Assembly: GCA_000585055.1 (NCBI GenBank)
Contig: JEMX01000067.1
Span: 1 to 64,000 of the forward strand
Origin: Candidatus Accumulibacter appositus
GTDB taxonomy: Bacteria > Pseudomonadota > Gammaproteobacteria > Burkholderiales > Rhodocyclaceae
Length of the DNA: 64,000 nucleotides
Reading direction: 5' to 3'
This document shows positions 1 through 64,000 of this stretch, piece after piece. The notes beneath the pieces are model-generated. The model was not told the origin of the DNA, did not search any database, and saw nothing but the letters and a program-made list of their open reading frames with translations. How positions within the stretch are numbered: the stretch's first letter is position 1; every line of letters begins with the position of its first letter. A program made the position numbers and the translations under genes.

Positions 1-15
1 CGAAAGAAGTTCCGG

Positions 16-91
16 GTCCCCATCGTCTAGAGGCCTAGGACACTACCCTTTCACGGTAGGTACCGGGGTTCGAATCCCCGTGGGGATGCCA
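16..91 (+). tRNA. tRNA-Glu (anticodon TTC)
   Basis: This is a complete cloverleaf of 76 nt with an encoded CCA end. The 7-bp acceptor stem (GTCCCCA with TGGGGAT) begins with a G-U pair. The anticodon stem CTACC/GGTAG encloses the loop CTTTCAC, which places TTC at the anticodon (positions 50-52). The T-arm carries the standard GGTTCGAATCC. Discriminator G is followed by CCA. It charges glutamate and reads GAA/GAG codons. The upstream neighbour lies outside the window. Confidence 0.97.
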
Positions 92-504
92 GTTTCGGCG
101 CACGCCGCCGAGCTGGTGAGCTCGCGACTCCCTGTCGCAAGTTCGACGTGGCCAGGCGGCAGCTTGTGCACGTGCTGTCTGCGTTTCCCTTCCCCTGCTG
201 TTTGTTGCCGTGCTGGCGATGTTGCCTTGCCGGTGCGATCCTCGGCAAATGGCGCTCGCCATGTGCGTCGGCGTCTATAATGCCGTCGCCGACAGCTGCG
301 CTCGGAGAGCAAGCGACGACGCGATGTGCCAGCTGCCAGGAATTGTGCGCGCCGCTTGCTGTCTCTCACAACGGCCGCTCCTGCCATGTTCACGCGCGCA
401 AGGTGTGGCGGGAAATGTTGCGCGGCCCGTGCGCTTCCCCGCCTCCTTGCTTCCCCGATTATCAGCTGCGCTGCCAAGCGCGGCGCTCAGAAACGGAGTC
501 CCCC
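92..504. other. Intergenic region before bfr
   Basis: This 413-nt gap has no convincing gene. Open frames on both strands run through it, but they have no recognisable protein similarity and no ribosome-binding sites, and one is simply an upstream extension of bfr. A TATAAT hexamer at 276-281 could be a -10 element for bfr, with no good -35 partner. No clear Fur box was seen. Confidence 0.5.
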
Positions 505-981
505 ATGAAAGGTGACAAAACAGTCATTCAGCTGCTCAACAAACAGTTGGCCAACGAGCTTGCCGCGATCAACCAGTATTTCCTGCACGCCCGGATGTAC
601 AAGAACTGGGGTTTCAACGCCCTCGGCAAGCACGAATACGAGGAGTCGATCGAAGAAATGCAGCACGCCGACAAGATCATTGAACGTCTGCTGTTTCTCG
701 ACGGCCTGCCCAAGATGGAGGTGCCAAAGCTGTCAATCGGTACCAATGTCCCCGAGTGCCTGAGCGGCGACCTCAAGCTCGAGCGCGGTGCGCACGCCGA
801 CCTCATCGTCGGAGTAGGCCATTGCGAGTCGGTTAAGGACTACGTCTCCCGCGACTTGCTGCAGGAGATCCTCAACGACACCGAGGAACACCTTGACTAC
901 CTCGAAACCCAGCTCGACCTGATCGACAAGGTCGGTTTGCAGAACTACCTGCAAACACAGATGGGGGTGTCAGGGGACTGA
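505..981 (+). CDS. bfr: Bacterioferritin (haem-binding type subunit)
   Basis: A 158-aa ferritin-like four-helix subunit of the 24-mer iron-storage shell, which stores iron as a ferric mineral in the cytoplasm. The ATG at 505 gives the canonical MKGDK start; the frame is open further upstream but that part has no family similarity. E18, E51, H54 and E92 (E94 in E. coli numbering) of the di-iron site are present, and Met52 is the haem ligand. The position matching E127 is Thr125 in the run NDTEEH, while the following His (H128) is kept. The ferroxidase centre may therefore be incomplete, as in the alpha-type subunits of two-subunit bacterioferritins. Family assignment is certain; the functional effect of Thr125 is inference. 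Confidence 0.96.
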   Translation: MKGDKTVIQLLNKQLANELAAINQYFLHARMYKNWGFNALGKHEYEESIEEMQHADKIIERLLFLDGLPKMEVPKLSIGTNVPECLSGDLKLERGAHADLIVGVGHCESVKDYVSRDLLQEILNDTEEHLDYLETQLDLIDKVGLQNYLQTQMGVSGD

Positions 982-1066
982 TCGTCAGCTGACCGTACGA
1001 GGGGTGGCCAAGCAAGGGTCGGCGCGTCGGCTCGGCAGGGAGCCTCGCTTGCCAGCTGCGATCCGG

Positions 1067-1519
1067 CTACTCCGGCTGCCGCGAATCCAGGCTGATCGTC
1101 ACCGGACCATCGTTGACCAGATGAACCTGCATGTCGGCGCCGAAGATGCCGGTGGCTACCCGCCGTCCCAGGTTCGCTTCGAGGCGCAGGACAAAGCGTT
1201 CGAAGAGGCCCTTCGCCAATTCCGGCGCCGCCGCTCGACTCCAGGACGGGCGGTTGCCTTTCCGGGTCGATGCAAAGAGGGTGAACTGGCTGACCGCCAG
1301 CAGTTCGCCGTCGGCATCGACGACGCTGCGGTTCATCACCCCGGCAGCGTCGGCAAAGATGCGTAGCCTGGTCAGTTTGGCGGCCATCCAGTCGAGGTCG
1401 GCGTCGGCATCAGAGGCCTCGAATCCGGCGAGGACCAGCAGACCCGCGCCGATGCTGCCGCTGATCCCGCCGTCGACTTCGACCCGTGCTGCTGCGACGC
1501 GCTGGACGACGACCCTCAT
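1067..1519 (-). CDS. dtd: D-aminoacyl-tRNA deacylase
   Basis: A 150-aa Dtd-family enzyme that hydrolyses D-amino acids (and mischarged glycine) from tRNA in the cytoplasm. Both signature motifs are visible: SQFTL at about 77-81, and the Gly-cisPro segment NDGPVT at about 136-141 that excludes L-aminoacyl substrates. Length is typical for the family. The start MRVVVQRV is the usual N-terminus. It follows the CDF transporter with a 6-nt gap on the same strand, so the two genes are probably co-transcribed. Confidence 0.96.
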
Positions 1520-1525
1520 GACTTC

Positions 1526-2554
1526 TCAGCTTTCCGGCACGCCGCGTTGCTCGCCGGGCGCCAACCAGCGGACCGCATTGTGCAGGGGTTCCGGCTGCAG
1601 CGTGACGTGCCTGATCCCTTGCTCGGAGAGAACCTGCCGACTGGCGGCAAGGACTGCCGGCCAGTGCGCCAGCGATTCGACGACCAGATGCGCCGACAGG
1701 GCGATACGGTTCGAAGAGAGGGTCCAGATGTGCAGATCGTGCACCGAGGCAACGCCCGGCACGCCGGCCAGCTGGCGGCCGACCTGCTCGGTGGACAGGC
1801 TCACCGGGACGCCTTCCATCAGCGCCTGCAAGACCTCGCGCAGCAGGCGCAGGCTGGAGACCAGCATCAGCGCGCAGATCAGCAGCGAAAGCAGTGGGTC
1901 GACGGTCATCCAGCCGGTCCACATGATCACCGCCCCGGAGACCAGCGCGGCCACCGAACCGAGCAGGTCGCCGAGGACGTGCAGTAGGGCCCCACGGGTA
2001 TTCATCGTCTGCTCGCCATGCATCAGCAACCAGGCGACACCGATGTTGAGCACCAAGCCAATCGCCGCGACGATGGTTACCGCTTCACCGTTGACCACCC
2101 CAGGTTCGAGAAAGCGGCGCACCGCCATCACTGAAATGCCGACCACCACCGCGACCATGAACACCACGTTGGCCAGTGCCGCCAGTGTTTCCACACGGCC
2201 GTAGCCGTAGGTGTGGTGTTGCGTCGGCGGGCGTTTCGAGAGCCACGCGGCAAAGGCAGCGAGGGCCAGCGAGGCGCTGTCGGTGACCATGTGTCCGGCA
2301 TCGCCGAGCAGTGCCAGCGATCCTGACCAGAAGCCGGTGACCGCCTCGACGGCGGCAAAGCCGAGGGTCAGCACCAGCGCCCAGATCAGGCGTGGGCCGG
2401 CGTCTGCGTGGTGATGGTGGTGATGTGCGTGGCCATCGTGATCACCAGGTGTGCGATGCTCGTGTCCGGCGTGGCCGGTCGCGTGCGAATCGTGGTCGTG
2501 GTGGTCGTGGTGGTCGTGGTGATCGTCGCGATCGTGTGGATGGTGTCCGCTCAT
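1526..2554 (-). CDS. Cation diffusion facilitator (Zn2+ type, CzcD/ZitB-like)
   Basis: A 342-aa inner-membrane metal/proton antiporter exporting zinc or similar divalent cations. Residues 1-50 form a very His/Asp-rich cytoplasmic tail (runs such as HHDHHDHHDHD and HHHHHH), followed by about six transmembrane helices and a C-terminal domain (about residues 255-340) with the dimerisation fold. The metal site is HxxxD in helix II (H88/D92) and HxxxD in helix V (H192/D196), the pattern of zinc-selective members. It is first in a two-gene unit with dtd. No metal-sensing regulator is adjacent. Confidence 0.93.
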   Translation of the reverse strand: MSGHHPHDRDDHHDHHDHHDHDSHATGHAGHEHRTPGDHDGHAHHHHHHADAGPRLIWALVLTLGFAAVEAVTGFWSGSLALLGDAGHMVTDSASLALAAFAAWLSKRPPTQHHTYGYGRVETLAALANVVFMVAVVVGISVMAVRRFLEPGVVNGEAVTIVAAIGLVLNIGVAWLLMHGEQTMNTRGALLHVLGDLLGSVAALVSGAVIMWTGWMTVDPLLSLLICALMLVSSLRLLREVLQALMEGVPVSLSTEQVGRQLAGVPGVASVHDLHIWTLSSNRIALSAHLVVESLAHWPAVLAASRQVLSEQGIRHVTLQPEPLHNAVRWLAPGEQRGVPES

Positions 2555-2713
2555 GGTGCCGGCATTCTAGCCGATATCACTTCAGGGATGCGGGCGGGAG
2601 AGTGGCCGCGACCAAGGCTCCGAGCGGCAAGGTGAAGCTCGAGCAGGTACCGGGCGAAGGGCAGTATTCCGCGTCGCCAAGCGGCAGTTGTCAAGATGCT
2701 CGAAGGAAGAGAA

Positions 2714-3379
2714 ATGCGGGTATTACTGGTTGAAGACGATGCAATGATCGGCAATGCCGTTCTTGCCGCCTTGAAGGATGCTTCTTACGCTGTGGACTGG
2801 CTACGCAACGGGCAGACGGCGATCAACACCATGGCCAGTCAAAGCTATGATCTGGTGCTTTTGGATCTTGGCTTGCCGGGTAAGGACGGGCTGCAGGTGC
2901 TCAGCAGCATCCGCAGCCAGGCAAACCCGGTGCCGGTCCTGATCATCACTGCTCGCGATGGCGTCGAGGACCGAATTCAGGGCCTGGATGGCGGCGCTGA
3001 TGACTACCTGCTCAAGCCTTTCGAGATGCGCGAATTGCTTGCTCGCATGCGGGCGGTGATGCGCCGCAAAGGTGGTGCGGCGGCGGCCGAGCTGAGTAAT
3101 GGTCTGGTCTCGCTTGATCCAGCGGCGCACAGCGCACGCGTCAAGGACGGCGAAGCGCTAACCCTTTCCAATCGAGAATTCGCGCTCCTGCAAGCGCTGC
3201 TGATTCGTCCCGGTGCCATCCTGTCGCGTAGCGAACTGGAGGACAGGATCTACGGTTGGGGTGAGGAAGTGGACAGCAATGCCGTCGAATTCCTGATCCA
3301 TGCGCTACGCAAGAAGCTCGGCAGTGAAGTCATCAAGAACATCAGGGGGGTTGGATGGATGGTCTCGAAAGGCGTCTGA
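2714..3379 (+). CDS. OmpR/PhoB-family response regulator (QseB/TctD-like)
   Basis: A 221-aa DNA-binding regulator. The receiver domain (about 1-112) contains the acidic pair EDD at 7-9, phospho-acceptor D51 in LLDLGLPG, and Lys in YLLKPFE. A winged-helix output domain (about 125-220) follows. Start ATG 2714 is preceded by GGAAGAG at good spacing; an in-frame codon at 2696 lacks one. The stop lies 25 nt inside the kinase gene, so the pair is translationally linked. The target genes are not evident. It resembles the regulator at 17034. Confidence 0.93.
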   Translation: MRVLLVEDDAMIGNAVLAALKDASYAVDWLRNGQTAINTMASQSYDLVLLDLGLPGKDGLQVLSSIRSQANPVPVLIITARDGVEDRIQGLDGGADDYLLKPFEMRELLARMRAVMRRKGGAAAAELSNGLVSLDPAAHSARVKDGEALTLSNREFALLQALLIRPGAILSRSELEDRIYGWGEEVDSNAVEFLIHALRKKLGSEVIKNIRGVGWMVSKGV

Positions 3380-4731
3380 GAGGGTCGCTGCAAAGCAAGC
3401 TGTCCGTCTGGCTGTCACTGACCATTCTCGGGGTGGCCGCGATCGCCGGCATCTTTGCTTTCTTTCTGGCGCACCATGAGGCCGAGGAGCTGCAGGACGA
3501 TGTGCTGCGTCAGCTTGCGTCGGTGTTTGTCCGCCAGCCCATGGAGCTGGCCACTCCGCCTGTGGAAGATCGTGGCAACGACGAAGTTCTTGATCGGGAG
3601 AATCGTGTTTTCGTGCAACGGCTCGCCGGCAGTTCCCCGATCGCCAGCGGTGTGTCTGCCGATCTGCCATTGGCACTGCCGGCAGATCTTGTCGACGGTT
3701 TGCAGACCGTCCGCATTGGCAATGAAAGCTATCGCATTTTGGTCCGGACTCTCGACAGTGGCGATCGTCTGGCCGTCGCGCAGGAAACGGAGGTCCGCGA
3801 CGAAATTGCGCGCGGCGGCGCGCTACTCACGCTGACGCCTTTCCTGATCCTGGTTCCGATCCTGCTGTTGGTGGTCGCCGTGATGGTTCGCAAAATATTT
3901 CGCCCGGTTACCGCGCTCGCCGATGAAATCGATCAGCGCCACGACGACGACTTGCACCCGATTGTCGCCGGAACTCTGCCCAGCGAAATTCTCCCCTTCG
4001 TTATGGCCATCAATCGGCTCTTGCGGCGCGTAGAAAAGTCGATGGATGCCCAGCGGCGTTTTGTCGGCGATGCGGCCCACGAGCTGCGTTCGCCGCTGAC
4101 TGCGCTCTCCTTGCAAGCCGAACGCCTTGCCGCAGCCGAAATGTCGGCCAAGGCCCAGGAGCGACTGCAGATCCTGCGCCAGGGTATCGAGCGTGGCGCA
4201 GCCTTGCTGGATCAGCTGCTGGCTTTGGCACGTGCCCAGTCAGCGGCCAACACCTCGCAAAGCAGGCTGTCGGTACAAGAGGTTTACCGGCGTGTGCTGG
4301 AAGACCTGATCCCCTTGGCCGAAGCGAAGGCAATCGATATCGGCGTCGCTAGCACCATCGACGCCGAAGTTAGCGTCAATGACTTTGACTTGATGACCCT
4401 CCTCAAGAACCTGGTGGGCAACGCGATTCGTTACACGCCGGCGGGTGGGCGGGTCGACTTGTCGGTGCTGGCTACCGCCAGTGAGACGACGCTGGTAATC
4501 GAAGATAGCGGTCCCGGCATTCCGGACGCGGAGCGAGAGCGCGTTTTCGATCCCTTCTATCGCGTCCTGGGCAGCAACGAGATTGGTTCCGGCCTCGGTC
4601 TGTCTATCGTTCGGGCTATTGCCATTCGTCTCGGCGCCACGCTGGCTCTCGGCTTTGCTGACCCGCAATCGTGTTCCGGTCTGCGGGTGACGGTGACTTT
4701 TCCGGCTGTAGCGAATCGCGGCTGCGAATGA
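3355..4731 (+). CDS. Two-component sensor histidine kinase
   Basis: A 458-aa inner-membrane kinase partnered with the regulator just upstream (25-nt overlap). Order: transmembrane helix at about 18-38, periplasmic sensor of about 115 residues, second helix at about 157-177, HAMP-like linker, HisKA domain with phospho-acceptor H242 in AAHELRSPL, and an HATPase domain with the N box (KNLVGNAIRYTP), G1 box (EDSGPGIP) and G2 box (GSGLGLSIV). Domain arrangement matches QseC/TctE-like kinases. The signal sensed cannot be inferred from the periplasmic part. Confidence 0.93.
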   Translation: MDGLERRLRGSLQSKLSVWLSLTILGVAAIAGIFAFFLAHHEAEELQDDVLRQLASVFVRQPMELATPPVEDRGNDEVLDRENRVFVQRLAGSSPIASGVSADLPLALPADLVDGLQTVRIGNESYRILVRTLDSGDRLAVAQETEVRDEIARGGALLTLTPFLILVPILLLVVAVMVRKIFRPVTALADEIDQRHDDDLHPIVAGTLPSEILPFVMAINRLLRRVEKSMDAQRRFVGDAAHELRSPLTALSLQAERLAAAEMSAKAQERLQILRQGIERGAALLDQLLALARAQSAANTSQSRLSVQEVYRRVLEDLIPLAEAKAIDIGVASTIDAEVSVNDFDLMTLLKNLVGNAIRYTPAGGRVDLSVLATASETTLVIEDSGPGIPDAERERVFDPFYRVLGSNEIGSGLGLSIVRAIAIRLGATLALGFADPQSCSGLRVTVTFPAVANRGCE

Positions 4732-4772
4732 TCCGTGCAGGCGCCGATGATGCCGTGGCGGTGAGTGGCCAC

Positions 4773-5681
4773 TCAATCGGGCCGCTTGTCTGCGCGCTTG
4801 ATCTCGAGGATCCGGGCGCGACCCTGTTCGGCGATCAGCAGATGCCCCGGAGCAAGTGACAGCACGCTCTGCGCCGAGCGCAAATGGCGCAGGATGACCT
4901 GCAGCGATCCGCTGCCATCGAGCAGCAACAGGCGTGCCAGGTGGGTCGCATCTTCGCTGACCCACAGGCCTTCCTCGTTGCACATCAGAAAACCCGGCGC
5001 GTTGAGTCCGCTCAGAAGCAGCTCGTCCCGTCCGTCGGAGCGCCAACGCTTGATCCATCCGTGTCCTTTTTCGGTGTAGTACAGCTGGCCATCAGGGCAA
5101 ACCGCGATTCCCTCTGCCTCGCGCAGACCATCGCGCAGTACTGCAAGCAGTTTGCTGACTGGGTCGAAACGAAGTAGACGGCCATCGCCGGCGCGATCTT
5201 CGATGACATAAAGAAACTCGCCATCGCTGGCCATCCCCTCGACGCTCGTGCCGGAAAACAGCGCCTCGCTCCGGCCAGCATGCATCCACAGCACCGGGTG
5301 ATCGCCGGCTTCCTGGCTGACGACCATGCCATCGTGCAGCGGCACCAGGCCATCAGGTTTCGAGAGGCCGGCAAGCAGCGGCGAGCGGCGGCCGTCGGCA
5401 GCGAGCGTGAATACGCTGCCACCCTGGTCCTTCAACTCCTGAGTTACGTAGAGAACGCCTTGGCGGTCTTTCGCCAGCGCACTGACGTAGGGGACGTCAT
5501 CGAGAAAGACGCGATACGACCAGCCCTTGGCCGCGGTAACCGGGTACAGGTGTTGCCACGCCAGGAAGCCCAGTCCCCCGATCAGCCCGAGCGCGGCGAT
5601 CAGCAGGAGGCGTGACTGCGGTGACAGCGCCTTTTTGAAGTGTTCGCGCAGCGGCGAAGAAAGCGGTGACGAAAGGCGCAT
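4773..5681 (-). CDS. Membrane-anchored beta-propeller protein (NHL/SMP-30-like)
   Basis: A 302-aa protein with a basic N-terminus, one transmembrane segment (about 24-42), and then repeated blade-like units: VSALAKDRQGVLYVTQ, KPDGLVPLHDGMVVSQE, VEGMASDGEFLYVIE, AEGIAVCPDGQLYYTE. These resemble NHL/SMP-30-type propellers, so the domain most likely sits in the periplasm. The enzymatic or binding role is unknown. It lies 39 nt downstream of the frameshifted methyltransferase on the same strand and converges with the kinase gene. Confidence 0.7.
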   Translation of the reverse strand: MRLSSPLSSPLREHFKKALSPQSRLLLIAALGLIGGLGFLAWQHLYPVTAAKGWSYRVFLDDVPYVSALAKDRQGVLYVTQELKDQGGSVFTLAADGRRSPLLAGLSKPDGLVPLHDGMVVSQEAGDHPVLWMHAGRSEALFSGTSVEGMASDGEFLYVIEDRAGDGRLLRFDPVSKLLAVLRDGLREAEGIAVCPDGQLYYTEKGHGWIKRWRSDGRDELLLSGLNAPGFLMCNEEGLWVSEDATHLARLLLLDGSGSLQVILRHLRSAQSVLSLAPGHLLIAEQGRARILEIKRADKRPD

Positions 5682-5720
5682 GGAGTTCCCGTGGTTTCGC
5701 TACAGACCTCTGGTCATTTT

Positions 5721-6364
5721 CTATCGAACTCGTTCGAAAAGAGCCAGGTGGAGAGTGTGAAGGAAAGGGCTGCGCGCAAAGTCCTTCATCAGGCGGAAGC
5801 CCTGCCTTCTGAATAGGTTTCTCCCTCGGCAAGCGGCGTTGTCGATTTCTGCGACTTGCGGCCACCGCAGCGCGCTCTGAGACGACGGGCGAAGGAGCTT
5901 GCCGAATAAGGGCTCGAATAGGAGATGACGACCTGGTTTCCGGCGACGCGACAGAGTTCGGAAACCGCTTTTTGCCGGATGTCCGACGTCGGGAAATGAT
6001 GAAACAGGCGAAAGCAGACAATGGTATCGAACTGTACATCAGCGTAGGTCATCTGTTCGATGTCCTGCTGCTCGAGCGGGCAATCAATACCGTTCCCGGC
6101 CAGGCTCTGGCGGGCGATCTGCGGCATGGCAACGGAATGATCGGCAGCGCTCATTTGATAGCCCCACCTGGCCAGATGGACGCTCACTCTGCCGCCGCCG
6201 CAAGGCAGGTCGAGCACCCGCTGGCTTTTCGGAAGAAGAAGGGCAGAGGCCTGGTCGAGCAAGGCCATCTCGGCGAACTGCTGCCTTGCGGGGCGATCCT
6301 TGTAAGCCAAGGTGGTGCGCACGTCGTACTTGGTCTTGCCGCGATAATCGATCACTGTTTGCAT
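5721..6364 (-). pseudogene. SAM-dependent methyltransferase, C-terminus frameshifted
   Basis: The N-terminal 180 or so codons encode a class I methyltransferase with SAM motif I VLDLPCGGGRV at 50-60, an acidic residue after motif II (AADHS), and a post-motif segment FDTIVCFRLFHHF. In this frame the protein ends at 191 aa (stop at 5789) with an atypical tail. A second frame, entered near 5816-5825, reads NLFRRQGFRLMKDFARSPFL and on to a stop at 5721-5723. That is the expected C-terminal extension for such enzymes. One missing base would restore about 214 aa. Either the gene is newly inactivated or this is an assembly error. The substrate is unknown. Confidence 0.75.
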
Positions 6365-6668
6365 GGGCTGGCCTCCGGGCTCGCTTAGCCGGGGGCGGGA
6401 GTTTGCGCTTGCCAGGAAGCGCTACCTGGAAAGCCGCGCTCCCCTTCGCCGGCGGAGGCGCATGTCTGGCAAGCTAGCGATCAAGACTTGGCCCAGCCTT
6501 CGCTGCCGATGGCCGCTGATTCGGGCAGGGTGCGTGCAGCCGGTCAGCTCGACGACCCGCGACTGTTTTCGCGGTCGCTGACGTTTACCCGAGGTGCCCG
6601 TTGGCGTACAGTGAGCGCCCGTTTCCTCAGCCAGAGGTGTTCGCAACGCCTACTGTCTGGCCATTGGC
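6365..6668. other. Intergenic region between divergent genes
   Basis: About 300 nt separate the methyltransferase (minus strand) from the EamA transporter (plus strand). It must contain promoters for both, but no consensus -35/-10 pair was convincing. The EamA start at 6669 lacks a visible Shine-Dalgarno sequence. No RNA gene or repeat was recognised. Confidence 0.4.
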
Positions 6669-7577
6669 ATGCCCTGCAAAAACTGGTCTTCCGAAACTCT
6701 CGGGGTCGCGCTGGCGATTCTCGCGGCCTTCGGCTTCTCGTTCAAGGCGATCCTCGTCAAGCTCGCGTACGCCGTGCCGCAGGCCGTGCCGGTCGACGCG
6801 ATCACCTTGCTCTCCCTGCGCATGAGCTTTGCCCTGCCCTTCTTCGCGGTCATCGCGGTGCACTCCAGTCGCGCGGCGCCGTCGCTGTCGCGCGGCGATT
6901 GGCTGATGTTGATCACGCTCGGTCTGCTGGGCTACTACGGGGCAAGCATTCTCGACTTCATCGGTCTCGGCTACATCAGCGCAGGTCTCGAGCGCCTGAT
7001 TCTGTTCACCTATCCGACGCTGACCGTGATGATCGGCGTGCTGTTCATGGGCAAGACCTTGCAGCGCCGCGAGATCGGCGCGCTGCTGCTGTCGTACGCG
7101 GGAATTGGCTTGGTTTTCTTCCATGACCTCGAGTTTTCGGGCGAGGCGCAGTCGGTACTCATCGGCTCGCTTTTCATCTTTGCTTCGTCGCTGGCCTATG
7201 CCTTCTATCTGGCGGGTAGCGGCAGCATGATCCAGCGCCTGGGTTCGGTGCGCTTTACGGCCCTGGCGATGCTGGTGTCGGTCCTGGCCACCGAGGCGCA
7301 TCTGCTTGTCACGCAGCCGCTGTCGGCATTGCTGCAGCCGCTGCCGGTCTATGCCTACGCGGCAGCGATGGCGCTTTTTTCGACGGTGCTGCCGGTTTTC
7401 CTGCAATCGGCGGCGATCCGCCGAATCGGCGCCAGCAAGTCGGTGATGATCGGAACCCTCGGCCCGATGCTGACCATCGTTTTCGCCTGGTTCTTGCTCG
7501 ATGAGCCGCTTTCCCTGGTGCAGTTGGCAGGCGCCGGACTGGTACTGGCAGGGGTGTGGCTGGTCTCACGACCTTGA
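6669..7577 (+). CDS. EamA/DMT-family permease
   Basis: A 302-aa polytopic membrane protein with two EamA repeats of about five helices each, giving roughly ten transmembrane segments. The second repeat ends in the usual pattern ...IGTLGPMLTIVFAWFLLDEPLSLVQLAG followed by a last helix. It belongs to the drug/metabolite transporter superfamily, exporters of amino acids, nucleosides or other metabolites; the substrate cannot be predicted. It is a single gene, with start uncertain because there is no clear ribosome-binding site before the ATG at 6669. Confidence 0.87.
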   Translation: MPCKNWSSETLGVALAILAAFGFSFKAILVKLAYAVPQAVPVDAITLLSLRMSFALPFFAVIAVHSSRAAPSLSRGDWLMLITLGLLGYYGASILDFIGLGYISAGLERLILFTYPTLTVMIGVLFMGKTLQRREIGALLLSYAGIGLVFFHDLEFSGEAQSVLIGSLFIFASSLAYAFYLAGSGSMIQRLGSVRFTALAMLVSVLATEAHLLVTQPLSALLQPLPVYAYAAAMALFSTVLPVFLQSAAIRRIGASKSVMIGTLGPMLTIVFAWFLLDEPLSLVQLAGAGLVLAGVWLVSRP

Positions 7578-7671
7578 GCTGATCCGGGCTCCGGGCATGT
7601 CGTAGCGATTGCGCGTGCGGTGAATGCTGCGGGTCTTGCGGGCTGGACCGCGTCGGCCGGCGCTTGCGCAA

Positions 7672-8871
7672 TCAGCGAACGATGCAGTTTTCCTTCAGGT
7701 AGGCGAGCGCTTGGCTGCCCGAAGCGTCGGCGGGGTCGACGAGGGCACTCTCCAGCTCCGGAAATATCTCGTTCCAGAGGGCCTCGAGGTCATCCTGCAT
7801 GGCGTAGGGGGCGAAAGCGCGGATGAAAGCCAGGGCCGGCTGGCGCTGCAGCCCCGCCTTCCGGATCTTGCCGATCAGTGTGCGCGCCGCGGCCTTGCTC
7901 AGTGCCGCCCTGGGTGGCGTATCGGCCGCCAGGCAGAGGAAGATGGTCAGCAGGGAATTGTCGTCTACCTTGCCAGCAGTGATTTTCTGCCAGTCCTGCG
8001 AGACGCCGGCGCTGAACTGGCTGGCTTCCTCGAGGCCGAAGTCGCGCAGGAAATACAGCGGCTCGAGCTCTGGAATCAGCTTGTTCATCGCTTGCGAGGC
8101 GTCGAGGATTCTCGGCAGATCGTCGTGTTCGAGCTTGTGCAGTTCTCTGCGGGCGACCTTCTGATAGGCTTCCGGCAGCAGCTTTAAAACCGCAGCGAGG
8201 CTCTTCCTACCTCTGCTGGCTATGCCGTTTTCGCGAAGCTCTGCCAGCAGGGCGACGAATTCGGCGGCATTGGGTAGTGACGCGGCCGTCCCGCCAGCGA
8301 GATGCAGGAGGAGGGCCGTGCGGATGATCGACTCGCTGGCGACGGTCGAAATGTCGTCGGCGGGGACGCCGAGCCTTTCGGCAAACCACAAGGCCGCGTC
8401 GATCGTCTGTTGGTAGTCCTGTCGTTCTGCGCGCGCCTGACGATAGTCAGCGCTGCTGCGCAGCGACCAGTCGGCCAGAAACGTCTTTTGGGACTGCTTG
8501 ATCATGATTCCGAAGGAGGCGTCTTCGGGCATCGCCCAGAGGCTTTTCAGCATTTCCGAGCCGCCTCGCGAATGCGACAGAAAAGTACCGTCACGCAGGG
8601 AGCATGCCGCTTTTTCAAGGTCCCCACCACTTTGTTCCTCGAGGAACAGACTGACCAGATTGACGATTCGTTCGCGGGCTTCGTCGATGTTCGGGCGCAG
8701 GTACTGGGTGCCGAAATACTCGGCGATCTGGAGCATGCCCTTCGGTCCGTCGTCGACAATGGCGGCGATCTTCTCGTCGGCCAGAATGCCGGCGCGGACG
8801 CCGAAAGCGAGCGCGCGCTCGAAGAAAGGTCGGTCATCAAAAACGGCAAGCTGGCGGTGGTCGTTGAGCAT
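7672..8871 (-). CDS. Conserved hypothetical protein, 399 aa
   Basis: A soluble, mostly alpha-helical protein without signal peptide or transmembrane segment, and not recognised as a known domain. It begins MLNDHRQLAVFDDRPFFERALAFG and has a mid-region of helices rich in Leu/Ala. The codon usage and length indicate a genuine gene. It lies downstream of three small uncharacterised genes on the same strand (9110-10679), separated from them by dispersed repeat copy A, so it may belong to that cluster. Function unknown. Confidence 0.7.
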   Translation of the reverse strand: MLNDHRQLAVFDDRPFFERALAFGVRAGILADEKIAAIVDDGPKGMLQIAEYFGTQYLRPNIDEARERIVNLVSLFLEEQSGGDLEKAACSLRDGTFLSHSRGGSEMLKSLWAMPEDASFGIMIKQSQKTFLADWSLRSSADYRQARAERQDYQQTIDAALWFAERLGVPADDISTVASESIIRTALLLHLAGGTAASLPNAAEFVALLAELRENGIASRGRKSLAAVLKLLPEAYQKVARRELHKLEHDDLPRILDASQAMNKLIPELEPLYFLRDFGLEEASQFSAGVSQDWQKITAGKVDDNSLLTIFLCLAADTPPRAALSKAAARTLIGKIRKAGLQRQPALAFIRAFAPYAMQDDLEALWNEIFPELESALVDPADASGSQALAYLKENCIVR

Positions 8872-8940
8872 GGTAGGTCAGTGGTCTGTTGCCAGGGTTG
8901 GTGCCTAACGGTCATGGCAGGTGGAGACACCGCAAACCAT

Positions 8941-9090
8941 GAAAGTCATGACCGTCGTCCTCTTCCCTTGCAGTGGGGATTCCGGCTTGCATGCCGGAAT
9001 CGTTCGTCGGGCAGGGAGCATGCTCCCTGAATTCCCCGCCTCACCCCGCAAGGAGAGAAGGGAGGTTGGCGAGTCGCGTACGCGACTTTC
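8941..9090. repeat. Dispersed intergenic repeat, copy A
   Basis: A 150-bp non-coding block bounded by GAAAGTC at its left end and the inverted GACTTTC at its right end. It opens with TCATGACCGT (8946), carries a 9-bp-stem hairpin (8978-8986 with 8993-9001), an 18-bp perfect palindrome at 9012-9029 centred on GCATGC, the shared core CAAGGAGAGAAGGG, and a terminal GAGTCGCGTACGCGACTTTC. Copies B (19266) and C (22420) share the same start, core and end. This looks like a MITE- or REP-like element. Confidence 0.75.
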
Positions 9091-9109
9091 ACGGTAAGGG
9101 CCTGCCGAA

Positions 9110-9841
9110 CTACAAGGCCGATTCTTCCTCGGGCTCGCCCGGGGGGCGGCGTTGCTCATTGGCTCGATTTGCCGCTTCGTCGCTTGCCAACTGCGGCTCT
9201 TCGGCCCGTGCGCGGGCCCGCAAGATCAGCAGGACGTCGCGGAAAATCTCGGGATGTTCGTAACGTAGCAGCCAGGTCAGTTCCATCCAGTCCTGATCGC
9301 CGACTTCGCTATGACTGAGGAAGGGGCGGTTGGCCTCGGGATCCGACAATTCGTCGAGACGCTCATCGTCATTTAACTCGGCAGTCGCTTCATCGATGTC
9401 GTCGAAGTAGCCGAAAGTGCCGGTCTTGAAGAAGTGCTCGACGATTTCGGCACGGTCAGAGAGGTAATCGGCCAGCGCGTCACAGCCGCCGTCTACCGCG
9501 GCGATCGCTTCGAGGAACTCGCCGGGGTCACTGTCGGCCCGAAAAATGACCGAGTTGATGATCGCTTGCAGGCGTTCGTGACTGGCGTCGCCATAGCGAC
9601 GCTCAAGAACGATGGCGCGCGCGAACTGCTCCGGGAGGACCAGCAGGCTGACCACTGATTCCTTTGAAGAATCGAAGTCGCGGAGGACCGCCAACAAGTC
9701 CTTGGCGGCAAAATCGTCGAGCGCGACGATCAGCGCGCCGTCGCCGTCGCTGTCGACCAGGGACGCCAAGGCCGCTTCGGCACCGACGATATCGCCGACG
9801 CGGATCAGCTTCTCTGCACGTACGAGTACCGGATGACTCAT
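9110..9841 (-). CDS. Conserved hypothetical protein, 243 aa
   Basis: An acidic soluble protein, predicted helical, with no signal peptide or membrane segment and no recognised domain. Residues 1-30 (VRAEKLIRVGDIVGAEAALASLVD) look like a TPR-type helix pair, and the C-terminus is charged and probably disordered. Its start ATG overlaps the stop of the 187-aa gene upstream as TGATG, so translation is coupled. It forms part of the cluster headed by the J-domain gene. Function unknown. Confidence 0.68.
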   Translation of the reverse strand: MSHPVLVRAEKLIRVGDIVGAEAALASLVDSDGDGALIVALDDFAAKDLLAVLRDFDSSKESVVSLLVLPEQFARAIVLERRYGDASHERLQAIINSVIFRADSDPGEFLEAIAAVDGGCDALADYLSDRAEIVEHFFKTGTFGYFDDIDEATAELNDDERLDELSDPEANRPFLSHSEVGDQDWMELTWLLRYEHPEIFRDVLLILRARARAEEPQLASDEAANRANEQRRPPGEPEEESAL

Positions 9842-10404
9842 CAGTTGTCTCCCGAAGTTCGGTCTTTGCGGTCAAAACCCTGTTCGGCAAGCCAATCGGC
9901 GCCCGCTTCTTCGAGATCGACGTCGTCGCCGTCGACGTCGGCATCCGAGCGGTCGTCGTCGAAGTCGTCCCGCTGTCGCCGATCTCCTGGCTCTGAGGAT
10001 GTGCTACGCCGGCCATGCAGGTACTCCAGACATGCGGTGACGACCAGGAAGCGTTCGCCGTTCGGGTGCGTGCGGACGATCTTGGCCAGTTCTGCGGCCC
10101 AGGGTTGCAGGTGCACGGTTTCTTCTCGTAGAACGTCCCAAGAAGGCAGGTCTTCGGGGTCCTCCTGTACAAGCAGGTCACGCATCACTCCCGAGCTCAG
10201 GATTGAGAAGTCCATTCCACCGTGAAACGCGACGGCCACCATTTCCGGGCTGAAATCGATCATCGGCAGCAGTTCCGGAAGCTGGCTGCGCTTCAGCCGC
10301 AGCCGCTGCGCGAGGACATCGTGCCCTGCCGAGTCGGTCAGCAGGTCGTCGAGCTCGGCGTCGTAGGCCGACTGAAGTTCTTCAAAAAATGGCGACAGCC
10401 TCAC
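9841..10404 (-). CDS. Conserved hypothetical protein, 187 aa
   Basis: A soluble acidic protein with a structured first 130 residues and a low-complexity, Asp/Arg-rich segment (about 138-165) before a short C-terminal helix. No known domain was recognised. It overlaps the upstream J-domain gene by 4 nt (10401-10404) and the downstream 243-aa gene by 1 nt, the arrangement of a tightly coupled operon. Function unknown; a partner or client of the J-domain protein is a guess from context. Confidence 0.68.
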   Translation of the reverse strand: MRLSPFFEELQSAYDAELDDLLTDSAGHDVLAQRLRLKRSQLPELLPMIDFSPEMVAVAFHGGMDFSILSSGVMRDLLVQEDPEDLPSWDVLREETVHLQPWAAELAKIVRTHPNGERFLVVTACLEYLHGRRSTSSEPGDRRQRDDFDDDRSDADVDGDDVDLEEAGADWLAEQGFDRKDRTSGDN

Positions 10405-10679
10405 TGCAATACTCCTTCCAGATAGTTCTTCCAGATCTCGCGCGCGGTCTCAAGCGGCTTTTCGAGAAGATTGCGGCGCCGGTTCTCGTCGTAGTCGTGC
10501 CGCTTGCTGGCGTCGGCAAGGGTTTCGTACGCTTCTTGCACGTCGCGGAAGCGGTCAGCGGCGTCGGCGGCGCTGTTGCGGTCAGGGTGGAGCTGCAGGG
10601 TTTTTTTGCGATAAGCCTGCTTGACGCCTTCGAGAGACGTATCACTGGCTACGCCAAGTACTGCGTAATAGTCTTTCAT
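10401..10679 (-). CDS. Small J-domain (DnaJ-like) protein
   Basis: A 92-aa protein consisting almost only of a J domain: MKDYYAVLGV start, helix II KQAYRKKTLQ, the invariant HPD loop (LHPDRN at about 31-36), and helices III-IV ending in the usual YETLADASKRHDYD. It lacks the Gly/Phe region, zinc fingers and C-terminal client domains of DnaJ, so it would stimulate an Hsp70 ATPase without binding substrate itself. It is the first gene of a coupled cluster with two unknown proteins, which may supply the specificity. Domain assignment is secure; the role is inference. Confidence 0.9.
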   Translation of the reverse strand: MKDYYAVLGVASDTSLEGVKQAYRKKTLQLHPDRNSAADAADRFRDVQEAYETLADASKRHDYDENRRRNLLEKPLETAREIWKNYLEGVLQ

Positions 10680-10869
10680 GCATCCTCATCGGGCTGGTCG
10701 GCAGGCTGCGAGCTGGCGCTCGCCCGGGTGGCGCGGCGGCGACCGCGTCAGCCTAGCGGGCTAGACTGCGCAACGCGCGCAATTCTAGCCTGAAATCCGC
10801 GCTTTCGGTTTGCGGGACAAGCATGCGACCGCTGCCGGCGATGCCAGCGGGTTGCTTGCCGCCGCGGAG

Positions 10870-11220
10870 CTACTTGGCCGGCTTGCGATTGCGCGCGGCA
10901 GCGGCCAGTGCGGCACGCGCCCAGGGCAGCATTTCCTCGCTACTCTCCATTGCTTCTTCGGGTACCGTCCAGTAGTTCATGGTGTCGCTGCGGCCGTCCT
11001 TGCGGAGCAGGCGGAAAGCTTCGCCGCCGACGGCTTCGAAAGTGGCTGCGCTTTGCGCGTCGGCCTTGAGGTAGAGAATGTCGTTGGCGACGATCGCAAA
11101 AAAGAGATCGTCGCAATAAAAGCCCCAGCCGCCGAACATTGCCTTGACCCGCAGGGTGCCGAGCGGAGCGAAAAGTTCGAGAGCATAGCGGACAACTACG
11201 GGTAGCTCGCGTGCAGCCAT
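10870..11220 (-). CDS. TfoX/Sxy N-terminal-domain protein
   Basis: A 116-aa protein matching the TfoX N-terminal fold: LFAPLGTLRVKAMFGGWGFYCDDLFFAIVANDILYLKAD, with the characteristic MFGG-GFY motif and the following beta strands. The C-terminal TfoX domain of competence regulators is absent, as in many stand-alone versions of unknown role. The gene sits 10 nt downstream of metF on the same strand and is probably the last gene of the ahcY-metF operon. Confidence 0.85.
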   Translation of the reverse strand: MAARELPVVVRYALELFAPLGTLRVKAMFGGWGFYCDDLFFAIVANDILYLKADAQSAATFEAVGGEAFRLLRKDGRSDTMNYWTVPEEAMESSEEMLPWARAALAAAARNRKPAK

Positions 11221-11230
11221 CTTGAGAAAC

Positions 11231-12070
11231 CTATGAAAGGTGGAGCCGCTGCCACAAGGCGGTGGTCAGGGCGTCCTGGTTGAGGGTGTAGAAATGCAGT
11301 CCCGGTGCGCCATTGGCCAATAGCTGTTCGCAAAGGCGAGTTACCACGTCGAGGCCGAAAGCGCGGATCGAGGCGCTATCGTCGCCGTAGCTCTCGAGCT
11401 TCCTGCGGATCCAGCGCGGGATCTCTGCGCCGCAGGTGTCGGAGAAGCGTGCCAGGCTGCTGTAGCCGGCGATGGGCATGATGCCGGGGACGATCGGCGC
11501 GTCGATGCCGGCAGCCTGGCAATCATCAATGAAGTGCGCGTAGGCGTCGAAGTTGTAGAAGTACTGGGTGATCGCCGAGTTGGCTCCGGCATCGAGCTTG
11601 CGCTTGAAGTTCTGCAGATCTTCCTGCGGGTTTTTTGCCTGCGGGTGGTATTCCGGGTAGGCAGCGACCTCGATGTGGAACCAGTCGCCGGTTTGCGCGC
11701 GGATGAATTCGACCAGTTCGTTGGCGTAGCGAAAAGTCCCGGGCCTGGCCATCCCCGACGGCAGGTCGCCACGCAAGGCGACGAGGTGGCGGATGCCGTT
11801 GGCGCGGTATTGTTCAAGGATGCTGCGGATGCTTTCGCGCGTCGAGCCGATGCACGACAGGTGCGGCGCCGCCTGGTGGCCCTCGTGCTGGATGTCGAGC
11901 ACCGTTTCTAGCGTCCGCTCACGGGTCGAGCCGCCGGCACCGAAGGTGACCGAGAAAAACCTCGGCTTCAGCTTGGCCATGCGGGCACGTGCGGCGCGCA
12001 GCTTTTCCGCACCCTCCGGGGTTTGCGGGGGAAAGAGCTCGAGGCTGAAAGTACGTTTGTTTGGTGTCAT
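11231..12070 (-). CDS. metF: Methylenetetrahydrofolate reductase
   Basis: A 279-aa cytoplasmic flavoenzyme that reduces 5,10-methylene-THF to 5-methyl-THF, the methyl donor for methionine synthesis. The TIM-barrel sequence shows FSLELFPPQT at the N-terminus, SVTFGAGGSTRERT for folate/FAD contacts, HLSCIGST, LVALRGDLP and the C-terminal PGLHFYTLN. It lies 10 nt after the small membrane protein gene and two genes after ahcY, so it is under the SAH riboswitch. That links folate methyl supply to SAH recycling. Shine-Dalgarno pairing upstream is poor, which suggests coupling. Confidence 0.97.
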   Translation of the reverse strand: MTPNKRTFSLELFPPQTPEGAEKLRAARARMAKLKPRFFSVTFGAGGSTRERTLETVLDIQHEGHQAAPHLSCIGSTRESIRSILEQYRANGIRHLVALRGDLPSGMARPGTFRYANELVEFIRAQTGDWFHIEVAAYPEYHPQAKNPQEDLQNFKRKLDAGANSAITQYFYNFDAYAHFIDDCQAAGIDAPIVPGIMPIAGYSSLARFSDTCGAEIPRWIRRKLESYGDDSASIRAFGLDVVTRLCEQLLANGAPGLHFYTLNQDALTTALWQRLHLS

Positions 12071-12080
12071 GAGGAGAACA

Positions 12081-12434
12081 TCACTTGCCCTTGCGGATGG
12101 TCAACAGTGAAGAAAGCATCGACGCAATGATGCTGTACAGGAAGGCACCGAAGACGCCCGGCCAGAAGCCGCTGACGACGAAGCCGTCGAGCAGTGAACC
12201 CGCCAGCCAGAACATCAGGCCGTTGATCACGAACAGGAAGAGGCCGAAGCTCAGCAGCGTTACCGGCAGTGTCAGCAGAACCAACAGGGGACGCAAGGCG
12301 GCGTTCACCAGCCCCAGCAGCAAGGCGGCGATCATTGCCGTTGCAAACGATGCCAGATGGATCGACGCTGGCATGACGTAGGCGACGGCAAGGAGCGCGC
12401 AGGCATTGAGCAGCCAGAGTAGGATCAGGCGCAT
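12081..12434 (-). CDS. Small integral membrane protein (phage holin 4_2 / YvlD-like)
   Basis: A 117-aa protein with about four hydrophobic helices: LILLWLLNACALLAVAYVMP, FATAMIAALLLGLVNAALRP, LLVLLTLPVTLLSFGLFLFVI, and a last one before the basic tail RKGK. The LVNAALRPLLVLLTLPVT signature is typical of the mycobacterial phage-holin-like / YvlD family found widely in bacterial chromosomes, where it is not a phage lysis gene. It lies between ahcY and metF. Why it sits in the methyl-cycle operon is unknown. Confidence 0.82.
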   Translation of the reverse strand: MRLILLWLLNACALLAVAYVMPASIHLASFATAMIAALLLGLVNAALRPLLVLLTLPVTLLSFGLFLFVINGLMFWLAGSLLDGFVVSGFWPGVFGAFLYSIIASMLSSLLTIRKGK

Positions 12435-12461
12435 GGCAATGTCCCCTGTTGACCCTGGGCA

Positions 12462-13874
12462 TCAGTAGCGGTAATGGTCCGGCTTGTAGGGACCGTCCTT
12501 GGCGACACCGATGTACGCCGCCTGCGCGTCGCTCAGTTCGCTGAGCTGGGCGTTCAGCGTCTTGAGCTGCAGGCGGGCGACCTTCTCATCCAGATGCTTG
12601 GGTAGCGTATAGACGCCGATCGGATAATCGGCGGTGCGCGTGAACAGCTCGATCTGGGCGATGGTCTGGTTGGCGAACGAGGAACTCATCACGTACGACG
12701 GGTGGCCGGTGCCGCAGCCGAGATTGACCAGACGGCCCTTGGCCAGCAGGATGATGCGCTTGCCGTCGGGAAAGATCACGTGGTCAACCTGCGGCTTGAT
12801 TTCTTCCCACGTGTAAGCCTCGACCGAGGCGACGTCGATTTCGTTGTCGAAGTGCCCGATGTTGCAGACGATGGCCTGGTTCTTCATCTTGGCCATGTGA
12901 CTATGGTCGATCACGTGGTAGTTGCCGGTGCAGGTGACGAATATGTCGGCCTTGTCGGCCGCGTAGTCCATGGTCACTACCCGGAAGCCTTCCATGGCTG
13001 CCTGCAGTGCGCAGATCGGGTCGACCTCGGTGACCCAGACTTGCGCCGAGAGGGCGCGCATGGCCTGCGCCGAGCCCTTGCCGACGTCGCCGTAGCCGGC
13101 AATCAAGGCGATCTTGCCGGCGATCATCACGTCGGTCGCCCGCTTGATTCCGTCGACCAGCGATTCGCGACAACCATAGAGGTTGTCGAATTTCGATTTG
13201 GTGACTGAGTCATTGACGTTGATTGCCGGGAAGCGCAGTTCGCCCTTGGCGTGCATCTGGTAAAGGCGATGCACGCCGGTGGTGGTTTCCTCGGTGACGC
13301 CCTTTACCGCCGCCAGACGCACCGAGTACCAGCCCGGATCGCTGGCCAGCTTGGCCTTGATCGCTGCGAAAAGGATGGTCTCCTCTTCCGAAGTCGGCTT
13401 GGCGAGCACCGAGGGATCCTTCTCGGCTCTGGCTCCGAGGTGCAGGAGCAGCGTCGCGTCGCCACCATCGTCGAGGATCATGTTGCTGAAGCCGCCGTCG
13501 GGCCACTCGAAAATACGGTGCGTGTAGTCCCAGTAGTCGCTCAGCGATTCGCCCTTGACGGCGAATACCGGCACGCCCGATGCGGCGATGGCCGCGGCGG
13601 CATGGTCCTGGGTTGAAAAGATGTTGCACGACGCCCAGCGCACTTCGGCGCCGAGGGCGGTCAGCGTCTCGATCAGTACGGCGGTCTGGATGGTCATGTG
13701 CAGCGAACCGGTGATGCGCGCACCCTGCAGGGTCTTGGCAGCGGCAAATTCTTCTCGAATCGCCATCAGGCCAGGCATTTCGGTTTCGGCGATGCGCATT
13801 TCCTTGCGGCCCCAGTCGGCGAGGCCGAGGTCGGCAATGACGTAGTCTTGAGTTTTGCTAAAAGCGTCCAGCAC
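12462..13874 (-). CDS. ahcY: Adenosylhomocysteinase (SAH hydrolase)
   Basis: A 470-aa NAD-dependent enzyme that splits S-adenosylhomocysteine to adenosine and homocysteine, relieving product inhibition of methyltransferases. Visible features: substrate-domain [16 protein letters not shown], the catalytic segment [17 protein letters not shown]-binding [10 protein letters not shown], and the C-terminal KPDHYRY that reaches into the neighbour's NAD site. The long form with an inserted segment (about 150-190) is the common proteobacterial type. The start codon is GTG at 13874 with GGAG six nt upstream; no in-frame ATG fits. It is the first gene after the SAH riboswitch. Confidence 0.98.
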
Positions 13875-13980
13875 AGGTGGCTCCTTCAGAACTTTGCCGG
13901 GACAGGAAGCCGTCGCGTGCCCACTGAAGGACTTCAGTCTGGGCCCATCCCGCTTCCCATGTCCGGCATGGGTTGGTTGG

Positions 13981-14047
13981 ATGAGCGCCGTTTGAGAAAT
14001 CCGAGCCTGAAACTGTCTAGTGACAGCCCTGCAGCGCCCCTCGGATT
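13981..14047 (-). ncRNA. SAH riboswitch
   Basis: Read on the minus strand, this 5' leader shows the conserved SAH-riboswitch blocks. TCCGAG pairs with CTCGGA to form P1, the core GGGCGCTGCA follows, a hairpin gives GTCACTAGAC, then CAGGCTCGGA, and the pseudoknot partner AACGGCGCTCA comes last. It sits about 110 nt before the ahcY start. SAH binding in this class turns expression on. Downstream, the leader has two further hairpins (13923-13938, and one near 13956-13973) that could form the expression platform. Confidence 0.93.
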
Positions 14048-14056
14048 AGGCTTGCC

Positions 14057-14062
14057 ATTATA
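14057..14062 (-). promoter_or_regulatory. -10 element of the ahcY operon
   Basis: A perfect TATAAT on the minus strand lies about 10 nt upstream of the riboswitch, so transcription would start almost at its first base. The -35 region (about 14079-14084, TTTAAG) is weak. The position relative to the riboswitch supports the assignment. Confidence 0.6.
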
Positions 14063-14125
14063 ACGCGGATCCTTCGTTCTTAAAGCGGGCTTCCGTTACG
14101 AACAGGCGCTCTTGCCGGGCCGGAT

Positions 14126-14500
14126 TCAGTAAGCGAGCGAATCGTAAGTCTGCCTGCTTCCCCGCACTTCGACGCTGACCTGGTTGGGAGCGCAGATGGC
14201 GATCTCGCCCGGGCGCGACAGCCAGCCCTGGCGAACGCAGTACTGACGCAGGCCAGGATCCGCAGCGACGCGTACGCGACGCTGCTCGACCACCACCGTG
14301 GTGAGGCCCAGCGGACCGGGGACTTCGATGCGGCGATTGCGCGCGAGTTCGAGTTCCGAGAAGATTTCTCCGCCTCGCCGGACGATGGCTTTTTCAGCAA
14401 CGCCTGCCTGCCAGGCCAGCGGGAAAGCGGTGGCACAGAAGGCCAGGCCCAGTGCCACAACCAGCCAGTCACCGGACTTGAGCAGCCCGAGCCAGTGCAT
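14126..14500 (-). CDS. NusG domain II-containing protein
   Basis: A 124-aa protein with one N-terminal membrane helix (GDWLVVALGLAFCATAFPLAW) and a C-terminal beta-rich NusG-II-type domain: EVPGPLGLTTVVVEQRRVRV...CVRQGWLSRPGEIAICAPNQVSVEV. This small family is found beside respiratory or house-keeping genes and its biochemical role is not established. Its start overlaps the rapZ stop by one base, so it is translated from the rapZ message. Confidence 0.8.
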   Translation of the reverse strand: MHWLGLLKSGDWLVVALGLAFCATAFPLAWQAGVAEKAIVRRGGEIFSELELARNRRIEVPGPLGLTTVVVEQRRVRVAADPGLRQYCVRQGWLSRPGEIAICAPNQVSVEVRGSRQTYDSLAY

Positions 14501-15381
14501 TACGGGATGTCGAGCGCGGCCATCGGCGGTGGCGGCAATTCGCGGTGACGAACCAGCACCCGGGCACTGCTGCGGAACTCGCGCCCCAGACGTTCGGCGA
14601 GGTAGACCGAGCGGTGTTGCCCACCGGTGCAGCCGATGGCCACGGTCAGGTAATTGCGACTGTCGCGAACGTATGCGGGCAGCCAGGCGCGAACGAAGCC
14701 GGCGATATCCTGGCGCATGCGCAGGACTTCGGGTTCTGCTTCGAGAAAGGAAATGACCGGCACGTCACGGCCGGTCAAGGCGCGCAGGCTGGCTTCGTAG
14801 TAGGGATTGGGCAGGCAGCGGACGTCGAAAACCAGGTCGGCGTCGAGCGGGATGCCGTTCTTGAAGCCGAAGGATTCGAACAGTAGGGCCAGTCCGTGGC
14901 TGGCTTCCTCGAGCTCGGCGGTGGCGATGAACTGGCGCACCCACTCGCGCAGCGAGCTGGGCTTGAGGACGCTGGTGTCCATGTGGTGGGCGATGGCGGA
15001 CAGGCCGGCCAGATGAACACGTTCTTCGGCGATCGCTTCGATGAGGGTCAGTCGATCGCTGGCCAGCGGATGCCGCCGCCGCGTTTCGGAGTAGCGTTTG
15101 ACCAGCGTGTCGTCCTGGGCGTCGAGAAATAGCAGCTGCAGCTCGAGATCGCGGGCGCGCAGCGCGTCGAGTTGCGGCGGCAGCTTGGCGACGCTGTCGC
15201 CGCCGCGACTGTCGATGACTACTCCGACCTTGTGATAGCCCTGCTGATCCAGTTGCTCGACCAGCTGCGGCAACAACTGTGAGGGCAGGTTGTCCACACA
15301 ATAGTAGTCGGCGTCCTCCAGTACTTTGAGGGCGATTGATTTTCCAGAACCGGAGAGGCCACTAATGAGAACGAGATGCAT
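14500..15381 (-). CDS. rapZ: RNase adapter protein RapZ (nucleotide-binding)
   Basis: A 293-aa cytoplasmic P-loop protein. In E. coli RapZ guides RNase E to the sRNA GlmZ and so controls glucosamine-6-phosphate synthase. Walker A is GLSGSGKS at 8-15, followed by ALKVLEDADYYCVDNLP. The C-terminal domain carries the conserved GCTGGQHRSVYLAE. The ATG at 15381 gives the family's usual start MHLVLISG; a longer in-frame start at 15417 is unlikely. In betaproteobacteria the gene usually sits near hprK/ptsN, which are not in view here. Confidence 0.95.
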   Translation of the reverse strand: MHLVLISGLSGSGKSIALKVLEDADYYCVDNLPSQLLPQLVEQLDQQGYHKVGVVIDSRGGDSVAKLPPQLDALRARDLELQLLFLDAQDDTLVKRYSETRRRHPLASDRLTLIEAIAEERVHLAGLSAIAHHMDTSVLKPSSLREWVRQFIATAELEEASHGLALLFESFGFKNGIPLDADLVFDVRCLPNPYYEASLRALTGRDVPVISFLEAEPEVLRMRQDIAGFVRAWLPAYVRDSRNYLTVAIGCTGGQHRSVYLAERLGREFRSSARVLVRHRELPPPPMAALDIP

Positions 15382-15463
15382 GTGAGCAAGGATAGCGGTG
15401 CGCGCCGCCACGAGCAAGTCGCTCTGGCATACACTGAATGCTCCAATTTGTCAGGCCAGGCTC

Positions 15464-16672
15464 ATGACTCTTCTTGATATTTCTTTTCTCGGCGAGATAG
15501 CGGCCATTCGGCGCGACATTCACGCCCACCCGGAGCTTGCCTTCAAGGAACTGCGTACTGCCGATCTGGTGGCGCGTGAGTTGAGCAGCTACGGGCTGTT
15601 GGTGCATCGCGGTCTGGCAACGACGGGCATCGTCGCGACCCTGCGCAGAGGCAGCAGCGCGCGGGCGATTGGCCTGCGCGCCGACATGGATGCCTTGCCG
15701 TTGCTGGAGAAGAACGACTTTCCCCACCGCTCGACCAGCGCGGGCCTGATGCATGCCTGCGGTCACGACGGCCATACGGCAATGCTGCTCGGCGCCGCTC
15801 GCTACATGGCCGAGCATGTGGACGCGCTCGATCTCGATGGCAGCGTGCATTTCATTTTTCAGCCTGCGGAGGAATCGGAAGGGGGAGCGGCAGTGATGAT
15901 TGCCGACGGCCTGTTCGAGAAGTTTCCGATGGACGCGGTGTTTGGCCTGCACAATTGGCCCGGGATCCCGGTCGGGGAAATGGCGGTGATGCCGGGGCCG
16001 GTGATGGCCGGGACCTGCGCCTTCGAGATCTGGGTGCGCGGCCATGGTTGCCATGCCGCGATGCCGCATCAGGGGGTCGATACCCTGGTGGTCAGCAGCC
16101 AGCTGGTGCTGGCCCTGCAGACCGTCGTGGCGCGCAACGTCCACCCCTGCGAATCGGCCGTCGTCAGCGTTACCCAGGTGCACGGCGGTGAAGCCTGGAA
16201 CATCATTCCTGACGACGCCGTCCTGCGTGGCACGATCCGCAGCTTCAACGGCGAAACGCAGGCGCTGGTCGAGCGCGCCGTCGAGCGTCTGTGCAACGGC
16301 ATCGGCGCTGCTTTCGGTGCCCAGATCTCGGTGCGCTTCGACCATCGCTATCCAGCAACGGTCAATAGCGCTGCCGAAAGCGAAGTCTGTCGTCACGTGG
16401 TGCGGGATTTGTTCGGCGCCGAAAAACTGCGCGTGGGCGAACTACCGTCGATGGGCGCCGAAGACTTCGCCTACATGCTGTCCGAGAAGCCGGGTTGCTA
16501 TGTCTGGCTGGGCAACGGGCCGGGTAGCGGCGGCTGCACCCTGCACAATCCCCACTACGACTTCAACGACGATGTCCTGGCGCTCGGCATCAGCTACTGG
16601 GTGAACCTGGCACAGGCCTGGCTCAAGGGGGCCGGCGAACAAGGCGGGGTTTGGCCGCCGGCGGCCAGGTAA
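15464..16672 (+). CDS. M20-family amidohydrolase (hippurate hydrolase-like)
   Basis: A 402-aa cytoplasmic di-metal peptidase/amidohydrolase of the M20D group, which hydrolyses N-acyl amino acids. Metal-site motifs are clear: LRADMDALP at about 71-79, ACGHDGHTAM with C99, H101 and H104, the catalytic pair in QPAEESEGG (E136/E137), GLHNWP, and a late H in LHNPHYDFND. The lid/dimerisation domain lies between about 180 and 295. The start at 15464 (MTLLDISFLGEI) fits homologues better than an earlier frame start at 15398, which would run back towards rapZ. The substrate is unknown. Confidence 0.92.
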   Translation: MTLLDISFLGEIAAIRRDIHAHPELAFKELRTADLVARELSSYGLLVHRGLATTGIVATLRRGSSARAIGLRADMDALPLLEKNDFPHRSTSAGLMHACGHDGHTAMLLGAARYMAEHVDALDLDGSVHFIFQPAEESEGGAAVMIADGLFEKFPMDAVFGLHNWPGIPVGEMAVMPGPVMAGTCAFEIWVRGHGCHAAMPHQGVDTLVVSSQLVLALQTVVARNVHPCESAVVSVTQVHGGEAWNIIPDDAVLRGTIRSFNGETQALVERAVERLCNGIGAAFGAQISVRFDHRYPATVNSAAESEVCRHVVRDLFGAEKLRVGELPSMGAEDFAYMLSEKPGCYVWLGNGPGSGGCTLHNPHYDFNDDVLALGISYWVNLAQAWLKGAGEQGGVWPPAAR

Positions 16673-17033
16673 GCGTTGCCGCAGCGACCTGCCTGGCGGG
16701 TGCCGGCGATGCGAGCGCCCGCTACGCCGTCCGGCATGGCTCGCGGAACGTAGTCCGCGACGACAGGGGAAGGTTTTTTGTTACACTCGCATGGATAGCG
16801 GGGCCGCAACGCACCCCGGACCGACCGCAGGTTCCACGACGGTGGCCGCGGTGCTGCGGCAAGGCCTGCAAAAAAATGGCGGGGAGTACCCGGCGCATCG
16901 TCGCATCGCCGGCTACCCCCCAAGTTCCGGCGATAGCCAGAACTCCCAGACCATGAAATGGAGAACAGCGTGCGTAGCCTAAAGGCGGGGGCTTACAGAC
17001 AGCTTACGTGCGCCCAGCCACGAGCCGAGAGCG
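16673..17033. other. Intergenic region with strong hairpin
   Basis: This 361-nt stretch has no credible gene. It contains a strong stem-loop at 16881-16920, in which GGGG pairs with CCCC, GTA with TAC, and CCGGCG with CGCCGG around an 11-nt loop. Poly-A and poly-T tracts (TTTTTTG at 16774-16780, AAAAAAA at 16870-16876) flank this part. It could be a leader of the response-regulator operon or a small RNA; no known RNA family was recognised. Confidence 0.4.
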
Positions 17034-17714
17034 ATGCGCATTCTTCTTGCTGAAGACGACAGAATCATTGCCGATGGCCTTTGCCGCTCGCTGCGCAAGG
17101 CAGGCTACGCTGTCGACTGCGCCTACACGGGCCTCGATGCCGATACGGCCTTGATGACCAATGTCTACGATCTGGTGATTCTCGATCTGGGCCTGCCAAG
17201 GTTGCCCGGTCTGGACGTGCTGCGGCGCTTGCGCGCTCGCCAATCGAGCACCCCGGTGTTGATCCTGACCGCGCTGGACGGCATCGATGACCGCGTCAAA
17301 GGGCTTGATCTGGGGGCTGACGACTACATGGCCAAGCCCTTCGAGCTGCCTGAACTCGAAGCCCGCGTGCGCGCGCTGAGCCGTCGCTCCTCGGGTACGG
17401 CGCGGCTCATTCATTGCGGCTTGCTGACCTTTGACCAGACCGACCGCTGCGCGATGGTCAATGGCGAGATGCTTGACCTTTCCGCCCGCGAGCTCGGTTT
17501 GCTGGAGATTCTCCTGTCGCGCGCCAAGCGGCTGGTCAGCAAGGACCAACTGGTCGATCATCTCTGTGGCTGGGGCGAAGAAGTGAGCCACAACGCCATC
17601 GAGGTCTATATCCATCGCTTGCGCAAGAAGCTCGAAGCGACCGGTGTCAATATCACGACCGTACGTGGCCTCGGATACTATCTTGAGAAACCTGCGGAAG
17701 AAACGCGACCCTGA
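17034..17714 (+). CDS. OmpR/PhoB-family response regulator (TctD-like)
   Basis: A 226-aa transcription regulator. The receiver domain has EDD at 7-9, phospho-acceptor D51 in LILDLGLP, and the conserved Lys in YMAKPFELPELEARVRAL. A winged-helix DNA-binding domain follows, with ELGLLEILLSRAKRLVSKDQLV and AIEVYIHRLRKKL. It overlaps the downstream kinase gene, with which it forms a pair. It is similar in sequence and in gene arrangement to the pair at 2714-4731, suggesting an old duplication. Confidence 0.93.
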   Translation: MRILLAEDDRIIADGLCRSLRKAGYAVDCAYTGLDADTALMTNVYDLVILDLGLPRLPGLDVLRRLRARQSSTPVLILTALDGIDDRVKGLDLGADDYMAKPFELPELEARVRALSRRSSGTARLIHCGLLTFDQTDRCAMVNGEMLDLSARELGLLEILLSRAKRLVSKDQLVDHLCGWGEEVSHNAIEVYIHRLRKKLEATGVNITTVRGLGYYLEKPAEETRP

Positions 17715-19191
17715 CGTCCAACGCTCGCTGTTCGGCGAGATCCTGGACTGGATGCTGGCACCCTTGCTCTTTGTGTGGCCGATCAGCATCGCTTTCACCC
17801 ACTACTTTGCCAACAGTGTCGCCAGTTTCCCTTACGATCAGTCGCTGCGCGAGCATGTCACGGCGATATCTCGGCAGATCACTTTCGACGACGGGCGTGC
17901 GCAGCTGGCGATGCCGGCTGTCGCACAGCTCTTTCTACGTTCCGACGAGATCGACAACGTCTATTTCCATTTGCTCGATGGTGACGGCGAGCTGCTTGTC
18001 GGCGACGCCGAACTGCCCGTGCCAGCCTTGCCCATCAGCCTGGAGAACCAGGAGCCCGGCGAGGTGCATTTTCGCGATGACGAGTTTGGCGGCCAAACGC
18101 TGCGCGTGGCCTACATGACTCTCTTCGCCGGCGCCGAATCGACGCCGCCGCGGGTGCTGATCGAAGTCGCCGAAACGACGGAAAAGCGCTCGCAGTTGGC
18201 GAACAAGATCATCGCCAGCGTAATCCTGCCGCAGTTCGTGATCATTCCCCTGGCGGTGGTCCTGGTTTGGTTCGGGCTGTCGCAGGGCTTGCGCCCTCTG
18301 ACCCGCTTGCGCAGGCGCATCGAAGCGCGTCGCGAAGCGGATCTCTCGCCCATTTCGCTGAGCCGCGTTCCCGAGGAGCTGCGCCCGCTGACCGAAGCGT
18401 TCAATTCGATGCTGGCGCGGATGCAGAATAACGTAGACGCCCAGCGCCGTTTCATTGCCAACGCTGCGCACCAGATGCGCACACCGCTGACCGGCCTGAA
18501 AACGCAAGCGCAGCTGGCCATGGGCGAGCGTGACCCGGGCGAGCTGCGGCACGCGCTGAGCCAGATTCTCACCGGCGTCGACCGTGCCTCGCACCTGGTC
18601 GACCAGTTGCTGGCGCTGGCACGTGCCGAGGCGAGTGGTCACTCGCAGCAGACGCTGCTGCCGCTCGACCTCGAACCGTTGCTGCGCGAAATCGTTGAAT
18701 CCTGGGTCGTGCAGGCGCTCGACAAGCGCATCGATCTTGGCTACGAGCCGGCGGGTGCGGTGCCGATCGTCGGTAATGCCTTTCTCTTGCGCGAGATGAT
18801 CAATAATCTGCTCGACAATGCACTGCGCTATACGCCCGCCGACGGGCGCGTCACGGCACGGGTTTTTGGACAGGGCGATTTCGCGCTGCTCGAAATCGAG
18901 GACAGTGGCAGCGGTATTTCCGACGACGATTCGCACAAGGTGTTCGACCGCTTTTACCGGGCCGACGGTAGCGATGGCGAAGGGAGCGGCCTTGGCCTGG
19001 CCATCGTTCGCGAGATTGCCGAGGTTCATCACGCCGCGGCCAGCCTGCGGCCAAAGACCGGTGGCACGAGCGATGACACAGCGTGCGGCTGTATTGCGCG
19101 GATCGTTTTTCCGCTGCGGCGCGTGCAGCCGTCGCGCCCGCCAATGCCGGCAACTGCCCGCACCGGCTTCGCTGATGCACGTGGCGCTTAG
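17683..19191 (+). CDS. Sensor histidine kinase (2CSK_N-type, TctE-like)
   Basis: An inner-membrane kinase of about 502 aa. It has a transmembrane helix following RSLFGEILDWMLAPLLFVWPI, a periplasmic sensor domain (about 50-160 residues after the start), a second helix (VILPQFVIIPLAVVLVWFG), a HAMP region, HisKA with H in NAAHQMRTPL, and an HATPase with N box INNLLDNALRYTP and G boxes EDSGSGIS and GSGLGLAIV. The start is uncertain: TTG at 17683 gives MRNLRKKRDPDVQ, while GTG at 17644 would add 13 residues. Either overlaps the regulator gene. The related TctDE system senses tricarboxylates; the ligand here is unknown. Confidence 0.9.
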   Translation: MRNLRKKRDPDVQRSLFGEILDWMLAPLLFVWPISIAFTHYFANSVASFPYDQSLREHVTAISRQITFDDGRAQLAMPAVAQLFLRSDEIDNVYFHLLDGDGELLVGDAELPVPALPISLENQEPGEVHFRDDEFGGQTLRVAYMTLFAGAESTPPRVLIEVAETTEKRSQLANKIIASVILPQFVIIPLAVVLVWFGLSQGLRPLTRLRRRIEARREADLSPISLSRVPEELRPLTEAFNSMLARMQNNVDAQRRFIANAAHQMRTPLTGLKTQAQLAMGERDPGELRHALSQILTGVDRASHLVDQLLALARAEASGHSQQTLLPLDLEPLLREIVESWVVQALDKRIDLGYEPAGAVPIVGNAFLLREMINNLLDNALRYTPADGRVTARVFGQGDFALLEIEDSGSGISDDDSHKVFDRFYRADGSDGEGSGLGLAIVREIAEVHHAAASLRPKTGGTSDDTACGCIARIVFPLRRVQPSRPPMPATARTGFADARGA

Positions 19192-19265
19192 CGCCTGACT
19201 GGTCACAGGCCGAGCGGCTATGCGTCTCGCCGATTGTCGGGTCGAGCGAGCCGTCAGACCAACGC

Positions 19266-19351
19266 TCATGACCGTCAACCCCCCCTCGTCTCCTGCACCT
19301 TCTGCCACAAGGCGAGAAGGGTGCCGCGTGCGTCGCTTGCGCGACTTTCAC
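19266..19351. repeat. Dispersed intergenic repeat, copy B (short)
   Basis: An 86-bp version of the repeat. It keeps the TCATGACCGT start, the core ACAAGGCGAGAAGGGTG and the terminal GCGTCGCTTGCGCGACTTTCAC, but lacks the central GCCGGAAT hairpin of copies A and C. Its right end overlaps the cbbR stop codon (19348-19350). Confidence 0.7.
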
Positions 19352-20259
19352 ACTAGCTTGCGCAGAAAGGGTGGCGCGAATTCCAGCACGAAGTCCCAGA
19401 AAGCAGCCAGCGCCGGCGTCAGGTGCTTGCTCTTGTGGCGGACGAGGTGCCAGCGGCGCATCACCGGTGTTCCCTCGACTTTCAGGATGCTCAGGCGCCC
19501 CGCGCTGAGTTCAAGTCCGAGCGTGTGCTGGGAAATGAAGCTGATCCCCAGTCCAGCGATAACCGCCTGCTTGATGGCTTCATTGCTGCCCATCTCCATG
19601 CCGATGCGTGGCTTGATCGAACGTTCCTGAAAGAACTCTTCCATCGCCGAGCGTGTGCCCGATCCGGCCTCGCGAACGATCAGCATTTCGCTGGCCAGAT
19701 CTTCGACGGAAAGGCTAGGCCGCCGGGCCAGGGGGTGGTCACTGCCGGCAACGATCACCAGCGGGTGCGGGGCAAAGGCCACCGCCGTGGCGTCGAGGGA
19801 CGGTGGCGGCCGGCCCATGATCGCCAGGTCCACCTCGTTGCTGGCGAGCAGGCGATACACCGTGTCGCGGTTGTCGATCAGCAGGCGGATACGGACGTCG
19901 GCGTGCGTCTTGCGAAACTGCGCCAGCAGTCCCGGCGCGAAGTATTCGGCGGTACTGACCACGGCGACCCCGATGCGCCCACCCTTCAGTCCCTTCAGCG
20001 CCAGCAGTGCCTCGTCGGCTTCTTTCAGGGACTGCAGGATCCGGCGTGCGTGTTCGAGCAGGGTCTCGCCCGCTTCGGTAAGAAAGACGCGTTTGCCGAT
20101 TCGTTCAAAGAGCAGCGTCCCGCAGACCTCCTCCAATTGCTTGATCTGCAGCGAGATGGCGGCGTGCGTCAGGTGCAAACTTTCTGCCGCCCGCGCAAAC
20201 GAAAGATGGCTGGCGGCGACCGAGAAAATCTGCAGCTGACGGATTGTGGCGTTTCTCAT
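19348..20259 (-). CDS. cbbR: LysR-type regulator of Calvin-cycle genes (CbbR)
   Basis: A 303-aa LysR-family activator. The N-terminal winged helix reads RQLQIFSVAASHLSFARAAESLHLTHAAISLQIKQLE, closely resembling CbbR, and the effector domain (about 90-295) binds metabolites that report the carbon/redox state. It is transcribed divergently from fbp-prkB-tkt, the classical cbbR arrangement, so it very likely activates those genes from the 119-nt shared intergenic region. The stop codon is shared with the end of repeat copy B. RuBisCO genes are not in this window. Confidence 0.92.
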   Translation of the reverse strand: MRNATIRQLQIFSVAASHLSFARAAESLHLTHAAISLQIKQLEEVCGTLLFERIGKRVFLTEAGETLLEHARRILQSLKEADEALLALKGLKGGRIGVAVVSTAEYFAPGLLAQFRKTHADVRIRLLIDNRDTVYRLLASNEVDLAIMGRPPPSLDATAVAFAPHPLVIVAGSDHPLARRPSLSVEDLASEMLIVREAGSGTRSAMEEFFQERSIKPRIGMEMGSNEAIKQAVIAGLGISFISQHTLGLELSAGRLSILKVEGTPVMRRWHLVRHKSKHLTPALAAFWDFVLEFAPPFLRKLV

Positions 20260-20378
20260 TGGTTAGTATTTATTTGCCAAAACAGACAGTAGCTTTAACT
20301 AGAGTTTTTCGATCAGGCAGCTAGAATCAGGAGCATTCCTGTTCGACTCGCACGAATTTCATCTTTTGGAGTGCCGCC
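20260..20378. promoter_or_regulatory. Divergent cbbR / fbp promoter region
   Basis: This 119-nt AT-rich spacer should hold CbbR binding sites and both promoters. LysR-type T-N11-A-like patterns are visible around TTAGTATTTATTTG and TTTAACTAGAGTTTTT. They are suggestive, not diagnostic. GGAG seven nt before the ATG at 20379 is the fbp ribosome-binding site. Confidence 0.5.
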
Positions 20379-21461
20379 ATGCTATGCGGACGTACCAACG
20401 TCACCAAGTTCCTGATCGAAGAACAGCGCCGCAATCCGGCGTTGGTCGGCGATTTTTCGATGCTCATGAGCGACATCGTCCGTTCCTGCAAAGCCATTGC
20501 CCAAGGTGTCTCGCGTGGTTCGCTGGCCGACCTGCTTGGTGATGCCGGCAGCGAAAATATCCAGGGCGAAGGGCAGAAGAAGCTCGACGTCCTGGCCAAC
20601 CAGGCCTTCCTCCGCCATTGCGAGTGGGGTGGCCATCTGGCGGCAATGGCTTCCGAGGAGATGGAAGACATCTTTCCGATTCCCCCCGAAATTCCGCGCG
20701 GCGAATATCTGCTGGTTTTCGACCCACTCGACGGCTCTTCGAACATTGACGTCAACCTGTCTGTGGGCAGCATATTTTCCGTCTTGCGCTGCCCCGAGAA
20801 TTGTAGTGGCGGCGTGCCGACTGCGGTCGATTTTCTGCAGCCTGGCTCGCAGCAGGTCGCAGCCGGCTATGCCCTCTACGGGCCATCAACGATGCTCGTA
20901 CTTACCGTCGGCAACGGTACGCACGGCTTTACGCTCGATCGCAACATCGGTGAGTTCCTGCTTACCCACCCAAATCTGGTGATTTCCCCGGAAACCCGTG
21001 AGTTCGCGATCAATGCGTCCAACGAGCGTTTCTGGGAGCCGCCCGTGCAGCGCTACGTCAGCGAGTGCCTGGCCGGTCAGAGTGGTGTTCGCGGCAAGGA
21101 CTTTAATATGCGCTGGGTGGCGTCGATGGTCGCCGAAATTCATCGCATCCTGATGCGCGGCGGCGTTTTCCTGTACCCGCGCGACAGCAAGGATCTGTCC
21201 AGACCCGGCAGGCTGCGGCTGATGTACGAAGCCAATCCGATGGCAATGATTGTTGCCCAGGCTGGTGGCCTGGCGTCAACCGGCAGCGAGCGCATCCTCG
21301 ACGTGCAGCCGAGCAGTCTGCACGAGCGTGTGCCGGTGATTATTGGTTCGCGCGCCGAGGTCGAACGTATCGAACGTTACCACCGCGAGCACGAGACTGG
21401 CGAAGACCAGCCTTTCACCTCGCCGCTGTTCTCGACGCGCACCCTTTTTCGGGCCGATTAA
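20379..21461 (+). CDS. fbp: Class I fructose-1,6-bisphosphatase
   Basis: A 360-aa magnesium-dependent phosphatase converting fructose-1,6-bisphosphate to fructose-6-phosphate in gluconeogenesis and the Calvin cycle (cbbF in that context). The metal-binding motif [20 protein letters not shown] spans about 115-134. Further family blocks are ASEEMEDI (metal-ligand Glu), [23 protein letters not shown] and the C-terminal AGGLAS. Length is typical. It is the first gene of the fbp-prkB-tkt unit, divergent from cbbR. Confidence 0.97.
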
Positions 21462-21507
21462 GCCGCGCGGCCAAGCTATTCACTTTCAGTAGAGGGAGAC
21501 AACGCCA

Positions 21508-22389
21508 ATGTCGATCAAGAACCCCATCATCGCGGTTACCGGGTCCTCAGGTGCCGGCACTACGTCGGTGACCAAGGCTTTCCAGCATATTTTTCGACGC
21601 GAGCGGCTGAACGCGGCGATCATCGAGGGCGACAGCTTTCATCGCTACGATCGCTTCGAGATGCGCGAGAAGATTGCCGAGAAAGCGCTTGCTGGTGACC
21701 ACCATTTCAGTCACTTCGGCGCCGAGGCCAATCTGCTCGCTGAACTCGAAGGCCTGTTCCGTGAATACGGCGAAAGCGGTGGTGGCAAGAGTCGCCACTA
21801 TGTGCATGACGATCTCGAAGCCGAGCGCTACGGCTCGCCTCCGGGAACCTTCACCGCCTGGAGTGACCTTCCGGTGGCGACTGACCTCCTGTTCTACGAA
21901 GGTCTGCACGGTGCCGCGAGTACCGACACGATCGATGTCGGGCGGCATGTCGACCTGTGCGTCGGCGTCGTCCCGATCATCAACCTCGAATGGATCCAGA
22001 AGCTGCACCGCGACAAGGCGCAGCGCGGTTACTCGACCGAAGCGGTGGTCGATACCATCCTGCGGCGGATGCCCGAGTACATCAACTACATCTGCCCGCA
22101 GTTTTCCAAGACGCACGTCAATTTCCAGCGTGTGCCGACGGTCGATACCTCGAATCCGTTCATTGCCCAGGACATTCCTCTGGCCGACGAGAGCATGCTG
22201 GTTATTCGTTTCGCGAACCCACAGGGCATTGATTTTCCCTACCTCCTTAGCATGCTGAATGGTTCCTTCATGTCGCGTCCGAACATCATCGTCTGCCCGG
22301 GCGGAAAGATGGGGCTGGCGATGCAGATCATTTTCACGCCGATGATCATGCAGTTGATGGACAAGAAGCGCCGTACGCGGCGAGAGTGA
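21508..22389 (+). CDS. prkB: Phosphoribulokinase (proteobacterial type)
   Basis: A 293-aa kinase that phosphorylates ribulose-5-phosphate to ribulose-1,5-bisphosphate, the CO2 acceptor of RuBisCO. Residues 11-20 (TGSSGAGTTS) form the P-loop, with Thr in place of the usual Lys as is characteristic of proteobacterial PRK. GDSFHRYDR follows, and the later LFYEGLHG is the substrate/Walker B-type region. GGGAG lies nine nt before the ATG. It is 46 nt downstream of fbp. Its presence implies a complete Calvin cycle elsewhere in the genome. Confidence 0.97.
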   Translation: MSIKNPIIAVTGSSGAGTTSVTKAFQHIFRRERLNAAIIEGDSFHRYDRFEMREKIAEKALAGDHHFSHFGAEANLLAELEGLFREYGESGGGKSRHYVHDDLEAERYGSPPGTFTAWSDLPVATDLLFYEGLHGAASTDTIDVGRHVDLCVGVVPIINLEWIQKLHRDKAQRGYSTEAVVDTILRRMPEYINYICPQFSKTHVNFQRVPTVDTSNPFIAQDIPLADESMLVIRFANPQGIDFPYLLSMLNGSFMSRPNIIVCPGGKMGLAMQIIFTPMIMQLMDKKRRTRRE

Positions 22390-22419
22390 ACGCCAGCGCT
22401 GGTGCGATGGTCATCAAGC

Positions 22420-22574
22420 TCATGACCGTTTTCCACTCACCTGCAGTGCGCGTTCCGGCCTGCGCGCCGGAATCGTTCGACCGGTGGGGCGCGCGCGCCC
22501 AGAATTCCTCGTCTCCACCCGACCCCTCTCGCGCAAGGCGAGCAGGGCGCTTCCTGAGTCGCTTGCGCGACTTT
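22420..22574. repeat. Dispersed intergenic repeat, copy C
   Basis: A 155-bp block between prkB and tkt. It contains TCATGACCGT at the left end, a hairpin with arms CGTTCCGGC and GCCGGAATCG, a GC-rich palindrome GGGGCGCGCGCGCCC-like segment, the core GCAAGGCGAGCAGGGCG, and the right end GAGTCGCTTGCGCGACTTT. Architecture matches copy A, with sequence divergence in between. Its right end is only about 13 nt from the tkt Shine-Dalgarno. Confidence 0.72.
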
Positions 22575-22585
22575 GGCATTAATTG

Positions 22586-22600
22586 AAGGAGTCTTCCGTG
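22586..22600 (+). promoter_or_regulatory. tkt ribosome-binding site and GTG start
   Basis: AAGGAG followed by a 6-nt spacer precedes GTG at 22598. This decides the tkt start in favour of the GTG (MPTAFRKL) over a TTG at 22583 that has no upstream Shine-Dalgarno. Confidence 0.8.
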
Positions 22601-24661
22601 CCCACCGCATTCCGCAAGTTACGCCGCCGCTGTGCCAACGCCCTGCGCTTCCTCGCCATCGACGCCGTGCAGGCGGCGAACTCGGGGCACCCGGGAATGC
22701 CAATGGGCATGGCCGATATCGCCGAGGTGCTTTGGCGCCATCACCTCAAGCACAATCCGGCCAATCCGCGCTGGGCCGATCGCGACCGTTTCGTGCTTTC
22801 CAACGGGCATGGCTCGATGTTGCTCTACGGGCTGCTGCATTTGAGCGGCTACGATCTGCCGATCGAAGAGCTGCGGCGCTTTCGGCAGCTGCACTCGAAG
22901 ACGCCGGGTCACCCCGAGTTCGGGATCACCGCCGGCGTCGAAACGACCACCGGGCCGCTCGGGCAGGGGCTGGCCAACGCTGTCGGCATGGCGCTTGCGG
23001 AGCGTCTGCTGGGCGAGACCTTCAACCGTCCGGGGCACAAGATCGTCGACCATTACACCTATGCTTTCATCGGCGACGGTTGCTTGATGGAAGGTGTTTC
23101 GCACGAAGCGTGCTCGCTGGCCGGACGCTTGTCGCTGTCCCGGTTGATCGCTTTTTACGACGATAACGACATTTCGATCGATGGCCGCGTCCAGCCGTGG
23201 TTTGCTGACGACACGCCGCAGCGTTTCGAGGCTTACGGTTGGCGTGTCGTGCCCCATTGCGACGGCCACGACGCCGATTCGATCGAGGCGGCAATCCGCA
23301 TGGCCAAGACCCAAACCGGGCGGCCGACGCTGATCTGCTGCAAGACCATGATCGGTTTTGGCTCACCGAACAAAGGCGGTACGCACGAGGTGCACGGCGC
23401 CCCGCTGGGAGCTGCCGAGATCGCTGACACGCGTCGCCTTCTCGAATGGCCGTTCGGTCCTTTCGAGATTCCCGGCGATGTCCGTGCCGGCTGGGACGCT
23501 CGCCCTTCCGGAAGTGCCGCCGAAAACGAGTGGGATGCGCGTTTTTCCGCCTATCGCGCCGCCTATCCCGAGCTGGCAGCCGAGTTCGAGCGGCGCATGC
23601 GGGGAGAGCTGCCTGCCGACTGGAGCGCGCGCGTCGCCGCGCTGCTCGAGCAGTGCTCGGCAGCGACTGGCGCCGTCGCCACGCGCAAGGCTTCGCAGAA
23701 TGTCATCGAAGCGCTGGGCCCGGTACTGCCCGAGCTGCTTGGCGGCTCGGCCGACCTGACCGGCTCGAATCTCACCAATTGGAGCGGCAGCCGTCCGGTC
23801 AATCGGGAAGCGGCCGGCAACTACGTCAACTACGGGGTGCGCGAGTTCGGCATGACGGCGATCGCCAACGGCATCGCGCTGCACGGCGGCTTCATTCCGT
23901 ATACCGCGACCTTCCTGGTGTTTTCGGATTACGCACGCAATGCGATTCGTCTCGCGGCGCTGATGAAGCTGCGCCAGTTGATGGTCTTCACGCACGATTC
24001 GATCGGTCTTGGCGAGGATGGTCCGACCCACCAGCCAATCGAGCACGCGGCATCGCTGCGCTTGATTCCGGGGCTCGACGTGTGGCGGCCGAGTGACGCC
24101 GTCGAGACCGCCGTGGCCTGGAGTGCCGCACTGGAACGTAATGACGGTCCCTCGTGTTTCCTGCTCTCCCGGCAGAATCTGCCAGCGCTGCCGCGGACTG
24201 GCGCGCAGATCTCCGCAATCAAGCGTGGTGGCTATGTCATCGGTGCGGTCGAAAGTGCCGTGGCGAGCCTGCTCTTGATCGCTACCGGTTCCGAACTGAG
24301 CATCGCCCTTGCCGCGCAGGCGGTGCTCAAAGACGAAGGAATCGTCGCCTGCGTGGTCTCGATGCCCTGTACGCGGCGCTTCGATCTGCAGCCTCTGGCC
24401 TACCGCCAGGCAGTGCTGCCGCCATCGCTACCGGCCATCGCCATCGAGGCCGGGCATCCTGATTTGTGGTGGAAGTATGTGGGCAGCAAGGGCGCCGTGA
24501 TTGGCATCGACCGCTTCGGCGAGTCGGCGCCGGCCGCCGATCTCTACGCGTTCTTCTCCATCAACGTGGCGAGCGTCGTTGCCGAGGCGCGCCGTTTGTT
24601 GGCGGATCTACCAACGGCGGGGCAGAGGTGCTCGCCGGGCAAATTGGCTAGCGTCGACTAA
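22598..24661 (+). CDS. tkt: Transketolase
   Basis: A 687-aa thiamine-diphosphate enzyme moving two-carbon units between sugar phosphates in the Calvin cycle and pentose-phosphate pathway (cbbT in this context). Features: GHPGMPMG near residue 30, the TPP motif beginning [10 protein letters not shown] and ending ND, the pyrimidine domain [11 protein letters not shown] with catalytic Glu, [17 protein letters not shown], and the C-terminal domain ending with [15 protein letters not shown]. Start GTG 22598 is supported by AAGGAG. It is the third gene of the CBB unit, after a 208-nt spacer mostly filled by repeat copy C. Confidence 0.97.
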
Positions 24662-24691
24662 GGTTTCGGAGGATGTTGGGCGCACGTACGA

Positions 24692-24716
24692 GAAAAGCCG
24701 GCGATGCCGGCTTTTC
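24692..24716. terminator. Bidirectional rho-independent terminator
   Basis: A perfect inverted repeat, GAAAAGCCGGC-GAT-GCCGGCTTTTC, with A and T tracts on either side. It lies between the convergent tkt (ends 24661) and rpoH (ends 24759) genes, so it can stop transcription from both directions. Confidence 0.9.
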
Positions 24717-24758
24717 TTCGCGAGGCGGTTGCACCTGTGGCCGTGACCTCGCTCAATC

Positions 24759-25619
24759 TCAGGTGTTGGCCACCAGTGGCGCCAGATTGGCGCGCATTTT
24801 CTGCATCGCCTTGACTTCGATCTGGCGAATCCGCTCGGCGGAAACCGAGAACTCGCCCGCGAGATCGTGCAAGGTTGCCGGGTTTTCTTCCGTCAGCCAA
24901 CGCGCTTCGACGATCCTGCGGCTACGCGCGTCGAGACTGTCCAAGGCATCCTGGATACCTTCGCTGTGCAGTCGGTCGCGGGCACGACCTTCGAGGACAT
25001 GTACCGGTTCGGCGGAGTTGTCAGCCAGATAGGCGGCGGGCACGAAGGCCTCGTCATCGTCAGCCTGCGCGTCGAAGGCGGTATCGTTGCCCGACAGGCG
25101 CGTGTCCATCTCCATCACCTCGTCGGCCTTGACGTTCAGGCGCTGGGCGATGTCGGCGACTTGAACCGGGCCGAGCGCGTCACGATTGGTTTTCATGCTG
25201 CGCAGGTTGAAAAACAGTTTGCGCTGCGCCTTGGTCGTGGCCAGTTTCACCATTCGCCAGTTCTTCAGGACGTATTCGTGAATCTCCGCCTTTATCCAGT
25301 GGATGGCAAACGAAACCAGGCGAACGCCGCGCCCCGGATCAAAACGTTTGACGGCTTTCATCAGCCCGATATTGCCCTCCTGGATCAAATCCGCATGCGG
25401 CAGCCCGTAACCCAGGTAGCCGCGCGAAACGGAAATCACCAGACGAAGGTGCGAAAGCACCAACTGCCGTGCAGCGTCGAGATCGCTTTCTTCGCGAAAG
25501 CGGGTCGCCAGACCGAACTCCTGCTCTTCGGTCAGCATCGGAACTTGTCTGGCCGCCTGGATATACGCGTCAATGCTGCCGACCGCGGAGATCGTGGGTA
25601 AAGCCAAAGCTTGCGTCAT
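24759..25619 (-). CDS. rpoH: Heat-shock sigma factor RpoH (sigma-32)
   Basis: A 286-aa alternative sigma factor directing RNA polymerase to heat-shock promoters. Region 2: LVLSHLRLVISVSRGYLGYGLPHADLIQEGNIGLMKAVKRFD. The RpoH box is represented by QRKLFFNLRS. Region 4: TLHDLAGEFSVSAERIRQIEVKAMQKMR. Start ATG 25619 is preceded by AAGGAGG at 11 nt. The frame extends to an ATG at 25661, but that codon overlaps the predicted -10 element and would lie upstream of the transcript start. A perfect CIRCE lies in the promoter, implying HrcA repression. Confidence 0.96.
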   Translation of the reverse strand: MTQALALPTISAVGSIDAYIQAARQVPMLTEEQEFGLATRFREESDLDAARQLVLSHLRLVISVSRGYLGYGLPHADLIQEGNIGLMKAVKRFDPGRGVRLVSFAIHWIKAEIHEYVLKNWRMVKLATTKAQRKLFFNLRSMKTNRDALGPVQVADIAQRLNVKADEVMEMDTRLSGNDTAFDAQADDDEAFVPAAYLADNSAEPVHVLEGRARDRLHSEGIQDALDSLDARSRRIVEARWLTEENPATLHDLAGEFSVSAERIRQIEVKAMQKMRANLAPLVANT

Positions 25620-25659
25620 TTGGATGGATTCCTCCTTGCTGTTTATTCTCACCAATGCC

Positions 25660-25689
25660 ATTTTAGCACTCGTAGCCTGAGAGTGCTAA
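25660..25689 (-). promoter_or_regulatory. Predicted rpoH promoter overlapping CIRCE
   Basis: On the minus strand, TTAGCA (-35, four of six matches) and TAAAAT (-10, five of six) are separated by 18 nt, and the CIRCE palindrome fills the interval from -35 to the edge of -10. HrcA bound here would block RNA polymerase directly. Transcription would begin near 25653, leaving a leader of about 35 nt. Confidence 0.65.
25663..25689. promoter_or_regulatory. CIRCE operator (HrcA binding site)
   Basis: TTAGCACTC-N9-GAGTGCTAA is a perfect match to the CIRCE consensus, with both 9-bp arms intact and the canonical 9-nt spacer. CIRCE is the operator for the repressor HrcA and usually precedes groES or dnaK/hrcA operons. 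Here it precedes rpoH. Confidence 0.95.
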
Positions 25690-25852
25690 GGGCAGAGAAA
25701 GTTCGTCCGCATCTGCGGCGGTGGAGCACGGACCCGCTTTCCCGGAACGACGACGAGCGATGGTCACGAAAGTACCGGCCAGGAGTCGGGCTGCCTGACC
25801 TCGGGTCAAGGGCGGCGGCAAGCACGACCGCTCGGCATCGTTCCTCGGTTCG

Positions 25853-26320
25853 TCAGTTCACCACCAGCTTATAGTCGGGCGTCGGGTTCAAGGGGCACGA
25901 ATAGACGTACTCGCCGGGCTCAAGATCGATGACGTAGTCCTGCGTCTTGCCGGCAATCAGGCCTCCGCCGGAGACGCTGGGCAGCGTCACCCGCCCGGTG
26001 AGGCCTTCGCCGCGCAACCAGAAGCCGAGCTCGTAGGGAACATTCCTGTTGGTGACGCGAAAAATCGTCTTCCCCGCTTTGAGTTTCAGGACTTTCGCTT
26101 GCTCGACGCGGCTGGCGCCAGACTGGGCATTGATCGCCTCGCAGTCCTTGATGTTGCTGCTGCGGTAGCCGTGGTCGTTGCCCTGCTCGCTCTCCAGGAA
26201 TTGGCAGGGGAGCTGCGTCAGCTCGACGATGGCTGCTGGCGGCTCGGCAGCCAAGGCATTGCCGAGGGCACAAGGGGCGGCGAGCAAGAGGCTCACGAAG
26301 AACTTGTTTGCGGTGATCAT
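25853..26320 (-). CDS. Secreted cupredoxin-fold protein
   Basis: A 155-aa protein with a Sec signal peptide (MITANKFFVSLLLAAPCALGNALA), so it is periplasmic. The C-terminal half resembles a cupredoxin barrel: LKLKAGKTIFRVTNRNVPYELGFWLRG, then LEPGEYVYSCPLNPTPDYKLVV. Cys in the last loop is in the place of the blue-copper Cys, but the usual His before and after it are not evident, so classical type 1 copper binding is doubtful. Two further Cys (LPCQF and KDCEA) may form a disulphide. Start ATG 26320 follows GAGGAG. It is downstream of the pentahaem lipoprotein on the same strand. Confidence 0.72.
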   Translation of the reverse strand: MITANKFFVSLLLAAPCALGNALAAEPPAAIVELTQLPCQFLESEQGNDHGYRSSNIKDCEAINAQSGASRVEQAKVLKLKAGKTIFRVTNRNVPYELGFWLRGEGLTGRVTLPSVSGGGLIAGKTQDYVIDLEPGEYVYSCPLNPTPDYKLVVN

Positions 26321-26431
26321 GGTGATTCTCCTCAAGAACGGTCGGGTCATGCCGCGAACCGTGGACCACTCAAAAAGCGCAAGCCGCTTGTGGGTGCGCC
26401 CGTGGGCACCCGGCGCCTGCGTTGGCCAGAT

Positions 26432-27727
26432 TCATCGTTGCGGGAGCTCTCGCCGCTCGTCAAAGGCCAGAAACGCAGACGATTCGGCTTGCTTGAGGGC
26501 CAATGCAATCAGCTCCTGGCCTTTTCCTGCGCCGCCATCGGCAAGCAGCGCACGGTAGAAACGGGCGTAGAACTCGTCAGGTTCGACGCGCAGACGGTAG
26601 GCAAGTGCGACTGCGGAGCGATGCGCTGGGCGCTGGTACACCAAGCGGAGCTCGCCGTCCGGCGGCAGGCGCGTGTCGGCGATCTCACTGCCGAGATCGA
26701 CAGGGACCTGCCGTTGAATGAGCTGCTCGACGCGGGTTCCCGGCAAACTGCGACCCTCGCTGTCGAGCTGCTCGATCTCGGCGACCAGTCTGGGTGTCAC
26801 ATAGGTCGGCAAGTAATGGCCGGCGCCGGTATTGCGTATGTTCAGCGCTGCGCGGATGGCGTTGTTAACCCACTCCCCGCTGTCCACCGAAAAGGCGACG
26901 GCAGCCCGGACCATTTCCGGATCGTGAATTCCCCGCCACAGGTGTCGGCGTTCGGGCATGTGGCAGGATTGGCAGCTGCGGCCTTCTCGGGCATGTCGCG
27001 ATGCCTTCCATTCCTCGTAGGTGTTCTCCAGCAGTTTCCCGTTCAGGGCGTATTCGTCCGGCTGGAACTGGTGGCAGGCAGAGCAGAAGCGCGCATCCTC
27101 GAAAGCGCCGGTGGCGACGAAGCCGGCATGCGGCAAAGCGGCGTTCTGTGCGGCGTCGGGTGCGCTCCCGTCGCGCCGTGGCGGGCCCGAGCGCTGATGC
27201 GCCCGAACGTGACAGGCGGCACAGATCACCCCCTGCTGGTGCACAGACGCGGCGGCTGGCAAGGGGGCGCCGCTTGCTGACGCCTGTTCGGTTGCCGCGA
27301 GCTCAGCAAGCAGGGCGTCGGCCTGTTCCGCCAGCGGAGCGTGGCAGCGGATGCAGTCCTGATGTTCATCGCGTGCGCCTGGGTCCATGGCGAGCAACTG
27401 CCCCATCAGGCCGGGCCCCATGGCGTGGGCGTGCAAGCTTGTCTGCCAGTCACGGTATTGCTCAGGATGACAGCTACCGCAATCGGCGGGTACTAGTGAG
27501 GCTTCAAGCGGGCTGAAGTGCTTGGGGGGCTCACCCTGCGCGGCGAGTGGGCGCGCCCAGTGGCGGTCGAGAAACGCGCCTGCCGCGTCCACGGGTTCTG
27601 TCAGCGGCGAGCTCTCGGCGAGGGCTGGTGGTACGACCGTCTCGCCCCTGTTGCAAGCAGCAAGAGCGAACAGCAAAACGGGAAGAGCCAACAGCACCCT
27701 TCCCGTTTCAACTGCTGAAGTGAACAT
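26432..27727 (-). CDS. Pentahaem c-type cytochrome lipoprotein
   Basis: A 431-aa exported protein with a lipoprotein signal (LLALPVLLFALAAC, lipobox LAAC) and five CxxCH haem-attachment motifs: CGSCH, CIRCH, CAACH, CSACH and CQSCH. The last reads CQSCHMPE, as in many multihaem cytochromes. A beta-rich C-terminal domain of about 150 residues (about 280-431) has no haem. It would be a membrane-tethered electron-transfer protein in the periplasm or on the outer membrane. Start ATG 27727 is 16 nt after the stop of the NPCAAK gene; the open frame continues upstream through that gene, but this is an artefact. Its redox partner is unknown. Confidence 0.85.
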   Translation of the reverse strand: MFTSAVETGRVLLALPVLLFALAACNRGETVVPPALAESSPLTEPVDAAGAFLDRHWARPLAAQGEPPKHFSPLEASLVPADCGSCHPEQYRDWQTSLHAHAMGPGLMGQLLAMDPGARDEHQDCIRCHAPLAEQADALLAELAATEQASASGAPLPAAASVHQQGVICAACHVRAHQRSGPPRRDGSAPDAAQNAALPHAGFVATGAFEDARFCSACHQFQPDEYALNGKLLENTYEEWKASRHAREGRSCQSCHMPERRHLWRGIHDPEMVRAAVAFSVDSGEWVNNAIRAALNIRNTGAGHYLPTYVTPRLVAEIEQLDSEGRSLPGTRVEQLIQRQVPVDLGSEIADTRLPPDGELRLVYQRPAHRSAVALAYRLRVEPDEFYARFYRALLADGGAGKGQELIALALKQAESSAFLAFDERRELPQR

Positions 27728-27743
27728 GCTCAGGCGATGCTCA

Positions 27744-27998
27744 TCACATCTTCTTGGCTGCGCAAGGGTTCTTGGCAGCACAGGGATTTTTCGCAGCGCA
27801 CGGATTTTTCGCAGCGCAGGGGTTTGCCGCCTTTGCCGCGCACGGATTGGCCATCTTGGTCGGTGCGGATTTTGCGGCACAGGGGTTCTTCGCCGCGCAG
27901 GGGTTCTTCGCGGCGCACGGATTGGCCGCGTGCGCGAAAGGAACGGCGAGAGCAAGAGCGGCGGTGCCGAGCGCAAGCTTCAGGGTTTTCGTGTTCAT
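27744..27998 (-). CDS. Secreted NPCAAK-repeat protein, 84 aa
   Basis: A Sec signal peptide (MNTKTLKLALGTAALALAVPFAHA) is followed by eight copies of the hexapeptide NPCAAK, broken once by SAPTKMA and once by AA, ending KM. The mature protein of about 60 residues therefore has eight evenly spaced Cys and eight or more Lys and nothing else resembling a folded domain. A role in binding soft metals such as copper is an inference from Cys periodicity and from the cupredoxin and cytochrome neighbours. Start ATG 27998 has AGGAG upstream. I do not recognise a named family. Confidence 0.8.
   Translation of the reverse strand: MNTKTLKLALGTAALALAVPFAHAANPCAAKNPCAAKNPCAAKSAPTKMANPCAAKAANPCAAKNPCAAKNPCAAKNPCAAKKM
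27750..27927 (-). repeat. 18-bp tandem coding repeats (NPCAAK units)
   Basis: The eight hexapeptide units are encoded by near-identical 18-bp modules, in two blocks. The high DNA-level identity implies recent expansion or ongoing slippage, and the copy number may vary between strains. Confidence 0.8.
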
Positions 27999-28048
27999 GA
28001 GCGGTCTCCTTTGGTAGGTTTTAGTTACACAATCTAGCGGAACATCCG

Positions 28049-28177
28049 CTATTTCTTTGCAGCACAAGGGTTTGTTGTCGCGCAGGCGTTGGCCGCCGCG
28101 TAGGACGTGGCCATGGGCAGTGCCAAGCCGCCGGCAAGAGCAATGGCCAAAGCAAGTGGTTTCGCTTTCGGGTTCAT
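28049..28177 (-). CDS. Secreted mini NPCAAK protein, 42 aa
   Basis: A very short gene on the minus strand. The protein has a signal peptide (MNPKAKPLALAIALAGGLAL and on to SYA) and a mature tail AANACATTNPCAAKK containing one full NPCAAK unit and one further Cys. Start ATG 28177 is preceded by AGAGGAG at good spacing. The stop at 28049 is 50 nt before the start of the 84-aa repeat protein, to which it is clearly related by signal peptide style and tail. It is likely the first gene of the locus, and easily missed by gene finders. Confidence 0.7.
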   Translation of the reverse strand: MNPKAKPLALAIALAGGLALPMATSYAAANACATTNPCAAKK

Positions 28178-28655
28178 CACCGTTCTCCTCTTTTTGCGTC
28201 AGTTCTCGCGGCGCTCAACACCGCGTCGGTAAGCAGCGGACAGGTCTTGATAGCGCTTGGTCGCCCCATGCAGGCAGATACTTACAGCTTTTTGAGAGCT
28301 CTTTTTTCGGCGCCACACTGCTCCGCAGCCGGCTTCTGATGTCAGACTTCGCCTGGCCAGTCGTCGTTCCAGCAGCAAGGCATGATCGACCGCTCACCGT
28401 TGAGCGTTATCCGACACCGGTTGGCCGTGCCGCTTGCCGCCTCGGGCTTGGCCCAAGCCGGCGGCGCGGCAGCTTAGCCGGTAACGCGGTGCTGATGATC
28501 TTTCGCAATGATTACGCGGAGCGCCGACTTGGACCGCTTGGCTCGCGAGCGGGATCCGGTGTTCGCGCGCATCGTCCGTGACGCGGTCAAGAAATAGGCA
28601 GCAAGAATGAGCCGCACGCCAATGAGAATGAATCTGGAGAGCGAGGAACGCGTCG
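28178..28655. other. Intergenic region before the NPCAAK locus
   Basis: A 478-nt gap between divergent genes. On the minus strand, TGTAAG (28281-28286) and CGAC (28260-28263) with a 17-nt spacer resemble an ECF-sigma promoter. On the plus strand a 29-codon frame at 28508-28597 (MITRSADLDRLARERDPVFA...) could be a gene remnant; it has no ribosome-binding site. Nothing else was recognised. Confidence 0.35.
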
Positions 28656-28886
28656 ATGTCGAAAGTCCCTGAAAACCTGCCAGAGAGCACTTGCCCGGAT
28701 TGCGGTCGCACCTTCGTCTGTGGTGTGGAGGCTGGCCTGACGACTTGCTGGTGCATGCAGAAGCCAGGCCGTGCGGACTATGCGCCGCCTCCCTTCACGC
28801 CGGACGCCGGCAGCCGTTGCTATTGCCCGAGCTGTCTGGCGCAGCGTTTCAGCGCTCCGCCAGAAAAGCCCTCTCCGGGAGCATGA
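28656..28886 (+). CDS. Cysteine-rich CWC family protein
   Basis: A 76-aa protein matching the Cys-rich CWC family: CPDCGRTFVCGV, CWCMQKP and CYCPSCLAQRF, with nine Cys in all. The spacing suggests a zinc-binding fold. The function of this family is unknown. GAGG precedes the ATG. The 3' end overlaps the convergent nudB gene by 38 nt (28849-28886). Confidence 0.85.
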   Translation: MSKVPENLPESTCPDCGRTFVCGVEAGLTTCWCMQKPGRADYAPPPFTPDAGSRCYCPSCLAQRFSAPPEKPSPGA

Positions 28887-29304
28887 GCAGCGCGTCGCGG
28901 TTGCTCCAGGAAAAGCAGCTTGCAGCTGCTTCGCGCCAAGGCAACCAGCAGTAGTCGCGATGCTCCGCGGGAGCAATGGTGACCGCCTGCACGGCAGGTA
29001 GCTGCAAGGAGAAGACGTGTTCGGTGTTGTGCCGCACGCCGGGTGCGTAACGATGGCGCCACTCGGCAAATATCTCGTAGCAGTGACTTAGCTGCCAGTC
29101 CTGTAACTCGCCTGGAGAGGCGTGGATGCCGGTCTCTTCGGCCAGTTCACGCCGCGCCGTGTCGAGCAGCGTTTCGCCCGCTTCCTGGCTGCCGGTGACC
29201 GACTGCCAGTAGCCGGCATGGGCGGCACGCTCAAGCAGCAGCACCTGCAGTTGCGGGGTATGGATCACGACCAGGACCGACACCGGTCGCTTGTAGGCGG
29301 TCAT
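28849..29304 (-). CDS. nudB: Dihydroneopterin triphosphate diphosphatase (Nudix)
   Basis: A 151-aa Nudix hydrolase removing pyrophosphate from dihydroneopterin triphosphate, an early step of folate synthesis. The Nudix box is complete: GSQEAGETLLDTARRELAEETGI (G-x5-E-x7-REL-x-EE-x-G-I). YKRPVSVLVVIHTP at the N-terminus and the late WLPWREA are typical of NudB. Linkage to aspS is common in proteobacteria. Its start overlaps the barstar stop by 4 nt, so it is in the aspS operon. Confidence 0.93.
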   Translation of the reverse strand: MTAYKRPVSVLVVIHTPQLQVLLLERAAHAGYWQSVTGSQEAGETLLDTARRELAEETGIHASPGELQDWQLSHCYEIFAEWRHRYAPGVRHNTEHVFSLQLPAVQAVTIAPAEHRDYCWLPWREAAASCFSWSNRDALLMLPERAFLAER

Positions 29305-29744
29305 TCCAGGGTCGCAAGCGTCGCCAATCCGTCAGCCTGGAGGTCGTAGAAAACCCACATCGGGACGTCTTGCGAACGCCATTCGTCGATTACTGCGGCG
29401 AAAACCTGGTTGAGCGTGCGGAAAGCAGGGGCGTCCGCAAGCTGCAGAGCCTCGGCCCTGGAGAGGATCAGCAGGTAGCCGGCTTCTTCGCGCCACGAAA
29501 TATCGCTCAGGCAATCTTTCAGGGCGTCGAAGTTGTTGCCGTACCACTCGGGGAAGCCGAGCTGCCGGCCGAGCCGGGCGAGTACTTGCTGGATCTGGTC
29601 GGAGTCGCCGAGATCCGCATCGAAACAGGCAAAGCCGGCGGCCTCGGCCGCTTCTCTGAGGGCCCGACGATCACCGTGCGGTAGACGGTAGACGCCGGCC
29701 TGGCGTGAATCCTCCAACAGGGCTTGCAGATTCTTCTGAGTCAT
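29301..29744 (-). CDS. Barstar-family RNase inhibitor
   Basis: A 147-aa cytoplasmic protein with the barstar fold: RALREAAEAAGFACFDADLGD, LGFPEWYGNNFDALKDCLSDISW, and a final helix-strand. The GNNFDALKDCLSD block contains the acidic residues that plug the active site of barnase. It is encoded directly after a barnase-type RNase and presumably protects the cell from it. Start ATG 29744 is preferred; a TTG at 29756 would overlap the RNase stop. It is longer than B. amyloliquefaciens barstar (about 90 aa). Confidence 0.92.
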   Translation of the reverse strand: MTQKNLQALLEDSRQAGVYRLPHGDRRALREAAEAAGFACFDADLGDSDQIQQVLARLGRQLGFPEWYGNNFDALKDCLSDISWREEAGYLLILSRAEALQLADAPAFRTLNQVFAAVIDEWRSQDVPMWVFYDLQADGLATLATLE

Positions 29745-29756
29745 GGGGGCTGCCAA

Positions 29757-30176
29757 CTATTCGTCGATGCGGCGGAAGCTGCGGTAGTGATCAGCGGTGT
29801 AGTAGTACTCGCCGGAGGTGGCGACATTCCCGCCGCTCCCCTCGCCGGCGACAATCCGTCGCGCTCCCCGGTCGCGGCGGCCTGGCGTCGGGACGGTGTA
29901 CTCTCGGTAATAAGCGCGTCGTTGCAGGGGGAGGCGTTTCTCGAAATTGCCGAAGACACTGCCGTCCTTGTGCGCATATGGGAAGGGTCCACCTTGCTTG
30001 ATCAGATGCAGGGTTTGCTGCGCTTCGGCAGGCAGCTCGGCCAGCGCGATCCGCTGCAGGGTCGCGCTCTCGCGTGCCAGTGCGGCAGCGCTCGGGCCGA
30101 AGAAAGCGAGCAGTGCCAGCAGCGCGAGCAGCGCCGCGCTGAGCAGCTGGCGGTGGTAAGCAGCGGCGCCGGGCAC
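29757..30176 (-). CDS. Secreted guanyl-specific ribonuclease (barnase/N1 type)
   Basis: A 139-aa precursor with a hydrophobic signal (LLSAALLALLALLAFFGPSAAA) and a mature RNase domain of about 100 residues. Blocks GGPFPYAHKDGSVFGNFEKR, YYREYTVPTPG, RGARRIV and YYTADHYRSF are those of the barnase/RNase N1 family. The catalytic residues are all visible: E92, the Arg cluster R103-R107, and H130. Start GTG 30176 is 5 nt after the aspS stop. The next gene is its inhibitor. It could be a secreted nuclease for nutrient acquisition or competition. Confidence 0.92.
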   Translation of the reverse strand: MPGAAAYHRQLLSAALLALLALLAFFGPSAAALARESATLQRIALAELPAEAQQTLHLIKQGGPFPYAHKDGSVFGNFEKRLPLQRRAYYREYTVPTPGRRDRGARRIVAGEGSGGNVATSGEYYYTADHYRSFRRIDE

Positions 30177-30181
30177 GCTTG

Positions 30182-31984
30182 CTAGCACTTGCCGACCTCG
30201 ACCTGCGTGTCGACTTTCTGGCGCAGGCGAATATGCAGTTCGCGCAGCTGTTTCTCGTCCACACTGTTCGGCGCGTCGGTGAGCAGACACTGCGCGCGCT
30301 GCGTTTTCGGAAAAGCGATCACGTCGCGGATCGACTCGGTGCCGGCCATCATGGCGACGATGCGGTCAAGGCCGAAGGCCAGGCCGCCATGCGGTGGCGC
30401 ACCGTACTTTAGTGCGTCGAGCAGGAAGCCGAACTTGAGTTTCGCTTCGTCGTCGCTGATCCCGAGCACCTTGAAGACTTTCTCCTGTACCTCGGACTGG
30501 TGGATACGCACCGAGCCGCCGCCCAGTTCGGAACCGTTCAGCGCCAGGTCGTAGGCTTTCGCCAGGCAGCTGCCGGGATCGCTCTGCAGCAGATCCAGGT
30601 GACCGTCCTTGGGGCTGGTGAAGGGATGGTGGCAGGCGGTCCAGCGTCGCTCGGTCTCGTCGAAGTCGAACATCGGGAAGTCCACAATCCACACCGGCTC
30701 CCAGGGATTGCCGTTCAAAAAGCCTTTTTCGTGACCAATTCTGACGCGCAGGGCACCCAGCGCGTCATTGACCACTTTGCGCTTGTCGGCCCCGAAGAAA
30801 ATCAGATCGCCGGACTGCGCACCGGTGCGCTCGACGATGGCCTGCAGCGCAGCGGCATGCAGGTTCTTGACGATCGGTGATTGCAGGCCGGTCTCGTTGA
30901 GCTGCGTGACATCATTGACCTTGATGTAGGCCAGCCCGCGCGCGCCGTAGATGCCGACGAACTGGGTATAGGCGTCGATCTCGCCACGCGTCAGATTGGC
31001 GCCACCGGGTACGCGCAGGGCAGCAATGCGACCGCCCGGATTGTTGGCGACGCCGGCAAAGACCTTGAAGGAAACGTCCTTGAGTACGTCGGCGACCTCG
31101 ACCAGTTCGAGATCGACGCGAAGATCCGGCTTGTCCGACCCGTAGCGATCCATCGCCTCGCCGTAGCTCAGGCGGGGAAACGGGATCGGCAGTTCGACGG
31201 CCATTACCTCGCGGAATACCGCCCGGATCAGGTCCTCCATGAGGGTGACAATTTCCCCTTCGGCCATGAACGAAGTCTCGATATCGACCTGGGTGAACTC
31301 CGGCTGGCGGTCGGCACGCAGGTCCTCGTCGCGAAAGCACTTGACGATCTGATAGTAGCGGTCGAAGCCGGCGACCATCAGCAGTTGCTTGAACAGTTGC
31401 GGCGACTGTGGCAAAGCGAAGAACTGCCCCGGGTGAACGCGTGACGGCACCAGATAGTCGCGCGCCCCTTCCGGGGTGCTCTTGGTGAGCATCGGCGTTT
31501 CGATGTCCATGAAGCCGGCGTCGTCGAGGAAGCGGCGAAAGGCGCGTGCCGTCTGGTAGCGCAGGCGCATGTTCTTCTGCATCTGCGGACGGCGCAGGTC
31601 GATTACCCGGTGCTCCAGGCGAATACTTTCCGACAGGTTCTCTTCGTCCAGCTGAAATGGTGGGGTCGCCGAAGCGTTGAGGATCTCCATCGCGTGACAG
31701 AGGATCTCGACTTCCCCGCTGGCGATGTTGGCGTTCACGGTTCCTTCCGGACGAGCGCGGACCTTGCCCGTAATGCGCAGGCAGAACTCGTTGCGCACCG
31801 CTTCGGCGATCGCAAACATTTCCGGACGATCCGGATCGCAGACAATCTGGGCCAGACCCTCGCGGTCGCGCAGGTCGACGAAGATGACGCCACCGTGGTC
31901 CCGCCGCCGGTGCGCCCAGCCGCAAAGCCTCACTTCCTGGCCGATGAGCTGTGAATTGACTTGTCCGCAGTAATGAGTTCGCAT
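30182..31984 (-). CDS. aspS: Aspartyl-tRNA synthetase
   Basis: A 600-aa class IIb synthetase. An N-terminal OB fold recognises the anticodon ([34 protein letters not shown]), and the class II catalytic core follows with motif 1 around [31 protein letters not shown], motif 2 [18 protein letters not shown], and motif 3 [15 protein letters not shown]. The bacterial GAD insertion domain lies between about 290 and 420. It is the third gene after fmdB and DUF502, and heads into the RNase/barstar/nudB genes. Confidence 0.98.
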
Positions 31985-32005
31985 GCTGTTTCCGGGTTGC
32001 TGGTA

Positions 32006-32671
32006 TCAGGTTATGGTGGGGTCGGTGGGCGGCGCAGCGGCGCTCTCCGATTGCTTCGACGCTGCCGATTCTTGCCGGCGCGTCGCCGGTGGTGCGACGA
32101 CGCCCATGGAAATAACGTACTTCAGCGCCGTATCGACGCTCATCTCCAGTTCAATGACGTCCCTTTTTGGCAGCATCAAAAAGAAGCCGGAGGTCGGGTT
32201 CGGGGTCGTCGGTACGTAGACGCTGACGTAGTCACCGTCTAGATGGTGGAGTACGTCAGCACCCGGTTTGCCGGTCAGAAAGGCGATCGTCCAGGCTCCC
32301 CGACGCGGGTACTCGACCAGCAGCGCTTTGCGAAAAGCGTTGCCCGATGATGAGAACAGGGTGTCGGAAACCTGCTTGACGCTGTTGTAGATCGAATTGA
32401 CGACCGGAATGCGTGCCAGTAGGTGTTCCCACCAGCGCACTAGGTGTTGGCCGATGAAATTGGCAGCCAGCAAGCCGGTGATCATGATGATCAGCAGGGT
32501 CAGGATCACTCCGGCGCCCGGGATGTCGAAGCCGAGCAGTGTGCGCGGATGGATCGCCGCCGGCAGAAGGCGCATCGATTGATCCATGGCGCCGACGATC
32601 AGCACCAACACCCAAGCGGTGATCGCCAATGGCACCCAGATCAGCAGGCCGGTAATGAAATACCGCTTCAT
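32006..32671 (-). CDS. DUF502 membrane protein
   Basis: A 221-aa inner-membrane protein of the DUF502 family. There are two transmembrane helices: FITGLLIWVPLAITAWVLVLIV near the N-terminus and GAGVILTLLIIMITGLLAANFIG. A cytoplasmic domain follows with the family hallmarks IPVVNSIYNSVKQVSDTL, FRKALLVEYPRRGAWTIAFLTG and VPTTPNPTSGFFLMLP. ATG 32671 overlaps the fmdB stop by 4 nt. Function is not established. The C-terminal 30 residues are low-complexity. Confidence 0.92.
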   Translation of the reverse strand: MKRYFITGLLIWVPLAITAWVLVLIVGAMDQSMRLLPAAIHPRTLLGFDIPGAGVILTLLIIMITGLLAANFIGQHLVRWWEHLLARIPVVNSIYNSVKQVSDTLFSSSGNAFRKALLVEYPRRGAWTIAFLTGKPGADVLHHLDGDYVSVYVPTTPNPTSGFFLMLPKRDVIELEMSVDTALKYVISMGVVAPPATRRQESAASKQSESAAAPPTDPTIT

Positions 32672-33057
32672 CCCTTGTTTTTGACCGCCGCCGTGTTCTT
32701 GGAGCTGGCGGGCGCAGTGTCTGCCGAGCTCGTTGCCTTGCCGGTGCTCGTTGAACTGCTCGAATCTGTTGATGGCCCGGCGTTTGCTGGACTTGTCGCC
32801 CTTGCCGTACTGGTGGGCGGCGGCGCGCTTTGCTTGCGGTCGGAGTCCGTGTTGGCCGCTGACGGGGCCTTGTTGCCACCCTTGAAATCGGTTACGTACC
32901 AGCCGTTGCCTTTCAACTGGAAGCCAGCCGCCGTGACCTGCTTCCTGTACGTCGCCTGTGCGCATTCCGGGCAGATGCTCAAGGCCGCCTCACTCAGTTT
33001 CTGCAGGTGATCTTTTTCGAAACCGCAAGCTTCGCAGCGATAGGCGTAAATCGGCAT
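32668..33057 (-). CDS. FmdB-family zinc-ribbon protein
   Basis: A 129-aa protein. Its N-terminus is the FmdB zinc ribbon MPIYAYRCEACGFEKDHLQK...CPECAQATYRKQVTAAGF, with two CxxC knuckles binding one zinc. Then comes GWYVTDFKGG and a 65-residue Ser/Thr/Ala-rich disordered tail. The family is a putative regulatory or adaptor protein; its partner is unknown. The fmdB-DUF502-aspS order is common in betaproteobacteria. Confidence 0.93.
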   Translation of the reverse strand: MPIYAYRCEACGFEKDHLQKLSEAALSICPECAQATYRKQVTAAGFQLKGNGWYVTDFKGGNKAPSAANTDSDRKQSAPPPTSTARATSPANAGPSTDSSSSTSTGKATSSADTAPASSKNTAAVKNKG

Positions 33058-33100
33058 GACGAACCCTCAAAAGACGCAGGCTAGCGCCCGAAAAGGCACG

Positions 33101-33106
33101 ATTATA
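33101..33106 (-). promoter_or_regulatory. -10 element for the fmdB-aspS operon
   Basis: TATAAT on the minus strand, within GCGTATAATCG, about 44 nt upstream of the fmdB start. No strong -35 hexamer is visible. Confidence 0.5.
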
Positions 33107-33175
33107 CGCGAACCCGGATGCCGTTTGCCGGTCCCAGCCTCGCCTGCAGAGGGCTCCCATTGCCGGCCGGAACAG

Positions 33176-34036
33176 CTACAGCAGGCTCAGGTAGGCGCGC
33201 GTCAGCGGCTTCCCCCAGAACAGCGCCAGCAGGCCCGCGGCCGCCAGGTAGGGGCCGAACGGAATGGGCACGCTGCGGCCGCGCTTGGCGATCACGATCA
33301 GTGCAATTCCGACCACAGCGCCGAGTAGCGACGAAAGCAGAATGGTCAAGGGAAGCATCTCCCAGCCGAGCCAGGCACCGAGAGCGGCGAGCAGCTTGAA
33401 GTCGCCGTAGCCCATGCCTTCCTTCCCGGTGGTTAGCTTGAAAGCCCAATACACGGACCATAGGGCAAGATAGCCGCACATTGCCCCGATGACCGACGAT
33501 TGCAGGTCGGTGAAAGTGCCGAAGAGATTGAACAGCAGGCCGGCCCAGAGCAGTGGCAGCGTGATCGCATCGGGCAACAACTGGCTGTCGAAGTCGATGC
33601 CGGTCAGCGCGATCAGGCTCCAGATCAGGAGCATGGCAGCAATGGCTGCCAGGCCATAGCCGAAATGAAGGGCGGCAAAGGCGCACAAAAGGCCGCTAGC
33701 TGCCTCGACCAGCGGGTAGCGTGGCGAGATTGGTGCCGCGCACGCCGAGCAGCGGCCGCGGAGAAACAGCCAGCTCAGCAGCGGTATGTTCTCGATCGCC
33801 CTGATGGCATGGCCACAGGCGGGGCATCGCGAGCCCGGTCGGGCCAGCGACAGCGGCTCGTGCGGCGGCGGCTCTTCACCGTGCAGCTCGGCGCAGTGAT
33901 TGCGCCAGTCCCGGTCCATCATCATCGGCAAGCGGTGGATGACGACGTTGAGGAAGCTGCCAACCAGCAGCCCGAGCACGCCGCAGATCGCGGCGAACAG
34001 AGCCAGGGGCAGGTCCGCAGCGAGAATACCGGGCAC
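33176..34036 (-). CDS. pilD: Type IV prepilin peptidase / N-methyltransferase
   Basis: A 286-aa polytopic inner-membrane aspartic protease that cleaves prepilin leader peptides and methylates the new N-terminus. The N-terminal cytoplasmic domain has the four-Cys zinc motif (CPACGHAI and CSACAAPI). The catalytic aspartates are in GIDFDSQLLPD and GMGYGDFKLL, the GxGD-type site. About seven or eight transmembrane segments are present. It is the last gene of pilB-pilC-pilD on the minus strand. Confidence 0.97.
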   Translation of the reverse strand: MPGILAADLPLALFAAICGVLGLLVGSFLNVVIHRLPMMMDRDWRNHCAELHGEEPPPHEPLSLARPGSRCPACGHAIRAIENIPLLSWLFLRGRCSACAAPISPRYPLVEAASGLLCAFAALHFGYGLAAIAAMLLIWSLIALTGIDFDSQLLPDAITLPLLWAGLLFNLFGTFTDLQSSVIGAMCGYLALWSVYWAFKLTTGKEGMGYGDFKLLAALGAWLGWEMLPLTILLSSLLGAVVGIALIVIAKRGRSVPIPFGPYLAAAGLLALFWGKPLTRAYLSLL

Positions 34037-34098
34037 TATGTGCCGCGCCGCGCGCGGCGTTCCGAAAGGAGGCGAGTGCTCAAACGCCGTTTTCCCGG

Positions 34099-35337
34099 CT
34101 AGCCAACGACGGCACCCAGTTTGAAGATCGGCAGATACATGGCAATCACCATGCCACCAATCAGCACCCCGAGAACGACCATGATGATCGGTTCCATGAG
34201 GCTGGAAAGTGCTTCGACGGCGTCGTCAACCTCGGCCTCGAAGAAGTCGGCAACCTTGCCGAGCATTGAATCGAGGGCACCGGATTCTTCGCCGATGGCG
34301 ACCATCTGATTCACCATGTTGGGGAAAAGCGCCGAGTTCTGCATTGCCGAAGTAAGGCTGGTGCCGGTACTGACCTCGCCCTGGATCTGCCGGGTGCCGA
34401 TCTTGTAAACGTAGTTGCCGGCTGCGCCACCGACCGATTCCAGCGACTCGACAAGGGGGACGCCGGCGGCGAACATGGTGGACAGGGTACGCGTCCAGCG
34501 GGCGATCACCGACTTGCGAATGATGTCGCCGAAAATAGGTAAACGGAGGAACAGGCGGTCGAAAGCCATCTGCATTTTTTCCGAGCGTTTCCAGGTATAG
34601 AAAAAAGCGTAGATGGCGGCGCCGATTCCGCCGAAAATCGCCCACCAATACTCGATGAAAAAGTCCGATATGGCGATCACCACCAGAGTTGGTGTCGGCA
34701 GGTCGGCGCCAAAGCTCTTGAAGACTTCCTTGAACGCCGGAATCACGAAGATCATGATCACCGCGGTGATCACGAAAGCGACGACGATGATCGCCACCGG
34801 GTAGAACAGTGCGGCCTTGATCTTGGACTTGATGGCGAGCATTTTCTCCTTGTAGTTCGCCAGGCGGTCGAGGAGCGTTTCGAGTATGCCGGCCTGCTCG
34901 CCGGCAGCGACCAGATTGCAGTACAACTGGTCGAAAAACAATGGGTACTTGCGGAAGGCTTGCGATAGCGAGCTGCCGGTCTCGACGTCCGACTTGATGT
35001 CCAGGAGCAGTTTGCCGACCGCAGGGTTGTCGTGTCCGCGTCCGACGATTTCAAAGGTCTGCAGTAGCGGCACGCCGGCCTTCATCATCGTCGCCAACTG
35101 CCGTGTGAATAGCGTGATGTCCTTTTCAGTGACCTGTCGCCCGCCCTTGAAGCGCTGCTTGGAGACCTTGCTGACCAGAATTCCCTGCCGCCGCAGCGTG
35201 GCGCGCACGACGTTCTGGCTGTTGGCGCGTAGCTCGCCGCGAACGACCTTGCCAGCCTTGTTTTTTCCTTCCCATAGAAAGGTGAACTCCTTGACTTCTG
35301 CCTCGGCTTTTCGGGTACGTTTTGCGGCGGTGGCCAT
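34099..35337 (-). CDS. pilC: Type IV pilus inner-membrane platform protein
   Basis: A 412-aa member of the GspF/PilC family, the membrane platform that couples the pilus ATPase to pilin insertion. Two GspF domains are seen: about 75-200 (LFTRQLATMMKAGVPLLQTFEIV) and about 275-400 (WTRTLSTMFAAGVPLVESLESV), each followed by membrane helices. GAGGA precedes the ATG. It lies 14 nt downstream of pilB. Confidence 0.96.
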   Translation of the reverse strand: MATAAKRTRKAEAEVKEFTFLWEGKNKAGKVVRGELRANSQNVVRATLRRQGILVSKVSKQRFKGGRQVTEKDITLFTRQLATMMKAGVPLLQTFEIVGRGHDNPAVGKLLLDIKSDVETGSSLSQAFRKYPLFFDQLYCNLVAAGEQAGILETLLDRLANYKEKMLAIKSKIKAALFYPVAIIVVAFVITAVIMIFVIPAFKEVFKSFGADLPTPTLVVIAISDFFIEYWWAIFGGIGAAIYAFFYTWKRSEKMQMAFDRLFLRLPIFGDIIRKSVIARWTRTLSTMFAAGVPLVESLESVGGAAGNYVYKIGTRQIQGEVSTGTSLTSAMQNSALFPNMVNQMVAIGEESGALDSMLGKVADFFEAEVDDAVEALSSLMEPIIMVVLGVLIGGMVIAMYLPIFKLGAVVG

Positions 35338-35351
35338 TTATTTCCTCGTCT

Positions 35352-37067
35352 TCAAGCGTTGGTGCTGCCGAGAATCTCGTCGAGAGAGGTGAGCCCCTGC
35401 TTGACCTTCAGCAGCCCGGAGCGCCGCAGATCATTGACTCCGTCCTGCCTGGCCTGGGCTGCCACGTCATGTTCCGTGCCGTTGGCCATGACAATGCGTT
35501 GAATCGCTTCGGTGACCGGCATCACTTCGTAGAGACCTACGCGCCCCTTGTAGCCACTGCCCTTGCAGCGATCGCACTCGCCCGGACCGTAGAGCGTCCA
35601 GGTGCCATCAAGATCGCTTTCCAGGAAACCGGCGTTGAGCAGGGTCTCGACCGGTGTTTCGAGGGGTTTCTTGCAGGAGCACAGCCGACGCACGAGACGT
35701 TGCGCGGTGATCAGTAGAATGCTCGAGGCGAGGTTGAAGGTCGGGATGCCCATGTTCATCAGGCGAGTCAGCGTTCCCGGCGCATCGTTGGTGTGCAGGG
35801 TTGACAAGACGATGTGCCCGGTCTGTGCCGCTTTGATCGCGATTTCCGCGGTTTCGATGTCGCGAATCTCGCCGACCATAATGATGTCCGGGTCCTGCCG
35901 GAGAAAAGCCTTGAGCGCGACCGGGAAGGTCAGCCCGGCCTTGTCATCGACGTTGACCTGGTTGATTCCTGGCAGCGGTATTTCGGCCGGATCTTCGGCG
36001 GTGGCGATATTGACCCCGGCCTTGTTGAGGATGTTAAGGCAGGTATAGAGGGAAACGGTCTTTCCTGAACCCGTTGGTCCGGTGACCAGGATCATCCCGT
36101 AGGGGCGGTGGATGGCGTCGAGCAACAGCGCCTTCTGTTCCGGCTCGTAGCCCAGGGCATCGATTCCGAGGCTGGCACTGGCCGGGTCGAGAATCCGCAG
36201 GACGATCTTCTCGCCGTACATGGTCGGCAAGGTACTGACCCGAAAGTCGATGGCTCGGCTTTTGGACAGCACCAGACGCATCCGACCATCCTGGGGTACG
36301 CGCTTCTCGGCAATGTTCAGGCGCGAAATGACCTTGATCCGCGACGCAATCTTGTCCTTGATGACCAGCGGCGGCGCCGCCACCTCGCGCAGGATGCCGT
36401 CGGTGCGAAAACGGATGCGATAGCTCTTTTCATACGGTTCGAAATGGATGTCGGAGGCACCATCATTGATCGCGTCGAGCATCATCTTCTGAATGAACCT
36501 GACGACCGGCGCGTCGTCGACCTCAAGGCTCGACGCTTCGTCGGCTTTTTCCTGCGTTTGCTCGTCCGTAAACTCGAGGTTGATGTCCTCGCTGGTAAAG
36601 TTCTTGAGAGTCTCCTCGACCGATTCCGAGAGTTTGGCGACCAGCGGGGCGAGCTTGCTTTCCTCGACGATGACCGGGTCCACTGCCAGTCCGGTCTGGA
36701 AGCGGATTTCATCAAGCGCGCGCAGATTGGTCGGGTCGGCGATGGCGATCGCCAAGCGGTTGCCACGCTTGTGAAGCGGCACGACGCGATGGCTGGCGAT
36801 CAGCTTGCGGTCAATCGCGCTTTTCTGGATCTGTCCGTCGTCGAAGGCGGACAGGTCGAGCAAAGGGTAGCCGAACTTCTCGGCGGCAAAGCGCGCCAGG
36901 TCAAGGAAGGTCGCCTTGTTGGCCTTGACCATCTGTTCGATCAGCGAAGTCCGGTTGGCGGCCGCCTGCGCGAGCAGGGACTCCGCCTCGGCTTCCTTGA
37001 GCCGACCAGCTTGCACCAGCGCACGGGCGAGGCCGCTGAGCGGGGGAGTTTGCGGATTGGCTGCCAT
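35352..37067 (-). CDS. pilB: Type IV pilus extension ATPase
   Basis: A 571-aa GspE-family hexameric ATPase powering pilus assembly. The N-terminal T2SSE_N region (about 1-160) precedes the ATPase core with Walker A GPTGSGKTVSLY, the Asp and His boxes, and Walker B DPDIIMVGEIRD. A zinc tetracysteine motif (CSCKKP and CDRCKGSG) near 460-510 is diagnostic of PilB/GspE. It is the first gene of pilB-C-D; other pil genes are not in the window. Confidence 0.97.
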   Translation of the reverse strand: MAANPQTPPLSGLARALVQAGRLKEAEAESLLAQAAANRTSLIEQMVKANKATFLDLARFAAEKFGYPLLDLSAFDDGQIQKSAIDRKLIASHRVVPLHKRGNRLAIAIADPTNLRALDEIRFQTGLAVDPVIVEESKLAPLVAKLSESVEETLKNFTSEDINLEFTDEQTQEKADEASSLEVDDAPVVRFIQKMMLDAINDGASDIHFEPYEKSYRIRFRTDGILREVAAPPLVIKDKIASRIKVISRLNIAEKRVPQDGRMRLVLSKSRAIDFRVSTLPTMYGEKIVLRILDPASASLGIDALGYEPEQKALLLDAIHRPYGMILVTGPTGSGKTVSLYTCLNILNKAGVNIATAEDPAEIPLPGINQVNVDDKAGLTFPVALKAFLRQDPDIIMVGEIRDIETAEIAIKAAQTGHIVLSTLHTNDAPGTLTRLMNMGIPTFNLASSILLITAQRLVRRLCSCKKPLETPVETLLNAGFLESDLDGTWTLYGPGECDRCKGSGYKGRVGLYEVMPVTEAIQRIVMANGTEHDVAAQARQDGVNDLRRSGLLKVKQGLTSLDEILGSTNA

Positions 37068-37335
37068 TGTTTGCGATAGGACCTTGCAATGCGTTGGGAA
37101 CCATCAGGTCCCGGCTATGCCGAGTTATTAGCCTTTCCGATGATGCATTGACTCAGCGTGTTTGTAAAGGAGCCGCTTTTCAGCAGGAATCCCGGTCCCG
37201 GGGCTGCTCGCGGAGCCGCCTGTTGCTTGCTTATGTAGCGGGTGTGCTGTGCACGCTGGATCTCGCGCACCCGCTGCCTCTTCGATAGTTGTGGGATGGG
37301 CGACGGCGGTGCCGTCGCCGGACGATCGGCTGCAT
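37068..37335. other. Intergenic region pilB / maeB
   Basis: A 268-nt gap with no gene. It contains the pilB promoter, which I could not define, and a perfect hairpin at 37299-37319 (GGCGACGGC-GGT-GCCGTCGCC) just after the maeB stop. The hairpin lacks a T tract, so it is at best a weak or Rho-assisted terminator. Confidence 0.5.
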
Positions 37336-39636
37336 TTACTCGCTGGCGGCCTCGCTGGCGGCCTCGATGACGATCAGGGCGCTCATGTCCACCACGCGAC
37401 GAACGCTCGAAGTTGCTGCCAGCACATGCACCGGGCGCGCCGCGCCGAGCAGGATCGGGCCGACCGACATGCCGTCGCCACCGGTCATCTTGAGCAGGTT
37501 GTAGGAAATGTTGGCGGCATCCAGGTTGGGCATCACCAGTAGATTTGCCTCGCCGCTCAGCGGCGACTGCGGGTCCGAGCGCTCCCGTATGCTTTGCGAG
37601 AGGGCGCTTTCGCCGTGCATCTCGCCGTCGATCTCCAGATCCGGCGCCCTGGTGCGAACGATTTCCACCGCTCTGGCGACCTTGCGGGCCCCAGCGGTGA
37701 GCGACGATCCAAAGTTCGAGTGCGAGAGCATGGCCACCTTCGGCCGGATCGCGAAGCGACGAACCGCTTCGGCGGCCATCAGCGTGATCTCGGCCAGCTG
37801 CTCGGCATCGGGATCCTCGTTGACGTGCGTATCGCAGAGGAAAAGCGCGCGGCCAGGCAGCAAGACATGCGTCATCGCGGCCATGGTGTTGCACCCGGGC
37901 TCCTTGCCGATAATCTCGTCAATCTGCCGCAGATGGTGCGCAAATCGGCCGGAGAGACCGCAGATCATGCCGTCGGCGTAACCGAGGCTGAGCAGCATGG
38001 CTCCGATGATGGTGTTGTTGGTACGCAAGCGCGTCTTGGCGATATCGATGGTCACCCCGCAGCGTTTGCGCGACTGATGATAGGCGGTCCAGCACTCCTT
38101 GTAGCGCTCGTCGTTGGCCGGATCGACGATGTCGAAATCGGTGCCCGGGCGCAGCTTCGAGGAGAGGCGCTTGAGGCGCGTCGCAATGACTTCGGGGCGC
38201 CCAATCAGGATCGGGCGGGTCAGCCCTTCATTGATGATCGTCTGGGCTGCGCGCAGCATGCGTTCGTCCTCGCCGTCGCAATAGACGATGCGCGTTTCGC
38301 TGCTGCGCTTGGCGGCCGAGAACACGGCCCGCATACCGACGCCGCTCCGATAGACGAACTCGCGCAGCTTCTCGCGGTAGGCCTCCATATCGGCTATGGG
38401 CCGGGTGGCCACACCTGAATTCATCGCCGCCAGGGCGACCGCCGGGGCAATGATGGTGATCAAGCTCGGATCGAAAGGCTTGGGAATCAGATAATCGCGG
38501 CCAAAAACCAGTTCCTGGCCGGGGTAGGCCAAGGCCACTTCATCGCTCACGTCTTCCTGTGCCATCGCTGCCAGGGCTTTGACGCAGGCCATCTTCATCT
38601 GTTCGTTGATGCCCGTTGCGCCGACGTCGAGCGCGCCGCGGAAAATAAAGGGAAAACAGAGGACGTTGTTGACCTGGTTCGGATAGTCCGAGCGGCCGGT
38701 GGCGATGAGCACGTCGGGGCGCACTTTGCGGGCCAGTTCGGGCATGATTTCCGGGGTCGGATTGGCGAGCGCGAAGACGATTGGATCCTTGGCCATGGTG
38801 ACGAGCATCTCGGGTTCGAGGATCCCTGCTGCCGAGAGCCCGAGGAAGATGTCGGCGCCGGCGAGCGCTTCGCCGAGCGTACGGCAGTTGGTGTCGCGGG
38901 CATAACGCGCCTTGTTGGGTTCCATGTCCGCGTCACGGCCGGCGTAAATCACGCCTTTCGAATCGCAGACCAGAATGTTCTCGCGACGCACGCCCAGATC
39001 ACACCACAGATTCAGGCAGGAAATTGCCGCTGCCCCAGCGCCCGAGCAGACAACGCTCACCTCGGCGATTTTCTTGCCGGTCACCTTGAGTGCGTTGAGG
39101 ATCGCTGCCGATGAAATGATTGCCGTGCCGTGCTGATCATCGTGAAAGACCGGGATCGACATCCGTTCCTTGAGCTTGGCCTCAATATAGAAGCACTCCG
39201 GGGCCTTGATGTCTTCCAGGTTAATCCCGCCCAAGGTCGGCTCCATCGCGGCAATCATGTCGATCAGCCGGTCAGGGTCTCTTTCGGCCAGTTCTATGTC
39301 AAAGACATCGATGCCGGCGAATTTCTTGAACAGGCAGCCCTTTCCTTCCATCACCGGCTTTGCCGCCAACGGACCGATGTTGCCCAGACCGAGCACGGCC
39401 GTGCCGTTGGTGATCACGCCGACCAGATTCGCCCGCGACGTATATTGGCTGGCCGAACCGGGATCATCGACGATGGCGTGGCATGCAAAAGCGACCCCTG
39501 GGGAATAGGCAAGCGCCAGATCGAGCTGGTTGTTCAGTCCCTTCGTCGGCTGGACGGCTATCTTGCCCGGAGTCGGCTGGCTGTGATATTCCAGAGCGGC
39601 TTCGCGAAGATCGGCCTGGCGCAGATCGTTTTCCAT
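37336..39636 (-). CDS. maeB: NADP-dependent malic enzyme
   Basis: A 766-aa two-domain malic enzyme decarboxylating malate to pyruvate with NADPH formation. The N-terminal malic domain contains [20 protein letters not shown] and [25 protein letters not shown]; the NAD(P) fold follows ([15 protein letters not shown]). From about residue 430 to the end is a phosphotransacetylase-like domain without catalysis in this family, which mediates allosteric control by acetyl-CoA. GGAG precedes the ATG. Malic enzyme supplies NADPH for PHA or lipid synthesis. Confidence 0.96.
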
Positions 39637-39963
39637 CTTTGGCTCCTGACGCGGTGTTCATCAAAAATAAAGCGCGTCACTTTAGCCGACTGACGCGGTT
39701 TACACAAAATAGATGCTTTTTCCCTGCGCACGTTCCAGTTTTTCGGGCTGCCGCCGGCCCGGGCATGATCGCCGCGCCAGCGATGAGTTTCCGGTTGGCG
39801 GAGCCTGTAGCGCTATTTGTTGACGGCATTTCCGAAGCGAGGAGTGAGCAGCGCGCGCTGCGCTCACGGCGGGGGTAAAATGATGTCAGCACGCGCGGCC
39901 TGACATGCCATGTGGCTAGATGGGGAGCTGTGGCGTGCGTTCGACTTGAATGGGAGATGAGGA
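39637..39963. other. Intergenic region maeB / EF-G-like gene
   Basis: A 327-nt divergent spacer. The part near maeB carries a TGACGCG inverted repeat (see separate entry). The part near the EF-G-like gene has a GC hairpin at about 39844-39867 (GTGAGC ... GCTCAC). The Shine-Dalgarno GAGGA lies just before ATG 39964. No gene was recognised. Confidence 0.45.
39673..39697. promoter_or_regulatory. Possible operator upstream of maeB
   Basis: CGCGTCA-N11-TGACGCG is a perfect 7-bp inverted repeat 37 nt upstream of the maeB start. A third half-site, TGACGCG, occurs at 39648-39654. On the minus strand it overlaps a weak candidate promoter (TTGTGT, 17 nt, TAAAGT). The cognate regulator is unknown. Confidence 0.4.
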
Positions 39964-42012
39964 ATGGGCCAAACCACCACCAGTATGCTGCGCGCCGTCG
40001 CTCTTGTCGGGCACGGTGCTGCCGGCAAGACGACGCTAGCCGAAAGCCTGCTCGCTGCCGCCGGCGAGATCAGTAGTCGCGGCGCCGTCGAGAAAGGCAA
40101 TACCGTTTGCGACTTTGACCCGCAGGAGAGGGAATTCGGCCACTCGCTGAACGCGGCGCTGGTGGGGTTTTCGTGGCAGGATGCATATGTTCATCTGATC
40201 GATACGCCAGGCTTTCCCGACTTTGCCGGACAGGCGATCAGCGCCCTGGCCGCGGTCGACACGGCGCTGGTGGTAATCAACGCGCAAAACGGAATCGAGC
40301 TGTCGACCGAAAAGATGATGCAGCTGGCAGCCGCTCGCGGTGTCTGCCGGATGATTGTCATCAACAAGATTGATGCCGACAATGTTGATCTGCCGGCGCT
40401 GGTCGGCGAGATTCGTGAGCGCTTCGGGCGTGAGTGCATGCTGCTCGACTTGCCGGTCAAGCAGGGTGCCGAGGTCGTCGAACTGCTCGGTCACGACAGC
40501 GGCGAGAGCGATTTCGAATCGGTGGCTGCCGCGCACCGCGCCTTGATCGATCAGATCGTCGAGGAAGACGAGGACCTGCTCGCCCGCTACCTGGACGAAG
40601 GCCTCGATCCGAGCCCCGACGAACTGCATGTCCCCTTCGAGAAAGCGCTGCGCTCTGGTCACCTGATTCCGATCCTCTTCGTTTCGGCAAAAACCGGCGC
40701 CGGCATTCCGCAACTGCTCGACGCACTGGCGCAACTGGCACCCAGTCCGGCCGAAGGTAATCCGCCGCCGTTCTATCGCGGCGAGCCGGGCGGGCCGACG
40801 GAAGCTTTTCAGGCCGAGCCGGACCCGGAAAAGCATGTTCTGGCGCACGTCTTCAAGATCGTCAGCGACCCTTTCATTGGCAAGGTCGGCGTTTTCCGCG
40901 TTCATCAGGGCACCATCCGCAAGGATTCGCAGCTTTTCGTCGGCGACGGCAAGCGCCCGTTCAAGGTCGGTCACATCTATCGCCTGCAAGGCAAAGAGTA
41001 TCTCGAAGCCGAGTCGCTGCTGCCGGGCGACCTCGGCGCCGTGGCGAAGGTAGATGAAATCGAGTTCGACTGCGTACTGCACGATTCGCACGACGAAGAC
41101 CACATCCATCTCAAACCGCTCGAGTTTCCGCAGCCGATGCATGGTCTGGCGGTGACCGCCGTACGCAAGGCCGACGAGCAGCGCCTGTTCGAAATTCTGC
41201 GCAAGCTTGAGGTGGAAGACCCATGCTTCAGGATCGAACGCCATGCGACGACCAACGAAACGGTGATTCGCGGTATCGGCGAGATGCACCTGCGCGCCAA
41301 GCTGACGCGGCTGGCGCAGCAGTACAAACTGGAACTCGATACTGCCCCGCCGCAGATTGCCTATCGTGAAGCGATCACGGCAGCTGCCGAAGGCCACTGC
41401 CGGCACAAGAAGCAGAGTGGCGGTGCCGGTCAGTTTGGTGAGGTGGCGCTGCGCGTCGAACCGCTGGAACGTGGCGCCGGCTTCGAATTCGTCGATATCG
41501 TCAAGGGCGGCGTCATTCCGGGGGTGTTCATGGCCTCGGTCGAGAAAGGCGTTCGTCAGGCGCTGGCCGACGGCGTCATCGCCGGCTTCGCGGTGCAGGA
41601 CCTGCGGGTTACCGTACACGACGGCAAGTCGCACCCGGTCGACGGCAAGGACATTGCTTTCCAGACCGCTGGTCGTAAAGCGACGATCGAAGCAATTCGC
41701 GCCGCCAAGCCGATCGTTCTCGAGCCGGTGGTGGAAATCGAAATTCTCGCCCCCGAGGCCATGACCGGCGACCTCACCGGCGACCTTTCCAGCAAGCGCG
41801 GCCACCTCACGGGCACGCAGCCGCGCGGGCCGGGAGTCATGGCGATCACCGGCCAGGTGCCGCTGGCCGAGCTCGACGGCTACCAGTCGCGTCTGAAATC
41901 GCTGACCGCCGGGCAGGGCTCGTACAGCATCAGTTTCTCGCATTACGCGCAGGTACCGCCAGCGACGCAACAGCAACTCGTCGCCGAGCATCAGGTGGTC
42001 GACGAGGAGTAG
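39964..42012 (+). CDS. Elongation factor G-like translational GTPase
   Basis: A 682-aa protein with the five-domain EF-G architecture. Domain I carries P-loop GHGAAGKTTL, G3 IDTPGFPDFAG and G4 NKID; domain IV is at about 470-590, and the EF-G C-terminal domain is at about 600-675. Two differences from canonical EF-G are clear: the catalytic His of DTPGH is Phe here, and switch I reads EREFGHSLNAAL in place of ERGITI. This marks the EF-G-like paralogue group, whose role in translation is poorly defined, not the housekeeping fusA. It is followed by plsB after 34 nt. Confidence 0.9.
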   Translation: MGQTTTSMLRAVALVGHGAAGKTTLAESLLAAAGEISSRGAVEKGNTVCDFDPQEREFGHSLNAALVGFSWQDAYVHLIDTPGFPDFAGQAISALAAVDTALVVINAQNGIELSTEKMMQLAAARGVCRMIVINKIDADNVDLPALVGEIRERFGRECMLLDLPVKQGAEVVELLGHDSGESDFESVAAAHRALIDQIVEEDEDLLARYLDEGLDPSPDELHVPFEKALRSGHLIPILFVSAKTGAGIPQLLDALAQLAPSPAEGNPPPFYRGEPGGPTEAFQAEPDPEKHVLAHVFKIVSDPFIGKVGVFRVHQGTIRKDSQLFVGDGKRPFKVGHIYRLQGKEYLEAESLLPGDLGAVAKVDEIEFDCVLHDSHDEDHIHLKPLEFPQPMHGLAVTAVRKADEQRLFEILRKLEVEDPCFRIERHATTNETVIRGIGEMHLRAKLTRLAQQYKLELDTAPPQIAYREAITAAAEGHCRHKKQSGGAGQFGEVALRVEPLERGAGFEFVDIVKGGVIPGVFMASVEKGVRQALADGVIAGFAVQDLRVTVHDGKSHPVDGKDIAFQTAGRKATIEAIRAAKPIVLEPVVEIEILAPEAMTGDLTGDLSSKRGHLTGTQPRGPGVMAITGQVPLAELDGYQSRLKSLTAGQGSYSISFSHYAQVPPATQQQLVAEHQVVDEE

Positions 42013-42046
42013 TGGCCAGCGCGAAGCGACCGGGCGCCGGGGCGTC

Positions 42047-44557
42047 GTGACTCGCGCTGCCAAACTCGCCGACTGGTTTCTTCTGCTGGCCCGTCGGCTG
42101 CTGTATTTCTGGGTGCGTAGCTCGGTCTTCCCGGAGAAGGCGCAGGACCTGCGCCTTGATCCGGGCAAGCCGGTCTGTTACGTGCTGCAGGACCGCCACT
42201 TCTCGAACCTCCTGGTGCTCTTCGAGGAATCGCGACGGGCGGGCCTGCCACCAGCCGAGGCGCCGCTAGACATCGCCGGGCCGCGCCAGGCGCGCTCCTT
42301 CTTCTTCGTCAATCGTGACCGCAGCCCGGCCGGTCGGGCGCGTGATCAGAGTGATCATTCGCCACTGCTCGCAGACCTGATTCGGGCGACCATCGCCGAC
42401 CCGCGGCTTGACGTGCAGTTGCTGCCGGTGGTCATCCTCTGGGGGCGCTCGCCGGGCAAGCAGGACTCGATTCTCAAGGCGCTGTTCTCCGAAACCTGGC
42501 GCCCGCCAGGCGCCTGGCGACAGCTGCTGGCTGTCGTCCTGCACGGCCGGCAGGTACTGGTGCGCTTTAACTCGCCGATCTCGCTGAGCGGTCTGGTGCA
42601 CGGCGGACTCGACCAGGAACAGGCGCTGCGCAAACTGTCGCGCGTCTTGCGGGTGCATTTTCGGCGCCAGCGGCAGATGGCCATCGGCCCCGATCTGTCG
42701 CACCGCAACACGCAGGTGGCCGCGGTGCTTGCCGGCGAGCGCGTGCGCGCGGCGATTGCCAGCGAGGCAGCGACCCACGGCATCCCGCCCGATAAGGCGA
42801 GCGCGCGCGCGGCCAGATTTGCACGCGAGATTGCCTCCGACTATTCGCACGGCGCCGTTCGTGCGCTGGAGCTCTTCCTGACCTGGCTGTGGAAACGGCT
42901 TTACGACGGCATCGAGGCGCATAACTTCGAAGCGCTGACGCGCATCGCGCCAGGTCATGAAATCGTCTACGTTCCCTGCCACCGCAGCCATATCGATTAC
43001 CTGCTGCTTTCCTACCTGATTCGCCGCAAGGGGCTGACGCCGCCGCATATCGCCGCCGGTGCCAACCTCAATTTGCCGATCGTCGGTGTCTTGCTACGCC
43101 GCTGCGGTGCCTTTTTCCTGCGTCGCAGTCTCAAGGGCGAGCCCTTGTACGCAGCCGTTTTCGACGAATACCTGCATCTGATTCTGGCGCGTGGTTTTCC
43201 GCTCGAATACTTCATCGAAGGCGGACGCAGCCGTAGCGGCAGAATGCTGACGCCCAAGGCCGGCATCCTAGCCATGACCGTGCACAGCTTCATTCGCGAG
43301 CACAGCCGGCCGCTGGTGTTCGTCCCGGTGTATATCGGCTACGAGAAGCTTCTCGAAGGACACAGTTACCTTGGCGAGTTGGCTGGCAAGGCCAAGCGAC
43401 GAGAGTCACTGTGGGGCGTTATCCGCAGCATCCGCAGCATCCGGAGGGTGTTTGGCAGGGTTCATGTCAACGTCGGTGAGCCGCTGCCTCTGGCTGGCTT
43501 TCTCGACGTGCGCCACGCCGGCTGGCGCGAACAGGCTGGCGATTGCCCTGCGCCGTGGTCACGCGCGGTGGTCCGCCACGCGGCCGCCGAAATTGCTACG
43601 CGGATTAACGAGGCGAGCGTGCTCAATCCGGTGAATCTGATTGCCCTGGCACTGTTGGCAACGCCCCGCCATACTGCCGACGAGTATTCGCTGCAACGCT
43701 TGATTTCGCATTACCAGGCCTTGTTCATCGAAGCCCCGTACGCGCCGAGCAGCATCGCCTGCGCCCTCGATGCGCAGCAAGTGGTGGTCTACGGCGAGCG
43801 TCTGGCCTTCGTCGAGCGCTTTTCCGATCCGCTGGGTGATCTGATCCGGGTGCCGGAGAAGCAGGCGCCATTGCTCGCCTACTTTCGCAACAACGTCTTG
43901 CACCTCTTCGCTCTGCCGGCCGTGATCTCCTGCCTGATGAGTCACAATCGGCGGCTCGACGGTGCGCGCATGGCGCGGGCAGTACGCGGCATTTACGCCT
44001 TGATCCGTGGCGAGCTTTTCCTGCGCTGGTCGGAAGACGAGCTGGCGGCGGCCGGCGACGCCGTGATCGAAGTCCTGATTGGTCGCGGCCTCTTGTTGCG
44101 CAGCGATCCGACGGGAGAATTGGCGGCGCCGGAGCCGATCAGCCAGGAGTTTGCCGAGCTGCATTTGCTCGGCGAAAGCATTCGCCCATTGCTGGAGAGA
44201 TATTTCCTGACTCTGGCCCTGCTCGAACAACACGGTAGCGGCCAGCTGACTCGCCAGTCGCTCGAAGACAGCTGCCATCGTCTCGGACAGCGGCTGGCAC
44301 TGCTTTACGAATTCAACTCGCCCGAGTTTGCCGAAAAGCTCGCTTTCTCGGGCTTCATCGCGACCTTGATAGAAGGCGAGTTTCTCGGCGAGGATGACGC
44401 TGGCCGGCTGCATTTCGACCATCGGCTAATGACCCCGCTGGCCGACGCAGAGCTGCTGCTTTCGGGCGCGGCCAGGCAGGCGATCCGGCGCATGGCCGGA
44501 CGGTCCGGAGGCGGCGGCGACAGCGCCGGCGCGCCATCAGTGCCGCCGCGGTCCTGA
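42047..44557 (+). CDS. plsB: Glycerol-3-phosphate 1-O-acyltransferase
   Basis: An 836-aa inner-membrane enzyme performing the first step of phospholipid synthesis: acyl transfer to sn-1 of glycerol-3-phosphate. Acyltransferase block I is HRSHID (near residue 312), block II GAFFLRRSLKG, block III FIEGGRSRSGRMLTPKAGIL and block IV PLVFVPVYIGYEKLLEG. The long N- and C-terminal extensions are typical of gammaproteobacterial-type PlsB. The start is GTG at 42047. Confidence 0.94.
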   Translation: MTRAAKLADWFLLLARRLLYFWVRSSVFPEKAQDLRLDPGKPVCYVLQDRHFSNLLVLFEESRRAGLPPAEAPLDIAGPRQARSFFFVNRDRSPAGRARDQSDHSPLLADLIRATIADPRLDVQLLPVVILWGRSPGKQDSILKALFSETWRPPGAWRQLLAVVLHGRQVLVRFNSPISLSGLVHGGLDQEQALRKLSRVLRVHFRRQRQMAIGPDLSHRNTQVAAVLAGERVRAAIASEAATHGIPPDKASARAARFAREIASDYSHGAVRALELFLTWLWKRLYDGIEAHNFEALTRIAPGHEIVYVPCHRSHIDYLLLSYLIRRKGLTPPHIAAGANLNLPIVGVLLRRCGAFFLRRSLKGEPLYAAVFDEYLHLILARGFPLEYFIEGGRSRSGRMLTPKAGILAMTVHSFIREHSRPLVFVPVYIGYEKLLEGHSYLGELAGKAKRRESLWGVIRSIRSIRRVFGRVHVNVGEPLPLAGFLDVRHAGWREQAGDCPAPWSRAVVRHAAAEIATRINEASVLNPVNLIALALLATPRHTADEYSLQRLISHYQALFIEAPYAPSSIACALDAQQVVVYGERLAFVERFSDPLGDLIRVPEKQAPLLAYFRNNVLHLFALPAVISCLMSHNRRLDGARMARAVRGIYALIRGELFLRWSEDELAAAGDAVIEVLIGRGLLLRSDPTGELAAPEPISQEFAELHLLGESIRPLLERYFLTLALLEQHGSGQLTRQSLEDSCHRLGQRLALLYEFNSPEFAEKLAFSGFIATLIEGEFLGEDDAGRLHFDHRLMTPLADAELLLSGAARQAIRRMAGRSGGGGDSAGAPSVPPRS

Positions 44558-44589
44558 ATGGTCCTGGTGGCTGCCTCCAGGCGCGCTTC

Positions 44590-45429
44590 TCAGGCGCGTG
44601 ATTTGCTGGTGCGCTTTTTGGCTGCTTTTTCGAGACGCTGTTTCTCGGCGTATACCTTCTTCGCGTAGCCGGTTGCCGGGTCAGTGGCCGAGCCAGCGTA
44701 GTGCTGCAGGCCGCCGGTGAGGCTGCCGCGCCAGCGGATGGCCTCTTCCAGGACATGGACGCCAACCTGAATGTTGGTCACCGGGTCGAGAAAAGGCTGC
44801 GCGCCGGCGTCTTCCGGGAGCTTGTCCTTGTGAATGCCAGGCATCACCTGCATCAGGCCCTGCGCGCCGACCGAGCTTTCGGCAAAGGGATTGAAGCGCG
44901 ACTCGATACCGATGATGGCAATGATCAGCAGCGGGTCGAGCTTGCGTTCGCGGCCGACGCTCTGCGCGGCTTCGAAGATCGGAACCAGGGCCTCGGGGGC
45001 CACGCGGTAGCGATTCGACACGTAATCGAGTGCACGTTGCAGCGAGGGGCGCAGTGCTTCGGGGGCGGGTTCGGGCGCTTCCACGACGGCTTCGACTTTC
45101 GCCGCTGGCACAGCTTGCACGGGTGGCGGCTCGGCGATGGCGACCGAAGCTTCCTCTTCGGCCATCAAGGATGGCGAGACGGTCGCGGGTAAAGCGACTT
45201 CCTGTGCGGCGGCGGTTTCCGGCACCGGCGCTGCCGGCAGCGGGGCTGTCGGCTCGGCGACGAACAATTGCAGTTGCTCGTCATCGGAATTGCTACCGAC
45301 GCTGAAGGCCGGTTTGACCGTGCCCACGAGGAGCACCAGACCGACGATGATCAAAGCGCACTGAATGAAACTCAAGGTGGCGTCGCTGCGACGCGGCCTC
45401 GTACTTTTTAGTGAGATTGTGGCAGACAT
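44590..45429 (-). CDS. Lytic transglycosylase (SLT domain), membrane-anchored
   Basis: A 279-aa murein-cleaving enzyme. An N-terminal helix (LSFIQCALIIVGLVLLVGTV) anchors it, a Pro/Ala/Glu-rich linker of about 90 residues follows, and then the SLT catalytic domain with Glu in IGIESRFNPFAESSVGAQGLMQVMPG. GGAGAG precedes ATG 45429; the frame is open 60 codons further but without a start signal. The C-terminal tail is very basic (KKRTSKSR). It converges with plsB. Confidence 0.88.
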   Translation of the reverse strand: MSATISLKSTRPRRSDATLSFIQCALIIVGLVLLVGTVKPAFSVGSNSDDEQLQLFVAEPTAPLPAAPVPETAAAQEVALPATVSPSLMAEEEASVAIAEPPPVQAVPAAKVEAVVEAPEPAPEALRPSLQRALDYVSNRYRVAPEALVPIFEAAQSVGRERKLDPLLIIAIIGIESRFNPFAESSVGAQGLMQVMPGIHKDKLPEDAGAQPFLDPVTNIQVGVHVLEEAIRWRGSLTGGLQHYAGSATDPATGYAKKVYAEKQRLEKAAKKRTSKSRA

Positions 45430-46015
45430 GCTCTCTCCTTCACTGTCGTCACCGTCGTCGTGCTGCATGCCGACGATGAAAATTACAGATGGGTGCAAAG
45501 CCTCGAACTTGGGGGAAACAGGTACCCTGAGGCCGGGTCTCTGCGCGGATGGTGCACCGCAAACAGAGGGGCGAGAAGCAAGCGGGGCCGCTGAAAGGGC
45601 CGTGTGTCGTTTCAACTGAGCGCTGAAATTTGCTTGCTTCGGATCAACTGGGGCGGACTTTATTGATTATCGGGGGTCTGGTCAACCCGGCTCGCTGGGA
45701 GTGCCGCACCAAAACGCGCCAGCTTCCAGCCCGAAAGCATAGCGCCGGCTGAATGCGAAAAACGCCGCGGTCGCTGCGCGCCTTGCGCCAAGGGCGGTCG
45801 AGCTCTGCCCCGGGCCGGCGGAGTGGCGTTCGTCATGGCCGGCTGGCGCCCGATTAGACTGTTGCAAAAACACAACACTCGGGCGCTTTTTGCGGCGTCG
45901 CAACATTGCGTTTCGTGCTTTCCCGTGCGGCGGCGCAAACCCTTGTGCCGACCTTACGGTCGATATAATGCCCACATCCATCCCCTCCCCACTGCCAGCC
46001 AACTTGCCCCCATCC
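45430..46015. other. Long divergent intergenic region
   Basis: A 586-nt gap between the transglycosylase and the HlyC/CorC gene. Open frames here are shadows or N-terminal extensions without ribosome-binding sites. A TATAAT at 45964-45969 is the only clear promoter element. I looked for a riboswitch around 45490-45540 and found none convincing. Confidence 0.4.
45964..45969 (+). promoter_or_regulatory. -10 element of the HlyC/CorC-family gene
   Basis: A perfect TATAAT, 46 nt before ATG 46016, with a weak -35 (TTGTGC, 15-nt spacer). It overlaps an upstream in-frame ATG at 45968, which argues for translation starting at 46016. Confidence 0.5.
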
Positions 46016-47368
46016 ATGGACATCGCACTGCTCTTCTTCCTGATCCTGCTCAACGGCGTTCTCGCGATGTCGGAAATCGCGCTGATCTCTTCGCGTCAGT
46101 CACGGCTGCAGAAGCTCGCAGACGATGGCAACCGGGGGGCACGTTCGGCGCTGGCACTGCAGCAGGAGCCGTCGATCTTCCTGTCCACCGTCCAGGTCGG
46201 TATTACCAGCGTGGGCATTCTCAGCGGCGCCATCGGCGAAGCCACGTTGGCGGCACCCCTCGGCGAGTGGCTGGCGGGCATCCCCGCGCTGGCACCCTAC
46301 GCCCGGGCCATCTCGATGACGGTGGTCGTCGGCGCGGTGACCTATTTCGCGGTGGTTGTCGGCGAACTGGTTCCCAAGCGCCTCGGGCTGCTGGCGCCGG
46401 AAAGCGTTGCCGCAATGATTGCCCCGCCGATGAATTTGCTCTCGCTATTGGCGCGTCCGCTGGTCTGGCTGCTTGCCTCGTCATCGAGCCTGCTGCTGCG
46501 TCTGCTCGGGGCGCGCCAGGTGCCGGACTCGTCGGTCAGCGATGACGAAATCAAGATCCTCATGAGTCAGGGTGCCCGGGCGGGAGTCTTCCACGTCAGC
46601 GAACAGGAGATCGTTGCCAACGTCCTGCGCCTCGACCAGCAGCGCATCCGCGAGATCATGACCCACCGCAAGGACCTCTATCTGATCGATCTTTGCGCCA
46701 GCGAAGCGGAAATCCGCGACCGCCTCGCCGCCAGCCCCTTCAAACGCGTGGTCGTCTGCCGCGACGGCCTCGACAATCTCATCGGCGTCCTGCGCACCAG
46801 CGATTTGCTCAAGGGCGCGCTCTCTGGCGGGCCGCTGGCCATCGAGGACTTCGTGCGGCCGCCGCTGTACGTGCCGGCGAGCGTGAACACCACGCAGTTG
46901 CTGGAAACCTTCCGCCGGGCGCGTCAGCAGTGCGCCTTAATGGTCGACGAATACGGGGAGCTGCAGGGCCTGGTGACGCTGACCGACGTACTGACCTCGA
47001 TCGTTGGCGAGCTGCCGGTCTTCGACATCCCCGAGGAAGAGGATATTGTCGCGCGCGAAGACGGCTCATGGCTGGTCGACGGGAGTGTTACCCTCGAACG
47101 ACTGCGCAGCGTTCTCCACATCGCCGCCGAACTGCCGGGGGAGGAAGAAAACGCCTTTCACACGCTTGGCGGTTTCATCATGTATGTTCTTGGTCACATT
47201 CCCAAGGCCGCGGACCATTTCGAGTTCGCCGGGCTGCGTTTCGAAGTCGTCGACATGGATCACAATCGCGTCGACAAGGTCTTGATTTCACGCACGCTTC
47301 CCGGCGAAGAAAGCCTGCTTGACGGAGTTGGCCAGGCGTTCCCGCCGGGCAGCGATCAGGCGGCGTAG
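46016..47368 (+). CDS. HlyC/CorC-family membrane protein (CNNM-CBS)
   Basis: A 450-aa protein with an N-terminal CNNM membrane domain of three or four helices ([68 protein letters not shown]). Two CBS domains (about 200-330) and a C-terminal CorC/HlyC domain (about 350-440) follow. Related proteins are Mg2+/Co2+ export regulators or transporters; 'hemolysin' in older annotations is misleading. The 3' end overlaps queC by 13 nt in convergent orientation. Confidence 0.9.
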
Positions 47369-48054
47369 CGCGTCGGATCGGCCACCGCGGCGGCGACAAA
47401 ACCGGCTCGCCGCAGGCGGCAGGAATCACAGACGCCGCAGGCGTGGCCTGATGAATCCGCCTGGTAGCAGGAAACGGTGAGGGCGTAATCGACGCCCAGC
47501 TCGGCGCCACGCTGGATGATCTGCGCCTTGCCAAGATTGATCAGCGGCGCATGCACATGCAGCGCCGCGCCTTCGATGGCAGCCTTGGTCGCCAGCCGGG
47601 CCATGCGCTCGAAGGCGGCGATGTATTCCGGTCGGCAATCGGGATAGCCCGAGTAATCGACGGCATTGACCCCGACAAAGAGGTCCTTGCTGCCGAGCAC
47701 TTCGGCCCAGGCCAGCGCCAGCGAAAGCATGATCGTGTTGCGCGCCGGGACATAGGTCACCGGAATTCCCGGCTCGACGCCGCCGACCGGGACGTCGATC
47801 GCCGCGTCGGTCAGCGCCGAGCCGCCGAAGACGTCCAGCGACAGGCTGACGACGCGATGCTCAGCAGCCCCGAGCGCCGAAGCAACCGCCACCGCCGCAT
47901 CCAGTTCGGCGCGATGACGCTGGCCGTAGTCGATCGACAGACAATGGCAGTCGAAACCGGCGGCCCGGGCGATCGCCAAGGTCGTCGCCGAGTCCAGCCC
48001 GCCGGAGAGCAGAACCACGGCGCGCTGGCCGTGTGAGTCGGGTGGCGTATTCAT
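47356..48054 (-). CDS. queC: 7-cyano-7-deazaguanine synthase
   Basis: A 232-aa ATP-dependent enzyme converting 7-carboxy-7-deazaguanine to preQ0 in queuosine biosynthesis. The PP-loop [10 protein letters not shown] lies near 17-26. The C-terminal zinc motif C-x8-CGVCDSC follows LTVSCYQAD. It works directly downstream of QueE, whose gene is at 50775, and is separated from it by the PHA genes and PilZ gene. Confidence 0.97.
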
Positions 48055-48130
48055 GGGGTCGAAAATATACCGCTTTCCGGCGTAGACGGTGCGTCTTTCG
48101 GACGCGCTCGCCCGAAAGACGCACTGCCTG

Positions 48131-48168
48131 CCCCTCTCCCCTCGTGGGAGAGGGCTTGGGGAGAGGGG
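48131..48168. repeat. CCCCTCTCCCC hairpin repeat
   Basis: An 11-bp inverted repeat (CCCCTCTCCCC / GGGGAGAGGGG) with a 16-nt loop, in the queC-phasin gap. The same C/T-rich palindrome type is common in intergenic DNA of many proteobacteria. It has no assigned function here. Confidence 0.6.
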
Positions 48169-48223
48169 GCGACCGGAGACGAGCGAAACCGCCAGCGCCG
48201 CCGCCGCCCTCGCCGCCGCCTAA

Positions 48224-48709
48224 TCAGGCCTTCCCCGAGCCTTCCGGCAGCTTCAGTACATCCTTGATTTCACCGAGGCTTTCCGGGATGCGTTTGGCAA
48301 TTTCAGCGCTCGCCTGCTGATTGGCCTGAATCACGATTTGCGTCAGTTCCTGCATCTGCCTGACGGCGGTTGCAAAGGCTTTCTTGGCCAGCTCGCTTTC
48401 GCTGGCCAGCAGCTCTTGCGGCGAACCGGACTGGGCGAGTTTGCCGATTGCCGCGGTCAGTTCGCGCATCGTTTCCTGCAGTAGCTTGCCCTGCCATTCG
48501 CCGACGGCTTTCATGCCAGCCAGCGCGGCTTGATTGGAGGCGTTCAGCGCTTCCAGGTTGTCGCGCTGGCTGGCGACCAGAGCGTCCATGTTGACCCCGG
48601 GCAGTTTGACGCCGGCCATGAAGTTGAGCATTTGTTCGCTGCTCTTGGTCAGGTCCATGCTGGCGACTGCCTTGGTCCAATCGCTGAGTTGTTGAGAAAG
48701 GTCTGCCAT
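48224..48709 (-). CDS. Phasin family protein
   Basis: A 161-aa helical protein of the phasin family, coating polyhydroxyalkanoate granules: MADLSQQLSDWTKAVASMDL, then amphipathic heptad-like helices LVASQRDNLEALNASNQAALAGMKAVGEWQ and MQELTQIVIQANQQASAEI. There is no signal peptide or membrane segment. It lies next to a PHB depolymerase gene on the same strand, a strong contextual match for a granule-associated protein. Confidence 0.9.
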   Translation of the reverse strand: MADLSQQLSDWTKAVASMDLTKSSEQMLNFMAGVKLPGVNMDALVASQRDNLEALNASNQAALAGMKAVGEWQGKLLQETMRELTAAIGKLAQSGSPQELLASESELAKKAFATAVRQMQELTQIVIQANQQASAEIAKRIPESLGEIKDVLKLPEGSGKA

Positions 48710-48831
48710 GCTTTTGTTCTCCTATCGAGCTGAGATTGGCTACCCTTGGTTGCGGGTAACCGTGAATCAATCTGCTCCAGGGGGGCTGACCAGCCACCAC
48801 CCGTGCGGCTTGTGCACCCTGGCCCAGCGTT

Positions 48832-50217
48832 TCACTCCGGTGCTACTAGCAGTAAGGACTGCCCACCGGCGAGAATGTTGATCATCTGGGCGACGGCCTT
48901 GATCTGCTTGCCATCCCGGGTGTGGTAGCCGGCGTGGGTGTAGTTCTGCCCCCACCAGTCCCAGCAGCCGCGCGGATTGACCGGGCCCAGGCTGCGCGCC
49001 TGAATTTGCGGATAGAGAATAATCAGGTCGTTGGCTTTGGCCCACTCGTTATAACCGGCAAACTTGGCAAACAGGTTGCCGCTATGGCCGGGCCGATAGT
49101 CAGTCGTGCCGCCCTGCTTGCAGCCGTGGAAGGCAATGTGCAGCTTGCACGGTCGCCCGTCCTTGCAGGGCTCGGGAATGAAGATGTAGCCTTCTCTGGC
49201 CATCGAGGCATTCTGCAGTGCGCTATAGGGAATATTCGAGAACTTGCTGAAGACCTGGCGTTGGTCGAAAGCCTGTAGCTCGCTCTCCTGCACCGGCTGG
49301 CGGCCCTTGTTCAGCGCCTCGGTGCCGTAGATGCGCGCGAGGATCGCGCCAGCAAGATCGACGTCCTTGAGCTCCTTGCACAGCGCCAGCTTGTCGGCTG
49401 GCGGACAGGCGGCCGCCGCTTTGCCACCCGCTGTCGGGGCTGGTAGACAGAGGCAGTGGTTCTTTTCCTCGTGCTGCCTGGCCACGCTCTGGCAGTCGTC
49501 GATGTAGGCGTTGGTCTTTGCGGGAGGAGGTGGCGCCGGTGGCAGGGCACAGTCACCAACGACGCTGCCAGCGGGCTTGCCGAAACTATCGCGGACCATC
49601 GTGTGGCGGGCGGGGAAGCTGCCGCTGAAGTCGATGTTGCCTTGACGCACGGCGCCCTTGTCGGGATCGGCATAGAAGTGAAGAACAGTAGCCATTACCC
49701 CGTTCGGGACGATGCTGTCGTAGATGCCGCTGAACAAATAGACCCTGTCGTCGCGCAGATTGGCGAGCGGACTGATCTTGCCGGCGGTTTCCTGCTTCCG
49801 AGCCTCAGCGAAAGACGCAGTCGCCGCACGTTCGATCTCGTACCTGCTTTTGGGCGCCAGGTCGGTCTTGGCGCACAGCTTGGGGTCCAGCTTGAAGGCC
49901 AGACATTCGAGCATCGCGAACTGACTGCAACGCGTGACCGCGTCGAGAATGTTACCGCGCGCACAGTAGTAGGGGCCGCCGGCAACGATCCCGGCGCCCA
50001 TGATGTGCTGTGAGTGTGCCACGTGGAACTGGTGCGCCATGAAGCCGCCCGAGGAAATGCCCGACACGGAAATCTGGGCCGGATCGAGCTTGACAGCCGC
50101 CGCCACGTCTTCCAGCGCCGGTGCAGCGGCGACGCAAGCGGAAAATGTCAGCACCCAGGGTGCTGCAATGCCTAGGAAGTAGCGTCGAGCGCTGGCGTTC
50201 ATCTCCTGCCGAGACAT
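48832..50217 (-). CDS. Polyhydroxybutyrate depolymerase (esterase PHB family)
   Basis: A 461-aa alpha/beta hydrolase with an N-terminal export signal (SARRYFLGIAAPWVLTFSACVAA) and a lipase-like box G-I-S-S-G in VSGISSGGFMAHQFHVA. It is rich in Cys (14 or so), with several probable disulphides, as expected for an exported enzyme. FHGCKQGG near the C-terminal third is a conserved block in the PHB depolymerase family. Start ATG 50217 follows GGAGGAG. It would degrade extracellular PHB. Confidence 0.85.
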   Translation of the reverse strand: MSRQEMNASARRYFLGIAAPWVLTFSACVAAAPALEDVAAAVKLDPAQISVSGISSGGFMAHQFHVAHSQHIMGAGIVAGGPYYCARGNILDAVTRCSQFAMLECLAFKLDPKLCAKTDLAPKSRYEIERAATASFAEARKQETAGKISPLANLRDDRVYLFSGIYDSIVPNGVMATVLHFYADPDKGAVRQGNIDFSGSFPARHTMVRDSFGKPAGSVVGDCALPPAPPPPAKTNAYIDDCQSVARQHEEKNHCLCLPAPTAGGKAAAACPPADKLALCKELKDVDLAGAILARIYGTEALNKGRQPVQESELQAFDQRQVFSKFSNIPYSALQNASMAREGYIFIPEPCKDGRPCKLHIAFHGCKQGGTTDYRPGHSGNLFAKFAGYNEWAKANDLIILYPQIQARSLGPVNPRGCWDWWGQNYTHAGYHTRDGKQIKAVAQMINILAGGQSLLLVAPE

Positions 50218-50392
50218 GATTCTCCTCCCATTGTTCTTGAGCGTACTCCGACCCGCTCCTCGAGTCCTGATAGCGAGCGCGAGCGAAATGTTGCACTGCA
50301 CTATCAAGGATAGGGAGCGGCTGGCGAAAGTCAAGGAGGGGCGTCCGAACGACAGGGTTGCCCGGACAGGCGTCGCGCGCGACGGTGGTGGA

Positions 50393-50755
50393 CTACGGGC
50401 AGAGCAGGGCCGAAAGCTCGCGCTGCAGTAGATCCGGGTCGCCGGCGTTCAGTTCGACGAGGCGCCGCAAGTGGGTGACGCTGTCGACATCGATGCTCTG
50501 GCAGGCGAGGCCTGCCCGGCGACCTTCGCGGTGTGCGACGGTGGTCTGCATGCGAAGCTCCGTTCCCGCCGCGTCGAGGTGGACGCGAAGTTCAGCGGTT
50601 GCCCCAAGCCCAGGCTCGGCCTGCGTCGGCAGCTGGATCAGCGCACCACGCAGGGATAGGTCGACGACGAGAACTTCGCAAGGCTGCTCAGCGAGCAGCA
50701 ACTGGGCGGCTGAAGTGAAGGAAATCCGGGAATAGTGACGTCGCTGTTCGGTCAT
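50393..50755 (-). CDS. PilZ-domain protein (c-di-GMP binding)
   Basis: A 120-aa single-domain protein. RRHYSR (the RxxxR c-di-GMP motif) and DLSLRGALI (the D/NxSxxG motif) are both intact, so it should bind c-di-GMP and act as an effector. The frame is open upstream to 50923, but MTEQRRHYSR at 50755 is the usual start. It lies 19 nt after queE on the same strand. Its partner is unknown; type IV pili are an obvious candidate given the pil genes in the window. Confidence 0.88.
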   Translation of the reverse strand: MTEQRRHYSRISFTSAAQLLLAEQPCEVLVVDLSLRGALIQLPTQAEPGLGATAELRVHLDAAGTELRMQTTVAHREGRRAGLACQSIDVDSVTHLRRLVELNAGDPDLLQRELSALLCP

Positions 50756-50774
50756 GGCCGATTGCTCACAAGGC

Positions 50775-51440
50775 TTATCTGCCCCGCAGCTTACCCCAAA
50801 GAATCTTGTGCAGCTGCAACTGGAAGCGCACTGGCAGGCGGTCGGCGACCAGCCAGTCGGCGAGTGTTGCCGCCGGCAAGTCGTCGTCCACCGGCGAAAA
50901 AAGCAGTGGGCAGAGGGCCGCAAGCTGCCGTTCCTCGATCAGCCGGCGCGCCCATTCGTAGTCGGAGCGGTCCTTGAGGACGAATTTTAGCTCGTCATTG
51001 GCAGTCAGCAGGGCCAGGTTCTGCCAACGATTGCGATCGCTTTCGCCGGAGCCGGGGGCCTTGATGTCGACGACGCGCGCGACGCGCGCGTCGACCTGGC
51101 CGATATCGAGTGCGCCCGAGGTTTCCAGAGAAACGCTGTGGCCGGCGTCACAGAGGGCGCTGAGCAGCGGCAGGCACGCTGCTTGGGCGAGCGGCTCGCC
51201 GCCGGTCACGCAGACCCGGCCGACATCGCGAGCGGCGACGGTGACTTCGGCGAGGATCGCGGGTAACGACATGGTCTGGCCGCCGGCAAAGGCGTAGGCC
51301 GTGTCGCACCACACGCAACGCAGGGGGCAGCCGGTCAGGCGGACAAAGACGGTCGGGAGGCCGACCCGCGAACTCTCCCCTTGCAGGGACAGAAAAATCT
51401 CGCTGACCTTCAGCGCCGGCGTCTTGCCCGTCGACTCCAC
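50775..51440 (-). CDS. queE: 7-carboxy-7-deazaguanine synthase
   Basis: A 221-aa radical-SAM enzyme making 7-carboxy-7-deazaguanine from 6-carboxytetrahydropterin in queuosine synthesis. The [4Fe-4S] motif is in TGCPLRCVWCDTAYAF (CxxxCxxC). FLSLQGESSRVGLPTVFVRLTG is the family N-terminus, and TGGEPLAQ is the SAM-binding GGE-type motif. The start is GTG at 51440, 4 nt from the cpoB stop. Confidence 0.97.
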   Translation of the reverse strand: MESTGKTPALKVSEIFLSLQGESSRVGLPTVFVRLTGCPLRCVWCDTAYAFAGGQTMSLPAILAEVTVAARDVGRVCVTGGEPLAQAACLPLLSALCDAGHSVSLETSGALDIGQVDARVARVVDIKAPGSGESDRNRWQNLALLTANDELKFVLKDRSDYEWARRLIEERQLAALCPLLFSPVDDDLPAATLADWLVADRLPVRFQLQLHKILWGKLRGR

Positions 51441-51444
51441 CCGC

Positions 51445-52257
51445 CTACTTTCTCAGGCGTTGCTTGGCCGCTTTCGCCGCCGAACTGTCCGGATACTTGG
51501 CGAGCAGCGCTTCCAGGGTATTCCGGGCACTCTGGTTGTCGCCGAGTTCCTGCTGGCAGGTGGCCACGTTGAGCAGCGCATCGGCAGCCTTGGCGTGTGT
51601 CGGCCATTTGTTGCCGACGACGCGCTGTGCTTCGAGTGCCCGACGGCAATCACGCATGGCGTAATGGGCGTTGCCGAGCCAGTAGTAAGCGTTCGGGGTC
51701 AGCGTGCTATCCGGATGTGTCTTGGCAAAGGCGTCGAATGCCGCCGCGGCTTCCTTTAGCTTGTTGGCGCGAAACAGATTGAGGGCTGCCTCGTACTCGC
51801 GCGCTTCGCTGGCCGGGTCGCTGGTGGCTCTACGGGGGGCTTCGCTGGCTGCGGTGCTGGTGTCGGCCGGTCTTGTTGGCTGTCCAGCGGTGGTAGCCGT
51901 TGCCGTGCTTGCTGCCGGTGTCTCAAGTTTGCGAAGGCGAGCGTCGAGGTCGATATATAAGTCCTTTCCCCGCTTCTTGTCGGCATCAAGCTCGTAGCTG
52001 AGCGTCTCGACCTGTCCGCGCAGGCGGGCGTTCTCGTCGCGGAGCGCCTGAATTTGATTGGCCAGCTCCATTTGCCCTCTGGCGACGGTATCCAGGCGTT
52101 CATTCGCCTTCTGCTGCAGGTCGCTGACCTGCCGCCTCGCCTCCTCGTCGTCAAAAAGACCGGCATGTGCCTGCTGCGCGCCGAGCGCGGCGAGCAACAT
52201 GGCGATCAAAACAACGCGTGATTTGGCCGGCCAGCGACCGCTAGTGGTTCCCGGCAT
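51445..52257 (-). CDS. cpoB: Cell-division coordinator CpoB (YbgF)
   Basis: A 270-aa periplasmic protein. Signal peptide VVLIAMLLAALGAQQAHA, then a coiled-coil trimerisation segment (about 40-100), a Ser/Thr/Ala-rich linker, and a C-terminal TPR domain (about 140-265) containing YEAALNLFRANKLKEAAAAFDAF and AYYWLGNAHYAMRDCRRAL. It links septal peptidoglycan synthesis to outer-membrane constriction through Tol-Pal. ATG 52257 is two nt after the pal stop. Confidence 0.95.
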   Translation of the reverse strand: MPGTTSGRWPAKSRVVLIAMLLAALGAQQAHAGLFDDEEARRQVSDLQQKANERLDTVARGQMELANQIQALRDENARLRGQVETLSYELDADKKRGKDLYIDLDARLRKLETPAASTATATTAGQPTRPADTSTAASEAPRRATSDPASEAREYEAALNLFRANKLKEAAAAFDAFAKTHPDSTLTPNAYYWLGNAHYAMRDCRRALEAQRVVGNKWPTHAKAADALLNVATCQQELGDNQSARNTLEALLAKYPDSSAAKAAKQRLRK

Positions 52258-52258
52258 C

Positions 52259-52783
52259 CTAGAACTCACCGTTATAGAGCATGTCGGCGCGACGATTCTC
52301 TGCCCAGGCAGTCTCGTTCTGGCCATCATTCTTTGGCTTTTCCTCGCCAAGGCTGACTGCCTCGAGCTGTTCTTCCTGAGCGCCAAGCAGGGCCAGCATG
52401 CGCTTAACCGCGTCGGCACGCTTCTGACCGAGCGCGAGGTTGTATTCACGGCTACCGCGCTGGTCGGTGTTGCCCTGGATGAGCATCCTGAACTGCCGAT
52501 TCTGGGTAAGGAACTTGGCGTGCGATGCGACCAGATCCCGGTATTCGGGCTTCACTTCGTAGTTGTCATAATCGAAGTAGACGCTCCGCTTGGAGAGGAT
52601 GTTGTTCGGATCGGTAAGCTCGGGCGGCAAGCGCTGGCTATCGACGCCGCCCGTTGTAACTGTGGCCACTCCCGGTCCGCGTGACTCGACCGGCGCACCG
52701 GCGCCGGCCTTGTCGGCGTCGGGTGTCGAGCTGCAGGCCGCTAGCAGAAGTGCAAGAGCAGCCGGGATGACGAGTTGTTTCAT
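52259..52783 (-). CDS. pal: Peptidoglycan-associated lipoprotein Pal
   Basis: A 174-aa outer-membrane lipoprotein: signal with lipobox LLAAC, a short linker, and an OmpA-like domain with VYFDYDNYEVKPEYRDLVASHAKFL and the peptidoglycan-binding IQGNTDQRGSREYNLALGQKRADAV. It anchors the outer membrane to peptidoglycan and binds TolB. It is the penultimate gene of the tol-pal cluster. Confidence 0.97.
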   Translation of the reverse strand: MKQLVIPAALALLLAACSSTPDADKAGAGAPVESRGPGVATVTTGGVDSQRLPPELTDPNNILSKRSVYFDYDNYEVKPEYRDLVASHAKFLTQNRQFRMLIQGNTDQRGSREYNLALGQKRADAVKRMLALLGAQEEQLEAVSLGEEKPKNDGQNETAWAENRRADMLYNGEF

Positions 52784-52822
52784 GAATCTATCTCCTGCAA
52801 AATGGGTAGTTAAAGCGGCTAA

Positions 52823-54115
52823 TTATTTGTTGAAGGGGCCCCAGGCCGGCTCACGAACATCGCCCGCCGAAATGGACAGACGTTGTTTGATTCGGCCATC
52901 GGTAGAGACTGCCGAGAGCACTCCTCGACCACCGGCTTCGGTGGCGATCAGAATCATTCGGCCGTTCGGGGCAAAACTCGGCGATTCGTCCTTGTACGAG
53001 TCGGTCAGGACCTGCACCTGTCTGCTTGCCAGGTCCATTACGCTCAAACGAAAACCGCCATCACGCCGGCTGACGAAGGCCATCGACTTGCCGTCTGGCG
53101 AAATACGGGGCGTGACATTGTAGCTACCTTCGAAGCTTATCCTCTGCACGTCGCCACCATCGATTCCCACCCGATAGATCTGGGGGCTGCCGCCACGGTC
53201 CGAGGTGAAATAAACAAACTGTCCGTCCGGAGAAAAATTCGGTTCGGTATTGATCGCGCTACTGCTCGTCAGGCGCTGTGCGCCGGCGCCGTCGGCATTG
53301 ACGAGGAAGATTTGCGAACCACCCTCCTTGCTGAGCACGACTGCCAAGCGGCGGCCGTCGGGTGACCATGCCGGTGCCGAGTTGGAGCCCTTGAAATTGG
53401 CCACCACGACGCGCTTGCCCGACGCCAGCGAGTGCACATACACCACCGGTTTCTTGTTTTCGAAAGAAACGTAGGCGAGACGGTCGCCATCAGGCGACCA
53501 GGACGGCGAAATGATCGGCTCTTTCGAGATCAGCGCGACTTGCGAGTTCTGTCCGTCGGCGTCGGCGATGTGCAACTCGTAGCGCGCGGCATTGACCCGT
53601 ACAACATAGGCAATTCGTGTCGAGAATACCCCGGGCTCGCCGGTCAGTTTTTCGTAGATCACGTCGGCGATACGGTGCCCGGCAGCGCGCAGCATCGCTT
53701 TCGAGGTCACGAACGCCGAGCCGCCGAGGACCGTTTCCCGGGCGACGTCGTAAAGCCGGAAGCGCGCCTCCTGGCGTCCATCGGCACTGCTGCCGAGGCT
53801 GCCGGCGGCGAGAGCGTCGGCCCCGCGGCTTTTCCAGTCTTCAAAATTGGGCGGGGTGGTCTCGGTGATAGCGACGCCGCTGGTGTCGATCATCTTGAAC
53901 AGGCCGCTACGCTCCAAGTCGCCACGGATTACCGAAGTCAAAACCCCGGAAGCCGCCGGATCTCCGCCAAATTCCGCAATCGCCACGGGAATGCGATTGG
54001 CGCCGGCGCCCGTAATCTCGATGGTCAATTGGGCATGTGCCGACGCTTGCAGCAATGCCCATGCACAGACGGCAAGCAGGCCGCTACGACGGAGCTGGGA
54101 GAGTATTCTTGACAT
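52823..54115 (-). CDS. tolB: Tol-Pal periplasmic beta-propeller TolB
   Basis: A 430-aa periplasmic protein: signal [20 protein letters not shown], the N-terminal TolB domain (about 28-170), and a six-bladed WD40-like propeller with repeats such as [52 protein letters not shown] and [20 protein letters not shown]. It connects TolA with Pal. The start at 54115 is preferred to an earlier frame start at 54196 because it gives an immediate signal peptide. Confidence 0.96.
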
Positions 54116-54140
54116 GGCGTGGTCCAATACAGAATGCGCG

Positions 54141-54146
54141 ATTATA
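54141..54146 (-). promoter_or_regulatory. -10 element for tolB-pal-cpoB
   Basis: TATAAT on the minus strand, 26 nt before the tolB start, within a 176-nt gap after tolA. A perfect TTGACA lies further upstream (54195-54200) but spacing to this -10 is about 48 nt, so the two do not form one promoter. It suggests separate transcription of tolB-pal-cpoB. Confidence 0.45.
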
Positions 54147-54291
54147 TCGCCTTTGCTTTCTTGGCATTTGTAACAAAAATTGATGGTGTCAAGCACAAGC
54201 TGCTGGAGTTCAGAACAGGCCAGCGCAAATCGCTCCCGGCAGCCTTCTCAATCTGCCCATCGGCGCTGGCCGACGGCGCTTCCCCTGCCCC

Positions 54292-55335
54292 CTAATTCTC
54301 ATCGCGTGGCTGGTAGGGGATGTTCAGCACCCGGTTAAAGAGTTCCGGATGGGCGGGCTTGGGTAGAGGCGACGACCTGCGGATCGCGCGCTCGACGGCG
54401 GCGTCGAGCGCGGCATTGCCGCTCGAACGGCGGATCTTGACGTCGAGGACGTCGCCGCTTGGCAGTTGGGTGACCTCGAACACCGCTTCCGGGTTACCCA
54501 CGATGCCGGGTGGCAGAGCAATGTTGCCACGAATCTTGCTGCGTACCTTGTCGACGTACTCGGCGAGGCCGCGCGCGCGCTCGGCAGCTGCCTCCTCCGC
54601 CTGCAACTGCTTTCGCTGACGGTCCAGGGCCTCGGCGCGGGCGCGCTGGTCGCTAGCGGCTTTCTCGGCCGCCTTCTGCTTCGCTTCCTGCGCCGCTTGT
54701 TGCTTTTCCAGCTGCGCTTTTTCGCGGGCCAGCTCTTCTTTAAAGTCTGGGCGACGTTCCGGTTGCGGCTTGGGCTCTTTGGGTGTTTCCTTGGGCTTGG
54801 GCGCTTCCTTCTTGGGTGGCTCTTCCTTCTTGGGTGGCTCTTCCTTCTTGGGTGGCTCTTTCGTCTTCGCTTCTTCCTTCGGTTTCGGCGCTTCCTTCTT
54901 CGGCGGCTCCTTGGTTTCTTCCTTCTTCGGAGCTTCCTTGGGTTTCTTCTCGTCTTTCAGGGCAATGTCCGGCTTGAGTTCGGGCTTGGGTGGCGGTGCG
55001 GGCTTCGCTTCGGGTTTGGGCACCGGCTTCGGCTTTGCAGGCGGTGGGGGAGGTGCCGGCGGTACCGGCCTTGCTTCCGGCTTCACCTCGGGCTTAGGCT
55101 CCGGCTTGGGTTCCGGTCGGACCTCAGGTGCCGGGGCGGCCTTGATAGGCAGGGCTGGTGCGGGGGCGCTGCGCCAGACTTCGACTTCGACCGACTTCGG
55201 AGCCTTGCTTTTCCATTGCACGCCGAAGAACAAGGCGCCGATGAGCAGCACATGGACGAGCGCGGCCAGCGCCAGCGAGGGCCATTTGGCCGGTTCGGCT
55301 GCGAGCGGAGGCGTTTGCAGGTCGACAGAATTCAC
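54292..55335 (-). CDS. tolA: Tol-Pal energy-transducing protein TolA
   Basis: A 347-aa inner-membrane protein. An N-terminal helix ([22 protein letters not shown]) anchors it and contacts TolQR. A long Pro/Lys/Glu linker (about 60-255) spans the periplasm, then a C-terminal TonB-like domain (about 265-345) with [13 protein letters not shown] and [23 protein letters not shown] reaches Pal/TolB. The linker includes a DNA-level tandem array (see separate entry). It is 10 nt after tolR. Confidence 0.95.
54811..54864 (-). repeat. 18-bp tandem repeat in tolA (KEEPPK units)
   Basis: Three consecutive near-perfect 18-bp modules encode PPKKEE-type hexapeptides in the TolA linker. Slippage at this array would change linker length in frame. 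Confidence 0.75.
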
Positions 55336-55345
55336 GGGCCCGAAC

Positions 55346-55750
<405 letters not shown>

Positions 55751-55754
55751 GGCC

Positions 55755-56432
55755 TTACCTCACTTGCCGCTGCAGGATGTTCGAGAATTCCTCCATGAAC
55801 GACTCGAAGCGTGACGAGAGGCGGTCGATCTCGTGCGCGAAGCGGTTGTAGGCGACTACCGCTGGAATCGCCGCGAAGAGGCCGATGGCCGTTGCCACCA
55901 GGGCTTCGGCAATCCCCGGGGCAACCGCCGAGAGCGTCGCCTGGCCGACGTTGGCCAGGCCCCGAAAGGAATGCATGATGCCCCAGACGGTTCCGAAGAG
56001 GCCGACGTAGGGACTCACCGAGCCGACCGACGCGAGAAAGGCAAGATGCGAGTCGATGCTGTCCATCTCGCGCTGATAGGTGGCGCGCATGGCACGGCGC
56101 GAGCCGTCGATGACGTCCTTGGCGTCGAGATGCTTCTGGCTGCGCAGTTTGGTGAACTCGCGAAAACCGGCTTCGAAGATGCGCTCCATGCTGCCGGTGC
56201 TGTGGCGGTCGTTGATGGCGCTCTGGTAGAGGCTGTTGAGATCGCCGCCGCTCCAGAAGTCGCGCTCGAAGCGCTCGGTCTGCGATCGCGCCGCTTTGAC
56301 CGTGAACCATTTGCGGAAGATGTAGTACCAGGACATGAACGAAACGCCGGCCAGCAGCAGCATGACCGCCTGCACGACGGCGCTGGCATTGAGGATCAGG
56401 TGCAGGATCGATAGGTCTTGCGAGACGTTCAT
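55755..56432 (-). CDS. tolQ: Tol-Pal motor protein TolQ
   Basis: A 225-aa ExbB/TolQ/MotA-type protein with three transmembrane helices: [43 protein letters not shown] and [19 protein letters not shown]. With TolR it converts proton-motive force into TolA movement during outer-membrane constriction. Start ATG 56432 overlaps the ybgC stop by 4 nt; the frame is open a further 100 codons upstream, which is a shadow of ybgC. Confidence 0.97.
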
Positions 56433-56872
56433 TGCAGTGCTTCCAGTTGGGACCGCAAACATGCGGGAATCGAAGTCGGCTTCATCTGCGCCGCGTTCAC
56501 ACAAACGAGGTGCACCGTGGCGCGGAGCAATACCACCGCGCCGCCCGCGACTTGTTCGTCGCTGCGCCGGATGGACTGGCGAAAAAATATCTGCGCGCGG
56601 CTGATCTTTTCTACTTCGAGATCGACCAGCAGCTGCTCGTCGAGCCGCGCCGGCTTCAGGAAATCGGCCTGCACGCTGCGCACGACGAAGGCAATCCCCG
56701 GGTCGCGCAGCAGGTCCACCTGCCGATGACCGATCGCGCGCAGCCACTCGCTGCGGCAGCGTTCGAGGAACTTGAAATAGTTGGCGTAATAGACCACCCC
56801 GCCAGCGTCGGTGTCTTCGTAATAGATACGAACGGGAATCGAAAAAGCACTGGGCTTGGGCGAGGATTTCAT
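56429..56872 (-). CDS. ybgC: Acyl-CoA thioesterase YbgC
   Basis: A 147-aa hot-dog-fold thioesterase, the usual first gene of tol-pal clusters. The active-site block YYEDTDAGGVVYYANYFKFLERCRSEWL contains the catalytic Asp. It hydrolyses short-chain or hydroxy acyl-CoA/ACP thioesters, with a suggested role in phospholipid metabolism. It is 76 nt downstream of ruvB. Confidence 0.95.
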   Translation of the reverse strand: MKSSPKPSAFSIPVRIYYEDTDAGGVVYYANYFKFLERCRSEWLRAIGHRQVDLLRDPGIAFVVRSVQADFLKPARLDEQLLVDLEVEKISRAQIFFRQSIRRSDEQVAGGAVVLLRATVHLVCVNAAQMKPTSIPACLRSQLEALQ

Positions 56873-56948
56873 TGTAGGATCAGATTGTAATGCAGCTTTC
56901 TTCGCGCAGAAAGTAAGCTTTTGTGACGGCGCCCGGTAAGGCCGTCGT

Positions 56949-58013
56949 TCAGGCGTTTCGCCAGAGTTCGACCTGCGCGTCGCCGAGCAGGTGCTGCAGA
57001 CCCAGGTGCCGGTAAACGGCCGCCGTCGCCATCCGGCCGCGCGGCGTGCGCTGCAGGAAGCCTTGCTGGATCAGGTAGGGTTCGAGCACATCCTCGATGG
57101 TATCGCGTGCTTCGCCAATGGCTGCCGCGAGGTTGTCGACGCCGACCGGACCGCCGCCGAATTTGTCGATCACCGCCGACAGCAGCTTGCGGTCCATGAT
57201 GTCGAGGCCGCCATGGTCGACGTCGAGCATCAGCAGCGCCGCGTCGGCGACCTCGCTGGTGATCCGGCCGGAAGCCTTGACTTCGGCGAAGTCGCGTACG
57301 CGCCGCAGCAAGCGGTTGGCGACCCGCGGCGTGCCGCGCGAGCGGCGGGCGATCTCCAGGGCGCCGCCCGCATCGGCAGGCACCTTGAGCAACTGCGACG
57401 AGCGGGTGACGATCTGCGTCAGTTCCTCCGCGGTGTAGAACTCCAGCCGGGAGACGATTCCGAAGCGGTCGCGCAGCGGATTGGTGAGCATGCCGGCGCG
57501 GGTGGTCGCACCAACCAGCGTGAATGGCGGTAGATCGAGCTTGACCGAGCGCGCTGCCGGACCCTCGCCGATCATGATGTCGATCTGGAAGTCTTCCAGC
57601 GCCGGATAGAGGATCTCTTCGACCACCGGCGACAGGCGGTGGATTTCGTCGATGAACAGCACGTCATGGGGTTCGAGGTTGGTCAGGATGGCCGCCAGAT
57701 CGCCGGCCCGTTCGAGTACCGGGCCCGAGGTCGAGCGCAGGTTGACGCCCATCTCGGCGGCAATGATGTGCGCCAGCGTCGTCTTGCCAAGCCCGGGTGG
57801 TCCGAACAGCAGGACGTGATCGAGCGTGTCGCTGCGCCGTCTGGCAGCTTCGATGAAGATCGACAGCTGTTCGCGGATTTTCGCTTGGCCAACGTAGTCG
57901 GCCAGTCGCCGTGGTCGCAGCGCGCGCTCGATGGCTTCTTCCTGGGTCGATTTCGCCTCGCCAGAAATAAGCCGCTCGACGGCTGATGCGCCGAGATCCT
58001 CGCTTTCGATCAT
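56949..58013 (-). CDS. ruvB: Holliday junction branch-migration helicase RuvB
   Basis: A 354-aa AAA+ motor driving branch migration with RuvA. Walker A is [12 protein letters not shown], Walker [10 protein letters not shown], sensor 1 GATTRAGML, and the Arg finger region follows with [13 protein letters not shown]. The C-terminal winged helix (about 270-340) ends with [13 protein letters not shown]. It overlaps the AI-2E-type permease stop by 4 nt. Confidence 0.98.
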
Positions 58014-59098
58014 GGCTGCTTCTCGGTTTCCGCCGCCGCTGCGGCGAGCGACTCACCGCCCGCGTGCGCCAGCCACTCACGGATCAGCACCTGCCCTAGG
58101 GCCAGCAGGGTGGGCCCGAGGAAGAGGCCGATGAAGCCGAAGACCAGCACGCCGCCAAAAACGCCGACGACAATCAGCAGCAGCGGCAGGCTCGAACTGC
58201 GTGAAATCAGAATCGGTTTCAGGAAGTTGTCGACGCTGCTGATGGCGAACATTCCCCACAGCACCATGAACAGCGCCCAGCCGACCTGATCGCCGTTGTA
58301 CAGCCAGATCGCCGCCCCCACCCAGATCAGCGTCGCACCAACAACGGGCACCATCGAGAAGAAAAAAGTGGCGATGGTCAGCAGGATGACGCCGGGAACG
58401 CCGGCGATGAGAAAGCCGATCATGGCCACGATCGACTGTGCAGCAGCGGTCCCGACGATCCCGGCCATGACGCCGGTGACCGTTCCCTCGGCCAGGATCA
58501 GCATCCGTTCGCCGAGGTCGCCGGCGAGCATGCGGCTGCCAGTGAGCAGGGCGTCGGCGTACAGGTGCGCATCGCGGAAAATGAAAAAGACAAAGAAAAT
58601 CACCAGTACCAGCTGCAACAGTCCTTGCGCAAACAGCGCCACCGCGGCCAGCGCGAACTTGCGCGTTGGGTCGAAAATCTGGCGTAGGAGATTGTTCATT
58701 TCCTCGCGGCTGTCGGCCAGATCGTGCCAGTAGCCGGCGGCATCCGGACCGATGACCGGCAGGCTGGCAAGCCAGGCTGGCGGATCACCGGGGAGGCCGC
58801 TTTCCAGCAGCGGCTTCACTTGCCGTATGCCGATCTGGACGGCGTCGGCGAGTGAGCCCGAGAGCAGGGCCATCGGCACGACCAACAGAAGTAGCAGGAG
58901 CAGCGACAGCAGCAGCGCTGCCAGACTGCTGCGCCCACCGCAGAGCGTCAGCAGGCGGTTGCGAATCGGCAGGGTGGTCAGGCAGATGACGATGGCGAAG
59001 AGCAGGGTGCCGGTGAACGGCAGCAGCACAGCAACACAGCCGATCAGCAGCAGCGCAACGAGCGCGATCTGGATCAGTTGCTTGTGGCTGGGATTCAT
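58010..59098 (-). CDS. AI-2E family transporter (PerM/YhhT-like)
   Basis: A 362-aa protein with about eight transmembrane helices and the family block [34 protein letters not shown], then [25 protein letters not shown]. Family members include exporters of AI-2 and other solutes; the substrate here is unknown. It is embedded between ruvA and ruvB and coupled to ruvB by a 4-nt overlap. This insertion within ruv genes is common in betaproteobacteria. Confidence 0.88.
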
Positions 59099-59131
59099 AA
59101 ATTCATGGAGTCATGGAGTCATGCGCGCGGT

Positions 59132-59707
59132 TCAGACCTTTGACAGCAGCTTCAGCGCTTGCCGAATGCCGTCGGAAGTGGTGATTTCGGTCGGCAACTG
59201 CCTCATCGCGGCGCCTGCTTCGCGCTCATTGTAACCCAGCGCCAGCAGCGCATTGAGAATGTCACTGCGGCTGTCGGCGACGGCCAGCGTCGTCGTCGGT
59301 AGCGCATCCGCCAGCTTGCCCTTGAGCTCGAGCAGCAGGCGTTCGGCAGTCTTGGTGCCGATTCCCGGCACCTTGGTCAGCCGTCCTACTTCCTGACGGG
59401 CAACGACCTGCGCCAGGTCGCCGACCGATAGTCCAGACAGCACCGACAGCGCCATGCGCGCGCCGACGCCGGTGATCTTCAGCAGCTGGCGAAACGCGAA
59501 GCGCTCGCCTTCGCTGGCAAAGCCGTAGAGAAAATGGCCATCCTCGCGGACCACGAAATGGGTCAACAGGCTGAGCTTCGCACCGTTCTCGGGGAGGTTG
59601 TAGAAAGTGCTCATCGGTACGTCGAGTTCGTATCCGACGCCATGTACATCGACCACTACCTGCGGCGGATTCTTTTCCAGCAGGATGCCACTGATACGAC
59701 TGATCAT
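59132..59707 (-). CDS. ruvA: Holliday junction DNA-binding protein RuvA
   Basis: A 191-aa protein: OB-fold N-terminus [31 protein letters not shown], the junction-recognising helix-hairpin-helix motifs [13 protein letters not shown] and [15 protein letters not shown], and a C-terminal domain III binding RuvB ([16 protein letters not shown]). It overlaps the ruvC stop by 4 nt. Confidence 0.98.
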
Positions 59708-60282
59708 CGTTTGCTCTCCTTGGCGACTAGCCATCGACCATTGCGTACGTGCAGGCCGCGGCTGCTCAATTGCCCGAGGCCCTGGCCCCCGTGCGCGTGC
59801 GCAATGGCACAGGCCAGGGCATCGGCCGCGTCCGGGCTCGGTTCGGCCGGCAGGGACAACAGGCGGCGCACCATGTGCTGTACCTGCACCTTGTCCGCGT
59901 GACCGTTGCCGACCACCGCCTGCTTGACCTGTAGGGCGGTGTACTCGGCGACCTCCAGGCCGCTGACGACCAACGCGGTGATTGCCGCGCCGCGCGCCTG
60001 ACCGAGGCGCAGCGTCGACTGCGGATTGACATTGACGAAGACGATTTCGACGGCCGCCTGGTCGGGTCGGTGTTGCGCAACCAGCAGGCGCAATTCGGCG
60101 TGTATCGTCCCCAGGCGGCTGGGCAGTGACTTGCCGGCATCGGTCTTGATGCAGCCGCTGGCCAGATAGGCCAGTCGGTTGCCGCATTTTTCGATCAGCC
60201 CGAAACCGGTGCTGCGCAGTCCCGGGTCGATTCCGAGGATGCGCAGGCTGCCCGCTTCGCCATTCTGCCGGCTGTCGCTCAT
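59704..60282 (-). CDS. ruvC: Holliday junction endonuclease RuvC
   Basis: A 192-aa resolvase with the RNase H-like active site: first Asp in [13 protein letters not shown], Glu in AAVEIVFVN, and the C-terminal Asp pair in [17 protein letters not shown]. It resolves Holliday junctions bound by RuvAB. It overlaps both neighbours by 4 nt, giving the coupled EamA-ruvC-ruvA order. Confidence 0.98.
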
Positions 60283-61142
60283 CGCGGTGTGGCGCGCGCC
60301 AGATAGACGCCACTCACGGCCAGCACCATGCCGGCGACCGCCAGGCCGCTGAGGGTTTCGTCGAACAGCAGCCAGGCGATGATCGCCGTGCTTGGCGGCG
60401 TCAGGTAGAACAGGGTGGCGACATTGACCGCGCTGCCGCTGCGGATTAGCACATTGAGCAGGCTGATCGCACCGACCGAGAGCACCAGCACCAGCCACAG
60501 CAGGGCAAATGCGAATTGCGGCGTCCACTCGATGGCCATACTTTCGGTCGCCGAGGCGACCAGCGCGGTGATGACCGCGGTCGGCAGGAACTGGATCACC
60601 GATCCGGTGCGCAGATCGAATTTCGGACAGAAGCGCTTCTGATAGAGGGTGCCCAGGGTGATGCCGAGCAGCGCGGCGATGGCCGGAACGAGCATTGCCG
60701 CCAGGGGCACGTCGCCGAGCTTGTTGGCGACCACCAGACTCACCCCGGCGAAGCCAAGCGCCAGACCCAGCCATTGCCGTAGCGAGACCCGCTCGCCGAG
60801 CAGAAAGCCGGCCCCGCAGGCGGTCAGCAGCGGCTGCATGCCGACTACCAGCGCGGTCACCCCGGCCGGCAGGCCATGCTTGATGGCCATGAACACGCCG
60901 CCCAGATAGACGCCATGCACCAGCACGCCGGAGACGCCGATATGGAAAAACTGCCGCGGACTGGCGGGCCATGGCGCGCGCGTCAGCAGCACCAAGGGAA
61001 GCATCAGCGTCAGTACCAGCAGGTAGCGAGTGAGCAGGAAGGTCAGGGGTTCAGCGTAGGGCAGACCGAACTTGGCGCCGATGAAGCCGGTGCTCCACAA
61101 AAAGACAAAAAGAAACGGCAGCAGCGACGGCGGCAGGGTCAT
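60279..61142 (-). CDS. EamA/DMT-family permease
   Basis: A 287-aa ten-helix transporter with the two EamA repeats: [29 protein letters not shown] in the first and [30 protein letters not shown] in the second. The substrate is unknown. It is the first gene of the run into ruvCA and overlaps ruvC by 4 nt. It is not closely similar to the EamA protein at 6669. Confidence 0.88.
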
Positions 61143-61184
61143 TCAGGGGGCTCCGCGACAAGGACAAGAGCTACGGTCAATGTG

Positions 61185-61202
61185 GAAGTCGCGTTAGCGA
61201 CT
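61185..61202. repeat. Fragment of the dispersed repeat end (opposite orientation)
   Basis: GAAGTCGC-GTTA-GCGACTC resembles, in reverse orientation, the terminal GAGTCGC...GCGACTTTC of copies A-C, without the rest of the element. It may be a decayed fragment or a chance hairpin in the EamA-iclR gap. Confidence 0.35.
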
Positions 61203-61223
61203 CACGAATCGATGGCGCGCGAC

Positions 61224-62006
61224 CTAGCTGCGCCGCGGTGCTTGTTGATGGCCCAGAGCGCGCGCGATTCCCTCGGCGGCGGCCTTGATCGGCTTCGCCC
61301 AGTCGGGGTTGTGGCGATCGCTGGGAGCAGAAACGGAAAGGCCGGCGACCAGGCGATTTTCTTCGTCACGGACCGGTGCGGCGATACAGCGCAGGCCGAT
61401 CTCGGCTTCTTCATTGTCAAAGGCCACCTCATGGCGGCGAATCCTGTCAAGTTCCTTTTCCAGTGCATCGAGGCGCGTCAGTGAATGCGGCGTCTTGCCC
61501 GGCAGGCCGGTGCGGTGGGCGTAGGCGCGCACGTCGGCGGCGTTGTCGGCGGCGAGGAAGAGCTTGCCTACCGAAGTCAGGTGCAGCGGCGCTCGACCAC
61601 CGACCAGGTAGACGACGCGCAGCAGCGAGCGACCGCTCGAGGTCCGTTCGACGTAGATGATCTCGTCCTCGTGGCGAATGCCGAGGTTGACCGCCTCGCC
61701 GATGGCCTCATGCAGCTGCTGCATGTACGGCAGGGCAAGCTGGCGGATGTTGATCCGCGACTTGACCAGGTTGCCGAGTTCAAGCAGCCGGACGCCGAGC
61801 GTGAAGCTGCCATTTTCGTGGCGCTTGACGAGTGCGGCGCTGCTCATTGCCGCCAGAATGCGGTGTGCCGTCGACGGGTGCAGGCCGCTGTTCTTCGCCA
61901 GGACCTTGAGACTTACCGGGTCGGGGAGGTCCGCCAGCACGTCGAGCAGCGACATCATACGCTCGATGACCTGTATCGAAGTCTTCTCTGCCTGTTGTTC
62001 CGCCAT
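61224..62006 (-). CDS. IclR-family transcriptional regulator
   Basis: A 260-aa regulator: N-terminal winged helix IQVIERMMSLLDVLADLPDPVSLKVLAKNSGLHPSTAHRILAAM, then the IclR effector domain (about 85-250) with LHLTSVGKLFLA and RCIAAPVRD. It lies divergent to the aldehyde dehydrogenase-like and hydroxyacid dehydrogenase genes, which it may control; the effector is unknown. The start MAEQQAEKTSIQ at 62006 is preferred to an upstream frame start at 62123. Confidence 0.92.
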   Translation of the reverse strand: MAEQQAEKTSIQVIERMMSLLDVLADLPDPVSLKVLAKNSGLHPSTAHRILAAMSSAALVKRHENGSFTLGVRLLELGNLVKSRINIRQLALPYMQQLHEAIGEAVNLGIRHEDEIIYVERTSSGRSLLRVVYLVGGRAPLHLTSVGKLFLAADNAADVRAYAHRTGLPGKTPHSLTRLDALEKELDRIRRHEVAFDNEEAEIGLRCIAAPVRDEENRLVAGLSVSAPSDRHNPDWAKPIKAAAEGIARALGHQQAPRRS

Positions 62007-62304
62007 GTCCTTCCTGTTGATCCGTTTGGAAGCGTCCGCAAGCGTGGCAAGCTTCCGTTTTCGCCTGTGGGAGACTACCATTGCTCGCTCTGCCACTCGC
62101 CCACCGTAGCTTGTGCGGCGCAATATCTTACCATCATGCGCCTTGCCCAGTTTCCAAGCCGCCTGGTCGAGGTGATGGGCCCGAGCGTCGGCTGCGCGAG
62201 CTTTGCATCCGCGGGTTCTGCCGGCGACCTGCCGGCACCGCAGGGCAGGCTATATTCGCGGACGCAACTTTCACATTTGAGCAAGTAAGGAGTGCGATTT
62301 TCGA
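62007..62304. other. Divergent intergenic region iclR / aldehyde dehydrogenase-like
   Basis: A 298-nt spacer. It contains a hairpin TGCCGG-N7-CCGGCA at about 62219-62237, and TATATT near 62250 that may be a -10 for the plus-strand genes. AAGGAG sits 12 nt before ATG 62305. An IclR operator was not identifiable with confidence. Confidence 0.4.
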
Positions 62305-63015
62305 ATGATGTCCGAATCCGACCAGATCCTGGCCATACCGCTGTGGATCAATGGGCACGCCTATCTGACCATGCCGCAGGCTTTTTTCGATGTCCGCGAC
62401 GCACGTAGCGGCGAGGTCAAGCGGCGTACGCCGCTGTGCGGCCCTGCCGAGGCGCTTGCTGCGGCCGGCTCGGCGCAGGCAGCACTGCCTGACTGGGCTG
62501 CCAGAACAGTCGCTGAACGCGCGGCATTGCTGGTCGCGCTGGCCGGCACGCTGGCCGAGTACGGCGAGCATTTTGCCGAATTGGTCAGCGAAGAAACCGG
62601 CAAGGACGCCGCGCTGGCGGCCGCCGAAGTCGGCGACGCGCTGAGTCTGTTGCGCGGCGTCGACTCTGGCGCCGTGAGCGACGCCGCCGGCGCCGCAGTT
62701 GTGGCCATCGTCAGCGATGACAGCGCGCCCCTGTTTGGCCCTCTGCGGCACGCCGTTCCGGCCCTGCTGGCGGGCGCGACGGTGGTCGTCAAGCCGAGTC
62801 CCAAAGCGCCATCGGCTGCTTTTGCTCTGGCCGAACTGACTGCCCGCAGCGATTTTCCCGGCGGCGTTTTCAACGTTCTGCACGGCGATCTGGCGGCCAT
62901 CGAAGGTCTTTGTGTGCTCCGCGAGGTCAGCCGCCTATGCTTCGCCGGCGATCCGGCGCTGGGCGCCAAAGTCGCCGAAGTCGCCATCCGCTACGGCAAG
63001 CCTTTCGTGGATTGA
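62305..63015 (+). CDS. Truncated aldehyde dehydrogenase-like protein
   Basis: A 236-aa protein corresponding to the N-terminal half of the aldehyde dehydrogenase fold. FGPLRHAVPALLAGATVVVKPSPKAPSAAFALAEL and FPGGVFNVLHGD match the coenzyme-binding part, including the conserved Lys of KPSP. The usual PWNFP loop is replaced by SDDSAPLF, and the whole catalytic domain with the nucleophilic Cys and the conserved Glu is missing. It cannot be an active dehydrogenase. No frameshifted remainder is seen, since the next gene starts 8 nt later. It could be a relic or a repurposed domain. Confidence 0.75.
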   Translation: MMSESDQILAIPLWINGHAYLTMPQAFFDVRDARSGEVKRRTPLCGPAEALAAAGSAQAALPDWAARTVAERAALLVALAGTLAEYGEHFAELVSEETGKDAALAAAEVGDALSLLRGVDSGAVSDAAGAAVVAIVSDDSAPLFGPLRHAVPALLAGATVVVKPSPKAPSAAFALAELTARSDFPGGVFNVLHGDLAAIEGLCVLREVSRLCFAGDPALGAKVAEVAIRYGKPFVD

Positions 63016-63023
63016 GCCGGGTC

Positions 63024-63980
63024 ATGCACCGCATCGTCTATCTCGAACGTGCATCGATCATCGCCGAAGTCCGCCGGCCGGACTTTCCGCACCACTGGGT
63101 CGAGCACGCCAGGACCCTGCAGCACGAGGTCAAGGAGCGGCTCGCCGGGGCGACGATGGCCATCGTCAACAAGCTGCAGATCGACGCCGAGCTGATCGCG
63201 GCGCTGCCTGCCCTGCAGATGGTTGCCGTCGCCGCGACCGGCGCCAACAACATCGATCTCGATGCCTGCCGCGTGCGTGGCATTGTCGTCTCGAACATCC
63301 GCGGCTATGCCGCGCATACCGTTCCCGAGCACGTAATGGCGATGCTGCTGGCGCTGTCGCGCAATCTCTTCGCCTATCGGCAGGCGGTCGCCGACGGTAG
63401 CTGGCAGCGTTGCGAGCAGTTCTGCTTTTTCGACTACCCGATCCGCGACCTGCACGGCGCGACCTTGGCGCTGATCGGTAGCGGCAGCCTCGGCAGCGGT
63501 GTCGCCCGCCTGGCCGGTGCCTTCGGCATGCACGTGCTGCGCAGCGAACGCAAGAACGCCCTGAGCGTTCGTCCCGGCTATACGCTGTTCGCCGAAGCTT
63601 TGCGCCATGCTGACGCGGTTTCGCTGCACTGCCCGTTAACCCCTGAAACCGGCAAGTTGATCGGTGAAAGCGAACTGCGTTCGATGAAGCCTTCGGCCCT
63701 GCTGATCAACACCGCACGCGGTGGCCTGGTGGACGAAGCGGCTCTGACCCGGGCGCTACAGGAAGGCTGGATTGCCGGTGCCGGTTTCGACGTCCTCAGC
63801 GTCGAGCCCCCAGGCGACGGCAACCCCCTGCTCACCCCCGAGTTGCTGGCGCTGCCCAATTTCATGCTCACCCCGCACATCGCCTGGGCCAGCCAGCCAG
63901 CGATGCAGGCCCTCGCCGATCAGCTGATCAGCAACCTCGAAGCCTTCGCCCGCGGCGAGCCACAACATGTGCTGACGTGA
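63024..63980 (+). CDS. D-2-hydroxyacid dehydrogenase (glycerate dehydrogenase-like)
   Basis: A 318-aa oxidoreductase of the D-isomer-specific 2-hydroxyacid dehydrogenase family, probably reducing hydroxypyruvate or glyoxylate. The Rossmann motif is IGSGSLGSGVARLAGAFGMHV. The catalytic Arg is in NTARGGLVDE, Glu in FDVLSVEPP and His in LTPHIAW. The residue after the second beta strand (VLRSERKN) is not the usual Asp, which suggests NADP(H) preference; this is inference. It is 8 nt downstream of the truncated aldehyde dehydrogenase and may respond to the divergent IclR regulator. Confidence 0.93.
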   Translation: MHRIVYLERASIIAEVRRPDFPHHWVEHARTLQHEVKERLAGATMAIVNKLQIDAELIAALPALQMVAVAATGANNIDLDACRVRGIVVSNIRGYAAHTVPEHVMAMLLALSRNLFAYRQAVADGSWQRCEQFCFFDYPIRDLHGATLALIGSGSLGSGVARLAGAFGMHVLRSERKNALSVRPGYTLFAEALRHADAVSLHCPLTPETGKLIGESELRSMKPSALLINTARGGLVDEAALTRALQEGWIAGAGFDVLSVEPPGDGNPLLTPELLALPNFMLTPHIAWASQPAMQALADQLISNLEAFARGEPQHVLT

Positions 63981-64000
63981 GCAGCACCGCGCAATCACCG

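Follow-up and report, generated by a model that had tools for sequence, protein, structure and literature searches.

The locus analysed here resembles several described systems in part. ExtKL/MccSep (NF040886; PDB 9WT8), from the Geobacter extHIJKLMNOPQS cluster, is treated in PMC6148476 and PMC11976967 among the components of electron conduits and as belonging to the PHC family of cable bacteria, and has five haems, as does the pentahaem protein of this locus; judging from names and sequence MccSep is probably ExtKL itself, and a literature search for MccSep returned only unrelated material. The domain of SoxA/TsdA proteins (PF21342) recurs in a monohaem cytochrome that partners the locus in relatives, where CxxCH is likewise followed by an invariant Cys, and the SoxXA-SoxYZ logic of an exported Cys carrier adjoining a haem enzyme may have a parallel where NPC-repeat and monohaem genes lie together. 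YeeE/YedE transporters (PF04143), which include TsuA and SoxT, are likewise encoded near DUF6969 and a Cys-repeat peptide, which here take the place of TusA-like YeeD. Bufferins chelate copper and combine a Sec signal and Cys motifs with a dedicated enzyme gene (PMC12452194); pairs of DUF6969 and Cys-repeat genes share with these MNIO-associated peptides the Sec-type signal, the Cys motifs and an adjoining enzyme gene, usually 3', but the partner that would modify the NPC repeats is DUF6969 rather than MNIO/DUF2063.

The locus and its four reading frames

A sequence-only reading of the window (the whole 64,000-nt stretch of a Candidatus Accumulibacter appositus contig) had proposed that these genes for exported proteins are a candidate undescribed metal or electron system with a shared function. 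Its gene order was confirmed, with four minus-strand ORFs in series at 25853-28177 separated by 50, 16 and 111 nt, as were the eight hexapeptides of the second product and the five haem sites of the third. Export signals of all four were judged by eye.

28177-28052 (stop to 28049), minus strand: 42-aa ORF, in-frame remnant of a monohaem SoxA/TsdA-type cytochrome c
28035..28051, minus strand: inverted repeat TAGCGGA..TCCGCTA, overlapping the remnant's stop codon
27998-27744, minus strand: NPC-repeat protein, 84 aa, eight NPCAAK, Sec-type signal by eye
27727-26432, minus strand: pentahaem c-type lipoprotein, 431 aa, five CxxCH, remote ExtKL/MccSep relative
26320-25853, minus strand: exported cupredoxin-fold-like protein, 155 aa, without conserved type-1 copper ligands

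The 42-aa ORF had been taken for a mini NPCAAK peptide with a gene of its own. It consists of the signal peptide and last NPC repeat of a monohaem cytochrome with NPC tails: residues 1-38 are 79% identical to a 193-aa protein in G001, than which it is 151 codons shorter, and by eye the DNA 3' of its stop codon also aligns with G001. A Pfam scan found no PF21342 match in it, and full-length monohaem copies are present in G001, G010, G018, G031 and G047 and, at another locus, in G016 and G022. We therefore prefer a remnant to a functional small protein, since the intact relatives retain the missing haem domain; a deletion between in-frame NPC repeats would be expected to leave just such an open frame. 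The stub may nonetheless have a residual role, because G016 keeps a similar stub of 44 codons and G022 the tail alone (by eye). A like inverted repeat lies 3' of the stop in G001, G016 and G022.

The eight NPCAAK units of the 84-aa protein have eight different DNA codings, which differ at a mean of 3.75 of 18 nt and only synonymously, so what is conserved is the peptide. Homologues with 6-10 NPC occur in G001, G004, G010, G016, G018, G022 and G047. Nine of 61 relatives contain the pattern NPCAAKNPC and ten of 369 class genomes contain NPCxxKNPC; the reversed control pattern has no match in either set. For two of the ten (G136, G197) no secreted NPC protein was seen where the pattern matched, and these are probably chance. 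Given the empty control and the synonymous-only variation, we rejected the idea that NPC proteins are chance low-complexity ORFs. Elsewhere the repeats are fused to YHS (L221), thioredoxin and P460 domains, so that their role may be that of a thiol module in general use and not of a carrier of sulfur. A text search of the literature for NPC repeat strings gave nothing relevant.

Within the genus, identity of the pentahaem protein ranges from 87 to 67%, none of the five haem sites has been lost, and a lipobox-like Cys25 is invariant in nine aligned sequences. The protein matches PDB 9WT8 over residues 56-325 (E 5.6e-10) and NF040886 at 62 bits (E 3.8e-17; 57.5 bits in the own-genome search) against a curated equivalog cut-off of 250 bits, with the five CxxCH of that family's definition present. 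It differs from ExtKL/MccSep further in being a lipoprotein, in its NPC-repeat neighbours and in having no selenocysteine (there is no in-frame TGA, and the aligned stretch reads GHYLPTYVTP). Sub-threshold matches to the ExtKL profile also occur in 2 of 14 control genomes, and the protein weakly matches other multihaem families, so the tie to ExtKL is a loose one. Near more distant pentahaem relatives from other class genomes (L143-L149) there is a trihaem cytochrome gene in 7/7, a porin-type gene in 5/7 and, as a weak sub-threshold match, a rhodanese-like gene in 6/7 (Pfam, run on L146 alone: 20.8 bits, cut-off 22.2); the last two recall Geobacter ExtI and ExtH as described in PMC5877670. Among the window neighbours, read without a Pfam scan, no rhodanese (ExtH) or porin (ExtI) gene was recognised.

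For the fourth gene, the proposed exported ORF is in place, and the cupredoxin fold is suggested by a weak Pfam match (E 0.22) and a low-confidence model (pLDDT just 60.7), for which the 50 listed Foldseek hits are all cupredoxin-type by title (best EfeO, 3.2e-5). Type-1 copper sites are built from two His, a Cys and usually a Met. The nine sequences of this family share Cys39, Cys60 and Cys142 and no invariant His, which makes such a site unlikely and argues against a copper protein.

Recurrence of the module and its partners

NPC repeats and the pentahaem gene have an identical distribution, each occurring in the same nine of the 61 relatives, which supports the view that the parts belong together; a tenth pentahaem match, in G032, covers 72 residues and is interrupted by stops. 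Six of the nine also have the cupredoxin-like gene. DUF6969 (PF22308) is present in 9/9 NPC genomes (in G047 as a 36-residue piece) and in 1/52 others (G011), a co-occurrence with a hypergeometric probability of 5.8e-10 if shared ancestry is ignored. It lies on another contig or more than 500 kb from the pentahaem cassette in G000, G001, G010, G016, G018 and G022; in the window genome it is outside the window on another contig (G000:C12:152460-153068, 281 bits). The sister of G022 in an rpoH tree (support 100/100), G014, retains no more than a fragment of the cupredoxin gene where the cassette would be and has no DUF6969, suggesting joint loss at two sites. A YeeE gene follows the cupredoxin-like gene in G010, G018 and G022; neither YeeE nor an intact monohaem gene was found in the window genome (93.9% complete).

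Beyond the genus, 80 named NPC loci, covered over at most 8 kb of DNA each, have as partners monohaem (35), DUF6969 (34), pentahaem (15), YeeE (9), cupredoxin-like (8), DsbD (5) and thioredoxin (4) genes, and 24 have none of these. The earlier reading was to be refuted if the repeat genes occurred mostly without the cytochrome and cupredoxin, and here the outcome is split: within the genus they keep company, whereas across the 80 loci the two partners are found in just 15 and 8 cases over the span covered. DUF6969 was not found within this span at 46 of the 80, nor in G121 despite an NPC monohaem and a pentahaem gene there. The commoner partners are invisible in the window because the monohaem haem domain is deleted there and DUF6969 is on another contig. 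NPC proteins recur with varying subsets of monohaem, DUF6969, pentahaem, YeeE/YedE and cupredoxin-like genes, sometimes in one gene run, as in L181 (monohaem-pentahaem-DUF6969-cupredoxin-like) and L214 (monohaem-YeeE-DUF6969-pentahaem), in both of which the pentahaem and DUF6969 ORFs overlap by 4 nt. Monohaem relatives score above the PF21342 cut-off in 5/5 scanned, and CxxCH with a Cys ~40 residues further on is invariant in 38/38; matches to PDB SoxA are weak (E 0.007). The monohaem protein differs from SoxA/TsdA in having one haem and NPC repeats at both ends, and in the window its haem domain is gone.

A DUF2282-MNIO-DUF2063 operon (bufferin-type copper genes) adjoins the G004 locus, L135 and L158 each have, no more than 8 kb from an NPC gene, a gene resembling the MNIO of G004, and an MNIO-like gene is also present in G196. 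The cases of G004, L135 and L158 raised MNIO as the NPC enzyme, which we rejected as a general solution: with profiles from 3 and 1 seed, MNIO/DUF2282 genes exceeded thresholds at 0/80 NPC loci (≤8 kb of DNA), and no MNIO gene beside a precursor was recognised at the window locus.

Of 30 class genomes, 26 have a Cys-repeat gene within 1.1 kb of DUF6969; a script found 23 of these (22 with the repeat gene 5' of DUF6969) and three were added by eye. The same script gave 3 of 113 for control genes, all three apparently spurious, although its Cys-repeat rule (23/30 vs 3/113) was written after the peptides had been inspected and the by-eye additions have no by-eye control. Two earlier background tests were discarded: one (19/34 vs 31/430) because its control loci had been chosen for NPC genes, the other (21/34 vs 11/150) because shadow ORFs, the L162 hit among them, had been counted spuriously in both groups. 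The paired repeats include types unrelated to NPCAAK (SPCGL, NPCAPSARGG, CCG); 11/30 class genomes have YeeE no more than 400 nt from DUF6969 and a Cys-repeat peptide gene next to the two, and in L293, L294, L296 and L299 DUF6969 tracks Cys-repeat peptides with no cytochrome seen adjoining. Across 59 sequences Y72, H73, H75, E81, H82, G83, H84, F85, H86, F88 and H119 are invariant. No convincing PDB fold match and, by eye, no signal peptide was seen; the Pfam entry gives no function, and a literature search found no paper.

A possible carrier role and its rivals

Our best reading, for which we would put the chances at about even, is that the window holds a partly degraded copy of a gene module, apparently not described before, whose core is exported cysteine-repeat proteins and which would serve periplasmic sulfur or selenium redox chemistry. 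The gene module itself is well supported; its chemistry we infer. The gene set is widespread and apparently undescribed, with records titled Accumulibacter, Halomonas, Denitromonas and Rokubacteria among others. DUF6969 would be a cytoplasmic metalloenzyme that modifies, loads or protects cysteines before Sec export, and the Cys array outside the inner membrane would act as a multi-site thiol/persulfide carrier of sulfur, possibly of selenium or tellurium. Haem proteins would oxidise or reduce the cargo, YeeE would bring sulfur into the cell, and DsbD/thioredoxin would re-reduce the thiols. The redox step would fall to the pentahaem protein alone in the window organism, where the cycle so drawn cannot be complete, since neither YeeE nor an intact monohaem gene was found in its genome (93.9% complete). 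More tentatively, and with some doubt, DUF6969 could be a new enzyme class, unrelated to any recognised fold, which acts on the Cys of Sec-exported or membrane-anchored repeat proteins by modification or loading and so yields periplasmic multi-site carriers of sulfur or selenium that feed YeeE and dedicated haem enzymes. The repeat types considered under that heading are NPCAAK, NPCAPSARGG, NPCAPGGGYGGG, SPCGL, TCAA and CCG.

Buffering of copper or another soft metal remains the main rival, and we think it unlikely. NPC arrays would then be metallothionein- or bufferin-like chelators on whose Cys DUF6969 installs metal-binding groups, with the cytochromes and cupredoxin-like protein as metal clients or detoxifiers. 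A Sec signal, Cys motifs and a dedicated enzyme gene are indeed the bufferin arrangement, and the operon adjoining the G004 locus, the MNIO-like genes of L135 and L158 and the YHS fusion of L221 fit with it; however, no His is invariant in the cupredoxin-like family, MNIO/DUF2282 reach threshold at none of the 80 loci, and the recurrent neighbours are of sulfur/thiol type. The presence of YeeE/YedE, SoxA/TsdA-type haem domains and DsbD/thioredoxin is more in keeping with sulfur or selenium than with copper, as is the relation to ExtKL.

That the locus serves electron transfer only, with pentahaem and NPC cytochromes as a periplasmic or outer-membrane conduit for which the NPC proteins provide a scaffold or a glue linked by disulfides, seems improbable. 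It draws on the nearness of the pentahaem protein to ExtKL, a family linked to conduits and PHC (PMC6148476, PMC11976967), but leaves unexplained an apparently cytoplasmic His/Glu family, DUF6969, that tracks Cys repeats without an adjoining cytochrome, and no porin gene was recognised beside the window locus. We give a similarly slim chance to the window copy being a decaying remnant with no present function. The reduction of the monohaem gene to 42 codons, the failure to find YeeE in the genome and the cassette loss in this genus shown by the sister pair G022/G014 speak for it; yet eight NPCAAK units are intact as protein despite eight codings, the pentahaem protein keeps its five haem sites at 87 to 67% identity in the genus, and DUF6969 is retained elsewhere in the genome.

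If the carrier reading is true, exported cysteine-repeat proteins would acquire both an enzyme partner and a function open to experiment. Cytoplasmic sulfur import is called poorly understood in PMC11582611, and Cys-repeat carriers would be a direct, testable candidate for it. If it is metal that the arrays bind, a further family of exported metal buffers would join the bufferins.

The window locus and its remnant cytochrome gene

The four minus-strand genes (25853..28177), separated by gaps of 50, 16 and 111 nt, stand in the window DNA as the sequence-only reading described them. In NPC8, the 84-aa repeat protein, the eight NPCAAK units are encoded by eight different 18-mers (mean distance 3.75 nt), and every difference among them is synonymous. 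NPC8 is an exported Cys-repeat protein, its signal judged by eye, and has homologues in the genus. A search for the NPC repeat pattern found it in 9 of 61 relatives and in 10 of 369 class genomes, with no matches to a reversed control pattern in either set; two of the ten class matches (G136, G197) are probably chance. Two further features flank the locus:

25660-25690: inverted repeat TTAGCACTC-N9-GAGTGCTAA, 5' of a neighbouring sigma-factor gene
28656-28883, plus strand: small divergent Cys_rich_CWC (PF14375) gene adjoining the locus

A similar inverted repeat precedes the same sigma-factor gene, which we take to be rpoH, in G001 and G014; the element looks to be of the CIRCE/HrcA type.

The 42-aa ORF, previously read as a mini NPCAAK peptide in its own right, is instead a remnant, with 79% identity to residues 1-38 of a 193-aa protein in the relative G001. 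That protein and its homologues consist of NPC repeats, one CxxCH haem domain (SoxA-TsdA_cyt-c by Pfam in all five scanned) and NPC repeats again. Because both the ORF and, by eye, the DNA 3' of its stop codon match G001, the window gene has probably lost the haem domain from between its two NPC arrays, an in-frame deletion of 151 codons. Seven of the nine relatives with NPC repeats have an intact copy of this monohaem gene; the window genome has its remnant, and in G004 none was found. A similar stub occurs in G016 and the tail alone in G022, both of which retain an intact copy elsewhere beside a gene of the DUF6969 family (PF22308). There the intact NPC-monohaem gene is followed by DUF6969, away from the pentahaem cassette (G022, L057:9220-10761; G016, L055:9587-10231, with DUF6969 at G016:C7:386377-386985). 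Fusions of NPC repeats with a thioredoxin, a YHS or a cytochrome P460 domain (L221:2261-2776, L221:446-1174 and L174:6611-7180) show the repeat in several domain contexts.

Partners of the NPC repeat

The proposed association of repeat genes with the cytochrome and the cupredoxin holds in part: the pentahaem gene occurs in exactly the same 9 of 61 relatives and the cupredoxin-like gene in 6 of these 9 (also in G046, in G011 at a contig end and, as no more than a scrap, in G014), but elsewhere they appear in just 15 and 8 of 80 loci listed. These come from a scan of named genomes that found at least 80 NPC loci (up to 8 kb each, often cut at the edge); 78 of those listed carry an NPC gene of at least three motifs. 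Scored with our own profiles and bit thresholds, the other partners were monohaem (35), DUF6969 (34), the transporter YeeE (9), DsbD (5) and Trx (4), with the bufferin-type MNIO and DUF2282 genes at 0 each and none of the scored families within the up to 8 kb of 24 loci. Four of the families stand together in a single run of genes at L181 and L214. BLAST clustering placed another protein family beside NPC genes in 8 of the 80 (including L169:108-602), one scanned member of which is DUF302 by Pfam.

DUF6969, encoded outside the window, is present in 10 of 61 relatives, namely all nine with NPC repeats and G011; G047 has a 36-residue piece only. It is distant from the pentahaem cassette in six genus genomes, and both have been lost from G014, sister of G022 in an rpoH tree (single gene, most forks weak, 4 of 25 rows left out). 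A YeeE/YedE-type gene (PF04143) lies 3' of the cupredoxin-like gene in several relatives and was not found in G000 (the window genome), G001, G004 or G014.

Within the class, DUF6969 occurs in 30 of 369 genomes and in seven of the eight with a real NPC gene (not found in G121). A Cys-repeat gene lies within 1.1 kb of it in 26 of the 30 (23 by script; G095, G105 and G319 by eye), against 3 of 113 other genes by the same script, whose rule was written after the peptides had been seen. No such neighbour was found in that interval in G147, G271, G186 or G000, the NPC genes of the last sitting elsewhere. The script-found genes are 5' of DUF6969 in 22 of 23; in G111, counted as 3', such genes flank DUF6969 on both sides. 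The NPC-monohaem gene itself is the neighbour in G074 (at 564 nt) and in G185 (at 944 nt). The repeats (NPCAAK, NPCAPSARGG, NPCAPGGGYGGG, SPCGL/SPCSL, NPCSLDED, TCAA, CCG) are non-homologous at sight. YeeE lies within 400 nt of DUF6969 in 11 of 30. At L295-L307, short peptides with a single hydrophobic stretch, recurring DHT[RS]H and SPC[GS]L-type repeats are encoded 5' of DUF6969, between it and YeeE. The motif YH-H....EHGHFH-F and residue H119 are invariant across the 59 DUF6969 sequences compared; the AlphaFold model (pLDDT 91.3, pTM 0.90) found no convincing match in the PDB.

The pentahaem and cupredoxin-like proteins

The pentahaem lipoprotein scores 62 bits against NF040886 (ExtKL), under that profile's 250-bit cut-off; two of the 14 control genomes also contain matches to the profile below its threshold. 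The match to MccSep, a selenoprotein of known structure (9WT8), has an E of 5.6e-10, but the lipoprotein reads GHYLPTYVTP at the selenocysteine site. For seven of its best eight homologues outside the window genome in the class sample (L135-L142), an exported protein rich in NPC is encoded no more than 1.4 kb away; at L139 none was found in that range. The next-scoring, L143-L149, are accompanied by genes for a trihaem cytochrome (7/7), a porin-type protein (5/7) and a 516-aa-type protein (6/7); the trihaem motif is ANACGLGASSCFKCHNG or a near variant. At L146, scanned with Pfam, the porin is Porin_O_P, the 516-aa-type protein matches rhodanese weakly (20.8 bits; cut-off 22.2) and a sigma-54 two-component pair is also nearby, surroundings that resemble the ext cluster of Geobacter, which PMC5877670 links to the reduction of selenite and tellurite.

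The cupredoxin fold claimed for the fourth protein is favoured by a weak model (pLDDT 60.7) for which all titles among the 50 matches listed are cupredoxin-type (EfeO, plastocyanin, amicyanin, others), but the sequence match is a Pfam E of 0.22 only. Since nine sequences share three Cys and have no His in common, a type-1 copper centre is unlikely.

Relation to bufferins and a possible sulfur module

The working logic, an exported Cys peptide with a dedicated enzyme, is like that of bufferins, whose precursors combine a Sec signal and Cys motifs with MNIO enzymes (PMC12452194); here the enzyme and the repeat differ, and the main text of that paper mentions neither NPC nor DUF6969. Likewise, neither NPC strings in a biological sense nor DUF6969 were found in open-licence PMC literature. 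In G004 a DUF2282-MNIO-DUF2063 bufferin-type operon lies directly 3' of the NPC-pentahaem genes (L052:5072-8462). Parts of the module include known families, and to call it a categorically new class would be a bold reading.

We observed co-occurrence, gene order, invariant residues and the window deletion, and a module very probably exists. The balance tips slightly towards DUF6969 acting on the Cys repeats, which it would do in the cytoplasm; the Sec-exported array may then carry sulfane sulfur or a related species, a sulfur or chalcogen cargo being somewhat likelier than metal. The SoxA/TsdA-type and pentahaem cytochromes would act on this cargo, and YeeE would bring sulfur into the cell (for YeeE/TsuA/SoxT background, see PMC11582611 and PMC11073785).
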